Assembly (NCBI RefSeq): GCF_900168015.1
Contig: NZ_FUYR01000001.1
Span: forward strand, 1,610,943 to 1,674,942
DNA from: Daejeonella lutea
Lineage (GTDB): Bacteria > Bacteroidota > Bacteroidia > Sphingobacteriales > Sphingobacteriaceae
Reading direction: 5' to 3'
Length of the DNA stretch: 64,000 bases
The position numbers were made by a program, and so were the translations under genes. Numbering within the stretch: position 1 is the stretch's first letter; each line of letters begins with the position of its first letter. The notes under the pieces were generated by a model, which saw only the letters and a list, made by a program, of their open reading frames with translations, did not search any database and was not told the origin of the DNA. This document shows, in pieces, positions 1 through 64,000 of this stretch.

Positions 1-21
1 AATTAACCTAATCCTAACATC

Positions 22-906
22 ATGAAAATCACAACTTTCTTTTTTCTTGCTGCATCGCCAATTCTATTTTCGGCCTGTAATTCATCACAGACAAGTGAAT
101 CAGCAGCAGATAGCACTTCAACGGGTGACAGCACAAAACACGAGCTTGTACTCAAATGGGAAACTGATAGTTCATTGAAGGTCCCAGAGTCCGTTTTACT
201 CGACAGGCAAAACAAAGTTTTGTACGTTTCAAATATAGATGGCCAGGACCCATGGAAAGCTGATGGGAAAGGGTCGATCGGTAAGGTTGATCTCGATGGA
301 AAAGTAATTTCTGCCGAATGGGTTACCGGACTGGAATCTCCCAAAGGCTTGGGGATGTTTAACGGGAAATTATATGCTGCCGATCTGACAAACCTTGTCA
401 TCATCGACATTGCTTCAGGTAAAATTGAACAAAAAGTTCCTATTGCAGGTGCAGTAGGACTGAATGATATTGCTGTTGACGGTCAGGGTGTGCTTTACAT
501 CTCTGATTCGCCAGGAAAACGGGTTTTTCGTTTTGAAAAGGGCAAGTCTGAAGTGTTTCTCGACAATCTGAATGGCCCCAATGGATTGTTCATCAATGGA
601 ACCGATATTTTTGTGCTGGACAATCAGGCGATGCACAAGGTCAATGCTGACAGGACCTTAACTAAAATTACAGACGGACTGGATGGAAACGCTGACGGAC
701 TAGAGAATGTAATAGGCAGTGATTATATCATTTCGTGCTGGGAAGGCCTTATCTGGTATATTAACGCTGATGGAACCAAAGAGATGCTGCTTGACACCAG
801 GGCGGCCCAAAAAAATACAGCAGACATTGGTTTTGATAAAGAAACCAAGACCGTTTATGTACCAACATTCTTTAAAAATACGATAGTTGCATACGAAGTT
901 AAGTAG
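22..906 (+). CDS. SMP-30/gluconolactonase-like propeller lipoprotein
   Basis: A 294-residue protein with a lipoprotein signal peptide (hydrophobic residues 5-17, lipobox Cys19) followed by a Ser/Thr-rich linker (about 20-40) and repeated propeller-like blades with [13 protein letters not shown] and LYISDS motifs. It resembles SMP-30/LRE and NHL-type six-bladed propellers, families that include lactonases but also non-enzymatic proteins. It is probably anchored in the periplasm or outer membrane. The substrate is unknown. The stop codon overlaps the start of the molybdoenzyme small subunit gene by 20 nt, which suggests co-transcription. Only 21 bases lie upstream in the window, so its promoter is not visible. 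Confidence 0.8.
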
Positions 907-1375
907 CCATTCAATTACTCTAAATATCAATGGCAAAGAAACGCTGGTTCAGGTTCAGGCCTGGACTAGTTTGCTGGACGTCTTGCGCGAGCATTTAAAT
1001 CTCACAGGGACTAAGAAGGGATGTGATCACGGGCAATGTGGAGCCTGCACTATTCTGGTTGACGGGAAGCGGATTAACTCTTGCCTGACATTTGCCGTTA
1101 TGTATGATCGGGCTGTGATCACTACCATTGAAGGGCTCGCTGAAACTCAGCTTCATCCGCTTCAGCAGGCTTTTATAGACCATGATGCTTTTCAGTGCGG
1201 CTATTGCACACCCGGGCAAATATGTTCGGCGGTGGGGATGTTAAATGAAGGGCATGCAAATACCAGGGAGGACGTTAAGGAGCTAATGAGTGGTAATCTG
1301 TGCCGTTGCGGCGCATATACGAATATTGTTGATGCCATCATGGAAGTAAAGGAGGGTAAAAATGGTCCCCTTTAA
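887..1375 (+). CDS. aldehyde oxidase/xanthine dehydrogenase-type 2Fe-2S subunit
   Basis: Electron-transfer subunit of a molybdenum hydroxylase. It has the plant-type 2Fe-2S cluster (Cys46, 51, 54, 66 in a [10 protein letters not shown] context) and the second 2Fe-2S domain (Cys104, 107, 139, 141 in CGYC and CRCG). The reading frame is closed by TAG at 884-886, and the only usable start is TTG at 887; no in-frame ATG precedes the conserved domain, which begins by residue 10. Unlike PaoA/YagT there is no Tat signal, so the complex is probably cytoplasmic. It overlaps the lipoprotein gene upstream by 20 nt and the FAD subunit downstream by 14 nt. The product call is firm; the start is uncertain. 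Confidence 0.9.
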
Positions 1376-2357
1376 TTATCTGGTGGCGAAAGGCACGGCT
1401 GAAGCTTCCAGTCTTTCACAGTCCCACATCCTGAGCAAATTTATCGCTGGAGGAACCAACCTCATCGACCTGATGAAGGAGAATATATCCCGGCCGGATA
1501 CCCTAATAGACGTAAACAAAATCCAGGGTATTGGGCAGATCGAAGAACTAAGGGACGGCAGCCTCCGCATTGGAGCTCTCGCAAAAAATGCGGATACTGC
1601 CTACCATGCAATCGTCGCAAAAAAATACCCTTTGCTTTCGCAAGCAATTCTCGCCGGTGCTTCACCCCAGCTTAGAAATATGGCTTCAAATGGAGGCAAC
1701 CTGTTGCAGCGTACGCGATGCTATTATTTTTACGACGTTGCAACCCCATGCAACAAGCGAGATCCCGGGAGCGGATGTTCCGCCCTTGGTGGTTATAATC
1801 GCATTCATGCCATACTTGGGGCTAGCGATAATTGTATAGCAGTTTTTCCCAGTGATATGTGCGTTGCATTGGCTGCTCTCAGTGCTAGCCTCAACATCAG
1901 CGGCATAAATGGCGACCGCACATTAGATTTTGCCGACTTCCATCGGCTTCCCGGAGACACACCAGAATTGGATAATAATTTACAGCCTGGCGAACTTATA
2001 ACTTCGATCGATCTTCCTCCTGAAAGGTTTGATTCGCATTACTCCTACCTTAAACTTAGGGACCGCACGTCTTACGCATTTGCCCTCGTATCTGTAGCCA
2101 CTGCTCTTAAAATAGAAAACGGGTTAATTAAAGATGCCAGGATAGCTCTTGGTGGCGTAGCCCATAAGCCCTGGAGGAATAGTGAGGCGGAAGGATATCT
2201 CAAGGATAATCAGCCAAATGCACAGAACTTTGCGATAGCCGCTGATATTATTCTTAAAGAAGCAAAAGGCTATGAACACAATACGTTCAAGATAGAGCTC
2301 GCTAAAAGAGCAATCGTTCGTAATGGGCTGAAGGCCGTAAATCAATCTCAGGTATGA
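1362..2357 (+). CDS. molybdenum hydroxylase FAD-binding subunit (PaoB-like)
   Basis: The 331-residue FAD (M) subunit of the xanthine dehydrogenase family. FAD-binding motifs AGGTNL (residues 29-34) and [12 protein letters not shown] are present, followed by the C-terminal CO-dehydrogenase flavoprotein domain. Cys120, 130, 139 and 158 form an insertion like the extra 4Fe-4S cluster of the PaoABC (YagTSR) aldehyde oxidoreductase, so the complex likely carries two 2Fe-2S, one 4Fe-4S, FAD and Moco. A clear GGAGGG ribosome-binding site lies about 6 nt before the ATG at 1362. The gene overlaps its neighbours by 14 nt and 4 nt, indicating translational coupling. Confidence 0.92.
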
Positions 2358-4597
2358 GCATGAAGAACGATTACTTTGGTAAGCCAATAAACCGCGTAGA
2401 CGGCTATGCAAAAGTCACCGGAGAAGCTAAGTACGCGGCAGAATTCAATGCCCCCAATCTGCTTTATGGATACATCATCAACAGCACAATTACAAAGGGC
2501 GAGATTAAAACCATCAGGACGGAAAAAGCTACTGCACTTGCAGGTGTCGTAAAAGTTTTCACCTACAAGAACCGTAAGAATACAGCATGGCTGGACTTAA
2601 AGTATGCGGATATGGATGCTCCCCCCGGGATTCCATTCAAACCGCTGCACGATAAAAAAATCAGGTATAACAGCCAGCCAATTGGATTGGTTGTCGCCGA
2701 AAGTTTCGAACTTGCGAGGTACGCCGCCACGCTTGTGGAGATCGATTATGATACGGAAGATCATCATACCGACCTGATGGCAAATTTAGATGCGGCAAGG
2801 AAGCCCAAAAAGGGTTTAGCTTCGTTCTTTAAACCTGGTCCGCCTAAACCTAAAGGTAATGCTGACGAAGTATTCGAAAGTTCGGCTTTCAAAGCTTCTG
2901 GCAAGTTTATCCACGGCATGGAGCACCATAATCCCATGGAAATGTTCTCTTCGACAGTAATGTATGAAGAGGGCGGCAAGCTGACTATTTACGATAAAAC
3001 GCAAGGCGCCGTAAATTCCCAGCTGTATGTTGCAAATGTATTCGGAAAGTCTTTCAAAAATGTACGGGTTATTTCACCATACGTTGGCGGTGCCTTCGGA
3101 TCAGCGCTCCGCCCCCAGCACCAGTTATTTCTGGCAGTTATGGCGTCCCTAGATTTAAAACGATCTGTTCGGGTGAGCATGAACCGGCATCAGATGTTCA
3201 GTTTTGGCCATAGACCTTATACGGTACAGGACACGCATTTCGGAGCAGATCGCGCCGGAAAGATCCAATCGCTGAACCATACGGCAATAGGCGAAACATC
3301 ACGATTTGAAGATTATTCAGAAACAGTAGTGAACTGGGCTAATATGATCTACCCGTCTGCAAATGTAAGTCTGGATTATAAATTGGTCCCCCTCGACGTT
3401 GCCAGTCCTATGGATATGAGGGCCCCTGGAGGCGTAACTGGCCTCCACGCGATTGAGTGCACCATAGATGAGCTGGCATTTGCAGCTAAAATCGACCCTA
3501 TCGAATTCAGGATGATAAATTATTCTGATCACGACGACAGTAGCGGCAAGCCCTATTCCAGTAAAGACCTTAAAGAATGCTTCCGTCAAGGATCCGAAAG
3601 TTTTGGTTGGCACAAGCGAAATCCGGAACCCCGATCGATGAAAAGAGATGGGAAGCTTGTCGGTTGGGGAATGGCTGTGGGATTATGGGACGCTAATCAT
3701 CTGCCGGCACGCGCCGAATGCCTGCTTCGGGCTGATGGAAAATTGATCGTGAGCAGTGCTACTGCCGATATCGGCACGGGCACCTATACTGTAATGGCTC
3801 AAATCGCAGCAGATGGTATGGGGATGAGTATCGACAATGTAGAATTTCAATTAGGGGATACCAAAATGCCCTTCGCCCCTATTCAGGGCGGATCCTTTAC
3901 AGCAGCCTCCGTTGGGATGGCTGTAAAGGCGGCTTGCCTCGGTTTGCAGGGTAAATTACTTAAACAAGCTAAGAAGCTTAAGCCTGAGATGTTTAAGGGA
4001 ACAACAACAGATGACGTTGAATTTGCAAATGATTCGATCAGGATCAAGGGCACGACAGATCAAGTATTATCACTCTCAGCCATCGTAGCGGCAACCGGGC
4101 AAAAAGAGATAAAAAGCAGGAACACTGGCTTTCCCCGTGTTTTGAAGCAGCGAAAATATGTGCGTTGTGCGCACAGCGCAGTATTTGTTGAGGTAGAAGT
4201 TGACGAAGACTTTGGCCTGGTTAAAGTAACCCGTATGCTCAATGTTGTTGCGGCAGGTAAGATAATCAATCCCAAAACTGCACGAAGCCAGATTCTGGGT
4301 GGAATGGTCTGGGGAATCAGCAAGGCTCTCCGGGAGGAAACTATTATGGATCACCGTTTTGGAAGGATCATGAATTCGAGTTTGGCTGAATATCATATCC
4401 CGGTCAACGCAGACATCAATAAACTGGAAGTCATCTTCGTCGAGGAGAATGATACAATCGTGAATGATCTGCAGATAAAGGGAATTGGTGAGATCGGCAT
4501 CGTCGGAGTAGCTCCGGCCATAGCAAATGCTATCTTTCATGCCACAGGAAAAAGAATCAACAATCTCCCAATTACGCTTGATCAATTGATGGCCTAA
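2354..4597 (+). CDS. molybdenum hydroxylase Moco-binding catalytic subunit (PaoC-like)
   Basis: The 747-residue large subunit that binds molybdopterin and oxidises an aldehyde or N-heterocycle. It has the N-terminal aldehyde oxidase a/b hammerhead domain (about 15-130), Moco-binding loops VGGAFGS, MRAPGG and QGGSFTAAS, and the catalytic Glu in the KGIGEIG motif (about Glu713). There is no signal peptide. The ATG overlaps the stop of the FAD subunit (ATGA at 2354-2357). Domain content and the 4Fe-4S-type partner resemble PaoABC, which detoxifies aromatic aldehydes; the actual substrate cannot be read from sequence. It is the last gene of the operon and is followed by an inverted repeat. Confidence 0.92.
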   Translation: MSMKNDYFGKPINRVDGYAKVTGEAKYAAEFNAPNLLYGYIINSTITKGEIKTIRTEKATALAGVVKVFTYKNRKNTAWLDLKYADMDAPPGIPFKPLHDKKIRYNSQPIGLVVAESFELARYAATLVEIDYDTEDHHTDLMANLDAARKPKKGLASFFKPGPPKPKGNADEVFESSAFKASGKFIHGMEHHNPMEMFSSTVMYEEGGKLTIYDKTQGAVNSQLYVANVFGKSFKNVRVISPYVGGAFGSALRPQHQLFLAVMASLDLKRSVRVSMNRHQMFSFGHRPYTVQDTHFGADRAGKIQSLNHTAIGETSRFEDYSETVVNWANMIYPSANVSLDYKLVPLDVASPMDMRAPGGVTGLHAIECTIDELAFAAKIDPIEFRMINYSDHDDSSGKPYSSKDLKECFRQGSESFGWHKRNPEPRSMKRDGKLVGWGMAVGLWDANHLPARAECLLRADGKLIVSSATADIGTGTYTVMAQIAADGMGMSIDNVEFQLGDTKMPFAPIQGGSFTAASVGMAVKAACLGLQGKLLKQAKKLKPEMFKGTTTDDVEFANDSIRIKGTTDQVLSLSAIVAATGQKEIKSRNTGFPRVLKQRKYVRCAHSAVFVEVEVDEDFGLVKVTRMLNVVAAGKIINPKTARSQILGGMVWGISKALREETIMDHRFGRIMNSSLAEYHIPVNADINKLEVIFVEENDTIVNDLQIKGIGEIGIVGVAPAIANAIFHATGKRINNLPITLDQLMA

Positions 4598-4630
4598 GTC
4601 ATTTGCTTGTCGCAATTGCCCCTCTTTTTT

Positions 4631-4648
4631 GGCTTGTTTGAACAAGCC
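4631..4648. repeat. perfect inverted repeat after the molybdoenzyme operon
   Basis: Two 8-bp arms (GGCTTGTT and AACAAGCC) separated by 2 bp, 33 bp after the Moco subunit stop. A T-run lies before rather than after it, so it is not a classical terminator for the plus-strand operon. It could be a weak hairpin terminator or an operator, since it sits 50 bp upstream of the next gene. Confidence 0.5.
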
Positions 4649-4697
4649 CTACGATCAGTATTAGCTTTAATTTTATGTCGTAAAATCAAATAATGCC

Positions 4698-5195
4698 ATG
4701 TCGAATTCATTAAAGCAGGAAGTTGAACAAACTTTTAGAGAATTGATCTCAATGTTGTCCTCTATTGACGAGAAGAAATTCAACTCAGTTCCATTTGAAG
4801 GAAGCTGGACTCCAGGCCAATTAGCTGATCATTTATTCAAATCTTATGATGCTGTAAACGTGCTGAAAGGCAGAACCGAAGCTCCAAGCAGGCCGTATGA
4901 CCAAAACGTGCAGGGGTTGAAAGATATATTTTTAAATTTTGAGACTAAGATGGAATCACCGGATTTCATTATCCCTTCCAATGAGCCCATCGAAAAGGAA
5001 AAGATGCTTCAGGGCCTCCGCACCCGCACTAATGCGCTCATGGCGATCGCAGAAAATGATGACCTTTCGCTGTTATGCCTGGATTTCGCATTTCCTGCAA
5101 ATGGCTGTCTGACAAGATTTGAATGGCTAAGTTTTATAAATTTTCATACCATGCGCCATAACAATCAATTAAAAAAGATTATCAGCGCTTTGTAG
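4698..5195 (+). CDS. DinB-fold (DinB_2) protein
   Basis: A 165-residue cytoplasmic protein with the DinB/YfiT four-helix signature: GSWTPGQLADHL with His45, and His150 and His154 in a C-terminal FHTMRH segment, together the usual metal-binding triad. Members are metal-dependent thiol transferases or proteins of unknown role; no substrate can be inferred. It starts at ATG 4698 after a 100-nt gap and seems to be a single-gene unit. A flavobacterial-type -7 element (TAGCTTTA, 4662-4669) with TTTG at 4637-4640 is a possible promoter, weak and overlapping the inverted repeat. Confidence 0.8.
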   Translation: MSNSLKQEVEQTFRELISMLSSIDEKKFNSVPFEGSWTPGQLADHLFKSYDAVNVLKGRTEAPSRPYDQNVQGLKDIFLNFETKMESPDFIIPSNEPIEKEKMLQGLRTRTNALMAIAENDDLSLLCLDFAFPANGCLTRFEWLSFINFHTMRHNNQLKKIISAL

Positions 5196-5352
5196 ATTAA
5201 TGTGAGTTGGCCGGAGTTCAACTGTTCCGGAGCGGCTTTCGTTTGCGTCAACCGTCAAATCTTTGGGCTCGATATGTCAAAGAACAATCTGCCGTTCCAC
5301 CAGCGATTTATTTAAATTGAAGATGGCTAATGTTTAAAACAGATACAATTTT

Positions 5353-5392
5353 TTGCCGCCAATTGCCGCCAATTACCGTGAATTGCCGGTGC
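5353..5392. repeat. 10-bp tandem repeat, four units
   Basis: Four head-to-tail 10-bp units: two identical TTGCCGCCAA copies (5353-5362, 5363-5372), then TTACCGTGAA and TTGCCGGTGC. Directly visible; function unknown. Confidence 0.85.
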
Positions 5393-5556
5393 GACGGATA
5401 TTAATCTCTGATCAAAGAAGGATGCCTGAAGATTTGATCCAGAATGATGGCAGACAAAGAGCAGAAGAAGGGGAGAAAAAGAGGAGACAGATTCGACTCA
5501 TCACTTCTTGTTTACTCGCTGCGCTTCGGCAAAGATTGCGAAACCCTTCTGCAGCT

Positions 5557-5680
5557 CCCGAAGGAATCCCGAAGAAAACGTCCTTTTCCCGAACGTTTCC
5601 CGAAGAGTTCCCGAACAAATGGGGTGTTTTCCCGAACAACTCCCGAAGCGTGGTGCTACAAATGCACATAATTCCCCGAA
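5557..5680. repeat. CCCGAA repeat with about 11-bp phasing
   Basis: Eight copies of CCCGAA start at 5557, 5568, 5588, 5599, 5610, 5631, 5642 and 5675. The intervals are 11, 20, 11, 11, 21, 11 and 33, i.e. close to multiples of 11 bp (one DNA turn). Most copies sit in a TTCCCGAA context. They are far more GC-rich than the flanking DNA. Confidence 0.8.
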
Positions 5681-5746
5681 GAACACCGAAACAAATGCCG
5701 GAGAAGCCTCGAGGCAATCCCGTCAACCACCTGGCGGTGGATCGAA

Positions 5747-5790
5747 TTTGTCTTGGACTTGTCTTGAACCAGTCTTCCATTTGTCTTGGA
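5747..5790. repeat. 11-bp tandem repeat, four units
   Basis: Four contiguous 11-bp units: TTTGTCTTGGA (5747-5757), CTTGTCTTGAA, CCAGTCTTCCA and again TTTGTCTTGGA (5780-5790). The first and last units are identical and the core GTCTT is kept in all four. Confidence 0.85.
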
Positions 5791-6158
5791 GCAATTATAA
5801 ACTGGTGTGCAATAAATTCCGAACTCCCGTGCGAAGAGTTCAAGTTTAATCTTACGGGATTGATAACTGGCAAAAATGTTACGTTCGCCGATCAATCGAA
5901 ATAAAAACTAATATTTAATTTTTGTTAACAATTTATTAATAAAACTTGCTTGAAACTAGCTTTTTAAGTAATTCTCGTATCTAATGTTACGCCAGTATTA
6001 AAATTAAAAGTTTTTTTCCTTTTGTAAGTTTTTGTTTATAGTTTCGTTTTATTATTAATTGATTAAATTCGAAACATTTAAAAAGATTTTCAGTAAGTTT
6101 TCGAACCAACATGAAATAAAACGAAATACAAAACCTCTACTCCTAAAATGATTAAATT

Positions 6159-9100
6159 ATGAACAAAACATTTACTGAACACTTGGGTAAGGTGCTGTCT
6201 CAAAATGTGTTGCAGGTAAGCAACAGGCTTGAGACATCCGTACTAAACCTGCTAAAAAGACCGCAAGGCAGGCTGATGTATGTTAAGGTGTTGTTACTGG
6301 TTGCTGTACATATGGCACCGCCTATGGTCTACACATCCTTCGCACAGGATCTTATTACGGTGAAAGGGACTGTAGTTGATGGCGGTGATGCCTTGCCATT
6401 GCCAGGAGTATCCATTGCCGACGCACAGCGCAAGGTGCTCGGCATAACTGATGTGAACGGTGCTTTTTCGATCCGCATCCCAAAGGGTACTGAGGTCCGT
6501 TTTAATTATTTGGGTTACGGGGTTTCTACAGCGACCTATTCAGCTGATCAGACAGGACTTACTATACGTCTGACAGCTTCTTCTAATACTATGAGTGAAG
6601 TAGTTGTTACCGCTTTGGGTATAAAACGTGAGCAGAAATCACTGGGTTTTGCAACTTCCGTGATCGATAGTACCGCTCTTACAAATGCCGTTTCAAACAA
6701 CTGGACTGATGCCTTATCAGGGAAAGTTGCTGGTTTAAATCTTGTTCGTAACAGCGGTCCGGGTGGTTCTAACAAAATCATTCTCCGTGGAGAAAACAAT
6801 CTTACAGGTGACAACGAAGCCCTTATAGTTATCGACGGAGTGGTAGCCAGCGCTAGCAGCTCCCGTCGTGGATCTCCTTCCGGAGGTGTTTATGGCACTT
6901 CGGGTGATAATATGCCTGTGGATTATGGAAGCGCAATTAATGATCTCAACCCTGAAGATATTGAAAGTGTAACCGTGCTGAAAGGTCCTGGTGCATCTGC
7001 ACTTTATGGACAACGTGGTGCAAATGGTGCGATTTTGATCACAACCAAATCTGGAAATGCAAAAAGGAAAGTGGTAGGCATCAACTTTACATCAAACACG
7101 ACCTTTGAAGATATCAACAGACAGCCGGAACTTCAGAGAGAATACGGACAGGGACTTGGAGGAGCGGCTTACTATTCCCGAAATGCTTCTGCAGACGGTC
7201 CGAACACGAATGCTACAAGCTCTGCATGGGGTCCAAAGTTTGACGGTCAATCCTACTTCCAATGGGATCCGGCACTTCAAAATACAGGAACAACCCGCAC
7301 ACCCTGGGTTGCAAAAGAGAATCCGATTGACGCATTCTTCAGAACCGGCAGCGATATCAACAACTCTCTTAGTCTCGATGGAAACGTAAAGAATACTGCT
7401 CTTCGTTTGGCGGTTAATCATGGTGAAAACAAGTGGATTGCACCGAATACCGGTTTCGACAGAACATCTGTAGCGTTGTCGGCGAATTCAAAAATCACTA
7501 AGAAGCTTTCCCTGAATGCTAAAGCGACTTATAACAATAAAAACAGCGACAACCTGCCAACTACCGGCTTTGGTAACCAATCGTACATGTACTGGGTATA
7601 CTTTTCACAGCCAAACGTAGATCCCAATTATTATCGGGATTACTGGGTTAGAGGACTGGAGAATCGCCAGTTCACAAACATCACCACAACGACCCTTGAA
7701 TCACCATGGGCGATTTCGAACGAATATATAAATACTCAACGCCGTAATGGTATTCTCGGAAGTGTTCAGGCCTCATACCAAATTGCAAAAGGGCTGGTCG
7801 CACAAGTACGTACCTCGCTCGATTTAAATAAGAACGTAACCGAACAACTACGTCCTTATGACGCGGCCGGAACTAAATTTGCTCAGGGTTCATATCGTAT
7901 CCAACGTGCTACGACCTATGAGCAGAATACTGACGTCATGGTTAAGTACGATCGTCAGATTAACAAGGATATAACTCTTAGTGTAACTGGCGGAGGAAGT
8001 ACGCTAAACAATGAATATCGCAAAGGCGAAAGCAGGGCAGACGGATTGAGAGTTCCTGCCGTTTTTGATCTTTCGAATAACATAAACCCGATCATATCGG
8101 TTCCTGATACCGCGCGTTACCAATTTGTGAGTGCATACGGACTGATTTCTGCTTCCTATAAGGATTACTTGTTCTTGGATGTTACCGGGCGTCAGGATTG
8201 GAGCAGTGTACTCGCGTCACCATTGCGTTCGAGCAACGTTGGATTCTTCTATCCATCTGTAAACATGGCCTTTGTCCCATCTGACCTTTGGGATATGCCT
8301 AAAGTATTCGATATGCTTAAATTCAGAGCCTCATATTCACAGGTTGGTAGTGGTAGTACAGTACCTTATCGCACGGCATATAATTACTTGCCAGCGAATA
8401 ACGGATTATACCCAAATGGATCGACGACTAACCCCACATTACTTCCTGCTTTAGACCTTAAACCATTAATGACAACAACTTTCGAGGTGGGAACGGATGT
8501 TCGAATGTTCAGAAATCGTTTGAACCTTGACGTAGCGTTGTACATGGGTAATACAAAAAATCAAATTCTTAGTCGTGTGGTCGACCGTTCATCTGGTTAC
8601 GCAAGCGCGGTAATTAACGCTGGTAGAATCGACAACAAAGGAATAGAAGTTGGCTTAAATGGAACACCAATTCAAACAAAATCATTTAAGTGGAATATGA
8701 CCGCGACATTCTCTGCTAACCGGAATGAAATAAAAGAGTTGCTGGATAGTTCGGTGGTACTTCGTAACAGTCCAATCGGTAATGCACAGGTAGTAGCGAA
8801 CATTGGGGGCAGCATGGGAGACATGTACGGACTTGGGTTTGTGCGTTCACCGGACGGACAAATTGTGTACAAGGACGGAATGCCTTTAGTAGACGCTAAC
8901 CCTGTTTACCTTGGTAATTCACTCCCTAAATTTAAAAGCAGTTTAGGAACCACCCTCAGTTACAAAAAAGTTAGTTTTTCTGCCCTCTTCGACGCTCAGT
9001 TTGGTGCCGTAGGCAATGCCTTCTCATTGGCAAGGATTGCTGAAAATGGAAAGTCAGTACTTACTCTTCCTGGAAGATATAACGGTATCATTGGTAATGG

Positions 9101-9458
9101 AGTTAAAATGACATCAGCTGGCACTTTTGTTCCCAACGATGTTATTGCCACGAACATACCAATTTATTATAGAACCGTTTATTATGATAACGCTGAAGGT
9201 GCTATGTTCAGCACAGACTTCATAAAGTTTCGTGAAGCTAATATCACCTATTCTCTTCCGGCAACATTTACCAAAAAGCTCGGTTTAAACAAAGTAACGA
9301 TAGGCGGTTTCGGTCGTAATTTGTATATCTGGTCACCATGGCCTGTTTTTGATCCTGAGTTCGGTTCCCTGTCAGGTAATGATATCGTGACTGGTTTTGA
9401 AGTTGGACAGCTTCCATCAACCCGCAGTTATGGATTCCGTTTAGTTGTGGGCATATAA
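6159..9458 (+). CDS. SusC/RagA-type TonB-dependent outer-membrane transporter
   Basis: A 1099-residue TonB-linked outer-membrane protein. The hydrophobic signal segment spans about residues 41-63 and ends in SFAQ. It is followed by a carboxypeptidase-regulatory-like domain (about 68-150), a TonB-box-like SEVVVTALG, the plug (GKVAGLNL, IVIDGVVA, IESVTVLKGPGASALYGQRGANGAI) and a large beta-barrel. The first 39 residues before the signal are long; ATG 6276 is an alternative start. There is no STN domain, so FecI/FecR-type control is not indicated. It forms the import channel with the SusD gene 11 nt downstream. Its position before phosphodiesterases and glp genes suggests a glycerophosphodiester-like substrate (inference). 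Confidence 0.95.
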   Translation: MNKTFTEHLGKVLSQNVLQVSNRLETSVLNLLKRPQGRLMYVKVLLLVAVHMAPPMVYTSFAQDLITVKGTVVDGGDALPLPGVSIADAQRKVLGITDVNGAFSIRIPKGTEVRFNYLGYGVSTATYSADQTGLTIRLTASSNTMSEVVVTALGIKREQKSLGFATSVIDSTALTNAVSNNWTDALSGKVAGLNLVRNSGPGGSNKIILRGENNLTGDNEALIVIDGVVASASSSRRGSPSGGVYGTSGDNMPVDYGSAINDLNPEDIESVTVLKGPGASALYGQRGANGAILITTKSGNAKRKVVGINFTSNTTFEDINRQPELQREYGQGLGGAAYYSRNASADGPNTNATSSAWGPKFDGQSYFQWDPALQNTGTTRTPWVAKENPIDAFFRTGSDINNSLSLDGNVKNTALRLAVNHGENKWIAPNTGFDRTSVALSANSKITKKLSLNAKATYNNKNSDNLPTTGFGNQSYMYWVYFSQPNVDPNYYRDYWVRGLENRQFTNITTTTLESPWAISNEYINTQRRNGILGSVQASYQIAKGLVAQVRTSLDLNKNVTEQLRPYDAAGTKFAQGSYRIQRATTYEQNTDVMVKYDRQINKDITLSVTGGGSTLNNEYRKGESRADGLRVPAVFDLSNNINPIISVPDTARYQFVSAYGLISASYKDYLFLDVTGRQDWSSVLASPLRSSNVGFFYPSVNMAFVPSDLWDMPKVFDMLKFRASYSQVGSGSTVPYRTAYNYLPANNGLYPNGSTTNPTLLPALDLKPLMTTTFEVGTDVRMFRNRLNLDVALYMGNTKNQILSRVVDRSSGYASAVINAGRIDNKGIEVGLNGTPIQTKSFKWNMTATFSANRNEIKELLDSSVVLRNSPIGNAQVVANIGGSMGDMYGLGFVRSPDGQIVYKDGMPLVDANPVYLGNSLPKFKSSLGTTLSYKKVSFSALFDAQFGAVGNAFSLARIAENGKSVLTLPGRYNGIIGNGVKMTSAGTFVPNDVIATNIPIYYRTVYYDNAEGAMFSTDFIKFREANITYSLPATFTKKLGLNKVTIGGFGRNLYIWSPWPVFDPEFGSLSGNDIVTGFEVGQLPSTRSYGFRLVVGI

Positions 9459-9469
9459 TCAAAAAGAAA

Positions 9470-11023
9470 ATGAAGAATATTAAGATAAAAATTGTCTGTA
9501 CTGCATTAATCGTCGGCTTCATGCTGCCATCATGCAAGGATTTCACAGAAGTTAACACCGATCCTATCGGGAATAAATCAACCACTCCTGCTCAGCTTTT
9601 GGCGCCAGCACTGGTTAATTTACTGTCAGTAAATATGCTTAGAGGCAGGACTTTTAACAACGAGCTGATGCAGGTTTCCGTATCAATCAGCGATGCTGAA
9701 GGTACTGTAAATCGTTACGATTTCCGCCGAAACTGGGCTGATTATACATGGAACGGATTATTCACCGAGCTGACAAACGTCCGCGACATTTATACCCTGG
9801 CAAGTGAAAAGGATAACCAGAATTCCTCGTTTATGGGGATCGCACGGATCCTCGAAGCCTACGCATTCTCCATTTTGACAGATACATACGGCGATATTCC
9901 CTATACGGAGGCTAACAAAGGAAAATTAGGGATAGTAGAGCCTAAGTTCGACAGGCAGAAAGATATTTATCTTGACCTTTTCAAAAATCTGGAAGAAGCA
10001 AACACCCTGTTGACATCCGGAGTTGCTATTCCAGCAGCAAGTGACCCTGTTTTCTCGGGAGATATTTCAAAATGGCGCAAATTTGGCAATTCACTTTATC
10101 TCCGCTTATTGCTGCGTATTTCGGGAAAATCGGAAGTGTCAGCTACAACTATAGCCAAATTCAAAGAAATCGTTGGTAATCCTGGTAAGTACCCAATCAT
10201 GACTACTAATAACGATACAGCTAAACTATTGTGGACAACCTCATCTACGAGTACTGCATTATATTCATCTCCTTATACAACAATTCGTGGTCTTGATTTC
10301 AGGAGTGCTATCTCAAAATTCTTTATCGATAATCTTCGCGACTGGGGACACCCGGTGCTGAACAGTGCTACATATGGAAGAAATAACGTTAATCGTTGGG
10401 GTATCAGGCCGGTTAATGGGAACTTAATTGGTGTACCGAGCGGGTTCAGTCCCGGCAGCATTAGCAGTGCCCAATCAGAGTTCTATTCTTTCGATAATGT
10501 TCCGGGCAGCGGTACTGCATCAGCAGGTTACAGTCTGCAGGTTGACCCTTACACAGGCATCTTTATGAACGTTGCAGAGGTTGATTTTATTCTGGCAGAA
10601 GCAGTTTTAAAGGGCTGGATCACAGGTTCAGTTGCAACATACTATAATAAGGGCGTTTTAGATATGATCCAATACTGGATACCTACCTATCCGACGAGTA
10701 GCTTAAACAGCTACATGACTGCAGCAGACATCCAATGGGAAGATGCACAGCCGATGAAGGACAAAATGGAAGCACTTCTACTGCAAAAATATTACGCCTT
10801 ATTTCTTGTTGACTCACAGCAATGGTTTGAATACCGCCGAACCGGACACCCGATACTGCCGGTCAATGTATCAGGGACAAGCTTTGCCAATGGCGGCGTT
10901 ATGCCAGCACGTTTATATTACCCGGTGATCGTTCAAACTGCAAATCGGGATAATTATAATGCTACAATAGCAATACAAGGGCCGGATCTGATCAGCACTC
11001 AGGTATGGTGGCAAAAACCATAG
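9470..11023 (+). CDS. SusD/RagB-like outer-membrane lipoprotein
   Basis: A 517-residue SusD-like lid protein (SusD-like_2 type) with lipobox Cys22 (LPSC), the ADT-like SILTDTYGDIPYTEA region near residue 145 and a FILAEA helix near 370, all typical of the family. It binds ligand on the cell surface and gates the SusC channel. It starts 11 nt after the SusC stop and ends just before the DUF5689 gene, so the three form one transcription unit. The ligand cannot be inferred from sequence alone. Confidence 0.93.
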   Translation: MKNIKIKIVCTALIVGFMLPSCKDFTEVNTDPIGNKSTTPAQLLAPALVNLLSVNMLRGRTFNNELMQVSVSISDAEGTVNRYDFRRNWADYTWNGLFTELTNVRDIYTLASEKDNQNSSFMGIARILEAYAFSILTDTYGDIPYTEANKGKLGIVEPKFDRQKDIYLDLFKNLEEANTLLTSGVAIPAASDPVFSGDISKWRKFGNSLYLRLLLRISGKSEVSATTIAKFKEIVGNPGKYPIMTTNNDTAKLLWTTSSTSTALYSSPYTTIRGLDFRSAISKFFIDNLRDWGHPVLNSATYGRNNVNRWGIRPVNGNLIGVPSGFSPGSISSAQSEFYSFDNVPGSGTASAGYSLQVDPYTGIFMNVAEVDFILAEAVLKGWITGSVATYYNKGVLDMIQYWIPTYPTSSLNSYMTAADIQWEDAQPMKDKMEALLLQKYYALFLVDSQQWFEYRRTGHPILPVNVSGTSFANGGVMPARLYYPVIVQTANRDNYNATIAIQGPDLISTQVWWQKP

Positions 11024-11046
11024 TTTTAACGGATAAACTTATAAAC

Positions 11047-12603
11047 ATGAAGAAGATATTATATAACTGTTTAATTGTCCTCACAATGGCTGCAACATGG
11101 TCGGGATGTGATGATGAAACCACTTATAAAGGCGGGATTCCCAGCCCATACGTTTTTGCTTTCGATCTGCTCAAAATCTATAAAAATGCGGACGTGGTAC
11201 TTACCAGCGAAAATATGGGCGGAGCAAATTCAATTGAGGGAGTGGTTGTTTCTGATCATACTTCGAAGAACATGCTTAGCGGCTACCTTATGGTTCAAAA
11301 TGCCCGCAACATTTCTTCGGCTGACTCCATTAGAAGTATTGCAATCTCTGCCGGCCCGGCCGCAGCTAACTACAAACTTGGGGATCTTGTTCGGGTAAAA
11401 ATAGAAGGCAAAACGCTGACGCGTAAAAATGGGATGCTTCAGGTAACAGGTGTTGCCGAATCGGATATTACGAAGGTGTCATCCGGAAATACCATCCCGA
11501 CGAATAAAGCAACAACAGCTCAAATTCTGGCAGATCCAGCGCGTTACGAAAGCTCTCAGGTGACTATAGCGAAGGTGACATTTAATCCTCCCCTGGCTCC
11601 CACCGGAACATATTCAGGAGATAAGCTTATAAATGATTCCTTTGGTGACCTCATCCTCAGAACGGATGCAGGTGCGACATTCGCGAACGATAAACCAAAC
11701 GTTTATGCCAACTACACTGGCGTGATCGTATTGACAGCAAATACTGATGGTAAATTGATACCACACTTAAGGATGAGAACTACTGCTGACGCGAAAGTTC
11801 TTACAGCCCCCGAAGTTCCACCTTTCGTGATAACCGGAATTTGTGCTGACCCTAAAGGTTCTGATGTAAACTACGAATACATACAGTTCAGAGCTACACG
11901 TAATATTAATTTTGCTACGGAAAACTACTCAGTCGTAACAACGAACAACGCAGGTAGCCCTGGAACTCCGCCTTATGGCTGGGGTACTGGCGGTGCGAGA
12001 ACCTACAAGATCAACATGACTTCAGGGACTGTAGTGAAAGGCGAATACTTTTATGTTGGCGGAACACAGAAAACGATAAACGGATCGGGTTCAACATCTA
12101 TAGCTTCCGCAAAATGGATCAGGTCATATGATTACAATGGATTGGACAGTGATATCCTTAACGGTGCCACAGCAGCCGGCGGAACTAAAACGGGGAACTT
12201 GCTTGCTAACAGCGGAAACGCGTCAGGGGTTGCTATATTCAAGGGTATTGTTGTCAATATAAACACCGTGCCGGTTGATGTTATCTTTATTGGAACAGGC
12301 GGTACGATCTATAGTGCAGGTCCGCCGGCAGCAGGATATCGTATTACCACGAGCGACCTGTATGACCAGTCTGATCCTAGCACGGGAGCTCCTCAGGAAT
12401 TTTACCGCGCCGGTACAAACTTAAATGCGTTCCCTTACCTGACACCAGGTGACGCAGGATTTTTTCAGGCTTTCGGTGGCGCATTTGATACCAATCTCGG
12501 CAAGTGGACTAAGGTCAGATCACAAACAGGAATTCTAATGACTGCAACCTCGACGATCGCCGAAATTGAGAACGTACCCAACGTAACAACTGAAATTAAA
12601 TAA
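11047..12603 (+). CDS. DUF5689-type surface lipoprotein
   Basis: A 518-residue lipoprotein from ATG 11047. This start gives a proper signal peptide with Cys21 (WSGC), while the longer frame from 11005 would add 14 residues and overlap the SusD gene. Residues about 35-260 resemble DUF5689 (repeated OB-like strands, ISSADSIRSIAIS, GDLVRVKIEGK, TLTRKNGMLQVTGV). The rest resembles lamin-tail/choice-of-anchor-like surface modules (about 270-450). In Bacteroidota, DUF5689 genes often follow SusC/SusD genes and probably encode an accessory binding protein. It is the last gene before a strong terminator. Confidence 0.8.
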   Translation: MKKILYNCLIVLTMAATWSGCDDETTYKGGIPSPYVFAFDLLKIYKNADVVLTSENMGGANSIEGVVVSDHTSKNMLSGYLMVQNARNISSADSIRSIAISAGPAAANYKLGDLVRVKIEGKTLTRKNGMLQVTGVAESDITKVSSGNTIPTNKATTAQILADPARYESSQVTIAKVTFNPPLAPTGTYSGDKLINDSFGDLILRTDAGATFANDKPNVYANYTGVIVLTANTDGKLIPHLRMRTTADAKVLTAPEVPPFVITGICADPKGSDVNYEYIQFRATRNINFATENYSVVTTNNAGSPGTPPYGWGTGGARTYKINMTSGTVVKGEYFYVGGTQKTINGSGSTSIASAKWIRSYDYNGLDSDILNGATAAGGTKTGNLLANSGNASGVAIFKGIVVNINTVPVDVIFIGTGGTIYSAGPPAAGYRITTSDLYDQSDPSTGAPQEFYRAGTNLNAFPYLTPGDAGFFQAFGGAFDTNLGKWTKVRSQTGILMTATSTIAEIENVPNVTTEIK

Positions 12604-12621
12604 TAACTGCTAACCAAAAAC

Positions 12622-12663
12622 ACGGAAGCTTCCCGGAGCTTCCGTTCTATTGTACTTTTTTTT
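12622..12663 (+). terminator. rho-independent terminator of the SusC-SusD-DUF5689 operon
   Basis: A perfect 9-bp stem (ACGGAAGCT, 12622-12630, with AGCTTCCGT, 12637-12645) and a 6-nt loop, followed after 9 nt by a run of T (12655-12663). It starts 18 nt after the DUF5689 stop. It separates the uptake genes from the hydrolase genes, allowing partial read-through. Confidence 0.8.
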
Positions 12664-12732
12664 GTGTTGTACGGAGTTGATTCGTACTCAAGGATACTCT
12701 CTGGGTATCCTTTGTTATATTTTGAAACATCT

Positions 12733-14145
12733 ATGGATAGAAGATCGTTCGTTTCCCGCCTCGGATTACTTACCGGGAGCCTGGGTTTAAGCGTAGACGC
12801 ATACCCGTTTTTTAAAAAAGCTCAGCGGATAAACGGAAAAGTGCTGGATGGCAATCGCGGCGTACCAAATGTTGTAGTTTCTGATGGCTACAGTGTAGTT
12901 CTCACCGATAAACAGGGCCATTACGCATTTGACAATCATGCTGATGCGAAGTTTGTACACATCAGCATTCCTTCTGGTTATGAGTTCAATACAGTAGATA
13001 ATATTGCGCGGTCCTACCACCGGATTGGTGTAAGAAGCGAGTATGACTTTAATCTTAGAAAGCTTTCAAAAAAAGACTCTAAACATCAGTTCATCATATG
13101 GGCCGATCCTCAGGTAAGAAATGCGAATGATGTTGCGCAAATGATGGCAACCTCGGTTCCAGATGTACAGCAATATGTCAGCACGCTGCCATACGGTACG
13201 CTGATCCATGGCATTGGTGTAGGTGATCTTGCCTGGGATAACCTTAGTTTCTTCAATGATTACAATAAGGCCGTAGGTCGCATGGGGATACCATTCTTCC
13301 AGGCTCTCGGTAATCACGACATGGATTACAACAAAGGCGGTGACGAAACATCAGACAGCACTTTCCAGGATTTTTACGGACCTACCTATTACTCTTTTAA
13401 TCGTGGAAAGGCTCATTATGTTGTGATGGACGATGTTAGGTATCTTGGCAAAGACCGGCTTTACGATGGGTTTATCTCGCAGCATCAGCTCGACTGGCTC
13501 AAAAATGACCTAAAACATGTACCTAAAGATCACCTCCTGATCGTATGCGTCCATATCCCGGTTCATAATGCCGTTAAAAATAAGCAAGATCTCTATGCAA
13601 TACTAACAGGTTTCAAAAACGTCCATATCATGTCAGGACACACTCATTACAACGTTAATGTGGTCAAAAATGGACTTTACGAACATAATCATGGAACCGT
13701 TTGCGGAGCCTGGTGGACAGGTCCTATATGCGAAGATGGAACGCCAAGGGGATATGGGATATATGAAGTGGATGGAACAAAGTTAAAGTGGTACTATAAA
13801 CCAACCGGCCTCCCGAAAGACCATCAGATAAGCCTCACAGTTGACACATTAACCAATCAAAAACGACTTATCGCCAATGTATGGAACTGGGATCCGGCGT
13901 GGAAAGTCGAGTATTATCTCGACAAAAAAGCAATGGGCGCGCTTCCAAATGAAAAGGCTTATGATCCGCTTGCCGTAAAACTTTACAAAGGACCAAACCT
14001 GCCTGCTGGAAGAGGATTCCCTGAACCGCGACTGAACGAGCATATGTTTGCCGCACATTTTGGCCCTGAAGTTCAGCATGTGAGAGTGGTTGCAACAGAT
14101 CGATTTGGCGAGAAATACGAAAAGACAATAAAATTTGACAGTTAA
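12733..14145 (+). CDS. Tat-exported calcineurin-like metallophosphoesterase
   Basis: A 470-residue phosphoesterase from ATG 12733, chosen because it starts with MDRRSF, a twin-arginine signal; the longer frame from 12664 would place 23 residues before it. Residues 33-108 are an Ig-like MetallophosN domain, 117-310 the calcineurin-like core and about 330-470 the C-terminal domain of this family. Metal ligands are visible: Asp125 (ADPQ), Asp165 (GD), Asn194-His195 (GNHD), His274, and His303/His305 (GHTH). It is likely periplasmic and cleaves phosphomono- or diesters. Next to a glycerophosphodiesterase and GlpT, phospholipid-derived or polyol phosphates are plausible substrates (inference). The next gene starts 1 nt after its stop. 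Confidence 0.88.
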   Translation: MDRRSFVSRLGLLTGSLGLSVDAYPFFKKAQRINGKVLDGNRGVPNVVVSDGYSVVLTDKQGHYAFDNHADAKFVHISIPSGYEFNTVDNIARSYHRIGVRSEYDFNLRKLSKKDSKHQFIIWADPQVRNANDVAQMMATSVPDVQQYVSTLPYGTLIHGIGVGDLAWDNLSFFNDYNKAVGRMGIPFFQALGNHDMDYNKGGDETSDSTFQDFYGPTYYSFNRGKAHYVVMDDVRYLGKDRLYDGFISQHQLDWLKNDLKHVPKDHLLIVCVHIPVHNAVKNKQDLYAILTGFKNVHIMSGHTHYNVNVVKNGLYEHNHGTVCGAWWTGPICEDGTPRGYGIYEVDGTKLKWYYKPTGLPKDHQISLTVDTLTNQKRLIANVWNWDPAWKVEYYLDKKAMGALPNEKAYDPLAVKLYKGPNLPAGRGFPEPRLNEHMFAAHFGPEVQHVRVVATDRFGEKYEKTIKFDS

Positions 14146-14146
14146 C

Positions 14147-15046
14147 ATGAGAAATATCATCATACCCCTTGCTTTTTTTACTCTGGCTTCTGCGGGCTGC
14201 AAAACACGCCCAACAAGTACGCCCGTAGCATTTCCTTCATTTTCTACCGAGGCCCATCGCGGAGGACGGGGGCTCATGCCAGAAAATACGATACCAGCTA
14301 TGAAAAATGCCATCGATCTTGGTGTCACTACACTGGAAATGGATACGCACATCAGTGCTGACCAAAAGGTAATGTTGTCACATGATGATTTTATAAATCC
14401 ACTCTTCACCCTGGATCCGGAGGGAAGGGAAATCGCAAAAACGGACAATAAGAAATATCCACTGTATACAATGACCTATGCTGAGATAAAAAAATTTGAT
14501 GCAGGTTCTAAAGGTAATACAGGATTTCCTCAGCAGAAAAAAATCAAGACCTATATCCCTTTGCTGGCTGACGTAATCGATTCAGTTCAGAACTATATTA
14601 AATCAAAAGGTAAACAGCAGGTATTTTATAACATTGAAACAAAGAGTAAGCCTGCGGGAGATGATAAGCTTCATCCTGCTCCGGAAAAATTTGTCGACTT
14701 GCTTGTAAAGGTTCTCGACCAGAAAAAAATTACTCCATACTCCGTTATACAATCCTTTGATGTTAGAACCTTGCAGGTGATCAATCGTAAATACCCGCAT
14801 ATTAAGACCTCTTTGCTGGTTGACAACGATAAGACTTTGAATGAAAACATTGCCATTCTTGGATTCAAGCCATTCATCATCAGTCCTATAGCGAGAATGG
14901 TAAACCAGGAATTTGTTAGCCAGGCGCATCAGCAAAACATGAAAGTAATTCCCTGGACTGTAAACACAGCAGACGAAATATCCAGGATAAAAAGCCTGGG
15001 TGTTGACGGAATTATTTCAGACTATCCAAATCTCTTAACCAAGTAA
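14147..15046 (+). CDS. glycerophosphodiester phosphodiesterase, lipoprotein
   Basis: A 299-residue GDPD that hydrolyses glycerophosphodiesters to sn-glycerol 3-phosphate and an alcohol. Start ATG 14147 lies 1 nt after the previous stop; the frame can be extended to a TTG at 14135, but the ATG gives a clean lipoprotein signal with Cys18. Catalytic motifs are His37 (HRGG), Glu64 and Asp66 (EMD), His79 (SHDD), plus IETKSK and the C-terminal DGIISDYP. The lipid anchor puts it in the periplasm or outer membrane, where it would feed GlpT encoded 1 nt downstream. It forms part of the metallophosphoesterase-GDPD-GlpT-SGNH operon. Confidence 0.93.
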
Positions 15047-15047
15047 G

Positions 15048-16385
15048 ATGAAGTTCAACATTTTCAAGCCAGCACCTCACAAAGAACTACTTCCTGTCGA
15101 TCGTCAGGATCCGGAATATAAAAAACTCAGGCTGCAGGTATTCCTGGGAATTTTTATCGGTTACGCCGGATACTACCTTGTCAGAAAAAACTTCTCCCTG
15201 GTAATGCCGGATCTGATAGATCAGGGATATACCAAATCGCAGCTGGGAATTGCTCTTTCAGGTGTTTCTATAGCCTATGGACTGAGCAAATTTTTAATGG
15301 GCAATTTATCAGACCGCAGTAACGCCCGGAATTTTCTGACGATAGGTTTGGTCTTATCAGCATTCACGATGATTTTCATGGGATTAGTACCTTTTGCTAC
15401 ATCATCTATCGCCCTGATGTTTATTCTGCTATTTATAAACGGCTGGTTTCAGGGCATGGGCTGGCCCGCGAGTGGTAGAGTGATGGTGCACTGGTTCTCA
15501 ACAAAAGAACGCGGAACCAAAATGTCGATCTGGAATGTGGCGCATAATGTCGGCGGAGGATTGATCGGTCCTGTTGCGATTTTAGCGATCGCTATTTTTT
15601 CAGATTGGGAAAGCAAACTATATTTCCCGGGAATAGTGGCTTTATTTGTGGCACTGATAGCATATTTAATGATCCGCGATACGCCGCAGTCAATGGGCCT
15701 TCCTCCCATCGAAGAATATAAGAACGACTACCCGGTTAATTATTCAGCAAAACACGAAGAGGAGCTGTCTGCCAGGGAAATCTTCTTCAATTATGTTTTC
15801 AATAATCGTATGCTTTGGTATATCGCCATTGCGAATGCCTTTGTTTACCTGGTTAGATATGGCATACTTGACTGGTCGCCAACTTATCTTGAAGAAGCCA
15901 AGGGCTTTAGTGTTAAAGAGACTGGATGGGCCTACTTCGCCTATGAGTATGCCGGCATCCCGGGCACCCTTCTTTGCGGCTGGATAAGCGATAAGGTATT
16001 TAAAGGCCGACGCGCTCCTGCGACTATCATTTACATGATACTGGTATTAATAGCTGTAATTATCTACTGGCAAAATCCTCCGGGGAACATCTGGGTTGAT
16101 AATGCGGCCCTGATTGCTATCGGCTTTTTGATCTATGGACCGGTGATGCTTATCGGTGTTCAGGCTTTAGACCTTGTACCTAAAAAGGCCGCAGGTACTG
16201 CAGCTGGACTCACAGGTTTATTCGGATACCTTGGCGGAGCCTTGTTTGCCAATATTGCCATGGGATTTGTCGTTGATAAATGGAGTTGGACTGGCGGATT
16301 TATCGTGATCGTTTTAGCTTGCGTATTGTCAATAATTTTTACCGCATTCACCTGGAACAGGGAAAAAGCAAACTTAAATCTCTAA
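15048..16385 (+). CDS. glpT: glycerol-3-phosphate transporter GlpT
   Basis: A 445-residue MFS organophosphate:phosphate antiporter with twelve expected membrane segments, importing sn-glycerol 3-phosphate in exchange for phosphate. The two substrate-binding arginines of E. coli GlpT are conserved in context: Arg46 (YYLVRKNFS) and Arg270 ([15 protein letters not shown]). The signature [20 protein letters not shown] is near residue 380. It starts 1 nt after the GDPD stop. With the periplasmic GDPD it forms the same two-step scavenging pair as E. coli glpT-glpQ. Confidence 0.95.
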
Positions 16386-16392
16386 AATACCT

Positions 16393-17076
16393 ATGAAAAA
16401 GTTAGTATACATTTTTGCTCTATTACTTACAATTTATAACAGGCCAGCAGAGGCGCAGACCGCTGCCTGGGACAGCACATTTCGTCCGCCAGCTTACAAT
16501 ATAAAGGTTGACCAGTTTCGTTCGTACAAGAGCTCCCCGCGTGATTTTGTTTTCCTGGGCAACAGCATTACAGCCAATACCGACTGGGCTGAGCTACTGT
16601 CAGAAAAAAGGGCGAAAAATCGAGGCATTTCAGCAGATATTACTTTTGGTGTACTCGAAAGGCTATCGGATGTGACCAAAGGAATGCCCTCAAAAATTTT
16701 CCTGCTCATAGGAATTAATGACATTTCGAGAAATATTCCTGATGAACTAATTGTTAGGAATCTGCAGCGCATTGTGAGCAGAGTTAGAACCGAATCACCG
16801 CGAACCAGGCTTTACATTCATACGCTGATGCCTGTAAATCATACATTCAACAAATTTCCGAATCATTATGGGAAAGATCAGCACATCCTCTTTGTGAATG
16901 ACGCTATACGCAAGCTGGCCGACAATGAAAAAGTATTTGTGATTGATCTCTACCCCGCGTTTTTGGACAAGGACAAACGACTAATTTCCGAATTCACCCA
17001 TGATGGGCTGCATTTAACTGCAGCGGGATATAAGAATTGGGTGAAATTACTCCGGGATGGAAAATATTTGAAATAG
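16393..17076 (+). CDS. SGNH/GDSL-family hydrolase, exported
   Basis: A 227-residue secreted protein with a signal peptide (residues 1-21, ending AEAQ) and the SGNH blocks: GNSIT (nucleophile Ser in block I), a Gly in block II, GINDI (block III Asn) and DGLHLTAAGY with the catalytic Asp-x-x-His (block V). Members are esterases, lipases or deacylases. It is the last gene of the phosphodiester operon, 7 nt after glpT. A role in deacylating lysophospholipids before phosphodiester cleavage fits the context but is inference. Confidence 0.85.
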   Translation: MKKLVYIFALLLTIYNRPAEAQTAAWDSTFRPPAYNIKVDQFRSYKSSPRDFVFLGNSITANTDWAELLSEKRAKNRGISADITFGVLERLSDVTKGMPSKIFLLIGINDISRNIPDELIVRNLQRIVSRVRTESPRTRLYIHTLMPVNHTFNKFPNHYGKDQHILFVNDAIRKLADNEKVFVIDLYPAFLDKDKRLISEFTHDGLHLTAAGYKNWVKLLRDGKYLK

Positions 17077-17091
17077 CAGCGGATAAGCAGG

Positions 17092-17130
17092 GAATTTGCA
17101 AATTTAACCCCATGAGCCATTTGCAAATTC
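17092..17130. terminator. hairpin between convergent operons
   Basis: Perfect 12-bp inverted repeat: GAATTTGCAAAT (17092-17103) and ATTTGCAAATTC (17119-17130) with a 15-nt spacer. It lies between the stop codons of the SGNH gene (plus) and glpF (minus). It has no T-run, so it is probably a bidirectional hairpin terminator of non-classical form. Confidence 0.55.
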
Positions 17131-17148
17131 ACTGAATATTCAAACTTC

Positions 17149-17880
17149 TTATTGATTTAAAACATTATAAAGTACCGCGGCAAGACTTGCACCTATTATT
17201 GGTCCCAAAACGGGTATCCAGGAATACGACCAGTCGCTTGAGCCTTTATCCCAAACCGGAAGGATAGCATGCATGATTCTTGGCCCAAGGTCACGAACAG
17301 GATTTATAGCGTACCCGGTGGTGCCACCTAGCGATAAACCAATCGCCCATACCAGGAACATTACGGGTATCGCACCAATTGACCCTAAGCCGACTGGAGT
17401 TTTGGTGTCGGTAATTTCAGCACTGGTGATATAGAAGATCACAAATAAAAGAACGAATGATCCGATGATCTCGCTGAACAGGTTTGCAGTAGTATTTTTG
17501 ATTGCCGGACCTGTGCTAAATGCAGCAAGTTTAAGACCTTTATCGTCAGTAACTTTAAAATGATCGATGTATTTTAACCATACGACTAAAGCTCCCGTCA
17601 TAGCTCCCAGCAATTGTGCAAGCATATATGACGGGACCATCGCCCATTCAAATTTCCCGGCAATCGCAAGAGCGATAGTTACAGCAGGATTCAAGTGCGC
17701 CCCACTATAAGGGCCTGCTACAACGACTCCAACAAACACAGCAAGCGCCCAGGCAGTTGTAATTACGATCCATCCTCCCCCATTCCCCTTTGTCTTATTT
17801 AAAACTACATTGGCAACTACCCCGTTGCCCAATAATATCAATAATGCGGTACCGAGAAATTCGGCTAAAAATGGCGTCAT
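17149..17880 (-). CDS. glpF: glycerol uptake facilitator (aquaglyceroporin)
   Basis: A 243-residue MIP-family channel. Both NPA-type half-helices are present: HLNPAVT (NPA 64-66) and AINPVRDLGPR (NPV 193-195). Asp197 after the second motif is typical of glycerol-conducting GlpF rather than water-only aquaporins. Six membrane segments are expected. It lies 25 nt downstream of glpK on the same strand and completes a glpD-glpK-glpF operon for free glycerol. Confidence 0.93.
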   Translation of the reverse strand: MTPFLAEFLGTALLILLGNGVVANVVLNKTKGNGGGWIVITTAWALAVFVGVVVAGPYSGAHLNPAVTIALAIAGKFEWAMVPSYMLAQLLGAMTGALVVWLKYIDHFKVTDDKGLKLAAFSTGPAIKNTTANLFSEIIGSFVLLFVIFYITSAEITDTKTPVGLGSIGAIPVMFLVWAIGLSLGGTTGYAINPVRDLGPRIMHAILPVWDKGSSDWSYSWIPVLGPIIGASLAAVLYNVLNQ

Positions 17881-17905
17881 ATTTTTTTACGGTTAAAGAT
17901 TAAAA

Positions 17906-19393
17906 CTACAAACTTACATTAGCTTTCGCTGCCTTTATTGCGCGGTTCCAGCCGTTAATCAACTCATCGTGATTCGCAAGTTCAGCTGGCTCAAAATTTC
18001 TGTCAACCTGCCACTGCTCAGCAATTTCATCCACACCACCCCAGAATCCCGTTGCAAGACCGGCCAGATAAGCTGATCCTAAAGCCGTTACCTCGGTCAC
18101 TTTTGGTCGGATAACTTTGCTTTTTAGAATATCAGCCTGAAATTGCATCAAGAGGTTATTGGCAGTCGCACCGCCATCGACTCTAAGTTCAGCTATTGGA
18201 GTGCCTGCATCGGCTTCCATAGCTTTCAAAACGTCCCTGGTCTGGTAAGCGATACTTTCCAGTGCAGCCCGGGCAAAGTGCCCGGAATTCGTGCCTCTTG
18301 TTATCCCCGTGATCGTGCCGCGAGCATGCTGATCCCAATGCGGCGCACCTAATCCCGCGAAAGCCGGAACCATGTAAACGCCGCCAGTGTCCTTAACTTT
18401 TGCAGCAAGATCTTCAACATCTCCGGAAGTTTTAATTATCCCCAGCTCATCTCTAAGCCATTGTACTACAGCTCCTCCAATAAATATACTACCCTCCAAA
18501 GCGTAACTTACCTTGCCATTGATCTGCCATGCTATAGTAGTTAGCAGGTTGTTTTTTGATATGGTCGGCTTCGAACCAATATTCATCAACATAAAACAAC
18601 CCGTACCGTAGGTATTCTTAACCATTCCTACTTCTGTACACATTTGACCAAAAAGGGCTGCCTGCTGATCTCCGGCAATTCCTGCGATTGGAATTTTCGC
18701 TGCAAGGATATTTCCTGCGGTCTCACAATAGACTTCACTCGACGAACGAACATCAGGAACCATGGAGTTTGGAATACCAAATGTATCCAGCAATTCCTGG
18801 TCCCACTTCAACGTATTGATATCATAGATCATAGTTCGGGAAGCATTGCTCACATCGGTAACGTGAGTGGTGCCGCCTGATAATTTCCAGATCAGCCAGC
18901 TGTCAATTGTCCCGAAAAGAAGTTTCCCTTCATCTGCCTTTTGCCTTGCTCCTTCTACGTTCTCAAGAATCCACCTGACTTTAGTAGCTGAAAAATAAGA
19001 GTCGATGATCAAACCGGTTTTATTCCGGATCATTTCACCATGAGTTTTACGAATAGAATCACAATAGTCTGAAGTACGGCGATCCTGCCACACAATAGCG
19101 TTATAAACAGGCAGGCCTGATTCCTTGTCCCAAACTACCGTTGTTTCACGCTGGTTTGTAATTCCTATCGCGTGAATATCTCTTGCACCAATTCCAGCTT
19201 TTACAATTGCTTCAGCTGCTACTGCAAGCTGACTGGACCATATTTCCATTGGATCATGTTCCACCCACCCCGGCTGAGGATAAATTTGTTCGAACTCCTT
19301 TTGGGCAATGGCTTTAATATTACCTTTCCGGTCAAAAACTATTGCCCTTGAACTTGTTGTACCCTGGTCTAGCGCTAAAATATAATCTGCCAT
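17906..19393 (-). CDS. glpK: glycerol kinase
   Basis: A 495-residue FGGY-family kinase that phosphorylates glycerol to sn-glycerol 3-phosphate with ATP. N-terminal [12 protein letters not shown] phosphate-binding loop, NQRETTVVW and the WILENVEGA region match GlpK. The FGGY signature [14 protein letters not shown] and the C-terminal [15 protein letters not shown] nucleotide-binding region are present. Length matches the family (about 500). Only 4 nt separate it from glpD upstream and 25 nt from glpF downstream. Confidence 0.96.
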
Positions 19394-19397
19394 AAAA

Positions 19398-20999
19398 TTA
19401 CTTGGTTAATAAGATCTCTTCCGTTTCAATTTGTGGTTCTAATAAATATTGATTTGCTATTGCCTTGAATTCTCGGACCTGATCTTCAATCCAATCGGCT
19501 CCTTTATTCAATTCAGCGGCCATCAATTTTGCTACGTCCCTGCTCATTTCCATAGCTGCCCTTACATCGACAAATAATATTCTAAGTCTGCGTGCAAGAA
19601 CATCTTCGACTGTATAGGCCATTTCGTTTCTCACTGCCCAAACAATCTCTGCTTTTATATTTGGAAAATGCGGATGTAATTTAGCATTCCATTCGGGATT
19701 CTCGTTAACCAATTCTTCAATAAACGGCCGGTCGGTCCCATAAATTTTTAAATGGCTTTTGGAAGAACTGACCTCTGAAGAATGAATTCTTAACTCCTTA
19801 GTCACACATTTCCTGTCCTCAAGATTCGCGGTACGGATTACCTGATTGACTGTTTCTTCGGACATTTTTCTGTAAGTAGTCCATTTACCACCTGTAATGG
19901 TAACCAGGCCAGAATCAGAAACGATCAGCTTATGGTCGCGCGATATTTCCTTGGTACTGTTCGTATCATTTTTCCCCGGAGCAGCAAGTGGTCGCAAGCC
20001 AGCGAATACGCTCAGGACATCTTTTTTAGTCACTTCCGTTTTAAAATACTGGGAGGCTGTGCTCAAAATAAAATCAATTTCCTGGTCTAAAGCACGTGGT
20101 TCCAGACTGTGGCTTTCAATTGGTGTATCTGTAGTACCAACTAATAAACGGGAATGCCATGGCACTGCAAAAAGAACTCGCTTGTCCGAAGTTTCAGGAA
20201 TCATTAAAGCCGAGTCACTGTTCAGAAATGAGCTATTTAAAACTACGTGAACTCCCTGGCTTGGTCGAACCAGCTTTTCTGCATTAGGGATATTCATTTG
20301 AAGAATATCATCAACAAAAACCCCTGTTGCATTCACCACAGCCTTTGCATATAATTTATGCTTTGTTTCAGTAATGGAATCAAAAGCACTGACACCTGAA
20401 ATTTTGCCATTTTCGTCCTTTAAAAGACCAGTTACTTTTACATAATTAAGGACAGTCCCGCCTTGCTCCATACACGTCTGGGCAATATTTACGGCTAGTC
20501 TCGCGTCGTCGAATTTCCCATCAAAATAACTTATTCCTCCAATTAGACCTTTGTCATCAAGTCCGGGTATCTTTGCACAAACTTCCTTCCGTGATAAAAA
20601 TTTCGACCGGCCAAAACTGTATTTTCCGGACAGCCAGTCATACATCTTAAGTCCTGCCAGATATTTCGCTACTGAGAACCAGCTAAAACAAGGGATGATG
20701 AATTCTTCTTTTGAGACCAGGTGTGCTGCATTTACCTGGAGCAATCCCCGCTCTCTTAAAGCCTGGTATACCAGCGAAATATCTCCCTGCGCAAGATACC
20801 GCACCCCTCCATGAACCAGTTTGGTGCTTCGGCTGGATGTTCCCTTTGCAAAATCTGATTGCTCAAGTAAAAGTGTTTTAAATCCGCGGGAAGCAGAATC
20901 CAGGGCCGTGCCTAAGCCCGTGGCACCTCCCCCTATCACGATGAGGTCCCATTCAGTTGTTGATCCAAGAATTCCCCGTTCCTGTTTACAATATTTCAT
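19398..20999 (-). CDS. glpD: aerobic glycerol-3-phosphate dehydrogenase (FAD)
   Basis: A 533-residue FAD enzyme that oxidises glycerol 3-phosphate to dihydroxyacetone phosphate and passes electrons to the quinone pool at the membrane. The Rossmann dinucleotide loop IGGGATG (residues 22-28), [20 protein letters not shown]-type strands and [12 protein letters not shown] are all family signatures, and a C-terminal GlpD cap domain (about 400-510) is complete. First gene of the glpD-glpK-glpF operon, divergent from the DeoR-type regulator. It takes G3P from both GlpT and GlpK. Confidence 0.95.
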
Positions 21000-21252
21000 T
21001 AGTATATAATCTGTCTTTTATGGCTACAACCCGCTTGATGCTATCCTATGACTATCAATTGTTTTAAATATGCTGTGCGCCGGCCACGGGTTGCATAAAA
21101 ATAATAAATCGAAATAATACGCAATTATAATAAACATTTCGAAACCATTTGCTTATTCTTTAAAAAAAAATAAGCCTTGCCCGGCAAGCGGTTTTATAAG
21201 CAATTTTTAATAATTTTTCCTTATTTTGCATTATCACAAAAGACGTCATTAC
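21000..21252. promoter_or_regulatory. divergent control region between glpD and the GlpR-like regulator
   Basis: 253 bp of AT-rich DNA with several symmetric elements: TCGAAAT (21109-21115) with ATTTCGA (21136-21142); TTGCTTAT (21149-21156) with ATAAGCAA (21196-21203); GCTTATT (21151-21157) with AATAAGC (21169-21175); and CTTGCC with GGCAAG around 21182. TATTTTG at 21222-21228 resembles the flavobacterial -7 element for the regulator gene. The paired sites are candidate operators for the DeoR-type regulator; which one is bound is unknown. Confidence 0.5.
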
Positions 21253-22017
21253 ATGAGTAGTTTAGCCGAAAGACACCAGTATATTATTAAAAAGCTTCAA
21301 AAGGAACAGTACATAAATGTGGTAGACCTCTGCGCTGAACTAAAGGTTTCGTCTGTAACGATTCGAAAGGATTTAAAACTTTTGGAAGATAAGAATCTGC
21401 TATTCAAAATTCACGGAGGAGCAACCCTGAGCAATCCATATACAGTCGACCGCTCAGTAAACGAAAAAGAGAAGCTTCAGTCTAATGAAAAATCAAGTAT
21501 AGGTCAGGTAGCTGCGGACCTGGTCAAAGAGAACGATTCTATCATTATTGCTTCTGGCACATCTGTGCTGGCCTTCGCCCGCTGTCTTCCTGTAAACCTG
21601 AACCTTACCGTAATCACATCGGCATTAAACGTGGCCATGGAATTATCACGGCATCCAAACACCGAGGTTATTCAGCTTGGCGGAATGATGAGGAAAAGCT
21701 CAACATCTGTAATGGGCCCTTATTCTGAAAATATCCTAAAGGACTTTTTCTGCAATAAACTATTTCTTGGTGTTGATGGAATCGACCTTGAATTCGGCCT
21801 GACTACGACGAATATGATGGAGGCACACCTGAATCGCCAGATGATTAGCGTTTCCCAAAAGACTATTGTTCTTACTGATTCGACGAAATTCGGCAAACGC
21901 GGCTTTGGCAAGATCTGCAATATTGATGAAATCGATCATGTAATTACTGATAAGGGCATTTCTGATCATACAGTGAAACAACTGGAAAGTATGGGTGTGA
22001 AGGTTACAATCGTCTAA
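21253..22017 (+). CDS. DeoR/GlpR-family transcriptional regulator
   Basis: A 254-residue repressor-type regulator. Start ATG 21253 (MSSLAERHQYIIKKL) is preferred over an upstream TTG at 21226. Residues about 5-57 form the DeoR winged helix (LCAELKVSSVTIRKDLKLLE, followed by KIHGGATL), and about 75-230 the DeoRC sugar-phosphate sensor domain (SGTSVLAFAR, LGGMMRKSS, FLGVDGID). It is divergent from glpD-glpK-glpF. By analogy with GlpR, glycerol 3-phosphate may be the effector (inference). The TyrA-like gene starts 40 nt downstream on the same strand and may be co-transcribed. Confidence 0.88.
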   Translation: MSSLAERHQYIIKKLQKEQYINVVDLCAELKVSSVTIRKDLKLLEDKNLLFKIHGGATLSNPYTVDRSVNEKEKLQSNEKSSIGQVAADLVKENDSIIIASGTSVLAFARCLPVNLNLTVITSALNVAMELSRHPNTEVIQLGGMMRKSSTSVMGPYSENILKDFFCNKLFLGVDGIDLEFGLTTTNMMEAHLNRQMISVSQKTIVLTDSTKFGKRGFGKICNIDEIDHVITDKGISDHTVKQLESMGVKVTIV

Positions 22018-22057
22018 TCAATCCTTCAATTGTCTTACCAATACTGCTGCAAATAAG

Positions 22058-23317
22058 ATGAATATTGGAATTATCGGCCTTGGTGATATGGGCTGCATTT
22101 ACGCAAAATCATTTGCTACAGCCGGCCATCGCGTGTACGGATGTGATCTTCCTCATCGCACTGAGCTGCTCAAGGCTGAACTTGAACCTGCGGGGATAGA
22201 AGTACTTGCTGACGGAAAGGAAGTTTCGAGAATTTCCGATGTAATTTTTTACTCGGTGGAAGCAGAACGAATTGCAGAGGTAGTGCAGTTATATGGTTCT
22301 TATACGAAACACGGAGCCATTGTCGCCGGACAAACGTCCGTTAAACACCCTGAAATTGAGGCATTTGAAAAATTCCTGCCCAAAGACGTTCACATCATTA
22401 CCTGCCACTCTCTGCATGGGCCCGGTTTTGATCCTAAAGGGCAAAAAATGATTGTCATTCCTCACCGGACAAGTAAAGAAGCATACCAGCGAATGACAGA
22501 TCTGCTATCCGGACTGGGTTCCGTAATAAACGAAATCCCCGATTATCATGAACACGATAAAATCGTGGCCGATACCCAGGCTGTTACCCATATGGGTTTT
22601 GAAAGCATGGGGACAGCCTGGAAGGAAGCGGGATTTTTTCCATGGGAAAATGCTTCTTACCTCGGCGGTATAGATAATGTGAAGATCCTGATCACTCTCC
22701 GCATCTTTAGTTACAAAGCCCACATTTATGGCGGACTGGCAATACTGAATCCTTATGCACGCCACCAAATAAAACGTTATGCTGAATCAGAATCTGAGCT
22801 GTTCAAGCTTATGATAAAGGAGGAAGAAGCAGCATTTAGAAAACGACTATATCAGGCGCGGGATTTTATATTCGGCAAAGATCACAAACCGCTGATGCTT
22901 GATGAAAAAGTTATGCAGGAGTTTTCACTATCTGCCGGTTCGGAAAGCAGGAAGCCCAATTCACATTTGAGCCTTTTAAGCATGGTTGATGCATGGCATC
23001 ATCTTAAGGTAAATCCTTACGATAACCTTATCTGCCAGACCCCACCGTTTCGCTTGAGGCTTGGAATTGCAGAGTATCTTTTCAAAAATGAAGAGTTGCT
23101 GGAAGAATCTATCAACGCTGCTCTTTTTGACAAAACTATACGCGGCGATGATCTGGAGTTTCACTCTGCTGTTCGTGAATGGTCGTCTATAATTGTTTAT
23201 GGCGACATGGAAGGTTACAAACAACATTTCGAACAGGTTAAATCCTTTTTCTCAGAAAGACTCGATCAGGGTAGAAAACAGAGCGCAGAACTAATAAGAA
23301 AACTTCAGATGGAATAG
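22058..23317 (+). CDS. prephenate dehydrogenase of fungal Tyr1-like type
   Basis: A 419-residue NAD(P)-dependent enzyme converting prephenate to 4-hydroxyphenylpyruvate for tyrosine synthesis. Rossmann motif GLGDMG (7-12) at the very N-terminus, HSLHGP (117-122), ADTQAVTH (171-178), LRIFSYKAHIYGGLAI (214-229) and NSHLSLLSMVDAW (301-313). These blocks, and the DDLEF-REWSS region at 364-377, match in order what I recall of Saccharomyces Tyr1, much more closely than the shorter bacterial TyrA (about 280-370 residues). No ACT or chorismate mutase domain. The neighbouring genes are not aromatic-pathway genes. Confidence 0.85.
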   Translation: MNIGIIGLGDMGCIYAKSFATAGHRVYGCDLPHRTELLKAELEPAGIEVLADGKEVSRISDVIFYSVEAERIAEVVQLYGSYTKHGAIVAGQTSVKHPEIEAFEKFLPKDVHIITCHSLHGPGFDPKGQKMIVIPHRTSKEAYQRMTDLLSGLGSVINEIPDYHEHDKIVADTQAVTHMGFESMGTAWKEAGFFPWENASYLGGIDNVKILITLRIFSYKAHIYGGLAILNPYARHQIKRYAESESELFKLMIKEEEAAFRKRLYQARDFIFGKDHKPLMLDEKVMQEFSLSAGSESRKPNSHLSLLSMVDAWHHLKVNPYDNLICQTPPFRLRLGIAEYLFKNEELLEESINAALFDKTIRGDDLEFHSAVREWSSIIVYGDMEGYKQHFEQVKSFFSERLDQGRKQSAELIRKLQME

Positions 23318-23348
23318 ACTGAGGTCTGAAGTCAGAGGTCTGATCTGA
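23316..23348. repeat. 7-bp degenerate tandem repeat
   Basis: Units GAGGTCT (23321-23327), GAAGTCA, GAGGTCT (23335-23341) and GATCTGA follow each other at exactly 7-bp spacing just after the TyrA-like stop codon. This is a short intergenic tandem array; function unknown. Confidence 0.7.
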
Positions 23349-23472
23349 TTCCCGACATTAATTTTCGTAAACCTATAGTTAGAGCCGCTGGGAGTGATCA
23401 TTTTTACAAATAGTGGTGCGCTGATAAAATGTTTTATTACTTTTATCTTTACTCCGTTTAGCTTTATAACCA

Positions 23473-26400
23473 TTGCGCTCTCTAATTAAAGTTGTTTTAC
23501 TTAGCACATTTTTGTGGCTGCTTAATTTTAATTTGAGCTATGCCCAAAACTTGTCAAATAAGGGTACAGACTTCTGGCTGGCTTATGGAAACCATGTAAG
23601 AGGCTATACGCCGGTGATTGGGCAGGAAATGATTGTCTACATCACATCCGATGTGAACACTTCAGGAATACTAAGCGTCGGGGGGACGAACATTCCCTTC
23701 ACCGTCACGGCTAATGCAATCACCAACGTAAATGTTCCTCAAGCTGCATACTTAGGAAATTCGGAAGGAAAGATCACTAACAAAGGCATCCATATTACGT
23801 CACTAAAACCGGTGGTTGTATACTCACATATCTATGACACATCAGTGTCAGGTGCAACGCTTGTTTTACCCACAAATACCCTTGGGAAGGAATACTATTC
23901 AATTAATTATCAGCAAGTTTCAAACGATGATAATTCGTTTTCATTCTTCTTTGTCGTTGCCATTGAAGATAACACCCAAATAACTATCAAACCTTCAGTC
24001 AACACCTTAGGAGGATTGCAAGCTGGCGTAACTTCTGCTCCGATTTCACTCAATAAAGGCGAAGTATATCAGGTTTTTGGCACTAAAACATCATCGTCAA
24101 ACCCATTTCGCGGAACAGACCTGACAGGATCAGTAATCAAATCAATATCCACAAGTAACGAAATCTGCAAAAAAATAGCCGTTTTCTCCGGCAGCGGGAA
24201 GATCTCTATTGGTTGCCTTGCTAACAATGCCCCGAACGGCCAGGCTGGATCTGCTGACAATCTGTTTCAACAGGTATATCCAACCGCTACCTGGGGAAAT
24301 TCATTTGTAACAGTACCCTCAAAGAATCGGAATTACGATATCTATAGAGTTTTTAAAAGCGACCCAAGTGCGGTAGTGAAAGTAAATGGAGCTATCATCC
24401 AGTCCACAGATTTCACAAATGGGCTGTATTACGACTTCCCTTCGCAGGTGGTTAACTATGTCGAATCAGATAAGCCTATCCAGGTCATACAATATGCAGT
24501 TACTCAGGGGAAATCGATTAACTGCGCACCTATTGCAGGGGATGTTGGTGATCCGGAAATGATTTTCCTGAATCCACTTTCGCAGACTTTAAGCAAGATA
24601 ACGATGTATTCGACACCATTGTTTCAGATCTTGCGGCACTATATAAATGTGGTAATACCAACCAGCGGGGTTTCATCATTTAAAGTCGATGGGGTTTCCA
24701 AATCAGCACTCTTTTTACCAGTTGCCAGTGCGCCCGGCTTTTCTTATGCTCAACTTGATATGAATGCGGGAACCCATAATCTTCAGGCAGATATTGGTTT
24801 CAACGCTATAGCTTATGGTTTTGGTTCAGCGGAGTCTTATGGATACGCCGCAGGTGCAAGCCTGGAATCTGCGGGATTACAGGCTCGATCAGCATCCACG
24901 AAACAAGTAAAAACAGTGGGCTGCATTAATGAAGGATATAATTTCGACGTGACACTGCCATATGAACCCACTAAACTCACTCTTGATCTGGACAACGGAG
25001 ACCCGGCTGTGCAGGTGCCTATAAAGCTCACCAAAACTGAAGTGATAAATGGTGTAACAAACTATACTTATGAGGTTATTAATGATGTAAAATTTACCAC
25101 AGCCCGACGTTATTCCATAAAGCTTATCGTCGAAAAATCTACAACCGATGGATGTGGCTCAGCCGATGAAGTAAATCTTGATCTGGACATGCAGAATGTC
25201 CCCCAGTCTTCATTCACCTCAGACATACAACAGTCCTGCATTTCATCACCCATCACATTTACAGACGGAACAGTCTCAAACGGAACCACAATCGTAAAAT
25301 GGTATTGGGATTTTGGTGACGGTATAAAAGAGATAAAAACTACAGGTGAACCTGTGCAGCATAGCTATGCCGCTGCAGGAGATTATAAGGTTTCCCTGGT
25401 AACCGAAACCGATGGAGGCTGCCAATCCTCGCCTATAACGCCCTTGGCAATTCACATAAATAGAACTCCGGATGCATTATTTTCCGTTCCGGCTCTAAAG
25501 TGTGAAACACAGGCCTTTCAATTTACAGATAAATCCGTCGCCAATGAGGGATCGATCACGAAATGGAACTGGGATTTTGGGGATGGAAACACGTCGACGG
25601 AACAAAATCCAGTTCATTCGTTCTCTAAAGCAGGAACATATGTTGTAAAACTCATAGTGCAGACCGATAAGGGCTGTTTAAGTAACGAGTCTACACAGAA
25701 TGTTGTCGTTAATGCAATACCGGAAGTTGCGTTCGAAGTTCCTGACTTCTGTCTTGCAGACGGAGCCGCTCAATTCACCAACAAAACGACAATCGCTGAC
25801 GGCACTGGCTCTCAACTTACCTATCTGTGGGATTTCGGTGATTCACAGGCAAATGCACAGCGTCCAAATACTTCCACACTTAAAGATGCTTCACACCGCT
25901 ACACCAAGGCCGGCCGATACACTGTCAGGTTGACCGTTAAATCGGCTAATGGCTGCGAAGTTACGATCACCAAAATGTTCGTTGTAAATGGAAGCGTTCC
26001 AAAAGCCGATTTCAACATAAAAAATCCAGGCGCCTGCAGCAATGGGCTGGTAGAATTCGAAGACAAAGTGGTAGTCGATCTCGATGAAGAAGTCACAAAG
26101 ATCGAATGGATTTATGATTTCGCCAACAATCCAACGGTTAAGGAAATTGATGATGAGCCTGCAATCCGGGCAGCACCTACCCGTGTTTATTCTCATAAAT
26201 ATCCAACATTCACCTCGCCTGCTTCAATGACCTACCAGGTCAGGATACTTGCGTATACAGGGGGAACCTGTGTAAGTATCATCACTAAAAGCGTGACTGT
26301 CTTGGCAGTCCCGTTGGCAGAATTTGACCTGCCCCCGGCTTGTTTGACGAACGGAACGGCTGAATTCAAGAATAAGTCGAGCATCGCCGGAACAGGTCTG

Positions 26401-27642
26401 ACGCTAAGTTATGCGTGGGATTTTGGTGACACACTCTCGACACCTCAGAATCCAAATATATCAAGTGAAACTGACCCTGCGCATAAATATTCAAAAGCTG
26501 GGGATTACATCGTGAAGTTAGTGGTTACTTCTTCAAGTGGATGTTCAACAACCATAATCAAAACCCTTACAGTTGCTGGCAGCGTGCCTGATGCCGCATT
26601 CACAGTTCTTACTCCGGATAAGCTGTGCAGCGATGCACCAGTAATTTTCGAAGATCATACAAAAATCGCTTTCGGGGAAGTCACGAAAATAGAATGGTAC
26701 TATGATTATGGGAACAATCCCAGCCTGAAATTTACTGATGATAACCCGGCAAAACGTACTGACTCTCCTCGGCAGTATACCCATTCGTACCCGATGTTCT
26801 TCAGTCCTGCGACTAAAACAGTCATTGTAAGAATGCTGGCTTTTTCTGGAGCAACCTGTGTGGATGAAGAATTAGTCTCGGTGACATTACATGCCGTACC
26901 GCGTGTCCAATTTGACCCAATCCCTGACATCTGCTCTGACTCGCAGCCGATTACTCTCACTCAGGCTAAAGAAATACATGGTGTGTTAAGTGGTAAGGGA
27001 ACCTATACAGGCAAAGGCATAACCGCAACTGGTCAATTTAGCCAGGCAATAGCAGGCTTAGGGACACACACCATAACTTATACTTTTGTTGCAGACAATG
27101 GCTGTGTTGATTCCAAAACACAAACAATAACTGTTAATCCAATTCCTACTGCAAGCCTTGGTCCGCCGCTGTTTGTGCTGGATGGAGCAGACATCAAGCT
27201 TCCTGCAGTGGTCACTGGTAATATCATATCATATAAATGGAGCCCGGCTCTTTATCTGGATAACGATGATATTCTTGTCCCTGTAGCTAAACCTACTGAT
27301 GATATAACATACACCCTGACTGTTACCACGGATAAAGGCTGCATAGCCACAGCCAGCGTATTCGTCAAGGTTCTCAAAATGCCTGAGGTCCCTAATTCAT
27401 TCACACCTAATGGCGATGGTGTTAACGATACCTGGAACGTAAAACATCTCGAATTTTACCCCGGGGCAACCGTCGATATATTCAATCGATACGGTGACAG
27501 GCTTTTTAAGATCGAAAATTATCTGAAACCCTGGGATGGCACCTTTAATAGCTCAGAGTTACCGGTAGGTACTTATTACTATATCATTAATCCGAAAAAC
27601 GGGCGAAAGGTTGTATCCGGTTCGGTTTCAATTATACGATAG
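23473..27642 (+). CDS. large PKD-repeat surface protein with T9SS type B sorting domain
   Basis: A 1389-residue exported protein. The start is TTG 23473; an in-frame TAA at 23467-23469 excludes anything longer. Signal peptide 1-24 (SYAQ). Residues about 28-440 resemble the IgGFc-binding-protein N-terminal domain (KGTDFWLAYGNH). Multiple PKD domains follow (about 575-1140) with WDFGDG and WDFGDS motifs, two of them in a tandem duplicated block. The last 85 residues are the gliding-motility-associated CHU_C domain (PNSFTPNGDGVNDTW), the type IX secretion signal. It is likely a cell-surface adhesin; its ligand is unknown. It is monocistronic and convergent with lepB. Confidence 0.88.
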   Translation: MRSLIKVVLLSTFLWLLNFNLSYAQNLSNKGTDFWLAYGNHVRGYTPVIGQEMIVYITSDVNTSGILSVGGTNIPFTVTANAITNVNVPQAAYLGNSEGKITNKGIHITSLKPVVVYSHIYDTSVSGATLVLPTNTLGKEYYSINYQQVSNDDNSFSFFFVVAIEDNTQITIKPSVNTLGGLQAGVTSAPISLNKGEVYQVFGTKTSSSNPFRGTDLTGSVIKSISTSNEICKKIAVFSGSGKISIGCLANNAPNGQAGSADNLFQQVYPTATWGNSFVTVPSKNRNYDIYRVFKSDPSAVVKVNGAIIQSTDFTNGLYYDFPSQVVNYVESDKPIQVIQYAVTQGKSINCAPIAGDVGDPEMIFLNPLSQTLSKITMYSTPLFQILRHYINVVIPTSGVSSFKVDGVSKSALFLPVASAPGFSYAQLDMNAGTHNLQADIGFNAIAYGFGSAESYGYAAGASLESAGLQARSASTKQVKTVGCINEGYNFDVTLPYEPTKLTLDLDNGDPAVQVPIKLTKTEVINGVTNYTYEVINDVKFTTARRYSIKLIVEKSTTDGCGSADEVNLDLDMQNVPQSSFTSDIQQSCISSPITFTDGTVSNGTTIVKWYWDFGDGIKEIKTTGEPVQHSYAAAGDYKVSLVTETDGGCQSSPITPLAIHINRTPDALFSVPALKCETQAFQFTDKSVANEGSITKWNWDFGDGNTSTEQNPVHSFSKAGTYVVKLIVQTDKGCLSNESTQNVVVNAIPEVAFEVPDFCLADGAAQFTNKTTIADGTGSQLTYLWDFGDSQANAQRPNTSTLKDASHRYTKAGRYTVRLTVKSANGCEVTITKMFVVNGSVPKADFNIKNPGACSNGLVEFEDKVVVDLDEEVTKIEWIYDFANNPTVKEIDDEPAIRAAPTRVYSHKYPTFTSPASMTYQVRILAYTGGTCVSIITKSVTVLAVPLAEFDLPPACLTNGTAEFKNKSSIAGTGLTLSYAWDFGDTLSTPQNPNISSETDPAHKYSKAGDYIVKLVVTSSSGCSTTIIKTLTVAGSVPDAAFTVLTPDKLCSDAPVIFEDHTKIAFGEVTKIEWYYDYGNNPSLKFTDDNPAKRTDSPRQYTHSYPMFFSPATKTVIVRMLAFSGATCVDEELVSVTLHAVPRVQFDPIPDICSDSQPITLTQAKEIHGVLSGKGTYTGKGITATGQFSQAIAGLGTHTITYTFVADNGCVDSKTQTITVNPIPTASLGPPLFVLDGADIKLPAVVTGNIISYKWSPALYLDNDDILVPVAKPTDDITYTLTVTTDKGCIATASVFVKVLKMPEVPNSFTPNGDGVNDTWNVKHLEFYPGATVDIFNRYGDRLFKIENYLKPWDGTFNSSELPVGTYYYIINPKNGRKVVSGSVSIIR
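25720..26898 (+). repeat. tandem duplication of a 196-197-residue PKD module
   Basis: Within the PKD protein, 25720-26310 and 26311-26898 encode two consecutive modules of 197 and 196 residues with the same order: a PKD domain with WDFGD, a KAGxYxVxL strand, then a second domain containing VTKIEWxYDxxNNP and a CVS/CVD end. A third, shorter module begins at 26899. Similarity is also visible at nucleotide level, so the duplication is moderately recent. Confidence 0.75.
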
Positions 27643-27662
27643 AAAAATAAGTCCGTTGCGCC

Positions 27663-28772
27663 TTAATTAATTCCACGCAGAATCCTGCTCCAGCGGATCT
27701 TATCTAATGGAGATGCATCTTTATCCGTACTCAGCCATGTAACCATTGCTTTCCCAACAATGTGATCCTCGGGTACAAATCCCCAGTATCGGGAATCTTC
27801 AGAATTATGCCGGTTATCACCCATCATCCAGTAATAATTCATTTTAAAAGTGTAGGTTTCCGCTGTCTTACCATTTATAAAAAACTTCCCGGCAGATTTT
27901 TCGACTTTGTTATTTTCATACACCTCAATAGCAGTTCTGTACAAAGCCATCGTGGTATCGTTAAGCCTTACCGTCCAACCCTTTGCGGGGATGGTCAGAG
28001 GACCGAAATTATCCTGATTCCAACGGAACAGCTTGCTCTGCGGGAAAACGTTTTCATCATAAACACCGTGGGGTGTAATAACCTCGGTGATTGACTTGAT
28101 ATTATTCCGGCTTTTAAAATCGTCAAAACTTGCCGGAGGGATGATCATAATATAATCTGTGGTATTGACTTGCTGGAATATTTCAATGTTAAGATCCTTA
28201 AGTAATTCCGGATTAATTCCATTCCCGTCGGTGCTGACCAGGAATGAACTCTGTGCTTCAGGAGCATTTTTGAATAATTGATTATTGATATAAACTCTCG
28301 AATCTCTCATTGAAACAACATCGCCGGGAATACCAAGGCAGCGCTTTATATAATGTACCCGCATATCTACGGGATTGTCTGAATCTGGGGGATAATTAAA
28401 CACGACCACATCTCCCCTATTTACCTCTCCCAATCCGGGAAGCCTGAAGTATGGTAATTTAATTCCTTCCCAATAAGTTTTGATCTTTGATTCACCTAGC
28501 CTGGATTCCAAAAACGGTATCGATACAGGCGTTATTGGCATTCTTGGTCCGTAAGAAAGTTTGCTAACGAATAGATAATCACCTGTTAAAAGGGTTCCTT
28601 CCATAGAGCCTGTTGGGATGGCGTATGCCGAGAACAAAAGGCCCCGGATCACCGTGGCAGCAATTACTGCGAATACCATGGCATCTAACCATTCCCGGGT
28701 TTTGCTTTTTCGCTCTGCTACTTCAGTTTCTTCAGATTTGGACTTGCGTGCGAACAATTTTGAAAGTTTCAT
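27663..28772 (-). CDS. lepB: signal peptidase I
   Basis: A 369-residue membrane serine protease that removes Sec and Tat signal peptides. One membrane segment (about 30-50), catalytic Ser56 in PTGSMEGTL and the general base Lys143 in YIKRCLGIPGD. Box E is near residue 316 (MGDNRHNSEDSRYWG). It is longer than E. coli LepB (324), mostly because of an insertion between boxes D and E (about 160-300), which is common in Bacteroidota. Its stop lies 20 nt from the convergent PKD protein stop. It is divergent from the exonuclease gene. Confidence 0.94.
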   Translation of the reverse strand: MKLSKLFARKSKSEETEVAERKSKTREWLDAMVFAVIAATVIRGLLFSAYAIPTGSMEGTLLTGDYLFVSKLSYGPRMPITPVSIPFLESRLGESKIKTYWEGIKLPYFRLPGLGEVNRGDVVVFNYPPDSDNPVDMRVHYIKRCLGIPGDVVSMRDSRVYINNQLFKNAPEAQSSFLVSTDGNGINPELLKDLNIEIFQQVNTTDYIMIIPPASFDDFKSRNNIKSITEVITPHGVYDENVFPQSKLFRWNQDNFGPLTIPAKGWTVRLNDTTMALYRTAIEVYENNKVEKSAGKFFINGKTAETYTFKMNYYWMMGDNRHNSEDSRYWGFVPEDHIVGKAMVTWLSTDKDASPLDKIRWSRILRGIN

Positions 28773-28883
28773 AACAAGGAAATTGAGTTGTTTATCAGAC
28801 TAAAACCGCAAAAGTTTGTTACAAAATCCGGGCATTCAAAACTGATACCGGTTCCCGGTGTTGTTAATAGCAACGTGCTGAAC

Positions 28884-29909
28884 ATGAATAAACCTCTGTT
28901 AAAATTTACACCATCCAGTATTTATTGCCCTGCCGCGGACATTCATATTGATCCGTGGAAACCAGTCGACCGGGCAATTATCACCCACGCCCATAGCGAC
29001 CATGCGAAGTTCGGCTGCAAGCATTACCTAGCCCATAAGGATTCGGAGAGCATCTTACGTCTCCGACTAGGAGAAGACATTTCACTTCAAACGGTCGAAT
29101 ATGGAGAGGAATTTAGCATAAACGGTGTAAAATTCTCACTTCATCCCGCAGGACATATTATAGGATCTGCGCAGATCAGGGTGGAGCATAAAGACGAGGT
29201 ATGGGTTGCAAGCGGGGACTACAAACTACAGGACGATGGCTTTGCTGCACCTTTTGAACCCGTCAAATGCAATGCTTTCATTACAGAATCCACCTTCGGC
29301 TTACCAATCTACAAGTGGCCGGCTCAGGCTGACATAATGAATGATATCAGTGAATGGTGGCGTCAGAACCGCATGACAGGGAAAGCTAGTATACTAATGG
29401 GCTATTCCCTGGGGAAGATGCAGCGTCTCATTAAAAACCTGCAGCCATTTGATGGAGCTGTATTTGCACATGGGGCAACTTTTAATCTCAATGAGCGGCT
29501 GAGAGCTGTAGGTCATGACCTGCCATTTATTCCTTTGATAACTAAAGACACAGACCGGAAGCTGTTTCGGGGAGCCCTGATACTTGCCCCGGGATCGGTG
29601 TTAAATACCAGCTGGATAAAGAAATTCGAACCGTATTCAACTGGATATTGCTCAGGCTGGATGGCAGTTCGGGGTGCCAAAAACAGGAAAGCGATTGACC
29701 GGGGATTTGTGCTGTCGGACCACGCAGACTGGAATGACCTCGAATCGGCTATTGCGGAAACAGGAGCACAAAAGGTGTACGTTACACACGGATATACAGA
29801 CACGTATGCACGTTGGCTAAATGAAAAAGGTATTGAAGCCGCTGAGGTAAAAACAATGTACGGGCAGGAAGAAGAGGCAGCTGAAGAAGAAATAATTGCG
29901 GAGTCATGA
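28884..29909 (+). CDS. ligase-associated DNA exonuclease, MBL/beta-CASP fold
   Basis: A 341-residue metallo-beta-lactamase-fold nuclease of the mRNA 3'-end-processing-factor-like, ligase-associated group. Start ATG 28884 is chosen because the conserved domain begins within 10 residues; the frame extends to 28788 without homologous sequence. Metal motif HAHSDH (His35, His37, Asp39, His40) and a later SDHADW histidine are present. It probably processes DNA ends before sealing. It overlaps the DNA ligase gene by 4 nt (ATGA), a strong sign of joint function. Confidence 0.88.
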   Translation: MNKPLLKFTPSSIYCPAADIHIDPWKPVDRAIITHAHSDHAKFGCKHYLAHKDSESILRLRLGEDISLQTVEYGEEFSINGVKFSLHPAGHIIGSAQIRVEHKDEVWVASGDYKLQDDGFAAPFEPVKCNAFITESTFGLPIYKWPAQADIMNDISEWWRQNRMTGKASILMGYSLGKMQRLIKNLQPFDGAVFAHGATFNLNERLRAVGHDLPFIPLITKDTDRKLFRGALILAPGSVLNTSWIKKFEPYSTGYCSGWMAVRGAKNRKAIDRGFVLSDHADWNDLESAIAETGAQKVYVTHGYTDTYARWLNEKGIEAAEVKTMYGQEEEAAEEEIIAES

Positions 29910-31501
29910 AGCGATTTACCGAACTATTCCTTCAACTCGACCGAACGAACAAAACGAACGAGAAAGTTGAATTGCTTAAAAGCTATTTTCTTTCGGCACC
30001 TGACGAGGATAAGATTTGGGCACTCGCACTTTTTACCGGAAGAAGACCACCACGAAAAATAAAATCATCGCAGGTTCAAGAATGGGCACTCGAGCTCGCT
30101 GGTATACCGTATTGGCTATTCAGGGAAAGCTATGGCAGTGTTGGCGACCTGGCGGAAACGGTTTCACTGATCCTGCCACAGCCCACGGAAGTTAGCGAGG
30201 AAAAAACATTAGCAGAATGGTTCAGTGGTCTTGCTGACTTGAAAACTGCCAGCGATGAAGAAAAGAAAGACTTTATCCTTAAAGCATGGAGACAACTCTC
30301 GGCTTTCGAGATCTTTGTTTTTAATAAACTGCTTATGGGCAGCTTCAGGATTGGCGTGTCCCAAACTCTGGTAACAAGAGCTATCTCAGAGATAACTGAC
30401 AGTACACCCGCTATTATTTCCCATCGGTTGATGGGATCATGGGATCCGGCTTCGACATCCTATAAGGAACTGATTCATTCCGAAAACGCTGGGGATGAGT
30501 ATTCCAAACCCTATCCTTTTTATCTTTCATATGCAATTCAGGGCACTGTTGACGATCTTGGCAGTCCTGAAGACTGGTTTGCAGAATGGAAGTGGGATGG
30601 GATCAGATCACAAATCATCTATCGCGATGGCGAAATTTACATCTGGTCGCGGGGTGAAGAACTTATCACCGATAAATTTCCAGAACTCCACATCCTGAAA
30701 GATCACCTTCCCGAGGGAACAGTTCTCGACGGCGAACTCATCTGTTTTGGTGAAACAAAGCCCCTTTCATTTAATGTGTTACAAACTCGTATTGGCAGGA
30801 AAAATCTCACCAAAAAAATCCTCGAGGAAGCACCGGCAGTTTTCATTGCCTACGATCTCATGGAATTTGGAGGAAAAGATATCCGCAATGAAGAACAGAA
30901 AGCACGGCGAAAAGTACTCGAAACGATAGTCAATGATGCAGGCATTCAAGCGGTGTTCAAACTTTCACCCCTTATCGATTTCCGCGAATGGCAGGAGCTG
31001 AAAGATCTTCACTTGCGTGCAAGGGAATTTGCTGCTGAAGGCTTTATGCTAAAACATAAGGAAGCACCTTATCTTTCCGGAAGAAAAAAAGGCGACTGGT
31101 GGAAATGGAAAACGGATCCCCTGAGTATCGATGCCGTTCTGGTCTACGCCCAAAAAGGAAGCGGCCGCCGAGCTGAACTTTACACCGACTACACCTTCGC
31201 TGTGTGGGATGAAGACAAGCTGGTACCCTTTGCGAAAGCATATTCTGGGCTTACCGACAAGGAAATTGGAAAAGTCGATTATTTTATAAAGAGGAACACT
31301 CTTGAAAAATTCGGTCCTGTGCGCACGGTAAAGGCAGAGCTGGTGTTTGAAATTGGCTTTGAAGGTATCAACGCATCAACCCGGCATAAATCCGGCATCG
31401 CAGTTCGCTTTCCCCGGATATTACGCTGGCGAACTGACAAAACAGTTAATGAGGCAGATACGCTGCAGAATCTCAAAGCCCTCTTATCACAGTTCAATTA
31501 G
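29906..31501 (+). CDS. ATP-dependent DNA ligase
   Basis: A 531-residue ATP-dependent ligase of the bacterial type paired with an MBL exonuclease. An N-terminal DNA-binding domain (about 1-180) precedes the adenylation domain with nucleophile Lys229 in EWKWDG, motif III-like VLDGEL, LKHKEAPY and WWKWK (motif V). A C-terminal OB domain (about 420-530) includes ELVFEIGFEGI. It is likely a repair ligase acting with the upstream exonuclease. The helicase and phosphoesterase that often accompany this pair are not adjacent here. Confidence 0.93.
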   Translation: MKRFTELFLQLDRTNKTNEKVELLKSYFLSAPDEDKIWALALFTGRRPPRKIKSSQVQEWALELAGIPYWLFRESYGSVGDLAETVSLILPQPTEVSEEKTLAEWFSGLADLKTASDEEKKDFILKAWRQLSAFEIFVFNKLLMGSFRIGVSQTLVTRAISEITDSTPAIISHRLMGSWDPASTSYKELIHSENAGDEYSKPYPFYLSYAIQGTVDDLGSPEDWFAEWKWDGIRSQIIYRDGEIYIWSRGEELITDKFPELHILKDHLPEGTVLDGELICFGETKPLSFNVLQTRIGRKNLTKKILEEAPAVFIAYDLMEFGGKDIRNEEQKARRKVLETIVNDAGIQAVFKLSPLIDFREWQELKDLHLRAREFAAEGFMLKHKEAPYLSGRKKGDWWKWKTDPLSIDAVLVYAQKGSGRRAELYTDYTFAVWDEDKLVPFAKAYSGLTDKEIGKVDYFIKRNTLEKFGPVRTVKAELVFEIGFEGINASTRHKSGIAVRFPRILRWRTDKTVNEADTLQNLKALLSQFN

Positions 31502-31568
31502 TGAATGTAAAAATTTCCTTTACTATCCTTCTTCCTAAACAATTAAGACTGCTCCACGTTGGATAGTC

Positions 31569-32369
31569 ATGGAAAGCGAAAAATTCTACGATAAAGCCTA
31601 CGATTGGGTACTTTCCAGCGGCCCACGTGTACTGCTCGGATTGATAATACTCCTTGTGGGCTTTTGGCTTATACGCGTAACGCTGAACTGGTTCAAGGCG
31701 CATATGCGTAGGAAAGAGGTCGACGCATCACTGAAACCGTTCTTTCTGAGCCTGGTCGGAATTGCCCTTCGCGTGCTGCTTGTGTTGGTCGTTATGCAGA
31801 TTGTCGGCATCCAAATGACCATTTTCGCTGCAGTAATCGGAGCTGTAGGTGTGGCTGCGGGTCTTGCCCTTTCCGGGACATTACAAAATTTTGCCAGTGG
31901 TGTGCTCATTCTACTCTTAAAACCTTTTGTTGTCGGTGATAATATCATCACTCAAAACATGGAAGGTACAGTCACCACGATCGAGATATTTTACACGATT
32001 GTAACGACGTTTGATAACAGATCGGTAATTGTACCCAACGGTAAGCTGCTGAATGAGGTGATAATAAATTTGAGCAGAGAGGGTAACCGTCGGCTGGATT
32101 TAGAATTAAAATTCAGTTACGGTATTGAATATGAAACGATCAAACGGAATTTGGAAAATGCCATTGACGACTCTGTCAATCTTCTCCACAAAGCTGAGCG
32201 AAGAGTAGGTGTCTCAGCACTTGATGATGATGGCTATAAAGTTATGGTCAATGTGTGGCTGCATGCTCACGGGTATCACGATGCAAGGCTCGCCCTGCAG
32301 GAAAAAATCATGTCATACATGAAGAAATCGGGGGTATTACTTCCGGGAATGGAACCTGCAAAAGAATAA
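31569..32369 (+). CDS. small-conductance mechanosensitive channel (MscS family)
   Basis: A 266-residue MscS-type channel that opens under membrane tension to release osmolytes. Three predicted membrane segments (about 20-40, 60-80, 85-118). The pore helix is Gly/Ala-rich (GAVGVAAGLALSGTLQNFASG), and the beta domain begins at FVVGDNI with the VPNGKLLNEVIINLS motif near 155-170. Length and order match E. coli MscS (286). It lies 67 nt after the ligase on the same strand and could share its transcript, though function is unrelated. Confidence 0.93.
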   Translation: MESEKFYDKAYDWVLSSGPRVLLGLIILLVGFWLIRVTLNWFKAHMRRKEVDASLKPFFLSLVGIALRVLLVLVVMQIVGIQMTIFAAVIGAVGVAAGLALSGTLQNFASGVLILLLKPFVVGDNIITQNMEGTVTTIEIFYTIVTTFDNRSVIVPNGKLLNEVIINLSREGNRRLDLELKFSYGIEYETIKRNLENAIDDSVNLLHKAERRVGVSALDDDGYKVMVNVWLHAHGYHDARLALQEKIMSYMKKSGVLLPGMEPAKE

Positions 32370-32381
32370 TCGAAATCATAA

Positions 32382-33146
32382 TCATACTGCATCATCTGAC
32401 GCCACAAAGGAATTAAGGACGGACAGATTTTTGACCGCGTCACCCATGGTATTGTTGAAATAGGTGTATACACATTTCCCGTCTGTCAACCAGGATCTTA
32501 TGTACTGGGAATACTCGAATAAGAAATCATCTGAATACGAGCCCCTGTAATTTCCACCAGGGCCATGAAACCGCAGATAAACGTCATTTCCGTCCTGTTC
32601 GATAAATTCTGATTGGGATCCTGCTTTGTCATGCAGTACGAAGGCAGCCTTATAGCTGTCCAGCATTTGATGAACGTCTTCTTTATACCAATCCATTCTA
32701 CGAAACTCCAGAAATACCTTCCACTCGTAGTTAGGATCTGCTTCACGAATTTTAACCAATAAGCGCTCGACCCGTTTTTCCGCAGACAGGTCGAGTTTAG
32801 GAGGAAACTGAACAAGCAAACATCCTTTTTTATCAGCAACGGTATTTATAACCTGCATAAACCTATGAACATCATCATCTTTAAATAGCAAGTCCTTCAC
32901 ATGAGTGATATCGCGCCATAATTTGTAGGTAAAGCGGAAATTATCTGGCACCTCAGCAGCCCAATTGGCCACAGTTCTGGCCATAGGAATTTTGTAGAAT
33001 GAGCTGTTAATTTCAATGCTGTTGAAAAGGTGAGAATAATAGTTGAGTCGCGATCCGCTTTGAAATTCTTTAGGGTATAAAGTCTTATTTGGTACGGGCA
33101 ATGCCATCCCGCTTGTTCCTGAATAGAAATTCTTTGGCAGATTCAT
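32382..33146 (-). CDS. DUF72 family protein
   Basis: A 254-residue TIM-barrel-like DUF72 protein (YecE family): FYSGTSGMALP at the N-terminus, YYSHLFNSIEINSSFYKIP, FTYKLWRDITHVKDL, LLVQFPPKL, LEFRRMDWY and YLRFHGPGGNYRGSY are family blocks. The biochemical role is unknown. Its stop lies 12 nt from the convergent MscS stop. Confidence 0.85.
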   Translation of the reverse strand: MNLPKNFYSGTSGMALPVPNKTLYPKEFQSGSRLNYYSHLFNSIEINSSFYKIPMARTVANWAAEVPDNFRFTYKLWRDITHVKDLLFKDDDVHRFMQVINTVADKKGCLLVQFPPKLDLSAEKRVERLLVKIREADPNYEWKVFLEFRRMDWYKEDVHQMLDSYKAAFVLHDKAGSQSEFIEQDGNDVYLRFHGPGGNYRGSYSDDFLFEYSQYIRSWLTDGKCVYTYFNNTMGDAVKNLSVLNSFVASDDAV

Positions 33147-33193
33147 GTTTGAGTAACATCATCCACATGTTAAGGTTTGAGAAATTACTGTAT

Positions 33194-33224
33194 AAAAAAA
33201 GAGGGACCCAAATGAGCCCCTCTT
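33194..33224 (-). terminator. rho-independent terminator of the lactonase gene
   Basis: Read on the minus strand: stem AAGAGGG and CCCTCTT (33218-33224 with 33199-33205) around a 12-nt loop, followed by seven T (A-run 33194-33200 on plus). It is 25 nt past the lactonase stop. Confidence 0.75.
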
Positions 33225-33248
33225 CATATTTAATCTATTCCTCTTTTC

Positions 33249-34370
33249 TTAGTCCATTTTAACAAACTTCACCAGTGAAGGCTTGTCGTGCTGGATTTTC
33301 TGGCCTGTTGGGGTTAGCAAACCGGTTTGCTGATCCCTCTTAAAGAAAATGATTTCATTCGTACCCTGGCTGGTAACAAGCATCCAGTTACCTGAGGGAT
33401 CAATGTCAAAGGTCCTTGAACTCTTGCCTCCTATAGGTTGTCTGCCAACTACAGTAAGCTTTCCGGTCTTCTGGTCCACAGAATAGATCGCAATTTCATT
33501 GAGTACATTACGCGTTGAGGCATACAAAAATTTGCCATCAGACGAAACATGGATATCAGCGCCATCTGGTTTGCCAGTATAACTATCCGCAGCCATTTTG
33601 ATGGTTTGAATCAAATTGATCTTTCCTTTTTTGTAGGTAAAGGCATTCACAGTTCCATCAAGCTCCGTTACAGCATAATAAAATTTCTTGTTAGGATGAA
33701 AAGTAGAGTGGCGGGGACCAGCACCCGGTGCGAGAGTGACAAAACCCTGAGCAGTGGGAGTAAGTGGATTTGGCCGTTTGCTGGCATCGAAAGCATATAC
33801 ATTCATCTTATCTGTTCCCAGATCCGCAGTGATCACATATTTATTGTCCGGCGAAACTACTGCAGAGTGAACAAACGGTTTATTCTTTGCTATGCTTTTA
33901 CCTTCATGCTTGATATCCTGTATATCAGAACCTAATGTTCCATCGGCATTGATCGGCACAGCTGTTAATGTTCCACCACCGTAGTTACCGGCAAACACAT
34001 ATTTCCCTTTCGCATCAACTGAGATATACGTCGGACCCCCGCTGCCGGAAGGAACGCTATTTAAAAGCTTAAGATCACCTGTCTTTGAATCAAATGATAA
34101 GGCATTGATGTTCTTGCTGCGGTCCTCGCTCACAGTATATACAAACTTGCGGTCGTTTGTTACAGCAAAATATGATGGACTGCCTAAAACAACCTTTGAT
34201 TTATATGTAGTGGATGCATCTTTGGTGTCGAACTCGTAAACGTAAATCCCTTCACTCTTTTCCGGAGATGTGTAGGTACCGATCAACAAATGATACTTAG
34301 TGCCTTGAGCAAACAAAGACCCTGTCAGTCCAAGAATGGCACAAAAGCTTATAATTTTTTTAAGGTTCAT
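33249..34370 (-). CDS. lactonase family beta-propeller protein
   Basis: A 373-residue exported protein of the YkgB/Pgl-type seven-bladed propeller lactonase family (PF10282). Signal peptide 1-21 (GSLFAQ). Blades carry LIGTYTSPEKSEGIYVYEFD, GGPTYISVDAKGKYVFAGNYGGG, HSAVVSPDNKYVITADLG and GPRHSTFHPNKKFYYAVTEL, the recognisable family blocks. Cytoplasmic members hydrolyse 6-phosphogluconolactone; this one is exported and its substrate is unknown. It is a single-gene unit with its own terminator. Confidence 0.87.
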   Translation of the reverse strand: MNLKKIISFCAILGLTGSLFAQGTKYHLLIGTYTSPEKSEGIYVYEFDTKDASTTYKSKVVLGSPSYFAVTNDRKFVYTVSEDRSKNINALSFDSKTGDLKLLNSVPSGSGGPTYISVDAKGKYVFAGNYGGGTLTAVPINADGTLGSDIQDIKHEGKSIAKNKPFVHSAVVSPDNKYVITADLGTDKMNVYAFDASKRPNPLTPTAQGFVTLAPGAGPRHSTFHPNKKFYYAVTELDGTVNAFTYKKGKINLIQTIKMAADSYTGKPDGADIHVSSDGKFLYASTRNVLNEIAIYSVDQKTGKLTVVGRQPIGGKSSRTFDIDPSGNWMLVTSQGTNEIIFFKRDQQTGLLTPTGQKIQHDKPSLVKFVKMD

Positions 34371-34859
34371 GTTTTTAGTTTTAAGATCCCAAGATATAAA
34401 AATTAAAGATTAGTATAAAAGAATAGGGCTTTTCAAACTACAGTGTTACAATGTGTTATTTCTGCAGTTCTATTGCGCAGAGAATTTTCAGTAAAAATTG
34501 TTATAAATCTCAGCTCTTAGTATTTTCGTTTAACGAAATACTCCCTCCTGATTTTCAATCCTCTCCTTACTTTCCTTACTATTAGGTCCAATTGCTGCTC
34601 GGAAATTCTTGTAGGCAAATTCGTAAACGATAGATGAAAGATCCGCCAAGGATTCGGGATGGTTTCGGTAATTTCCCGAAGCTGTCTCGGAACTGTCCCG
34701 GAACTGTCCCGGAACTGGTACGTAGCAAGTACCTAACAGCTACCTACCCTTCCCGAAGCATATACGCTTTTAGAATAGTCAGAAAATTAATCAATAAATA
34801 GGGCTGGAATTATTTACTTAAAGTTAAAAAATAAATTCAGGATTGCAAATTATTTGGAG
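34371..34859. other. 489-bp intergenic region with an 11-bp-phased array
   Basis: Lies upstream of the lactonase gene and downstream of the Moco subunit gene, both on the minus strand. The part next to the lactonase start may hold its promoter (minus-strand TTTG at 34434-34437 and an AT-rich -7-like element near 34402-34412, weak). The middle (34649-34758) is the phased array described separately. I see no credible gene. Confidence 0.6.
34649..34758. repeat. degenerate 11-bp tandem array, ten units
   Basis: Ten contiguous 11-bp units can be laid out from 34649. The clearest are CTGTCTCGGAA (34682-34692) and two identical CTGTCCCGGAA units (34693-34703 and 34704-34714). ATTTCCCGAAG (34671-34681) and CCTTCCCGAAG (34748-34758) carry the same CCCGAA core as the array at 5.6 kb. 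CAAGTACCTAA and CAGCTACCTAC (34726-34747) form a second sub-family. Confidence 0.8.
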
Positions 34860-36977
34860 CTATCCCGACACATTATCTGCTACTTTACCATCGGGGATGA
34901 GAGGCAGGGCTGTCAATCCGATACCTGTTGCGTCTAAAATTGCATTTCGTATTGCCGGTGCTACACCAATAATAGGTGCTTCGCCAGCTCCTGCCGATGG
35001 AAGATCCTTACGATCGATCATAACTATTTCTATTTCCGGGAGATCACTAAATCTTGGGACACGATATGATGAAATGGAAGGGTTCAAGATTTTGCCCCCA
35101 GCAAAGTCCACTGCTTCGAACAAAGCACCGCCAAGGCCCTGTACGATCGAACCCATAATCTGGTTGTGAAGATGAGCCGGGTTAACAATTGCCCCACACT
35201 CAAATGCTTCAGTAATTCGAATAACCTTAACGCGATTATTAATTATGGATACCTCTGCACAGGTGGCCACATATCCGCCTTTGTCGAAACCGGTAGCGAT
35301 TCCAAATCCATTGCCTGGAGACTTTTTTCGTGCCCCCCAGCCAAAGCTTTTTGCGGCGGCTTCCAGCACAGCTTTGAACCGTGGTTCTTTCAGATTTTTA
35401 AGCCTGAAATCCAACTGATCCATCTCCAGCATCCGTGCCAGGTCTCCCATATGGCTTTCGCGGGCGAATACATTTGCAGTTGATGCAAGGCCCCGATAAG
35501 AACCTTGCTTGAGAGGAGTATCGGCTGGGTGAAATAGATTTTGCTGATTGGCAACGGTATATGGCGTCGCGATAGCGGCGGGGCCGGAATTATAATTATG
35601 GAAATCCCATGCGGTAATCGTACCATCTTTCCTGACACCGCTATTTATTTCTATGACACCGGCTGGTCTGAAATAGGCCCAGGTAAATTCTTCTTCGCGC
35701 GTCCAAACAAGTTTAACTGGTTTGCCAACAGCCTTAGATAGTTTTGCGGCCTCTTCAGCGGCTTCACCGCTGTGTTTACCTCCATATGCTGATCCGGTGT
35801 CGGGGACGATGACCCTGACCATTTCTTTTGGAATGTTGAACAATCCGGCAAGTGTATCACGCACACCAAATGGACGCTGAGTGCCGGTATAAACAGTTAG
35901 TTTTCCCTGCTCCCAGAACGCTATTGCTGCACGGGGCTCGAGCGGCACATGCGCGATATAGTCAACCTGGTAACTTGCCTTATGTTTATGGTCAGCTTCC
36001 CTGAGTCCCTTACTAAGATCTCCCTGAATACCCGATGACCTTCCCGGATCACCCGTGTTTTTTAAGTGCTCAAATAGTTCTGAACGCGCCTTCTGCGGGG
36101 ATGTTTTCCAGTTTGCGTGAATGACTTTAATAGCCTTTGCCGCTGTCCATGGGTCATTAGCTGTGACACCTATAAAGCCGCCTTCCTGCACGATAATTAC
36201 GCCGGGAATTGCCTTTGCAGCCGAGGTGTCGGCATCAATTAACTCGGATTTGTATGCCGGGGGGCGCAGGATCTTACCGTAAACCATTCCCGTTACTTTC
36301 ATATCGGAAACATACTTGTGTTTACCTGTAAGAAAGGACTTGATATTGACTTTTGGAACAGATGTTCCGCTTATCTTTCTTTCAGCAATGGGTATAACTT
36401 TAGTAGCATCGGATATCGGGACAAGGAGCCGCTTTCCTCCGGACAATTGCCCATATGACATCTTATTCTTGTTTGTTGGATCGCTGACAAATCCCCCGTC
36501 GGCAACTAATGTGTCAGGATCCGTCTTCCATACAGCTGCTGCCACCCTGATAAGTTCATGCCTGGCTGCTGCAGAGGCTTTGCGTAACTGAGCACCCATC
36601 TGAGGAGTTGACCGACTGCCTACGGTACCGAAATCGTTCGGTACCAGATCTGTATCCGCCATGACCAATCTGACGGAATCTAATGAAACTTGCAGTTCCT
36701 CAGCAACAACCTGCGCAAGCGATGTCCGAATGTTCTGCCCCACCTCTGTTTTACCAGTGAACACGGTGATTATTCCATCCTCACCTACATGAACCCATGC
36801 ACCAATCTGGTTCTCAGGGATTGGGATGAAAGTTCGATTTGAGGCAAGTGATAATAGATCATTGGAAACAAATACCACCGCGAGGCCGCCTCCCAAAAGC
36901 TTGAAAAATTTCCTCCGGTTTAGATAATTTTGACCCGGATCGCTGTGAATGCTCATTTGTTTCTCGGTCTTCTCCAT
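34860..36977 (-). CDS. Tat-exported Moco-binding subunit of a two-subunit molybdoenzyme (IorB-like)
   Basis: A 705-residue molybdenum hydroxylase large subunit of the isoquinoline 1-oxidoreductase beta type. A twin-arginine motif (NRRKFF, Arg21-Arg22) precedes a hydrophobic stretch, so it is exported folded. TGKTEVGQNI, GTVGSRSTPQM, YGGKHSGEA, QGSYRGLAS and the catalytic Glu666 in GAGEAPIIG are family features. It starts 4 nt after its 2Fe-2S partner. No FAD subunit is present, so electrons likely go to a cytochrome or other carrier encoded elsewhere. The substrate is unknown. Confidence 0.9.
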   Translation of the reverse strand: MEKTEKQMSIHSDPGQNYLNRRKFFKLLGGGLAVVFVSNDLLSLASNRTFIPIPENQIGAWVHVGEDGIITVFTGKTEVGQNIRTSLAQVVAEELQVSLDSVRLVMADTDLVPNDFGTVGSRSTPQMGAQLRKASAAARHELIRVAAAVWKTDPDTLVADGGFVSDPTNKNKMSYGQLSGGKRLLVPISDATKVIPIAERKISGTSVPKVNIKSFLTGKHKYVSDMKVTGMVYGKILRPPAYKSELIDADTSAAKAIPGVIIVQEGGFIGVTANDPWTAAKAIKVIHANWKTSPQKARSELFEHLKNTGDPGRSSGIQGDLSKGLREADHKHKASYQVDYIAHVPLEPRAAIAFWEQGKLTVYTGTQRPFGVRDTLAGLFNIPKEMVRVIVPDTGSAYGGKHSGEAAEEAAKLSKAVGKPVKLVWTREEEFTWAYFRPAGVIEINSGVRKDGTITAWDFHNYNSGPAAIATPYTVANQQNLFHPADTPLKQGSYRGLASTANVFARESHMGDLARMLEMDQLDFRLKNLKEPRFKAVLEAAAKSFGWGARKKSPGNGFGIATGFDKGGYVATCAEVSIINNRVKVIRITEAFECGAIVNPAHLHNQIMGSIVQGLGGALFEAVDFAGGKILNPSISSYRVPRFSDLPEIEIVMIDRKDLPSAGAGEAPIIGVAPAIRNAILDATGIGLTALPLIPDGKVADNVSG

Positions 36978-36981
36978 AGCC

Positions 36982-37431
36982 TTAGCTCGATGCGGCCAGC
37001 TTAATGGCCTTTATAATATTTGCATATGTACCGCAACGACAGATATTACGGTTCATGACATCGACGATTTGAGCATCAGTCGGTTTAGGGTTTCGGGAAA
37101 GTAGCGATACTGTCGCAATGATCATTCCCGAAGCACAATAGGAACATTGAAAAGGATCAGTTTTCAGAAAAGCCTCCTGGACTTTATGAAGCTTATCATT
37201 TTTTTCCAGGCCTTCAATAGTCTCGATCTTTTTCCCCTCAAGAGAGTTAATGCGGGTGACGCACGAAGGTGTCGCCGATCCGTCGATAAGCACCATACAT
37301 GCACCGCATGCTGCTTCTCCACATCCATATTTAGTTCCAGTAAGATCGAGCTCTTCGCGCAGAACAGTGAGCAGATCTGAATCAGGACCGGCATTTACAG
37401 TTACGGATTTGCCATTAATTGTTAGAACCAT
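36982..37431 (-). CDS. 2Fe-2S subunit of a two-subunit molybdoenzyme (IorA-like)
   Basis: A 149-residue subunit with two 2Fe-2S clusters: Cys37, 42, 45, 57 (plant-type, GCGEAACGAC) and Cys96, 99, 131, 133 (CSYC, CRCG). It has no signal of its own and probably rides out with the Tat-tagged partner. First gene of the two-gene operon. It is clearly distinct from the 2Fe-2S subunit at the start of the window, which belongs to a cytoplasmic three-subunit enzyme. Confidence 0.92.
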   Translation of the reverse strand: MVLTINGKSVTVNAGPDSDLLTVLREELDLTGTKYGCGEAACGACMVLIDGSATPSCVTRINSLEGKKIETIEGLEKNDKLHKVQEAFLKTDPFQCSYCASGMIIATVSLLSRNPKPTDAQIVDVMNRNICRCGTYANIIKAIKLAASS

Positions 37432-37513
37432 GATATGTCCTTAAACATCTTAAGTTACATCAAAAGGCAAACTCATCCAAGTAACATTTTAAATAATGAC
37501 TACGGAACCGCTT

Positions 37514-37549
37514 AAAAAAAGGCATATCCCGACCTTGCCGGGATATTCC
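37514..37549 (-). terminator. rho-independent terminator after the MopE-motif lipoprotein
   Basis: Minus-strand hairpin with an 8-bp perfect stem (ATATCCCG 37524-37531 and CGGGATAT 37539-37546) and 7-nt loop, followed by a run of seven T (A-run 37514-37520 on plus). It lies 21 nt past the stop at 37570. Confidence 0.8.
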
Positions 37550-37569
37550 TTTCGAAAAAAATGATGTAC

Positions 37570-38592
37570 TTAATCGGCCGCTACGTGAGTTACACCCCCA
37601 CTGCTTACGGTCAGACCTGCTATCTGACCATTCTTCTGGGTGAAATTTGCCTGGGTATCACCCCAAATCAGATTAAACCCATATCCACCTCTCGGAGCCC
37701 CGGTGCCAACATTTGGCAAAGGATATGAGCCCGGATCTCCTATTATGATTCTGTCACTAAGCTGCGACAAGGTTACTCTTGTTCCATTATGTGTTAAATA
37801 TTGGCTGGCATCCCTTCCGCCGGTTCCACCGTCAAACAGCCAGTTGAAGTTACTGGTGGAAGTCCCATATTCAAAGATTTTCCACTCCCTGCGGGTCGCA
37901 AAGTCAGTTCCTTTGTATTGGTTTTCCGAAGCAATCACAGCATAATTGCCCAGGCCGTCAGTCACCCAAATATTCAAATAGGGTCCTACTCCCGGATTGC
38001 CATAGACTAAATTCCAGTTTGTACTGCTTATGGAATTAATTTTGTACCCGTCAAAAAATTTCGTTCCGTAGCCTACTTTTTGACCTCCCCGGGGTGTGCC
38101 ATAGGTGAAACCGTCCCCAGCAGCATTTTCGCTGAGAATTATGTCTGTATCCCAGGGTGCTGAAATTTTATTTGCGGTTAAATTTGAATTTCTGATGTAA
38201 AATACGCTGAAATCCGGGCCGCACTCCTCATCAATTATTCCATTGCAGTTATTATCAATTCCATCACCGCACACCTCAGATGCTGCTGGAGAAATAGATG
38301 CATCGTTGTCATTGCAATCATTTTTGGTGCCTTCACAGGCTCCGACTGCTGTATAACCGTCCCCGTCAGCATCCAAAATATAATCTCCGTGATTTAAATG
38401 GGCCTTCAAAGCTGATTGAGGAACTGAGACAGTTTGGAAAGCTCCATTTCCGGTCGAGTGACAAATTGTGACCTTGTCACTCTTTCCCAACATTTTGCCA
38501 GTATCTCCATCAAAAAATTGCCCTTGCTCCGGCTTCTGACAGCCGACAAATGTGAATAGCGATAGTACAAAAACGTAAAAAAACTTTTTCAT
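37570..38592 (-). CDS. lipoprotein with MopE-type metal-binding motif
   Basis: A 340-residue lipoprotein (signal 1-17, Cys18). Residues 43-70 carry an ICHSTGNG...HLNHGD motif seen in various secreted proteins. Residues 73-125 are the Asp/Cys-rich putative metal-binding motif family that includes MopE, with Cys86, 93, 108, 116, 124 and several DxDGDG/DCNDND/DNNCNG clusters, suggesting Ca or Cu binding. Residues about 128-340 form an unrecognised Gly- and aromatic-rich domain with no Cys. It appears monocistronic with its own terminator. Function unknown. Confidence 0.75.
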   Translation of the reverse strand: MKKFFYVFVLSLFTFVGCQKPEQGQFFDGDTGKMLGKSDKVTICHSTGNGAFQTVSVPQSALKAHLNHGDYILDADGDGYTAVGACEGTKNDCNDNDASISPAASEVCGDGIDNNCNGIIDEECGPDFSVFYIRNSNLTANKISAPWDTDIILSENAAGDGFTYGTPRGGQKVGYGTKFFDGYKINSISSTNWNLVYGNPGVGPYLNIWVTDGLGNYAVIASENQYKGTDFATRREWKIFEYGTSTSNFNWLFDGGTGGRDASQYLTHNGTRVTLSQLSDRIIIGDPGSYPLPNVGTGAPRGGYGFNLIWGDTQANFTQKNGQIAGLTVSSGGVTHVAAD

Positions 38593-38762
38593 AGGATTTC
38601 TAGTAGGTTTATTTACACCAAGTTATATAAAACCTAATTGAAACTCAAGGAAAATTTTACAAAAACTGCAGTCAACTTATGGCCTGCCGACATTCCAATT
38701 TCATCTTGCTAAGCTATGGTAATCACTACGCCGCCGAAACAAACTTAGTGGTAAACCCCCGA

Positions 38763-40163
38763 TTAAAAATTGAAGTATGATTTTGCATTATTGAATGATA
38801 TATCCTGCACGATTTTTCCAATCCATTCTACATCATTCGGCAACTCGCCCGCTTCTACTTCTGAGCCAAACAGGTTACATACTATTCGCCTGAAATATTC
38901 GTGCCGCGGGAAAGACATAAAGCTTCTTGAATCAGTTAACATTCCAACAAACCTACTTAGCAAGCCCAAATTGGAGAGTGCATTAAGCTGCTTGGTCATA
39001 CCATCCTTTTGATCCAGGAACCACCATCCTGAACCGAATTGCATTTTTCCGGCTGCAGAGCCATCATTAAAGTTTCCTATCATCGCCGCAAAAACTTCGT
39101 TGTGAGAAGGATTGAGATTATATAGAATCGTGCGGGTTAACTGATCATTATTATCAAGTTTACTCAGAAATTTAGATAAGGTTTGAGCTTGAGTAAACTC
39201 ACCAATGGAATCCCATCCTGTATCCGGTCCAAGCTCTTTAAATTTCCTCGAATTATTGTTCCTTAGTGCACCAAGATGATATTGCTGCACCCAACCTTTT
39301 TCATGATCCCACAATGCAAAGTGTTCAAGCATTGCTGATTTAAACTTAGAACTTTCTGCCACTGAGATTGGTTGCGATGAACGAATCTTCTTGAATATAA
39401 CATCAACTTCTTCTTCAGTCCAATCATCGGCATAAATCCTGTCCATACCGTGATCTGAAATGGTACAGCCATTAGCAGCAAAATAGTTATGACGATTTTT
39501 TAGCGCCTCTAAGTACTTTGAAACGTCGGCAATACTGACATTTTCAATTTCTTGCAGTTTATCTATATAATTATTTAACCCCTGCAAGTCATCAGCATTC
39601 ATTGCTTTATCCGGACGGAATGCAGGAAGAACCTTTATACTAAAGCCGTCAGCTGAAATTTTCTGATGGTGGTCCAGCTTATCAAGTGGATCATCTGTTG
39701 TACAGACCACTTTAACGTTCATCATAGTTAGCATGCCTCGAACTGAAAATTCGGGCGACTTCAACTTCTCATTACATTCATCCCAAATCCGTGCAGATGT
39801 TTCCGGAGAGAGGATTTCCTTAATACCAAAATATCTTTTTAACTCCAGATGCGTCCAGTGATACAAAGGGTTCCTTAGCGTATAAGGAACTGTCGCCGCC
39901 CACTGATCGAACTTCTCACGATCGGAAGCGTCACCAGTACAGAACCTTTCATTTACACCATTAGCACGCATTGCTCGCCATTTATAATGATCTCCCGAAA
40001 GCCATACCTGGGTAATATTATCGAACATCTTATCGGATGAAATCTGTTCCGGTGGCAGATGATTATGGTAATCGATGATGGGCATCTTAGCCGCGAAATC
40101 ATGGTAAAGTTTTTTTGCCGTATTGGTTTGCAGAAGAAAGTCTTCGTCTAAAAATGGTTTCAT
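38763..40163 (-). CDS. uxaC: glucuronate (uronate) isomerase
   Basis: A 466-residue amidohydrolase-fold isomerase converting D-glucuronate to D-fructuronate (and galacturonate to tagaturonate), the first step of uronate catabolism. Signatures include MPIIDYHNHLPPEQI (His-x-His), YHWTHLELKRYFGI, CTTDDPLDKLDHH and LTDSRSFMSFPRHEYFRRI. Length matches the family (about 470). No other uronate genes lie nearby. It is divergent from the racemase-like gene. Confidence 0.95.
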   Translation of the reverse strand: MKPFLDEDFLLQTNTAKKLYHDFAAKMPIIDYHNHLPPEQISSDKMFDNITQVWLSGDHYKWRAMRANGVNERFCTGDASDREKFDQWAATVPYTLRNPLYHWTHLELKRYFGIKEILSPETSARIWDECNEKLKSPEFSVRGMLTMMNVKVVCTTDDPLDKLDHHQKISADGFSIKVLPAFRPDKAMNADDLQGLNNYIDKLQEIENVSIADVSKYLEALKNRHNYFAANGCTISDHGMDRIYADDWTEEEVDVIFKKIRSSQPISVAESSKFKSAMLEHFALWDHEKGWVQQYHLGALRNNNSRKFKELGPDTGWDSIGEFTQAQTLSKFLSKLDNNDQLTRTILYNLNPSHNEVFAAMIGNFNDGSAAGKMQFGSGWWFLDQKDGMTKQLNALSNLGLLSRFVGMLTDSRSFMSFPRHEYFRRIVCNLFGSEVEAGELPNDVEWIGKIVQDISFNNAKSYFNF

Positions 40164-40354
40164 AGTTGAGAAATATTTTGAGAAAATCTAAGGTATTTTA
40201 ATTACGATGCAAAACTCCGGAATGCAGTACTTACAATTATTGAACATAGCCTTCATTAGGGTTACAAGATAGTTTTTCATTACCGCAAAAACAGCATCGA
40301 AATCAACATCCGTTCAAAATTTCCTATCTTGAGCCGGTTTTCAGTTAAGTAAAC

Positions 40355-41551
40355 ATGACACAAAATTTCAGGCATATTCCTGACGAGGCATTTGGCAGTA
40401 AAGCTATCGTCCGAATACGGGATATAGATGCTGTAGTACATAATTATAATTTATTTAAAGCTAAAGCCGATGCGACAGGTACGATTTGCGCAGCGGTTTT
40501 AAAAGGTGATGTTTACGGGTTACAGATTAAGGATGTAGCGCCGGCACTTTATAATGCAGGTGCGCGATATTTTTTTATTGAGGAGCTCGGTGAAGGAATC
40601 GAATTGAGAGGATTGCTCCCCTATGATAATATACATATATATGCACTGGGCGGACTTCTCCATAACGAAGAAGCCTATTTTAAAAGATTTGACATTGTTC
40701 CGTGCCTGAATTCATTGGAGCAGCTAAAGCGATGGAATTCCTACTGCAAAAATCATGGGAAAGGTTCCGCAATTATTCATCTCGACACCCACATGAATCG
40801 ACTTGGCTTTCTGGATGATGAAGTTCTGGAATTAAGTGAAAACTTTGAAATCCTGACCTCACATCTCGAAATCGAATTTTACATCAGCCACTTCTTTGAC
40901 ATCAAAGGATCAGACCCGTCGAACTGTTATAAACAACTTGACGTACTTAACGATTATCGCTCAAAACTTCCTTTCAGGCCTGTTTCGTTTGCCTGTACAG
41001 ACAGCGTAATCCTGCTGGACAACAAAATTTTCAACTTTGACATGATTCGTCCGGGTATAGGCCTTGTTGGCGGTGCCCCGAACGCCAACAGTCCAATTTC
41101 GCCTGACGCGCGGCACACCATGGAGGTCTATGCGAAAATATCCCAGATTAAAACGGTAAAACAGGGAGAAACGATAGGATACGGCGGGGCGTATAAAACG
41201 AAAAGGGATATCCGCCTTGCCTTGGTTCATATCGGATACAAGCATGGCTATCTCCGGCTCCTAAGTGAGATTGACAGTAATCCAAAAGGTGTATACATGT
41301 TTATTGCCGGTTACAAAATCCCTGTCATCGGCAAGATTTCCTCCGGTGCAACTACAGTTGATGTAACTGATGTACCGGAAGAGATTCTGGATAAATATCA
41401 TTACGCTGAAGTAATAGGACCAAATGTTGATATAAAATTCCTTGCAGATATCAGCGGATGCTATGATATACTCGGGGCACTCGGAGTGGTTAACAGCCGA
41501 ATTTCTGATTATACCCTAGATGCTTTTAATAACAAGAACTGGAATTCCTAG
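40355..41551 (+). CDS. alanine-racemase-fold PLP enzyme, atypical
   Basis: A 398-residue fold-type III PLP enzyme. PLP Lys50 and Tyr54 lie in VLKGDVYG (canonical VKANAYG), HLDTHMNRLGF at 142-152 keeps the Arg149 of the DTGMGRLG block, and Tyr276 in GYGGAY corresponds to the second catalytic base. The CMDQ signature that shapes the alanine pocket is replaced by SSGA (329-332). It probably racemises or otherwise acts on an amino acid, but perhaps not alanine. The class V PLP enzyme gene follows 46 nt downstream. Confidence 0.8.
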   Translation: MTQNFRHIPDEAFGSKAIVRIRDIDAVVHNYNLFKAKADATGTICAAVLKGDVYGLQIKDVAPALYNAGARYFFIEELGEGIELRGLLPYDNIHIYALGGLLHNEEAYFKRFDIVPCLNSLEQLKRWNSYCKNHGKGSAIIHLDTHMNRLGFLDDEVLELSENFEILTSHLEIEFYISHFFDIKGSDPSNCYKQLDVLNDYRSKLPFRPVSFACTDSVILLDNKIFNFDMIRPGIGLVGGAPNANSPISPDARHTMEVYAKISQIKTVKQGETIGYGGAYKTKRDIRLALVHIGYKHGYLRLLSEIDSNPKGVYMFIAGYKIPVIGKISSGATTVDVTDVPEEILDKYHYAEVIGPNVDIKFLADISGCYDILGALGVVNSRISDYTLDAFNNKNWNS

Positions 41552-41597
41552 ATTTTAGGATTGCTCAGTTTCACCACACGAATTACACTCAAATAAA

Positions 41598-42863
41598 ATG
41601 ATCAAAAATAGTTTTGATATCGAAGGTATAAGATCTCAATTTCCATCGCTGAAAAGAAATATCAACGGAAACCAGGCAATTTATCTAGACAGCCCGGGCG
41701 GCACCCAAACTCCGCAACGGGTGATCGACAAAATGGTGGACTATATGATAAACCACAACGCTAACAGTGGTGGTGTTTTCGCTACTACTGTTGAAACCGA
41801 CAGCATGATTTTAGAAACAAGAAAATCTTTTGCTGATTTTTTCAATTGTTCTCCGGAGGAGATATCTTTTGGAGAAAATTCTACTACACTCAATTTTAAA
41901 TTATCGCAGGCAATAGCAAGGGACCTCAAGGCAGGTGACGAGATAATTATTACGGATATTGATCACGATGCTAATAGAAGTCCATGGGAAATACTTGCCG
42001 AAAGGGGTGTGATTGTTCAAAGTGTTAGGGTAAACACTGAAACACTAACCATTGACCTCGAAGACTATAAACGCAAGCTTACTCAAAAAACAAAAGTTGT
42101 TGCCTTTAACTATGGGTCTAATGCAGTTGGGACAATCAGTGATGCAAAAACAATCATTGATCTTGCAAAAACTGTAAAAGCCATTACTGTGGTTGACGCT
42201 GTGCACTTTGCGTTACATGGTGTGTTAGACGTTAAAGAACTCGACGCCGACTTTGTATTCTGTTCGGCTTATAAATTTTTCGGTCCGCATATTGGAGTTT
42301 TATATAGTAAGAGCGAACGGATGAACGTGCTCAAAACTCTAAAAGTAAGCGCACAAAAGAACTATGCACCTGACAAGTTTGAAACCGGCACGCTAAACCA
42401 TGAAGCAATTGCCGGGGCGGCCGAAGCAATTGAATTCATAGCGGATATTGGAAGGAAGCATCCTGAACATATTCTTACTCCGGATTCGGTTGCGAGTCAA
42501 AGAAGAAATAATATTATCAGCGGGATGAGAGCGCTGGAGGCATACGAAATCCCTCTTGCCGAATATTTCAAAGATGAGCTTAAAAAAATTAAGGGATTAG
42601 GACTTTTTTCGCCTCCGAAGGGACATTTGTGCACTTCTACTATATCCTTCAGGCTCGAGGATTTGCACCCTTTAGACGTTGCAAAAAGCCTGGCTGAAAA
42701 AGGAATTTTCGTGTGGGCGGGCGGCTTCTATGCTGTTGGCCTTATGCGGGCGCTTGGCTTAAGCGAAAGTGGAGGATTGGTACGGATCGGGCTCGCTCCA
42801 TACAACACAAAGGACGAAATTGATCGGACATTATCAGTTGTTAAAGTGATCGCTGGTTCCTAA
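41598..42863 (+). CDS. class V aminotransferase, cysteine desulfurase-like (VC1184 type)
   Basis: A 421-residue fold-type I PLP enzyme of the SufS-like, VC1184 subfamily. Visible features are His123 in ITDIDHDANRSPW, Asp200 and His203 in VVDAVHFALHG, PLP-binding Lys226 in CSAYKFFGPH, and a C-terminal GLVRIGLAPYNT. The loop that carries the persulfide Cys in SufS (GHHCAQ) reads WAGGFYAVG here and has no Cys, so true desulfurase activity is doubtful. Alternatives are a lyase, epimerase or aminotransferase. It is co-oriented with the racemase-like gene 46 nt upstream and 128 nt before the kinase gene. Confidence 0.85.
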   Translation: MIKNSFDIEGIRSQFPSLKRNINGNQAIYLDSPGGTQTPQRVIDKMVDYMINHNANSGGVFATTVETDSMILETRKSFADFFNCSPEEISFGENSTTLNFKLSQAIARDLKAGDEIIITDIDHDANRSPWEILAERGVIVQSVRVNTETLTIDLEDYKRKLTQKTKVVAFNYGSNAVGTISDAKTIIDLAKTVKAITVVDAVHFALHGVLDVKELDADFVFCSAYKFFGPHIGVLYSKSERMNVLKTLKVSAQKNYAPDKFETGTLNHEAIAGAAEAIEFIADIGRKHPEHILTPDSVASQRRNNIISGMRALEAYEIPLAEYFKDELKKIKGLGLFSPPKGHLCTSTISFRLEDLHPLDVAKSLAEKGIFVWAGGFYAVGLMRALGLSESGGLVRIGLAPYNTKDEIDRTLSVVKVIAGS

Positions 42864-42991
42864 TCCATTGCTTTTGACTTCCAGATATTTTTCAACAATA
42901 CAGAATTTTATGCTCATTGGGAGGAACTGGTATGAGAATTGTTTACTAAACATATCTACACAGTATAGCGGAGCGCCGCGACCAGAAATCA

Positions 42992-44392
42992 ATGAGCAAA
43001 GTATTCACAATCACGGATGGTTTAGAAAACCTCGGGGCCTTCCGAACAGGAGGGCAGGGTTCTGTTTATAAGGGCAGGCGAACGGGCAAGATTGTTACTG
43101 CTGTAAAACTTCTTCCAACACCTATTCTGGAAGAAAGTATGGAGAATAAAAACTATCGTGATTTCAGCAACGAAGTTGAGAAGCTGAAGAAAGTTAATGA
43201 GAATCCAAGTCCTAATGTAGTTAAAATTCTCAGTTCAGGTCTATCTGATAGTGGTTCATTCCCTTTCATTGAAATGGAATACATTGAAGGGCATGACCTG
43301 GAAGAGTTGTTAAAACCTCCTCATGACCCAATCTTTACATTAAAAGAAGCAATTAAAGTAACGGAGCAGCTGGCGAATGCCATCGCACATTGCCATTCGG
43401 TGAATGTAAAGCACGGTGATATTAAGAGCAATAATGTCAAATACAATGCGTTTACGGGGAATTATGTTCTTTTAGACTTCGGACTGGCTATCATGTCTGA
43501 TGAGCAACGAAGAACAAGTCTGCGGCACGCCGGCGCGATTGAGTTCATGGCACCTGAACAATATGAAGGGCAAATGCTCTTAGAATCTGATATATATAGT
43601 TTCGGGATTGTATTATATGAAATTCTTGCTGGACAAGTTCCCTTCCCATTGTTTGACAACGGTGAGACCGCGCGTAATAATGTTCGCGTTTCACATATAG
43701 AAACGCCAATTCCCGATGTTCTGGAACTTCGCAGGAAAAATCTCCCGATCACGTGGTCTCCAGAAAAACAGGCGAGGGAAATGCAGGTTCCACTATGGTT
43801 GCTGACCATTTTAAATAAGTGTCTGCAGAAAAAGCCCTCAAAACGCTTTGGAAGCGGCATAGAGCTACAGGAATTCATTATCGAAAATAGTATTTCACAA
43901 GCGCAGATTAGCGAATTAAGTCAAACAAAAGGAGACGAAAAATATCAGCGAATCATATCTGAAAAAGATCTTAAAATATCAGCTCTTCGCCAGCAAATTC
44001 GGGAAAACAGAAGGAGCAGCAGATCAGCTATTCGCATTCCTGCACCAGTATTTTTTGTATCAGTTATCCTGTTATCAGCCCTTTTACTTTTCGCGGGGTA
44101 TAATTATTTCAGCAATGATCGACCAGCAGTTGTTATGGGAGTAGCTGACAGTACAGCTAATAATCCAATCAGCGACCGGGATGTTTCAAATGATATATCG
44201 AGGGCGTTCCCAGCTACTGTCGTTTTGAATCTCGACAGTATTAAAGATAGTGAGCTAAGAAAAAGAACGCTGAGAGCCTCCACGGTCCGACCTGTCAGGT
44301 CATCCGAAGATAATGAGGAGGTAACTACAGGAGAAACACGCACTAGAAAGCCTTTCCTTAAATTTCTCTTTAAGAAGAGGCGAAAGGATTAG
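42992..44392 (+). CDS. membrane-anchored Ser/Thr protein kinase (Hanks type)
   Basis: A 466-residue kinase. Glycine-rich loop GGQGSVYKG (20-28), ATP Lys39 (TAVK), catalytic Asp143 in HGDIKSNN (the Arg of HRD is Gly), DFG 162-164 and APE 187-189 are all present, so it should be active. A coiled-coil-like region (about 310-345) precedes one membrane segment (about 353-373) and a short C-terminal extracytoplasmic tail of about 90 residues without PASTA repeats. No phosphatase or obvious substrate is adjacent. It may share a transcript with the two PLP enzyme genes upstream. Confidence 0.88.
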   Translation: MSKVFTITDGLENLGAFRTGGQGSVYKGRRTGKIVTAVKLLPTPILEESMENKNYRDFSNEVEKLKKVNENPSPNVVKILSSGLSDSGSFPFIEMEYIEGHDLEELLKPPHDPIFTLKEAIKVTEQLANAIAHCHSVNVKHGDIKSNNVKYNAFTGNYVLLDFGLAIMSDEQRRTSLRHAGAIEFMAPEQYEGQMLLESDIYSFGIVLYEILAGQVPFPLFDNGETARNNVRVSHIETPIPDVLELRRKNLPITWSPEKQAREMQVPLWLLTILNKCLQKKPSKRFGSGIELQEFIIENSISQAQISELSQTKGDEKYQRIISEKDLKISALRQQIRENRRSSRSAIRIPAPVFFVSVILLSALLLFAGYNYFSNDRPAVVMGVADSTANNPISDRDVSNDISRAFPATVVLNLDSIKDSELRKRTLRASTVRPVRSSEDNEEVTTGETRTRKPFLKFLFKKRRKD

Positions 44393-44482
44393 TTTCTCCA
44401 CTCGGTCCTATCCTTCTTCTGTAATCTTAAGGCACAATTTTTGCTAATTAATTAAATAACTGACAAACCTAAAATATTGATC

Positions 44483-45721
44483 ATGCAACAAAAATTTCCA
44501 ATTTTAATGGCGGCGGCAACCCTGGCCCTGTATGCCTGCGGTAACAACGTAACAGATGTAAACTCATCAAAAACGGATTCCATTTCATCTGATTCAGTAT
44601 CCGTTCCTGTTGAAACCAAGGCGCCAAATTCAACCTACAAACCAGCTTTTGCAGGCCAAACACGCATTCCTTCGGTGAAAACTACCACCGCATACCAAAG
44701 CAAAGTTTTAACATCCGGCTTGAAGAGTCCATGGGGAATTGCCAGCCTGCCTGATGGAAAATTGCTGGTAACAGAGAAAGGTGGAACGATGAAAATCGTG
44801 ACCACTTCCGGTACGGTGAGCGCAGCATTATCCGGAATTCCAGTTGTAGATTCTAAAGGACAAGGTGGACTACTGGGGGTAACGATTGATCCGGCATTTG
44901 ATCAAAATCGTATGGTGTATTGGGCGTTTTCAGAACCTGTATCCGGGGGAAATCATACAAGCCTGGCAAAGGGTAAGCTTTCCGCAGACGAAAAAAGCAT
45001 TGAAAATGCAACTGTGATCTATCGGGCTACGCCTGCCTATAACGGCGATAAACATTATGGCGGACGGGTGATTTTTGATAATAATGGAAATCTCCTTCTT
45101 AGTACCGGTGAGCGGTCGGATATGGTTACCCGCCCACAGGCACAGGATCCTAAGTCAGGGCTGGGTAAAGTGATCAGATTGACAACTGAGGGCAAGCCTG
45201 CATCGGGGAACCCGACAATAGATGCTGCACGTCCGGAAATATATTCATATGGACACCGAAATGTCCAGGGACTTGCTATCCATCCCACTACCGGAGATAT
45301 TTGGGAAGGTGAATTCGGTCCACGCGGTGGAGATGAAATCAATCTTGTACAACCAGGAAAAAATTATGGATGGCCGACTATCACATATGGTATCGAATAC
45401 AGTGGCGAAACAATAGGTGCCGGCATTACACAGAAAGACGGTCTTGAACAACCAGTTTACTACTGGGATCCGGTTATTTCTCCCAGCGGAATGACATTCT
45501 ATAAAGGGACTAGTATTCCAGAGTGGGAAAACAATTTGTTTGTAGGAGCTTTAAGCGGGATGCACATCGCCAGACTCGTTATTGAAAATAACAAAGTCAC
45601 CGGCGAAGAAAGACTTCTTGCAGGAGAAAACCAGCGATTCAGAGCTGTAATACAAGGTAAAGATGGTGCGCTGTATGCAATCACCGATCAAGGAAAATTG
45701 TATTGGATTGGAAAAAAATAA
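44483..45721 (+). CDS. PQQ-type glucose/sorbosone dehydrogenase-like lipoprotein
   Basis: A 412-residue lipoprotein (lipobox Cys19), start ATG 44483 rather than the in-frame TTG at 44477. A six-bladed propeller of the soluble glucose/sorbosone dehydrogenase (YliI/Asd-like) family: SPWGIASLPDGKLLVTEKGG, GQGGLLGVTIDPAF, LLLSTGERSD, IYSYGHRNVQGLAI, WEGEFGPRGGDEINL and ISPSGMTFYKG. The catalytic His of the family is expected in the YGHRN block. It would oxidise an aldose in the periplasm with PQQ; the substrate is not known. It ends at a bidirectional terminator. Confidence 0.9.
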   Translation: MQQKFPILMAAATLALYACGNNVTDVNSSKTDSISSDSVSVPVETKAPNSTYKPAFAGQTRIPSVKTTTAYQSKVLTSGLKSPWGIASLPDGKLLVTEKGGTMKIVTTSGTVSAALSGIPVVDSKGQGGLLGVTIDPAFDQNRMVYWAFSEPVSGGNHTSLAKGKLSADEKSIENATVIYRATPAYNGDKHYGGRVIFDNNGNLLLSTGERSDMVTRPQAQDPKSGLGKVIRLTTEGKPASGNPTIDAARPEIYSYGHRNVQGLAIHPTTGDIWEGEFGPRGGDEINLVQPGKNYGWPTITYGIEYSGETIGAGITQKDGLEQPVYYWDPVISPSGMTFYKGTSIPEWENNLFVGALSGMHIARLVIENNKVTGEERLLAGENQRFRAVIQGKDGALYAITDQGKLYWIGKK

Positions 45722-45745
45722 CGCAAATCATTTTTTGCAGATGTG

Positions 45746-45777
45746 AAAAAAGGCCCTGTTTGTCAGGGCCTTTTTAA
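45746..45777. terminator. bidirectional rho-independent terminator
   Basis: AGGCCCTG (45751-45758), loop TTTGT, CAGGGCCT (45764-45771), flanked by A5 on the left and T5 on the right. It serves both the plus-strand dehydrogenase gene and the convergent minus-strand SusC/SusD operon. Confidence 0.9.
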
Positions 45778-45806
45778 TTACAACTGGTTTTATTCTATTC
45801 CATTGT

Positions 45807-46304
45807 TTAATTAGCAACAGTATAAGTCAGCCTGATCGCATAAGGTGCCGCTGCAAGTACTGCTGCCTGACTCGATACTACCGTGCCTGATTTAAGAGTA
45901 AAATCGGTTCTCAATATAAATCTGTCGCCCGCTGCGGTGGATGCTGTTGTTATACCCATTAGCGCCGTCAAATCATTTAGACTTAAACTATAATTTGCCG
46001 GCCAGGTTTTCACCTCCTCAAGCTGTTTTGTTGTGGTGGTTGTTCCCTTGATATAATCCACCATCAGGCGGACAGAAGCTACATTTCCTGACTCGACGAT
46101 CTTCAATGTAAAGTTGTCTTTTACTGTCGGATTAGCTTTGCTTAATGTTGCATTATTAAAACTTGCAACAGTTGCTGGCACACCAAGAGCCCGGGTAAAC
46201 TGAGCATTAGCGCCATTTTCAACTTCCGGAAAACGATCTTCCTTCTCACATGAAGTAAGGCCTGCTACAACCAGAAGAGATAATATAATTTTAAGGTATT
46301 TCAT
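45807..46304 (-). CDS. small lipoprotein of the second SusC/SusD operon
   Basis: A 165-residue lipoprotein (Cys19, LTSC) with a predicted beta-rich body and a Thr-rich run near residues 89-93. I do not recognise the family. It is the last gene of a minus-strand SusC-SusD operon, where SusE/F-like accessory surface binders commonly sit, so an accessory ligand-binding role is likely. It lies about 100 nt from the SusD stop. Confidence 0.7.
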   Translation of the reverse strand: MKYLKIILSLLVVAGLTSCEKEDRFPEVENGANAQFTRALGVPATVASFNNATLSKANPTVKDNFTLKIVESGNVASVRLMVDYIKGTTTTTKQLEEVKTWPANYSLSLNDLTALMGITTASTAAGDRFILRTDFTLKSGTVVSSQAAVLAAAPYAIRLTYTVAN

Positions 46305-46405
46305 CTGTTTAATTTTTAAGTTTCATTCGGTGATGAAGCTATCATGATTTAATAATTATACCCCTAGGGTTATGGGAAAATCATAATGGTTTCATAACGT
46401 CTTTT

Positions 46406-48013
46406 TTATTTGTCCCAGAATATTTTTGTTGTGTAAACATCAGGCTGTGCCGGTGCATTCGGATTTGCCTGAATCTCAGAATTCGGATAAGGGAACCTGT
46501 TCGGGAATGTCCTCTGTGCCTGAGTTTCTGCGTCACCATCAGTAACCGGGTCAGGAATTACCGGATAACCCGTTCTCCTGTAATCTGTATAAAGGTCGAT
46601 TCCGAAACCAAAACCTGCTATCCATTTTTGAGTTATAATAATTTCAAGTTTTCCCGCTGCGGTGGCTGCATCATAATTCGCCAGAATGGCATTAACATAA
46701 GTATTAATTGCTGCAGCCGGGATTTGAGGAACAGTCTGTACAGATCCCGGAACGGTGGCAGCATAAGCATTAACCTTTGTAAAATGTGCCCTGATACCTT
46801 CTTCGAGCAACGTACGCGGATTACCATTTGTTCCGGCTGTTAAGGCAGCTTCAGCAAGAATAAACTTCATCGTATAAGAAGTGAGCAAACGCAATGGCGC
46901 GTCAGAAGGGCCATTTGTTAACGTTCCTGTGCCTCCAGCTCCATCATCATACCTGCCACCAACCGGGAACAATCCCACAAGCGACTGAAAATTCCTCTGG
47001 TCAAAAGATTTATTAGGGCCCTGCGATGCGAATCTTCTTGAAACGAACCTGCCATCCCTATAGTCTGTTGGGTTCGCTGGATTGTTGGTAGCAGTCAATT
47101 GGTTGTAAACGTAATATGGCAAACGCGGGTCAGTGCTATTCTTCATAACATTATAGAAGAATGGGCTTACCCAGCTTTCTCTCTGCCCTGCAGCATTATA
47201 ATTTGCTACGAAGCCGGGGTTACGATTCTCCGGTGAACTTGATGTCCCAAAACGAATTTGAAAGTCATCCGCAGCATTTAGAATTAAATTTCCCTCAGTG
47301 ATCAACGTATTCATTTCAGCTTTGACATCTCTCGTTAACCGAATCTGATTCAACATCTTCAGTTTAAGCGATTTTGCTAACCTTACCCATTTGACGCGAT
47401 CGCCACTGTATATAAACTCGTTGCTTGCGTCAGGGGAAATGGATGATGTTGTAGCGTTAAGGTTCGTTATAGCTTCATCAAGCAATTTGAGTAGGCTCTC
47501 ATAAACATCAGAATCTTTATCAAATTTAGGGGTCAGAAATTCGTTCCCCTTAAGTGCCTCCGTGTAGGGAATATCCCCAAAAAGATCGACTAAGATGCTG
47601 TAAACGTATGCCTTCTGAACCTGTGCTACACCTGCGAAATGCGGAGCATTAACCGCTTTTCCTTTTTCAATTACCGTTTCCAGGTCTTTAAGTGTGCCTG
47701 AATATAAACCATAAGTGGCACCGGAACCACTCCACGCATTACCGAAGTTTGTTCCGTCCACCACATATTCTTCAACTCTGAAGTTGACTAACTGGTGCAC
47801 AAATGTTGAAGCTGCTGCGTTCAAACCTGCAATATTCATGCTCAGGTTAAAAGCAAGGCCAGTTTCGCCCGCCGGAAGGATCTGCGTCAGCGGCAAGTCA
47901 GTAGGATTTTTTGGGTCAGTGTTGATATCCAAAAAATTCTTCTCACAGGCTGGCAATATTAGCACAGCTGCGACAGCTACTATACTGCTTATATATTTAA
48001 ACCTAGTTTTCAT
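46406..48013 (-). CDS. SusD/RagB-like outer-membrane lipoprotein
   Basis: A 535-residue SusD-like lipoprotein (Cys23, LPAC) of the SusD-like_2 type, with SILVDLFGDIPYTEALKG, KWVRLAKSLKLKMLNQI and FILAEAALTAG, all family blocks also seen in the SusD at 9.5 kb. It pairs with the SusC gene 66 nt upstream. No degradative enzyme is encoded beside this pair, so its ligand cannot be guessed. Confidence 0.93.
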   Translation of the reverse strand: MKTRFKYISSIVAVAAVLILPACEKNFLDINTDPKNPTDLPLTQILPAGETGLAFNLSMNIAGLNAAASTFVHQLVNFRVEEYVVDGTNFGNAWSGSGATYGLYSGTLKDLETVIEKGKAVNAPHFAGVAQVQKAYVYSILVDLFGDIPYTEALKGNEFLTPKFDKDSDVYESLLKLLDEAITNLNATTSSISPDASNEFIYSGDRVKWVRLAKSLKLKMLNQIRLTRDVKAEMNTLITEGNLILNAADDFQIRFGTSSSPENRNPGFVANYNAAGQRESWVSPFFYNVMKNSTDPRLPYYVYNQLTATNNPANPTDYRDGRFVSRRFASQGPNKSFDQRNFQSLVGLFPVGGRYDDGAGGTGTLTNGPSDAPLRLLTSYTMKFILAEAALTAGTNGNPRTLLEEGIRAHFTKVNAYAATVPGSVQTVPQIPAAAINTYVNAILANYDAATAAGKLEIIITQKWIAGFGFGIDLYTDYRRTGYPVIPDPVTDGDAETQAQRTFPNRFPYPNSEIQANPNAPAQPDVYTTKIFWDK

Positions 48014-48079
48014 TCTATTCTTTTTAGTTGTAAAGAAGATGAGCCCGAGTTTTGGCTTACCTATCTTATAATTAGTTAA

Positions 48080-51000
48080 TTAAAACGTTGCCCTCAGGTT
48101 AAAACCAAATCTCTTGGTGGTAGGAGCATTTGTATATTCAATACCCTGAACATTCCTGGTTGCACTGGCACCATATGTACTGGTTTCAGGGTCGAAGTTG
48201 GTTCCTTTAGGGAAGTTAGGGGCGTTAAAATAAAGGTTACGGCCAGTCACAGAAAGGTTTAATGATCCGAGTGGCGTTCCGCCTAACCATTTTTTCGGAA
48301 TGTCATAACCCAATGCCACCTCTCTCACTCTGAAAACGGTCGCATCGTAAATCATCAATTCTGATACACCTGTTAAACCACCAGTACCGTTGAAGTAAAG
48401 GTCGTTTGCCGTCGTCTGAACATTATTAGGAATTTTGTTCCCGCTGGCATCAAGAATTGGTTTGAATGTCGTCGCGTTTCCATAAAATCCTTTGATAATT
48501 TTCGGAGTAAGCCTGTCCTCTGTGTCGGTAGTTACACCACGACCTAAGTACTGTGCTACGGTTCCTGAATAAAGATCCCCACCATCACGGTAATCTAACT
48601 GCGCAGAAAGGCTTAGACCCTTGAATTTGAAAGTGTTTGTAAGGGAAGAAGTATAGTTAGGATTTGGATCCCCTATTTCCTGAAGCGGAACACGAAGCAT
48701 CAGCCCAGTTTGCTGATTGATAAGAAAATTGCCATCGTCATCTTTCGCTGCCTTGGTTCCAACCATGATACCGTACGGCCTTCCCGGGCGCAAAACAACT
48801 GCTGGATCGCCGAAGCTAGGAACTACAGAAATCTCATTAAGTCCTGCTGTTAACTCTTCAACGCGGTTGCGGTTCCTCGCAAATGTTCCATAGATATTCC
48901 AGCTGAAACCGCCTAAATTTTTAATTGGATTCAGGTCGAGCCCAATTTCGATTCCCTTATTGCTAAGCTTTCCGAAGTTAGTCAGTTTCGAAACAAACCC
49001 GGTTGAACTTGGAATAGAAATAGCAGCAATCTGATTTTCAGATAATTTATTGTAATAGGTGAAATCAATACCAATTCGATCTTCTAAGAACCTCAGCTCA
49101 CCACCAAGTTCGTACTCGGTAGTAAACTCCGGTGTTAAGTTAGGATCCGTTAATACGTTACCAACTGTCCCTGCCGAGGTGCCCAGGAACGGAAATACGA
49201 TATTACTTGCATTGTTTCCGAATGTCGGATTAACAAGGTATGTAGCATCAAGTGAGTAAGGATCGGCATCATTACCAACTTTACCATAAGCAGCTCTTAG
49301 CTTTCCATAAGAAATAATGTTTTTGATCTTCTCATTGTTGATAAGCTCAGTGAACACGAAAGCCGTACTCGCACCTGGATAGAAGAAACTACGGTTAGCC
49401 TTAGGCAAGGTAGATGACCAATCGTTACGTCCCGTTACGTTCAGGAATAAATATGATTTATAATCAAACTGAACATCACCAAAAGCTCCTATAATTCTTC
49501 TTTTAGTAAAGCCACCGCCAAAAGGAACAACGGTAGCAGTATTATCAATATCATCGATATTAAATACGACCATTCCAGTTCCCTGAACAGCTTGTCTCTC
49601 AAACTTTCTTTGATTGACGTTATGTCCTAAGGTTGCGCTAAAGTTCAGATCCGGAAGAAGCTTTCTTGAGACGGTTGCAAGCAGAGTAGACTCGATCTCC
49701 TGATTCGCCAGGACATCGTCAGTAACTTCACCGATTCCATTCGCCCCTACTGATCCTCTTCTTATCGTCCTAATACGCCTGTCAGTATACGTATTAACTC
49801 CAATTTTGTAGTTCAATTTAAGCCAGCTATTGATGCTGTAATCAAAGCCAACGTTACCGTATGCGCGGTCTACATCACTTTTGTATGTGTTATTTTCTAC
49901 TGACCAGTATGGATTGTCAACTCCTGCCACAGGGAAAAGTTGCCCAAGAGTTACCGGATTTTGGTAGGGCATTACACTAAAATCAGATGTATTCCAGTTA
50001 CGACCAAGGTAAAGAGTCCGGGCAAATGCCGAGGCTTGTCCAATACCATTCTGTGCTCCAAGGATCGGCCCATTCTGATTGGAATTAACGTATGACAAAG
50101 AGCCGGAAACATTTATTTTGTTTGCCAGTTTATAGTTTCCACCAATATTAACGTTAGTACGGGTGAAATCTGAATTGCGGATAATACCGTCATTTTTGCT
50201 TCTGGCGAGTGAGGCTGTAAAATTACTTACATCATTGCCGCTGGAAATCTGAACTGAGTTCTCCATAACACCACCGTTTACAAAGAAATCTTCAACGTTA
50301 CTTGCAAAAGCTTTGTATGGTGTTGTAGTCCCGGCAGGGAATTGTGGTAATGCTGCATTACCCGCGAACCAATGTGGAATAGTACCGTTTGTAATACCGT
50401 TACCCTGAGGGAATATGCTAGGCTGATCAAAAGCAGGACCCCAGCTTCCATTGGCGTTTGCATAATTAAACTCCGTACCCGCTCCATACTTATTTTGATA
50501 GTCTGGCAGGCCGGTAATTTGCTCAATTGCGTAACCGCCGACATAAGACACCTCAAAACCTTTACGACCTGCGCCTGTCCTGCCAGTTTTGGTAGTAATT
50601 AATACCACACCATTAGCAGCCCTGGAACCATACTGTGCTGCAGCGGCTGCACCCTTCAGAACGGTTATAGATTCTATGTTATTCGGATCAAGATCGACAG
50701 CACGGTTTGATACGGCATTGTTATTCACTAAAGCTGAAGCACCTGACTGTGCATAACCATTATCAAAGGGAATTCCATCAACAACCATCAGGGCCTGAGT
50801 ATTACCCAGGAAGGAGTTATTTCCACGGATAATAAAGTTTGTTGAACTTCCCGGGACGCCATTTGCTGCTGTAACGTTCACTCCTGCAACTTTTCCCGAC
50901 AAAGCTCGCAACGGATCTATTTCAGACTTCTGAGATAGCTGATCACCACCAACAGTAGAGGTAGAATAACCAACCGACCTTTTCTGACGTTCGATTCCAA

Positions 51001-51331
51001 AGGCTGTAACTACGACTTCAGAAAGTTGTTTCGCGTCAACCCGTAGGGATACATTAATGGTAGTGGATGACCCGACAGTAATTTGCTGAGTAGAATATCC
51101 AATAAAGCTGAATTCCAGCTGGGCTGCTGGGCCGGCTACTTCGATGGAATATGTCCCATCACCCCCGGTTTGCACACCTCTGGTTGTGCCGGAGATTTTC
51201 ACCGTAGCACCAGGTATTGGCAAACCATCATCCGCGCCCTTCACAGTCCCCCTGACGGTTTTTGTTTGGGCGAAAGTTATTTGGGCTACAGATAATCCCA
51301 ATAACAATAACATTAGTAATTTTTGTTTCAT
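48080..51331 (-). CDS. SusC/RagA-type TonB-dependent outer-membrane transporter
   Basis: A 1083-residue outer-membrane transporter. Signal peptide 1-21 (ITFAQ), carboxypeptidase-regulatory-like domain (about 25-105), TonB-box-like LSEVVVTAFG, plug with GKVAGVNV, LMVVDGIPFDNG and IESITVLKGAAAAAQYGSRAANGVVLITTK, and a complete barrel ending in an aromatic-rich strand with terminal Phe (NLRATF). No STN domain. First gene of the second SusC-SusD-lipoprotein operon. The 870-bp region upstream presumably holds the promoter. Confidence 0.95.
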   Translation of the reverse strand: MKQKLLMLLLLGLSVAQITFAQTKTVRGTVKGADDGLPIPGATVKISGTTRGVQTGGDGTYSIEVAGPAAQLEFSFIGYSTQQITVGSSTTINVSLRVDAKQLSEVVVTAFGIERQKRSVGYSTSTVGGDQLSQKSEIDPLRALSGKVAGVNVTAANGVPGSSTNFIIRGNNSFLGNTQALMVVDGIPFDNGYAQSGASALVNNNAVSNRAVDLDPNNIESITVLKGAAAAAQYGSRAANGVVLITTKTGRTGAGRKGFEVSYVGGYAIEQITGLPDYQNKYGAGTEFNYANANGSWGPAFDQPSIFPQGNGITNGTIPHWFAGNAALPQFPAGTTTPYKAFASNVEDFFVNGGVMENSVQISSGNDVSNFTASLARSKNDGIIRNSDFTRTNVNIGGNYKLANKINVSGSLSYVNSNQNGPILGAQNGIGQASAFARTLYLGRNWNTSDFSVMPYQNPVTLGQLFPVAGVDNPYWSVENNTYKSDVDRAYGNVGFDYSINSWLKLNYKIGVNTYTDRRIRTIRRGSVGANGIGEVTDDVLANQEIESTLLATVSRKLLPDLNFSATLGHNVNQRKFERQAVQGTGMVVFNIDDIDNTATVVPFGGGFTKRRIIGAFGDVQFDYKSYLFLNVTGRNDWSSTLPKANRSFFYPGASTAFVFTELINNEKIKNIISYGKLRAAYGKVGNDADPYSLDATYLVNPTFGNNASNIVFPFLGTSAGTVGNVLTDPNLTPEFTTEYELGGELRFLEDRIGIDFTYYNKLSENQIAAISIPSSTGFVSKLTNFGKLSNKGIEIGLDLNPIKNLGGFSWNIYGTFARNRNRVEELTAGLNEISVVPSFGDPAVVLRPGRPYGIMVGTKAAKDDDGNFLINQQTGLMLRVPLQEIGDPNPNYTSSLTNTFKFKGLSLSAQLDYRDGGDLYSGTVAQYLGRGVTTDTEDRLTPKIIKGFYGNATTFKPILDASGNKIPNNVQTTANDLYFNGTGGLTGVSELMIYDATVFRVREVALGYDIPKKWLGGTPLGSLNLSVTGRNLYFNAPNFPKGTNFDPETSTYGASATRNVQGIEYTNAPTTKRFGFNLRATF

Positions 51332-51525
51332 AATAATATGGAATTTGGTTAGTCAGTGGGAAGCACCTCTTCACACGTAAATTAACCGCAATGATATCTA
51401 AGACGCCTAAATTTAAATGTGCGGGAATGATGATGTTTGAAGACCTTAGTTTTGATGGCGTTTGTCTACCTTCCGGAACTAAAGATTGAATTTATGTCAG
51501 AATACTTCCTAAAATCTCCACCCAA

Positions 51526-51651
51526 ATGGGTAATCAGGGCATTTTGGAAAGTTTAATTGAAATGGCTATAAAGCTTCGCGCCTTACGTGATTTTATTAAG
51601 CGGCGTGATATGTATGATCATTTTCGCACAATAGCTGCCTTGTTGAAATAA
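51526..51651 (+). CDS. possible small ORF, 41 codons
   Basis: ATG 51526 to TAA 51651 encodes a basic, helix-prone peptide (contains LIEMAIKLRALRDFIKRRD). I recognise no family and see no ribosome-binding site. It could be chance. Confidence 0.2.
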   Translation: MGNQGILESLIEMAIKLRALRDFIKRRDMYDHFRTIAALLK

Positions 51652-52165
51652 TGCAGATAGGTCAAAAAATACTGATAAAGCGCACTTTAGCGAAAATTAA
51701 GACATGGAAATCAAAATAAGATTAAAGGCCATTTCGTTGATTACCAGTAATTTACAATTTTACTCGCATCCTCATGAATACTGAAGTGTGTTTTCGTGTG
51801 TAACAGACTTAACATCGTATCAAAAAACAGCTTAATTAGTATAAAATCCAGAAACTTAATTCCAAGACAACTACTTCATTATAAATTCATTATTAAAAAA
51901 ACAACAAGATGAATGGATTTTATGTGCCAAAGTTCGCAGATTAACTAGTACGCAAAGGCGGATTCACGCATTCAAAAAAGAAACAGGCGAACGCAAAACT
52001 CTTTTGCCGTTTCTAACCGACCCACCGGTAACAAAAATGAGCCATAGGAGTCGAAATTTACAGGTGGCTTTTAATTGATAATCGATGGAATGAATGGGAC
52101 CATTTAAAAAGTATGCAAGAATCGCCATAGTTGATATACTCTAAAGGTGAGCTTAAGCTTTGTGC

Positions 52166-52173
52166 TATCTTTG
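52166..52173 (+). promoter_or_regulatory. candidate -7 promoter element (TATCTTTG)
   Basis: Matches the Bacteroidota -7 consensus TAnnTTTG exactly, 31 nt upstream of the ATG at 52205. A TTG at the expected -33 distance is not obvious, so this is a partial match. Confidence 0.35.
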
Positions 52174-52204
52174 AATCGTTAAATAACAGCTCTGGCAGGA
52201 ATTT

Positions 52205-52762
52205 ATGGTACATTCATTTGAACAGGATCTTCTGAAGATTATCGAAATATTCAAAGCTAATTACGATGGCCATCCCTGGCATGGGGTCACCACCGAAAGC
52301 ATTCTTTTGCGCAATTCTCCGAGGAATATTATAAGTAAACCCGACTTTATCAAAAAGAATCTATGGATTATGCTTATGGAAATTGTGGAATGGAAAAAAC
52401 TATTAATTGAATATCTAAAAGGGGAAGACATAAATTTCAATAAAGAGGCTGAAAAAATGAAAATAACCGCTCCCGAGAATATTCTGGATCAAGAATGGGC
52501 AAGTCTAATTGCGGATCTCAAAAGTGTCCATTTCCTATTAATAGCGGAGCTTAAAAAAGTGCTGTCACTCGAAGTAACTGAGCGGATCTTTCCCAATCAT
52601 TTGTCTTTTAGCCAGATTGCCTACGGGATAATACACTCAGAGCTTTTCTGTCTCGGCCAAATAAATATCCTCATCGAATTCAGCGATTCATTTGTCACAG
52701 AGCAACCTAAAGTGCTTCTCCGGAAGTATCTTACCCCGGCACATCGCTCACTGAGAAAATAA
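52205..52762 (+). CDS. probable DinB-fold protein
   Basis: A 185-residue helical protein. HPWHGVTTESIL near the N-terminus, a WIMLMEIVEWKKLLIEYLKG helix and a C-terminal GIIHSELFCLGQINIL helix give the spacing of DinB-like four-helix bundles, with His residues in the first and last helices as potential metal ligands. It is not similar enough to the protein at 4.7 kb to call them paralogues. Its stop is 15 nt from the convergent AraC regulator stop. The role is unknown. Confidence 0.55.
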   Translation: MVHSFEQDLLKIIEIFKANYDGHPWHGVTTESILLRNSPRNIISKPDFIKKNLWIMLMEIVEWKKLLIEYLKGEDINFNKEAEKMKITAPENILDQEWASLIADLKSVHFLLIAELKKVLSLEVTERIFPNHLSFSQIAYGIIHSELFCLGQINILIEFSDSFVTEQPKVLLRKYLTPAHRSLRK

Positions 52763-52777
52763 GATTTGGATAAGGTC

Positions 52778-53662
52778 CTAAAGCTGGACCTGCCTGAACG
52801 CGCCTGGTGTGATATCGTAGGTTGTTCGGAATGAACGTATAAAAGAACTGGGGTTTTCAAAACCTACCATATTCACAATCTCCTGAATTGATGATCCGCT
52901 ATTTCTCAAATAGTATTTAGCACGTTCGAGCCTAACCTGGATAAGGTATTGATACGGAGATTTATCGTAGATAAGTCTGAATATTCTGATAAGATGGCTA
53001 ACGGACAGGCACGCTACATTGGAAATATCCTCAAGCTTAATATTCTTTTCGTGGTTGCTAATGATAAAATCTTTAGCCATAGCTATGCGCTTGATTATAT
53101 CCATCCTCACACCATTTTTAGCATTCTGATGGAGCTTGCTGGTTTTACTATAAAGCTGCTCGTTGTAAATTTTGCAATAATTTAACAACAGATGTTGTAA
53201 ATATTGGCTTATCATGAACTGGTCGGTTAAGCCTTTATCAGCATGATTTTTCAAATGCATAATATTATATTCCATATCCCCCGTTAAGGTGTACATCGAA
53301 TCTATCAATATTAGGTCTTCGTTCTCGCTGGTTCGATATGGCATGAAGAGATCACCCGCCCGTTTTGATTTGAGCGACCGTGAAAATTTGTCGAGATATT
53401 CAGGATCGAAGGAAATTGAAAAACTAGTTACAGGGACTTCTGAATGAATTATACGTGTGTAACTCGTTCCCTCGTTTATTACCAAAAAACTTCCCGGATA
53501 AAGTGTTATTTGCCGGCTCCCCAGAATATAGGTTTCATTACCCGAAAACACCACACGTAAGGAAAACTTGCTTCGAACATGCTGATCTGAAGCCTCAGTT
53601 ACCTTTTCATAGAATATTTCATTCCGGTTATCAAGAACCCGCAGATATTTGGTAATTCTCAT
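52778..53662 (-). CDS. AraC-family transcriptional regulator
   Basis: A 294-residue regulator with an N-terminal cupin-like sensing domain (about 10-100) and a C-terminal AraC DNA-binding domain (about 195-292) with both helix-turn-helices: LEDISNVACLSVSHLIRIFR and IQEIVNMVGFENPSSFIRSFR, ending in the usual TPGAFR. It begins inside the last 32 nt of the glyoxalase-fold gene, so the two are translationally coupled. The inducer and targets are unknown. Confidence 0.88.
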   Translation of the reverse strand: MRITKYLRVLDNRNEIFYEKVTEASDQHVRSKFSLRVVFSGNETYILGSRQITLYPGSFLVINEGTSYTRIIHSEVPVTSFSISFDPEYLDKFSRSLKSKRAGDLFMPYRTSENEDLILIDSMYTLTGDMEYNIMHLKNHADKGLTDQFMISQYLQHLLLNYCKIYNEQLYSKTSKLHQNAKNGVRMDIIKRIAMAKDFIISNHEKNIKLEDISNVACLSVSHLIRIFRLIYDKSPYQYLIQVRLERAKYYLRNSGSSIQEIVNMVGFENPSSFIRSFRTTYDITPGAFRQVQL

Positions 53663-54050
53663 TCTCGATATAGTTATCAGACACTTTATAATTCCTTACT
53701 TCCAGCAATGCATATAAATTTCCAAAAGGATCACTAAAATTTGCCATTAAGCCGGTGGAGTTGTACTGAGGCTCGCTCTTAAATCTAACCCCAGCCTTTT
53801 TGAACGTGCAGTAATCCCTGATACAATCGTCAGTTTTAATGATGATCTTGTTTCTGGAGTAGATGTGATCACTGCTTGGAGACTCTACTAGGACAAGGGA
53901 AAGGGTCCTATTTTGAGGGCTTACCACCTGGGTTTTCAAACCAGGAAGCAATTCCACTTCCTGCGAAACAATAAAATTCAGTTTGCCGGTAAAAAACCGG
54001 AGGGCTCTATCGAGCTTGTTTACAATGACGGGGATGTAGCTTTCTTCCAT
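53631..54050 (-). CDS. glyoxalase/dioxygenase-fold (VOC) protein
   Basis: A 139-residue single VOC-superfamily module. Start ATG 54050 is preferred to an upstream in-frame TTG at 54068. Features: VNKLDRALRFFTGKLNF and a C-terminal FSDPFGNLYALLEV with the usual metal-ligand Glu. Half-module length suggests a homodimer. Members include glyoxalase I, bleomycin-binding proteins and ring-cleaving dioxygenases; the role here is unknown. The gene precedes the overlapping AraC regulator gene, which may control it. Confidence 0.75.
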   Translation of the reverse strand: MEESYIPVIVNKLDRALRFFTGKLNFIVSQEVELLPGLKTQVVSPQNRTLSLVLVESPSSDHIYSRNKIIIKTDDCIRDYCTFKKAGVRFKSEPQYNSTGLMANFSDPFGNLYALLEVRNYKVSDNYIENENYQISAGS

Positions 54051-54142
54051 AGCAGATCGTTTTAACAAATTTAGATCTGTGGCATGCCATTGTCTTCAAC
54101 CCGAAGGGGTGATATTTATGTAACAAAAATTTAGATCATTCG

Positions 54143-54172
54143 AGCCTATGCAGAAGGTTTTGCACGTAGGCT
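54143..54172 (-). terminator. hairpin after the two-component operon
   Basis: AGCCTA (54143-54148) pairs with TAGGCT (54167-54172), with inner TGCA/TGCA pairing, located 18 nt past the response-regulator stop on the minus strand. A weak T-rich stretch follows about 15 nt later, so termination is only likely. Confidence 0.45.
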
Positions 54173-54189
54173 TTGAATCAGTAAACAGA

Positions 54190-54822
54190 CTAGATCAGTC
54201 GGTCGCGGCGAGCATTCTTAAGAGCCTTATCACGTGTGTCGACATCTAGTTTTACATAGATATTTTTGATGTGTGTTTTTACAGTACTGACGTTGATAAA
54301 AAGTTCCTCGGCAATTTGAGCACGATTTTTCCCGTAACTAATCAGCTTGAGAACCTCGGTTTCGCGTTTGGACAAAGGTGATTCTTTGCTCTTTTGAAAC
54401 GATTCAACAACCAACCTCGCTATATTTACGCTCATAGGAGATCCCCCTTCATAAACCTCCTTGATTGCTTCGAGTATTTTCGGCGGCGGTGTATTTTTGG
54501 TAATATAGCCAGCTGCACCGTTTGAAAACGCTTCAAACACCGTTTTCTGCGAATCATGGACTGTAAGGACAAGAATGTTTGCAAATGGCACGATACTTTT
54601 CAGCAATGGAATTGCCTCTACACCGTTAATTCCCGGCAACTCAACATCAAGCAAAATTACATCAGGATTGTCGATACGCAAATTCTTCACCGCCTCCTCG
54701 CAAGAACCATAGGTGCTAACTATTTCATATCCATCTACCTGGCCCAGCAAAAAAGAATAGCCATTCCGAATAACTTCGTCATCCTCAATTAATATAATTC
54801 GAATATTCTCTTTGTCTGTCAT
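54190..54822 (-). CDS. NarL/FixJ-type response regulator
   Basis: A 210-residue response regulator: receiver domain 1-125 with acidic pocket Glu13-Asp14-Asp15, phospho-acceptor Asp59 (LLDVELPG) and a conserved Lys near 109 (YITKN); C-terminal LuxR-type HTH (about 145-205) with LSKRETEVLKLISYGKNRAQIAEEL and VSTVKTHIKNIYVKL. It lies 3 nt downstream of the sensor kinase gene and is its cognate partner. DNA targets are unknown. Confidence 0.93.
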   Translation of the reverse strand: MTDKENIRIILIEDDEVIRNGYSFLLGQVDGYEIVSTYGSCEEAVKNLRIDNPDVILLDVELPGINGVEAIPLLKSIVPFANILVLTVHDSQKTVFEAFSNGAAGYITKNTPPPKILEAIKEVYEGGSPMSVNIARLVVESFQKSKESPLSKRETEVLKLISYGKNRAQIAEELFINVSTVKTHIKNIYVKLDVDTRDKALKNARRDRLI

Positions 54823-54825
54823 GGA

Positions 54826-57771
54826 TTAACCCGGCTGCTGTATTTTCAAAGTTGTTATTGTACTCTTACCTGTTTCAGATACCATAGTAACGTCCCCTTT
54901 TAAGCGGGCACTACGATTTCGAATATTAATCATCCCTTTGCCTGAATGACTCTTATTAGTATCAAATCCTTTTCCGTCATCAGAAAGTTCAATTTTGATC
55001 TCTCCATTTGTAACGCTAACATTCAACCATGCATTTTTAGCGTCAGAATGTTTTAAAACATTGTTCAATAGCTCTTTGAAAATCATCGTCACATTCCTGC
55101 TGTATTCCATCGGCAGCTTAATCTTTTTAAATGAGCTTTCGGGCTCGTTAAAATGGAAAGTGATTCCTGTATTGCTAAACAGATCACTCCCAAAATAATA
55201 CAGGTGGCTTAATATTTCATATAAATTGTCAGCTTTCGGGTCCAAAGCCCAAAGGATATCCTTTGTTCCATTATAGAGCGCTGAAGCTGTGTCTTTTATT
55301 TGAGTTACCAGCTTTCGTTCCTCGATTTTATCGGGATCAATTTTAGAGGCAAGAATATCGGAAAGGATGGAAATACGGGTAAGTTTGTTGCCCATATCGT
55401 CATGAAAATCTTCGGCGGTCTGCTCCCGGATCTTGCGTTTCTCCTCCCTTGTTATACTTTGGATCAGTAGCCTTCGTTTTTCCTTTCTCGTTATTAGATA
55501 AGACTGAGTCAAAAATATCAGAAGTACGATAAGCAAAAATACCAGAATTCTAAAGGGAGTTGTACGATAAAAAGGTGGCACAATTACAAATGAAAAGCTC
55601 TTTACGGACGATGACATGCCGTTTTCTAATACAGCTTTGACCTCAAAGGTATAAGACCCTTCTGGGATGGATAGATAATTTACCGTTGTATTTCTTACCG
55701 GGATGCTGAAATTGTCGGCGAGGCCAACAAGTCGGTACTGATATCTCAACGCATCCTGATCGCTTAGATAAATGCCGGAATATGATATCACTAAATTGTT
55801 CTGTTTATACGGAAGACTATGGGTCTTATTTGGTTCTAGAAGCTTAACAGAAGGAGTGCCTTTCACAACCGTATCCACTCCCGGCTGAGAAATCCTGACT
55901 GTTTGAATTTTAACTTCAGGTCGCGTAAACTTCATCGTTTTCAATGGATCATACACAAAAGCTCCCTTAGCTGTTCCAATCCAGATTTTTGAGCCATCAA
56001 ACAATGCGGCATTCTGATTTGCTTCTACAACAAGTCTGATTGGACGGTGATCGTTTAATATTGTGATATTCATTGTGGCAGGATCCAGTCTTAGCTTATT
56101 AATTCCTCTGCCGGTTCCAAGCCAAATATTTCGGTTATCGGAAGTGATGCTATACACCGCATTTGAGTAAAGTCCATCTGCCTGCCTGTAATTTTTTACC
56201 TTTTTATTATGGGTGTTCAAAATGTACAACCCGTCAATAGCTGTCGCAAGCATTATAAACCTGCCATATTTTTTAACACTGAGTATATTTTTCCCTTCAA
56301 TCCCAGGTATTTTATAGCTGAGATCCACTCTTTTGTTGGTAATTAACGTAACCCCATTATCGCTACCCAGGAGAATTGAATCTTTTCCTATTTCCGCGAT
56401 ACAACTGGCTGATCCTTTATAATCGCTTAACTTCACGGGTTTACTGCCCTCGTAATAGTAACAGCCCTCCGGCGAACTAACCCAAACCTGGCCTTTATGA
56501 TCACCAATAATCCCATTAACCAGGTAAGGCCCCGTTGGACTTTGCGGGGTTTGCGTAAATCTGCCGTTTTTATACTTCCACAATCCAGCTCTTAAGGTTC
56601 CGATCCATAATGCTTCCTCCCTGTCAATATATAAGCTAAAAATACTTTGCGAGCGAGGACCATCGGCAGGGATTTTATAGTAGCTTAACTGATTGTTTTT
56701 GTAATTAACCAGTCCGCCTCCAAAGGTACCCATCCAGATTCCCTGCCTTTTATTGCCCGCAAGACTCATGATAACTTCATTTGGTAGCCGCTGCGTCTGA
56801 TCAAACCTTACATACATATCGCCATTAAAGCGAAAAATACCTGATCCTTCAGTGGCGAGCCATATATTCCCGGCATTATCCAGGCAAACATCGTTCACGG
56901 CATTGTCAGTGAAGCCGTTTGATGAATTGAAACTTCTGAATGTATCGTAGCCAATGTTAAACAAACCAGCAGTTGTGCAAAACCACAGAGAACCCGATTC
57001 ATCTTGTTTAACCGCGAGGATCGCCCCATGGATTTTCTTTATTTCAGGATTCGCATAGGCTGCGATCTTACCATTTTCGACGGACAAAAAATCACCGAAA
57101 GACTGCAGATATATGGTGTGCTTGCGGATCTTATCGAAAATTATGTTGCGTACTGCAAGCTGATCATATATTTTTCCGTATGACGTGACGCGATGCCATG
57201 TTTTTCCTTGTAAACGATACAAACCCTTATGTCGGAACGATGCGTGAATATTACCCTCAGGATCAGTAGCCATTGCGTCTACTGACACTTTCCATGGAAG
57301 AACAACAGCGTGAACTCGAAGATCCTTCACCATGAACATCTCATATCCAACAGCTCCCCACAAGTTCCCATCCTTCGCTTTTACCAAATGATGAAAAATC
57401 CCTTTACCATATTTTGCCGGCTTTTTTAGCGTCAGCATGTTTTGGCCATCAAAATAACTTAATGTGCGGCTGGCAAACCACACCCTTCCAGCACCATCCT
57501 CTGCCATTGCGGTTGCAGTTCCAGCGGCACCGTCACTGCTTATAAAATTGGTGAAGTCCCGGCCGTTAAATCTGGAAATGCCCCCAAATGTGGAAATCCA
57601 TAAATTGTGTTCACGATCCTGAAAAATCCTCTGTGCCTGCGACTGAATAAGTCCATCTTCGATGTCATAGTTCTTAAAATTATAACGCTGACCGTATACT
57701 TGCTGGTTCAAGACCAGAGAAATCATAACGATAAAACTTCGGAAAATTATCTTACTAAGAATCGTAAACAT
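54826..57771 (-). CDS. beta-propeller sensor histidine kinase
   Basis: A 981-residue inner-membrane kinase. N-terminal signal/anchor (about 8-25), periplasmic two-component-regulator propeller repeats (about 30-600, e.g. LWISTFGGISRFNG and IWLATEGSGIFRFNG), Y_Y_Y domain (about 665-735), a membrane segment (742-761) and a cytoplasmic HisKA_3 domain with phospho-His790 in EDFHDDMGNKL, then HATPase with ELLNNVLKHS and SDDGKGFD. Same sensor architecture as Bacteroides hybrid regulators, but the output is a separate LuxR-type protein. The ligand is unknown. Confidence 0.92.
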   Translation of the reverse strand: MFTILSKIIFRSFIVMISLVLNQQVYGQRYNFKNYDIEDGLIQSQAQRIFQDREHNLWISTFGGISRFNGRDFTNFISSDGAAGTATAMAEDGAGRVWFASRTLSYFDGQNMLTLKKPAKYGKGIFHHLVKAKDGNLWGAVGYEMFMVKDLRVHAVVLPWKVSVDAMATDPEGNIHASFRHKGLYRLQGKTWHRVTSYGKIYDQLAVRNIIFDKIRKHTIYLQSFGDFLSVENGKIAAYANPEIKKIHGAILAVKQDESGSLWFCTTAGLFNIGYDTFRSFNSSNGFTDNAVNDVCLDNAGNIWLATEGSGIFRFNGDMYVRFDQTQRLPNEVIMSLAGNKRQGIWMGTFGGGLVNYKNNQLSYYKIPADGPRSQSIFSLYIDREEALWIGTLRAGLWKYKNGRFTQTPQSPTGPYLVNGIIGDHKGQVWVSSPEGCYYYEGSKPVKLSDYKGSASCIAEIGKDSILLGSDNGVTLITNKRVDLSYKIPGIEGKNILSVKKYGRFIMLATAIDGLYILNTHNKKVKNYRQADGLYSNAVYSITSDNRNIWLGTGRGINKLRLDPATMNITILNDHRPIRLVVEANQNAALFDGSKIWIGTAKGAFVYDPLKTMKFTRPEVKIQTVRISQPGVDTVVKGTPSVKLLEPNKTHSLPYKQNNLVISYSGIYLSDQDALRYQYRLVGLADNFSIPVRNTTVNYLSIPEGSYTFEVKAVLENGMSSSVKSFSFVIVPPFYRTTPFRILVFLLIVLLIFLTQSYLITRKEKRRLLIQSITREEKRKIREQTAEDFHDDMGNKLTRISILSDILASKIDPDKIEERKLVTQIKDTASALYNGTKDILWALDPKADNLYEILSHLYYFGSDLFSNTGITFHFNEPESSFKKIKLPMEYSRNVTMIFKELLNNVLKHSDAKNAWLNVSVTNGEIKIELSDDGKGFDTNKSHSGKGMINIRNRSARLKGDVTMVSETGKSTITTLKIQQPG

Positions 57772-57989
57772 TATAATTGGAAAATGACTATTTATCAGGT
57801 GTTCTAGCTAAAATTACCTAATTAGCATAAATATGCAAATCTGAGCGAAGATACGAACTGGAAGGCTTAGGTTTTGCGGGTGGGATATGCGAATATCGTC
57901 ATTTTTGTCCACCCTTAAGGTGGATTAGTATTTCAGAATTTTTCAAAAGTAAATTGTCAGATTGATTAACTTGCATCGACTTCTATAAA

Positions 57990-58898
57990 ATGAATATGCA
58001 GAAAATATACATGGGCGATACTGGGTTGAAGGTTTCGCCCGCGGTTTACGGATTTTACAGGTGGGAAGATGTTAAAGATCCCAGGACCACCTTAAAGAAA
58101 ATAGTTGGCCTTTGTCTCGAACTAGGGATTAACACCTTTGATCATGCCGACAGTTATGGTGCTTATCAATGCGAAGAGCTGTTTGGAGAGCTTATCGCCG
58201 ATAAAGTGTTCAAAAGAGAAGACGTTGTACTTTTTACAAAATGTGGCCTGCGGGTTCCGAACTCTCATAACCCGGATATCCGCACTAGGCATTATAACAC
58301 ATCCGCTTCACATGTTACGAAAAGTGTTGACGCGTCTTTAAAAAAGTTAAGAACCGATTATATCGATATTTTCTTACTGGACCGGATTGACCCGATCTCC
58401 AACCTGGAGGAAACGGCACTCGCACTTGAAAAGCTTGCAGATTCGGGAAAGATTAAAAATATTGGAATTGCAAATTTCTCAGTCTTCCAGCATCAGCTAC
58501 TGAGTTCGTATTTAAGGAAACCAATTGTGACAAATCACATCGAGTTCAACCTATTGAAAACTCAGGCGCTTGATAACGGTCAACTCGATTATATCAAGCA
58601 AAAATATATGCAGGCACTTGCGTCAGCACCTCTTGCAGAGGGAGAGATAGCGAATGGCACTGGAATTCAAGCTACCAGAGTACGTGAAAAGCTTGACGAA
58701 CTAAGCGGAAAGTACAATGCTGACATCGAAGCACTTGCTGTAGCCTGGCTTGTTAAACTCGGAGCAATTCCCCTGATTGGCACAACTAATGAGCAGCGAA
58801 TAAGAAACATTGCTAATAGTTTTTCAATAGACCTTGATCACCAGGATTGGTATGAGCTTTATAATGTTTCTGCTGAATTCCAGGGTGTAAAATCTTAA
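57990..58898 (+). CDS. aldo/keto reductase with altered catalytic tetrad
   Basis: A 302-residue AKR (YdhF-like) TIM-barrel oxidoreductase. ATG 57990, with a second ATG two codons later. Of the tetrad, Asp51 (FDHADSYG), Tyr56 and Lys84 (LFTKCG) are present. The His expected in the LLHRPDP motif is Asp131 (LLDRIDP). NADPH-binding residues near the C-terminus (PLIGTTNEQRIRN) are kept. It may be a weakened enzyme or have a different proton-relay. It is divergent from the sensor kinase gene, with 218 nt between them. The substrate is unknown. Confidence 0.85.
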   Translation: MNMQKIYMGDTGLKVSPAVYGFYRWEDVKDPRTTLKKIVGLCLELGINTFDHADSYGAYQCEELFGELIADKVFKREDVVLFTKCGLRVPNSHNPDIRTRHYNTSASHVTKSVDASLKKLRTDYIDIFLLDRIDPISNLEETALALEKLADSGKIKNIGIANFSVFQHQLLSSYLRKPIVTNHIEFNLLKTQALDNGQLDYIKQKYMQALASAPLAEGEIANGTGIQATRVREKLDELSGKYNADIEALAVAWLVKLGAIPLIGTTNEQRIRNIANSFSIDLDHQDWYELYNVSAEFQGVKS

Positions 58899-58901
58899 CT
58901 A

Positions 58902-59014
58902 GATGACAGTGGAGAGTTGACAGTTGTCTAGACGCTTTTGGAATCCTTAGCGATTACAAAAGCTAAACTTACATTGTCCATTTCAACCTTTAGCTATCGG
59001 GTGTCAACTGTCAA
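58902..59014. repeat. 7-bp tandem units with a distant inverted copy
   Basis: Four 7-bp units (GATGACA, GTGGAGA, GTTGACA, GTTGTCT) run from 58902 to 58929. TTGACAGTTG (58917-58926) recurs inverted as CAACTGTCAA at 59005-59014, 78 bp away. Similar in style to the 7-bp array at 23.3 kb. Confidence 0.7.
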
Positions 59015-59022
59015 TCAGAAAA

Positions 59023-59316
59023 ATGGAATGGATTGAGAATAATTTATTAAGATGCGTATTTAAAGCGATCACCGGAGCGGATTGTCCCGGATGTGGATTT
59101 CAGCGATCGCTTATTTATTTGATACGGGGAGATTTTCTTAGCAGTTTTGCAATTTACCCTGGCCTGATTCCTATTCTGCTTTTTGGTTTATGGACAATCC
59201 TTGGGACACGTTACCCGGTCAAGAATCATAATTTGATTACTCAAGGGCTCTTTTTTTTATCCGTCGCAACTGTATTTATATCTTACATTTTAAAGCTGCT
59301 AAATGCAGGAGGTTAA
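59023..59316 (+). CDS. DUF2752 small membrane protein
   Basis: A 97-residue membrane protein with the DUF2752 signature CPGCGFQRS (Cys21 and Cys24 followed by the Arg) and two predicted membrane segments (about 44-60 and 73-91). Function unknown. Its TAA stop shares the TTAA at 59313-59316 with the stop of the convergent RDD gene. Confidence 0.8.
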   Translation: MEWIENNLLRCVFKAITGADCPGCGFQRSLIYLIRGDFLSSFAIYPGLIPILLFGLWTILGTRYPVKNHNLITQGLFFLSVATVFISYILKLLNAGG

Positions 59317-60050
59317 ATCGAATCGCTGCGAACCGAAAGGTGGTTGTAGTCCTTGACAATAGTCTCTAAAAACTCTAATTCACTAACATACCCTGAAGTT
59401 TTTATTCCAAGGTGCTCCTCGACCTGGATTTTCATGTTGTACAATAAATTCTTGTTGCCGCTGGCCGAGAAAGTATTCAATACTTCCTGAATTAGCAGTA
59501 CTTCTTTGTCGGTTAAATGAATGACTTCCTGATAAACTGGCTGGTAATTATCATCTTCAGGAATGAAAGCTAAATGATCCAACTGTGTGTGCGGTTCCGT
59601 CTTAATGAGCGTGGTCCCCGCAATGAGATCACCAATTCTCTGCTTATTGGGTGTTGAAGCTACTGAAATTACCGCTGCTAAATGGGCAGTAAGAGAAAAA
59701 TCGACCATCCTGAATACCCATCTGATTAAATACTGGCCCAGTGTTGGCCTTGCGCCATTCAAGCTTATTACTCTAATCTTCATGGCCACCTTACCAATGC
59801 TCTGACCCCTAAAAAAAACTTCGCAGACCAGGTCATAAAAGCAGAAGATAGCGCCATAAGTCCAGAGTACGACTGTCCGGTTTTTGCCCAGTCCACTTGG
59901 TGTTGCATAGGAGGAAATTGTCATTAGCAGAATATACAGGATAATGAATATCCCTAAATCAATTAGCCTTGCCAGAATTCTCTCCCCCAAACCAGCTACG
60001 GGATAATCAATTGTGATATTTTGAGAAGTGTGGATTTTTACCGTTTGCAT
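59313..60050 (-). CDS. RDD family membrane protein
   Basis: A 245-residue protein from ATG 60050 (an in-frame TTG at 60056 is less likely). RDD domain (about 15-155) with ARLIDLGIF, RGQSIGKVAMKIRV and RIGDLIAGTTLIK and 3-4 membrane segments, followed by a soluble tail of about 85 residues. RDD proteins are of unknown general function; some act in ion transport. It is divergent from the SpoIIM-like gene and likely belongs to the same functional group. Confidence 0.87.
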   Translation of the reverse strand: MQTVKIHTSQNITIDYPVAGLGERILARLIDLGIFIILYILLMTISSYATPSGLGKNRTVVLWTYGAIFCFYDLVCEVFFRGQSIGKVAMKIRVISLNGARPTLGQYLIRWVFRMVDFSLTAHLAAVISVASTPNKQRIGDLIAGTTLIKTEPHTQLDHLAFIPEDDNYQPVYQEVIHLTDKEVLLIQEVLNTFSASGNKNLLYNMKIQVEEHLGIKTSGYVSELEFLETIVKDYNHLSVRSDSI

Positions 60051-60067
60051 CGACAATAATAATGTTC

Positions 60068-60079
60068 AACAATATTGTT
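60068..60079. promoter_or_regulatory. palindrome in the RDD/SpoIIM-like divergent promoter region
   Basis: Perfect 12-bp palindrome AACAATATTGTT in the 82-nt gap between divergent genes. It is a candidate operator; chance occurrence in AT-rich DNA cannot be excluded. Confidence 0.35.
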
Positions 60080-60132
60080 AGAATAAATTAAAAAATGTAA
60101 TTATTTTAACACAATATTCGGATCATCTACCA

Positions 60133-61104
60133 ATGAGAGAAGCTTTGTTTGTAAAGCATAATTCTGCTAAATGGAAAAAGTACGACAGCTTCAAATCCGA
60201 CAATCCGGATGAACTTGCTCAATTTTTTCTGGAGATCACGGATGATCTGGCCTACGCAAAGACGTTTTATCCAAAATCTAAAACCACTGACTATCTGAAT
60301 GGACTCGCCTCACGATTTCATCAGACTATTTATCGCAACAAAAAGGAGAAGTCCAACCGGTTTATATTATTTTGGAAAATCGAGTTGCCAATGCTTTTCA
60401 AACAATATCAAAAGCCTTTGTTCTATTCGTTTGTTTTCTTCGTGTTCGCCCTTCTGATCGGCATTTTCTCCGCCCGATACGATGATCAGTTTGTCAGAAT
60501 GATTATGGGCCACCAGTACGTCAACATGACCAATGAAAACATCGCCAAAGGTGATCCGTTCGGAGTGTATAAACAAGCCCCTGAATTTCCAATGTTTTAC
60601 TATATCGCACAAAACAACCTGAATGCCGCATTTTACACATTCACCAGTGGGATTTTTCTATCCGTAGGAACCATAATTGCTCTTTTGAAAAATGGCATTA
60701 TGCTGGGCTCTTTTGAATATTACTTTTTTAGTAAAGGTTTGGGCATAGAGTCTATCCTGGTTATCTGGATCCACGGCACCCTCGAAATTTCAGCCATAAT
60801 TTTAACCGGCGGAGCTGGTCTGGTGCTCGGGAACAGCATTCTATTTCCAAAAACATATAAACGGATGGAGTCATTTAAACGAGGCGCAAAGGATGGTATG
60901 AAAATTTGCATTGGACTTGTGCCAATTTGGGTTTTTGCAGCGTTCCTGGAAGGCTTCATAACCAGACATACAGACATGCCCGTTTGGATGAGCGTTTTCA
61001 TTCTTGGAAGCTCCCTGTTATTTATCATCTGGTATGTCATATTATACCCTAACTATTTACATAAATCATTAAGCTATAAAACGAGCAATGGAAGAAAGCT
61101 TTGA
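60133..61104 (+). CDS. SpoIIM-like (stage II sporulation M family) membrane protein
   Basis: A 323-residue membrane protein. A soluble N-terminal region (residues 1-90, ALFVKHNSAKWKKYDSF) precedes five or so membrane segments with GTLEISAIILTGGAGLVLG, the recognisable SpoIIM block. The organism shows no sporulation genes and the family is widespread in non-sporeformers beside MoxR genes. First gene of the operon; the next gene overlaps it by 17 nt. Confidence 0.85.
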   Translation: MREALFVKHNSAKWKKYDSFKSDNPDELAQFFLEITDDLAYAKTFYPKSKTTDYLNGLASRFHQTIYRNKKEKSNRFILFWKIELPMLFKQYQKPLFYSFVFFVFALLIGIFSARYDDQFVRMIMGHQYVNMTNENIAKGDPFGVYKQAPEFPMFYYIAQNNLNAAFYTFTSGIFLSVGTIIALLKNGIMLGSFEYYFFSKGLGIESILVIWIHGTLEISAIILTGGAGLVLGNSILFPKTYKRMESFKRGAKDGMKICIGLVPIWVFAAFLEGFITRHTDMPVWMSVFILGSSLLFIIWYVILYPNYLHKSLSYKTSNGRKL

Positions 61105-61975
61105 ACCCAGGAAAGTGCGCGATTTCGGAGAAATCATAAATGACACCTTCGTCTTCATATTCAAAACCTGGAAACCTTTACTGAAGGCTTATGCAACGAT
61201 CTGCGGCTTTTTTGTGATTGGAAGTTTGCTTGCCACGCTGTTACAGCAGTTTCGGATGATGAAAGGAATGCGGGAGGGCTTTGCAAATGTTCCCCGAAAT
61301 CCGTTTGGCATTTTATCAAACATGTTGGGATTCGAATATATAGTCGCCATGCTGTTCTCATTTATGACGTACACGGTGATCACCCTAACCACGCTGTCAT
61401 TCATACATTTATACAGGGAAAAAGGAAATGAAGTTCCTACTGTAGAAGAGGTTTGGACTTTTGTTAAATTTTACTTTTTCCAATTCCTGGGAAGCGGAAT
61501 ACTAATGTTTATTCTATTTTTTGTGGGGTTTATGTTTTGCCTGGTCCCCGGAATTTATCTATATCCTATTATCTCCCTTATTTTCCCGATAATGCTTATA
61601 GAAAGCACTAACCTGGGATTCGCATTTAGTAAAGCCTTTACATTGATCAAAGGCAACTGGTGGGCAACCTTTGGGGTACAGGCAATTATGCTAATACTTA
61701 TTACCCTGGCAGGGTTCGTATTTTATATTCCGATGATGGTCGCTGGTATGGGCGGCTTCTTCACCGGCATCGCCAAAATGAATACTCTCAACGTAGTTCT
61801 AAAGGTTGTGATTGCCCATATTAACATGGCCTTTTTCGTCTTTCCAAATATTGCCATCGCCTTATCCTACTACAGTTTGAGCGAACAGAAGGATGGTACA
61901 GGTCTCATGGATCGAATAAAGAGTTTCGGAAAAAAAGACACGGGTAATCCCGAGCTGGCGCCCGAGGAATATTGA
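61088..61975 (+). CDS. multi-pass membrane protein of the MoxR-linked operon
   Basis: A 295-residue protein with about six membrane segments (starting near 30-50 and ending near 255-275), an FGEIINDTFVFIFKTWKPL N-terminal block and LIKGNWWATFG near 187-197. I cannot assign a family beyond resemblance to uncharacterised membrane proteins with glycerophosphodiesterase-membrane-domain-like folds. It overlaps the SpoIIM-like gene by 17 nt and the next gene begins 5 nt after its stop. Confidence 0.75.
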   Translation: MEESFEPRKVRDFGEIINDTFVFIFKTWKPLLKAYATICGFFVIGSLLATLLQQFRMMKGMREGFANVPRNPFGILSNMLGFEYIVAMLFSFMTYTVITLTTLSFIHLYREKGNEVPTVEEVWTFVKFYFFQFLGSGILMFILFFVGFMFCLVPGIYLYPIISLIFPIMLIESTNLGFAFSKAFTLIKGNWWATFGVQAIMLILITLAGFVFYIPMMVAGMGGFFTGIAKMNTLNVVLKVVIAHINMAFFVFPNIAIALSYYSLSEQKDGTGLMDRIKSFGKKDTGNPELAPEEY

Positions 61976-61980
61976 TCAGA

Positions 61981-62706
61981 ATGCAGAAATTCATCCTTGT
62001 TTTATTCCTACTTCTTGCTCTGGGAACTATCCCTCAATCATTCAGCGCGGTCAACGTGAAAAAGCCAAACCGCATCCAGTTGGATAGCAGTCTTGTAGTA
62101 GCAAAATCATTTAATCAGGCGGCATTGGACAAGCATCGCTCGGATTCCGACTTTCAGTATGGAGAGAAGTACCAAACTGCATTATCGTGGTGGGACCGTT
62201 TTTGGAAATGGTTCTGGAACCAGTTCAGCAGCGCAGTCTCCGATTCGACATCGAGTAACCTCGCACGAAATGTTTCAGCAATTATCCTGGCGGGTTTGAT
62301 CATATTTCTTGTAATAAAATTTTCCGGGGCGGGAGTCCTGCAGCTATTTACTGGAAAAGCCAGGGTCGTGCCTTTGGCGTACGCTGAATCTCTTGACAAT
62401 ATTCATGAGATTGACTTTGATCCTGAAATCGAGAAAGCAACGCAAAATCGTGATTACCGGCTCGCTGTACGTATGCTATACCTTAAATGCCTTAAGAAAC
62501 TTAGTGATGCCGGATTTATTTCATGGCAAATCGACAAGACAAACTCCGCTTATATTTCTGAGCTAGTAAATCACGACAGAAAACAACAGTTTGCATCACT
62601 AACACGACAATTCGAATTTATCTGGTATGGAGAATTTAACATAGACCAGTCCGTGTTTACAGCTATCAAGCAAGATTTTAAGGATTTTAACCAGGGTTTA
62701 TCATGA
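61981..62706 (+). CDS. DUF4129-like membrane protein
   Basis: A 241-residue protein from ATG 61981 (MQKFILVLF; an in-frame TTG at 61972 overlaps the previous stop and is less likely). Signal peptide (1-22), a short periplasmic segment, one membrane segment (about 95-113) and a cytoplasmic DUF4129 domain (about 145-240) with RDYRLAVRMLYLKCLKKLSDAGFI. Function unknown. Its stop overlaps the next start by 4 nt. Confidence 0.8.
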   Translation: MQKFILVLFLLLALGTIPQSFSAVNVKKPNRIQLDSSLVVAKSFNQAALDKHRSDSDFQYGEKYQTALSWWDRFWKWFWNQFSSAVSDSTSSNLARNVSAIILAGLIIFLVIKFSGAGVLQLFTGKARVVPLAYAESLDNIHEIDFDPEIEKATQNRDYRLAVRMLYLKCLKKLSDAGFISWQIDKTNSAYISELVNHDRKQQFASLTRQFEFIWYGEFNIDQSVFTAIKQDFKDFNQGLS

Positions 62707-63881
62707 GAGACCTTAAGATCTATATTGCCTTAGGTTCACTTCTTTTAGTGATTTATCTGATTGCCCAACATAATAAACCGCTGCCAGTCGATTGGACACC
62801 GACGTATTCAAAGGACGACAAAATTCCGTATGGCACCTACTTATTGCACCGTCAAATTAATGATATTCTACCGGGAAGCAAGGTATTAGTTCGGCGGAAG
62901 CCTGTATTCAACGTTTTTCAGGAAGAGAATGTCCAAGCAGGCAACTATTTGATTATTGCAGGTTCGATTAACCTTGACATATATGATTTTAAAAAGCTAG
63001 TCAAGTATATGCAAGCGGGGAGCAATGTTTTTATCGCGACATATTACCTCGGTAACTTCTTGAATGACACTCTCAAGACAACAATAAGCAGCGAAATAAA
63101 GCTGAATGATAAGGGATATTCGCAGCACTTCACCAATCCATCCTTGAATCCGGCAAAAAAATACTTATTCGATAAGGATATAGGGAATCAGTATTTCAGC
63201 AAATTAGACACTACAAGAGCTATTGTTTTAGCCGTGAACAACAATGGACACAGCACATTTATTAAATATCCCTTCGGTAAAGGTGCTCTGTACTTAATGT
63301 CGAGCCCTCAATTCTTTACCAATTATAATCTTATTAAGTACGATGGAGCTGACTTTGCGGCCAAATCAATGTCATACCTTTCGCCGGGCGGAGATTTAAT
63401 TTGGGATGAATTTTCAGCAAAAGGACCCGGGCAAGTCAATGCCCCACTTAGTGTATTCTTAAATATTCCCGAATTAAAATGGGCTTATTACATAGCTTTA
63501 TTCAGCCTGATCGCGTTCGTGTTTTTCGAAATAAAGCGACGCCAGCGCATTATACCCATAATTCAGCCTTTGCAAAATAACACCATAGAATTTGTGAATG
63601 TAGTAGGTCAGGTTTACTATGAACGCAAGGACCATAAAAACCTGATTGACAAAAAAATTGCTTACTTGTTTGAAAACATCCGCTCGCGATACCGCCTCAA
63701 CACGAATAATATTGACGAGGAATTTATTACAACACTTAGCAATAAAACGGAGATATCAAGAGAAGCCATCCAAAATCTGATGGCCTTAGTTAAACACTAT
63801 TCAGAACTTACAAAGATTAGCGATCAGCAACTCATCGAATTCAACAGGGAAATAGAAAATTTTTATAATAAATCAGCATAA
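62703..63881 (+). CDS. DUF4350-like membrane protein
   Basis: A 392-residue protein with an N-terminal membrane anchor (about 5-20), a periplasmic domain (25-255) containing PYGTYLLHRQINDILPGSK and LWDEFSA-like blocks, a second membrane segment (about 265-283) and a cytoplasmic tail of about 105 residues. This layout fits DUF4350. Function unknown. ATGA overlap with the upstream gene; the MoxR gene starts 1 nt after its stop. Confidence 0.8.
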   Translation: MRDLKIYIALGSLLLVIYLIAQHNKPLPVDWTPTYSKDDKIPYGTYLLHRQINDILPGSKVLVRRKPVFNVFQEENVQAGNYLIIAGSINLDIYDFKKLVKYMQAGSNVFIATYYLGNFLNDTLKTTISSEIKLNDKGYSQHFTNPSLNPAKKYLFDKDIGNQYFSKLDTTRAIVLAVNNNGHSTFIKYPFGKGALYLMSSPQFFTNYNLIKYDGADFAAKSMSYLSPGGDLIWDEFSAKGPGQVNAPLSVFLNIPELKWAYYIALFSLIAFVFFEIKRRQRIIPIIQPLQNNTIEFVNVVGQVYYERKDHKNLIDKKIAYLFENIRSRYRLNTNNIDEEFITTLSNKTEISREAIQNLMALVKHYSELTKISDQQLIEFNREIENFYNKSA

Positions 63882-63882
63882 T

Positions 63883-64000
63883 ATGGACCAGGAATTTACC
63901 GGACAAAGAACAGATTTAAGCCAGTTAAGCTCGGCAGTTGAGCAGATAAAAAAATCGCTGGGCAGTATCATAGTCGGTCAGACCGAAATGGTTGAACTGC
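63883..64000 (+). CDS. MoxR-family AAA+ ATPase, N-terminal fragment
   Basis: ATG 63883 runs off the window end; 39 complete codons are visible. The segment SLGSIIVGQTEMVEL matches the start of the MoxR AAA+ domain (IVGQ box), before the Walker A motif. It is incomplete only because the window ends. Its place after the DUF4350-like gene strongly supports the call. MoxR proteins act as chaperones, usually with a VWA/DUF58 partner that I expect just downstream. Confidence 0.75.
   Translation, partial: MDQEFTGQRTDLSQLSSAVEQIKKSLGSIIVGQTEMVEL

Follow-up and report, generated by a model that had tools for sequence, protein, structure and literature searches.

Tyr1, the prephenate dehydrogenase known from yeast, is widespread in fungi. 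Three other kinds of TyrA invite comparison with it: the ordinary TyrA of Bacteroidota, a protein of ~280 aa described by NF006307 or by PF02153 with PF20463; the E. coli-type chorismate mutase/prephenate dehydrogenase (NF008400); and the prephenate dehydrogenases of the PRK08655 models (NF006407-NF006411), which we take to be the archaeal type. In the E. coli TyrA, His197 is the catalytic base and Arg294 serves prephenate binding.

Here we analyse a window of 64,000 nucleotides from Daejeonella lutea, a member of the Sphingobacteriaceae (contig NZ_FUYR01000001.1, positions 1,610,943 to 1,674,942), that encodes a protein of the Tyr1 type. The protein family is known; the points of interest are its occurrence in bacteria, its site in a ribosomal operon and its mutual exclusion with ordinary TyrA. 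We propose, with a probability of about 0.8, that a Tyr1-type prephenate dehydrogenase was gained, most likely once, at rpsJ-rplC, that the native aminotransferase-TyrA pair was lost, and that the gene later came to lie near glp genes.

Results

The gene starts with ATG and runs intact over 419 codons and a stop codon, with no internal stops, to give a product of 419 aa. Its position, its upstream neighbour and the landmarks used below are:

21250..22017, forward strand: DeoR-family regulator (GlpR/AgaR-like), the upstream neighbour, thought to stand outside the gene's function
22058..23317, forward strand: Tyr1-type prephenate dehydrogenase gene, from the open reading frame and a full-length match to the presumed yeast Tyr1
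22076..22093, forward strand: GLGDMG dinucleotide-binding loop, codons 7-12, from Rossmann-type Pfam models
22406..22408, forward strand: His117 codon, the counterpart of His197 in E. coli TyrA by alignment
22700..22702, forward strand: Arg215 codon, the counterpart of Arg294 in E. coli TyrA by alignment
22712..22714, forward strand: codon of Tyr219, the substrate-specificity position (222 of plant enzymes), counted from the aligned Tyr
22874..23314, forward strand: residues 273-419, the C-terminal third, which yeast Tyr1 has as well; helical throughout in the whole-protein model and with no Pfam domain

The GLGDMG loop is a Rossmann motif that binds the dinucleotide. All the blocks quoted in a preliminary description of this DNA occur in the translation, and the spacing of 40 nt that it gave is right, the DeoR/GlpR-type gene ending at 22017. 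The protein appears to be monofunctional, as neither a chorismate mutase nor an ACT domain was found by Pfam at E up to 1. It hovers around the cut-off of PDH_N (26.5 bits), with 25.1 bits in the Pfam search and 27.8 bits in the genome search. The PDH_C dimerization domain PF20463 gave no match in the window protein at Pfam E up to 1, and is weakly matched by 7 of its 39 relatives (best E 0.0052). Fungal contamination of the assembly can be rejected, given the bacterial genes on both sides, some of them common to relatives, and the 106 distinct copies from bacterial assemblies. We also reject the nearby glp and DeoR genes as functional partners: the surroundings of the gene vary among relatives, few of which retain the DeoR-family gene. 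Inspected by eye, the 1389-aa product of a downstream gene (23473-27642) looks like a secreted protein with PKD-like repeats, and its C-terminus resembles that of gliding-motility-associated proteins.

Every comparison with S. cerevisiae Tyr1 in this work used one sequence that we presume to represent that protein. BLASTP aligned it with residues 3-416 of the window protein at 198 identities in 423 columns (47%) and 388 bits, a score that rules out a chance match. Identity to this sequence is 50% (135/271) over residues 1-272 and 43% (63/147) over residues 273-419, which bears out the earlier claim of a likeness over nearly the whole length, C-terminal third included. The bacterial copies are 44-49% identical to the presumed yeast Tyr1 and at least 58% identical among themselves, and any transfer must therefore be old. 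The same NCBIfam model, one of the PRK08655 prephenate dehydrogenases, ranks first for both proteins, with 81 bits for the window protein and 78 for the presumed yeast Tyr1, far below its cut-off in each case. The next best group, NF008400, gave the window protein 55.3 bits against a cut-off of 273; at that score, and with no mutase domain, it is not a bifunctional chorismate mutase/TyrA. Nor is it an ordinary TyrA: PF20463 is unmatched, and NF006307 gives 23.4 bits, far under the cut-off of 295, where an ordinary TyrA of Sphingobacteriaceae scores 362.8. Among the NCBIfam models for bacteria or archaea, none spans the full length of the window protein.

Within Bacteroidota, the type is concentrated in a single family. 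The samples searched comprised 151 genomes of the family, 400 of the order, and 395 each for the class and the phylum. A full-length Tyr1-type gene is present in 81 of the 151 Sphingobacteriaceae genomes, in 12 of 25 genera, and in 242 of the 400 genomes of the order, all Sphingobacteriaceae among the matches listed. Matches at E up to 1e-10 occurred in only 11 genomes of the class sample, and full-length copies in only 9 of the phylum sample, again all Sphingobacteriaceae; the remaining matches in the phylum are at most 34% identical and end by about residue 280. A profile that included the presumed yeast Tyr1 returned the same 9 of the 395 phylum genomes, plus two partial matches. A scan of genome contigs with peptides derived from the window listed 80 of 128 relatives. 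Where the titles of these 80 specify a genus or family, it is Daejeonella, Pedobacter, Mucilaginibacter, Sphingobacterium or Sphingobacteriaceae; the others give only Bacteroidetes or Sphingobacteriales. The collections of plasmids, phages and viral contigs held no full-length relative. Plasmid carriage was set aside with TyrA-like matches in 5 records and in 1 record, at 29% identity or less and over under half of the query, and carriage by phages or viruses was rejected, no relative being confirmed in phages or viral contigs. In titles and the opening parts of abstracts we recognised no description of a Tyr1-type protein in Sphingobacteriaceae; earlier genetic evidence may exist, since a GapMind supplement may name a Pedobacter enzyme.

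The Tyr1 type and ordinary TyrA exclude each other. Taking as strong ordinary TyrA a PDH_N match at E 1.6e-27 or better, the 151 family genomes divide into 81 with the Tyr1 type, 46 with a strong ordinary TyrA, none with both and 24 with neither (Fisher's test 2e-21, a value to be read knowing that related genomes are not independent). The window's genome has a single PDH_N match, the gene described here; this answers the question, raised in the preliminary description, of a second, typical tyrA, and we reject the presence of one. One genus (g19) is mixed by species, with ordinary TyrA in G123, G128, G133 and G138 and the Tyr1 type in the others, which counts against the proposed history.

The exclusion extends to a second gene. 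Ordinary TyrA adjoins an aminotransferase gene in seven of the eight loci read. This partner has a match of at least 63% identity in 7/8 genomes with ordinary TyrA (one of them the query's own), in 0/13 with the Tyr1 type and in 0/3 with neither; the tested genomes of the last two kinds have only aminotransferase paralogues of 30% identity or less. Four of the eight loci with ordinary TyrA have the pair next to infB, whereas none of the 12 infB loci read in Tyr1-type genomes has it. The aminotransferase (loci L190, L191, L192, L193, L194, L195 and L196) best matches models of LL-diaminopimelate aminotransferase, at 417 bits for a cut-off of 507. One study suggests that Echvi_0124, numbered just before the TyrA Echvi_0125, is a diverged DapL, and reports DapE as missing in a Pedobacter strain (PMC7311316). 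Loss of the partner aminotransferase may bear on lysine synthesis too.

Other routes to tyrosine have to be considered. Of 13 Tyr1-type genomes tested, nine, among them the window's genome, have a phenylalanine hydroxylase-like gene that could be an alternative source of tyrosine, a point against the proposed replacement. It gave no match in the other four (G002, G018, G020 and G022), where the Tyr1 type would therefore be the only known tyrosine route. The same gene occurs in 8/11 genomes without any TyrA and in 4/8 with ordinary TyrA. Three genomes (G134, G010 and G023) had no Tyr1-type gene, strong TyrA or phenylalanine hydroxylase match; these are possibly tyrosine auxotrophs, users of unknown routes or incomplete assemblies.

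Many Tyr1-type genes share a site in the ribosomal operon, with rpsJ on one side and rplC on the other. Among 14 loci from Tyr1-type genomes, six have both flanks (G001, G002, G011, G018, G021 and G108), six have one and two have neither. For 80 named loci the corresponding numbers are 27, 13 and 40; the 40 without either flank, which count against the proposed history, take in short contigs as well as other positions, such as that of Daejeonella near glp genes. In two ordinary-TyrA genomes (G007 and G029) the gap between rpsJ and rplC is 309 and 338 bp; the junction without insert was seen in these two genomes only, which tells against the proposed history. In the other six of the eight ordinary-TyrA genomes rpsJ was not beside rplC within the fetched stretch, two stretches ending at a contig end. 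Five of seven genomes with no TyrA of either type have an insert of 2.2 to 3.7 kb at this junction with the Tyr1-type gene absent, as expected after secondary loss.

The junction has other contents. A short protein (L238:3201-4001), with no Pfam family over the cut-off, is often encoded beside the Tyr1-type gene there; it occurs in 42 of 65 clustered neighbourhoods and is kept in four of the five genomes with a geneless insert. Most genomes read at the junction (L293-L308) have varied inserted genes or an rpsJ out of reach, and rpsJ-rplC looks like an insertion hot spot in Sphingobacteriaceae.

The gene of the window is indeed, as the preliminary description had it, away from other aromatic genes: the nearest found is pheA, on contig C2, the window being on C10. 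This pheA matches PF00800 above the cut-off and is followed by a DAHP synthase/chorismate mutase-like gene, named after its best NCBIfam models, all under their cut-offs, and then by putative aroA and aroC, assigned by eye. The succession of pheA, the DAHP synthase/chorismate mutase-like gene and the aroA-like gene recurs in 22 of 23 genomes, irrespective of their TyrA type; only G123 departs from it.

The origin of the gene can be approached through its phylogeny. In two trees the Tyr1 type stands apart from ordinary bacterial TyrA and groups with the presumed yeast row, at 100/99 and 100/100; the grouping with ordinary TyrA that would have spoken against a Tyr1 identity appeared in neither. 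With this one fungal row, the yeast and bacterial group lies far from ordinary TyrA and from the chorismate mutase fusion. The preliminary description had also raised the case of bacterial homologues that are common and ancestral to the fungal ones: they are common, within one family, and their ancestry was sampled by the one presumed yeast row and by Bacteroidota genomes. Its two options, a transfer between domains of life and a rare family common to both, may each hold. Judged by eye, the gene tree largely follows the species tree. This agreement, and the rpsJ-rplC site common across genera, favour a single gain, after which the gene was inherited and in places lost or moved; the placement suggests one old insertion. 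A point against this is the species tree, which has no outgroup root and has supports of 59 and 20 at the boundary between Tyr1-type and ordinary-TyrA genomes.

The Sphingobacteriaceae look like the recipient, because the gene takes the place of a native one and is absent from those sister families that were sampled; possible donors are a fungus, another eukaryote and an unsampled bacterium. A fungus as donor to the ancestor of the Sphingobacteriaceae clade would refine our main reading and not oppose it, and we regard this as a serious if tentative possibility. It would fit the 47% full-length identity to the presumed yeast Tyr1, the lack of full-length copies outside the Sphingobacteriaceae in the samples of class and phylum while Tyr1 is widespread in fungi, and the missing native aminotransferase-TyrA pair, which makes that family look like the recipient. 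Yet the comparison is with one presumed fungal sequence, the genome sampling is of Bacteroidota, and the root shifts within the yeast and bacterial group: with 17 outgroup rows, 4% of bootstraps have the bacterial rows as one side of a branch, and with 4 outgroup rows 64% do.

An unsampled lineage, be it another bacterial phylum or another eukaryote, could instead have been the source for fungi and Sphingobacteriaceae, or have shared the gene with them, and this too deserves real, if less than even, credence. Such a source agrees with an old transfer, as indicated by the identity to yeast (44-49%) relative to that among bacteria (at least 58%), and with a genome search set within Bacteroidota and a contig scan, using window-derived peptides, that listed 80 of 128 relatives. 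It is harder to reconcile with the plasmid, phage and viral collections, which held no full-length relative, and with the lack of a full-length NCBIfam model for bacteria or archaea.

The opposite direction, with the bacterial line as donor to an early fungus, is improbable. By itself, the figure of 4% would speak for yeast among the bacteria, the pattern expected of such a transfer, but long branches make the placement unsafe, the value rises to 64% with fewer outgroups, and the gene is confined to one sampled family, where it replaces the native enzyme.

The predicted structure and the active site bear on the reaction. An AlphaFold2 model of the window protein (39 rows; mean pLDDT 86.4) has the TyrA fold from residue 1 to about 270; residues 273-419 folded alone reached a pLDDT of 50.9. 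Foldseek placed TyrA enzymes of soybean, Sinorhizobium and Streptococcus near the top of its list, and a search of a viral structure library returned chiefly Rossmann-type matches. VIA-align gave Z 22.8 against 4wji (rmsd 3.4, 269 aligned) and Z 20.5 against the Haemophilus chorismate mutase/prephenate dehydrogenase (rmsd 3.1, 267 aligned). Rossmann oxidoreductases other than TyrA score nearly as high (PYCR1, Z 20.9), and the fold by itself is therefore no proof of the reaction. In the alignment with E. coli TyrA, His117 falls on His197 and Arg215 on Arg294, and both residues are invariant in the 106 distinct bacterial copies. On this homology and these conserved active-site residues, the enzyme is likely to oxidise and decarboxylate prephenate to 4-hydroxyphenylpyruvate with NAD(P)+.

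The residue at the specificity position is Tyr in 105 of the 106 distinct copies and Ser in one; its equivalent in E. coli TyrA, counted from the aligned Tyr, is Gln298. According to a study of plant enzymes, position 222 decides between prephenate and arogenate, an acidic residue goes with arogenate preference, and almost all members of clade II, fungi included, have Gln or Asn there (PMC5681985). The non-acidic Tyr219 predicts prephenate as the substrate, though Tyr is unusual at this place, and the lack of the Asn or Gln that almost the whole clade is reported to carry there counts against our main reading. That the enzyme prefers arogenate or another substrate is accordingly worth stating but unlikely: the Tyr of the 105 copies and a published account of yeast TyrA, which calls its specificity uncertain and includes a program's prediction of arogenate (PMC1173090), lean that way, but the window protein lacks the acidic residue that goes with arogenate preference (PMC5681985).

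Discussion

Our results suggest that an enzyme of core metabolism was exchanged in part of the Sphingobacteriaceae. The Tyr1-type enzyme, monofunctional as in yeast, would turn prephenate into 4-hydroxyphenylpyruvate using NAD(P)+, from which a general aminotransferase would then make tyrosine. Its gene would have been gained, most likely once, in the ancestor of the line of Daejeonella, Pedobacter and Mucilaginibacter. It probably entered between rpsJ and rplC, with the native aminotransferase-TyrA gene pair presumably lost, and in the window's genome it would since have been relocated beside the glp genes. A bolder version holds that a fungal gene entered the ancestral ribosomal operon of the family once, displaced TyrA and its partner aminotransferase, and is now the only TyrA-type enzyme in much of the family, its exclusivity read in 151 genomes and its presence in 242 of 400 genomes of the order; we advance this version with reserve.

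If true, this would be an unusually clear case of gene replacement over a vast distance, in which a core biosynthetic enzyme of bacteria gave way to a type known from fungi, with a common insertion site and the loss of the native gene pair. It also carries a warning for annotation. With ~25-28 bits for the TyrA Pfam model and scores far under every NCBIfam cut-off, the tyrosine step in these bacteria could be missed by automated reconstructions.

Set beside the known systems, the window protein aligns over its full length with yeast Tyr1, the catalytic His and Arg included; the bacterial copies are shorter by ~13 residues at the N-terminus and about a dozen at the C-terminus, lack a loop of 6 residues, and have Tyr at the specificity position where the presumed yeast Tyr1 has Asn. 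Ordinary Bacteroidota TyrA has the TyrA fold and the His/Arg active-site residues in common with it, and presumably the same pathway step, but is without the C-terminal third of the Tyr1 type. The E. coli type agrees in the catalytic residues, its His197 and Arg294 aligning with His117 and Arg215, but has a chorismate mutase domain, whereas the window protein starts with the Rossmann domain. The PRK08655 dehydrogenases provide its best NCBIfam matches (residues 5-267, 81 bits), but these end at residue 267-274 and are all far under their cut-offs.
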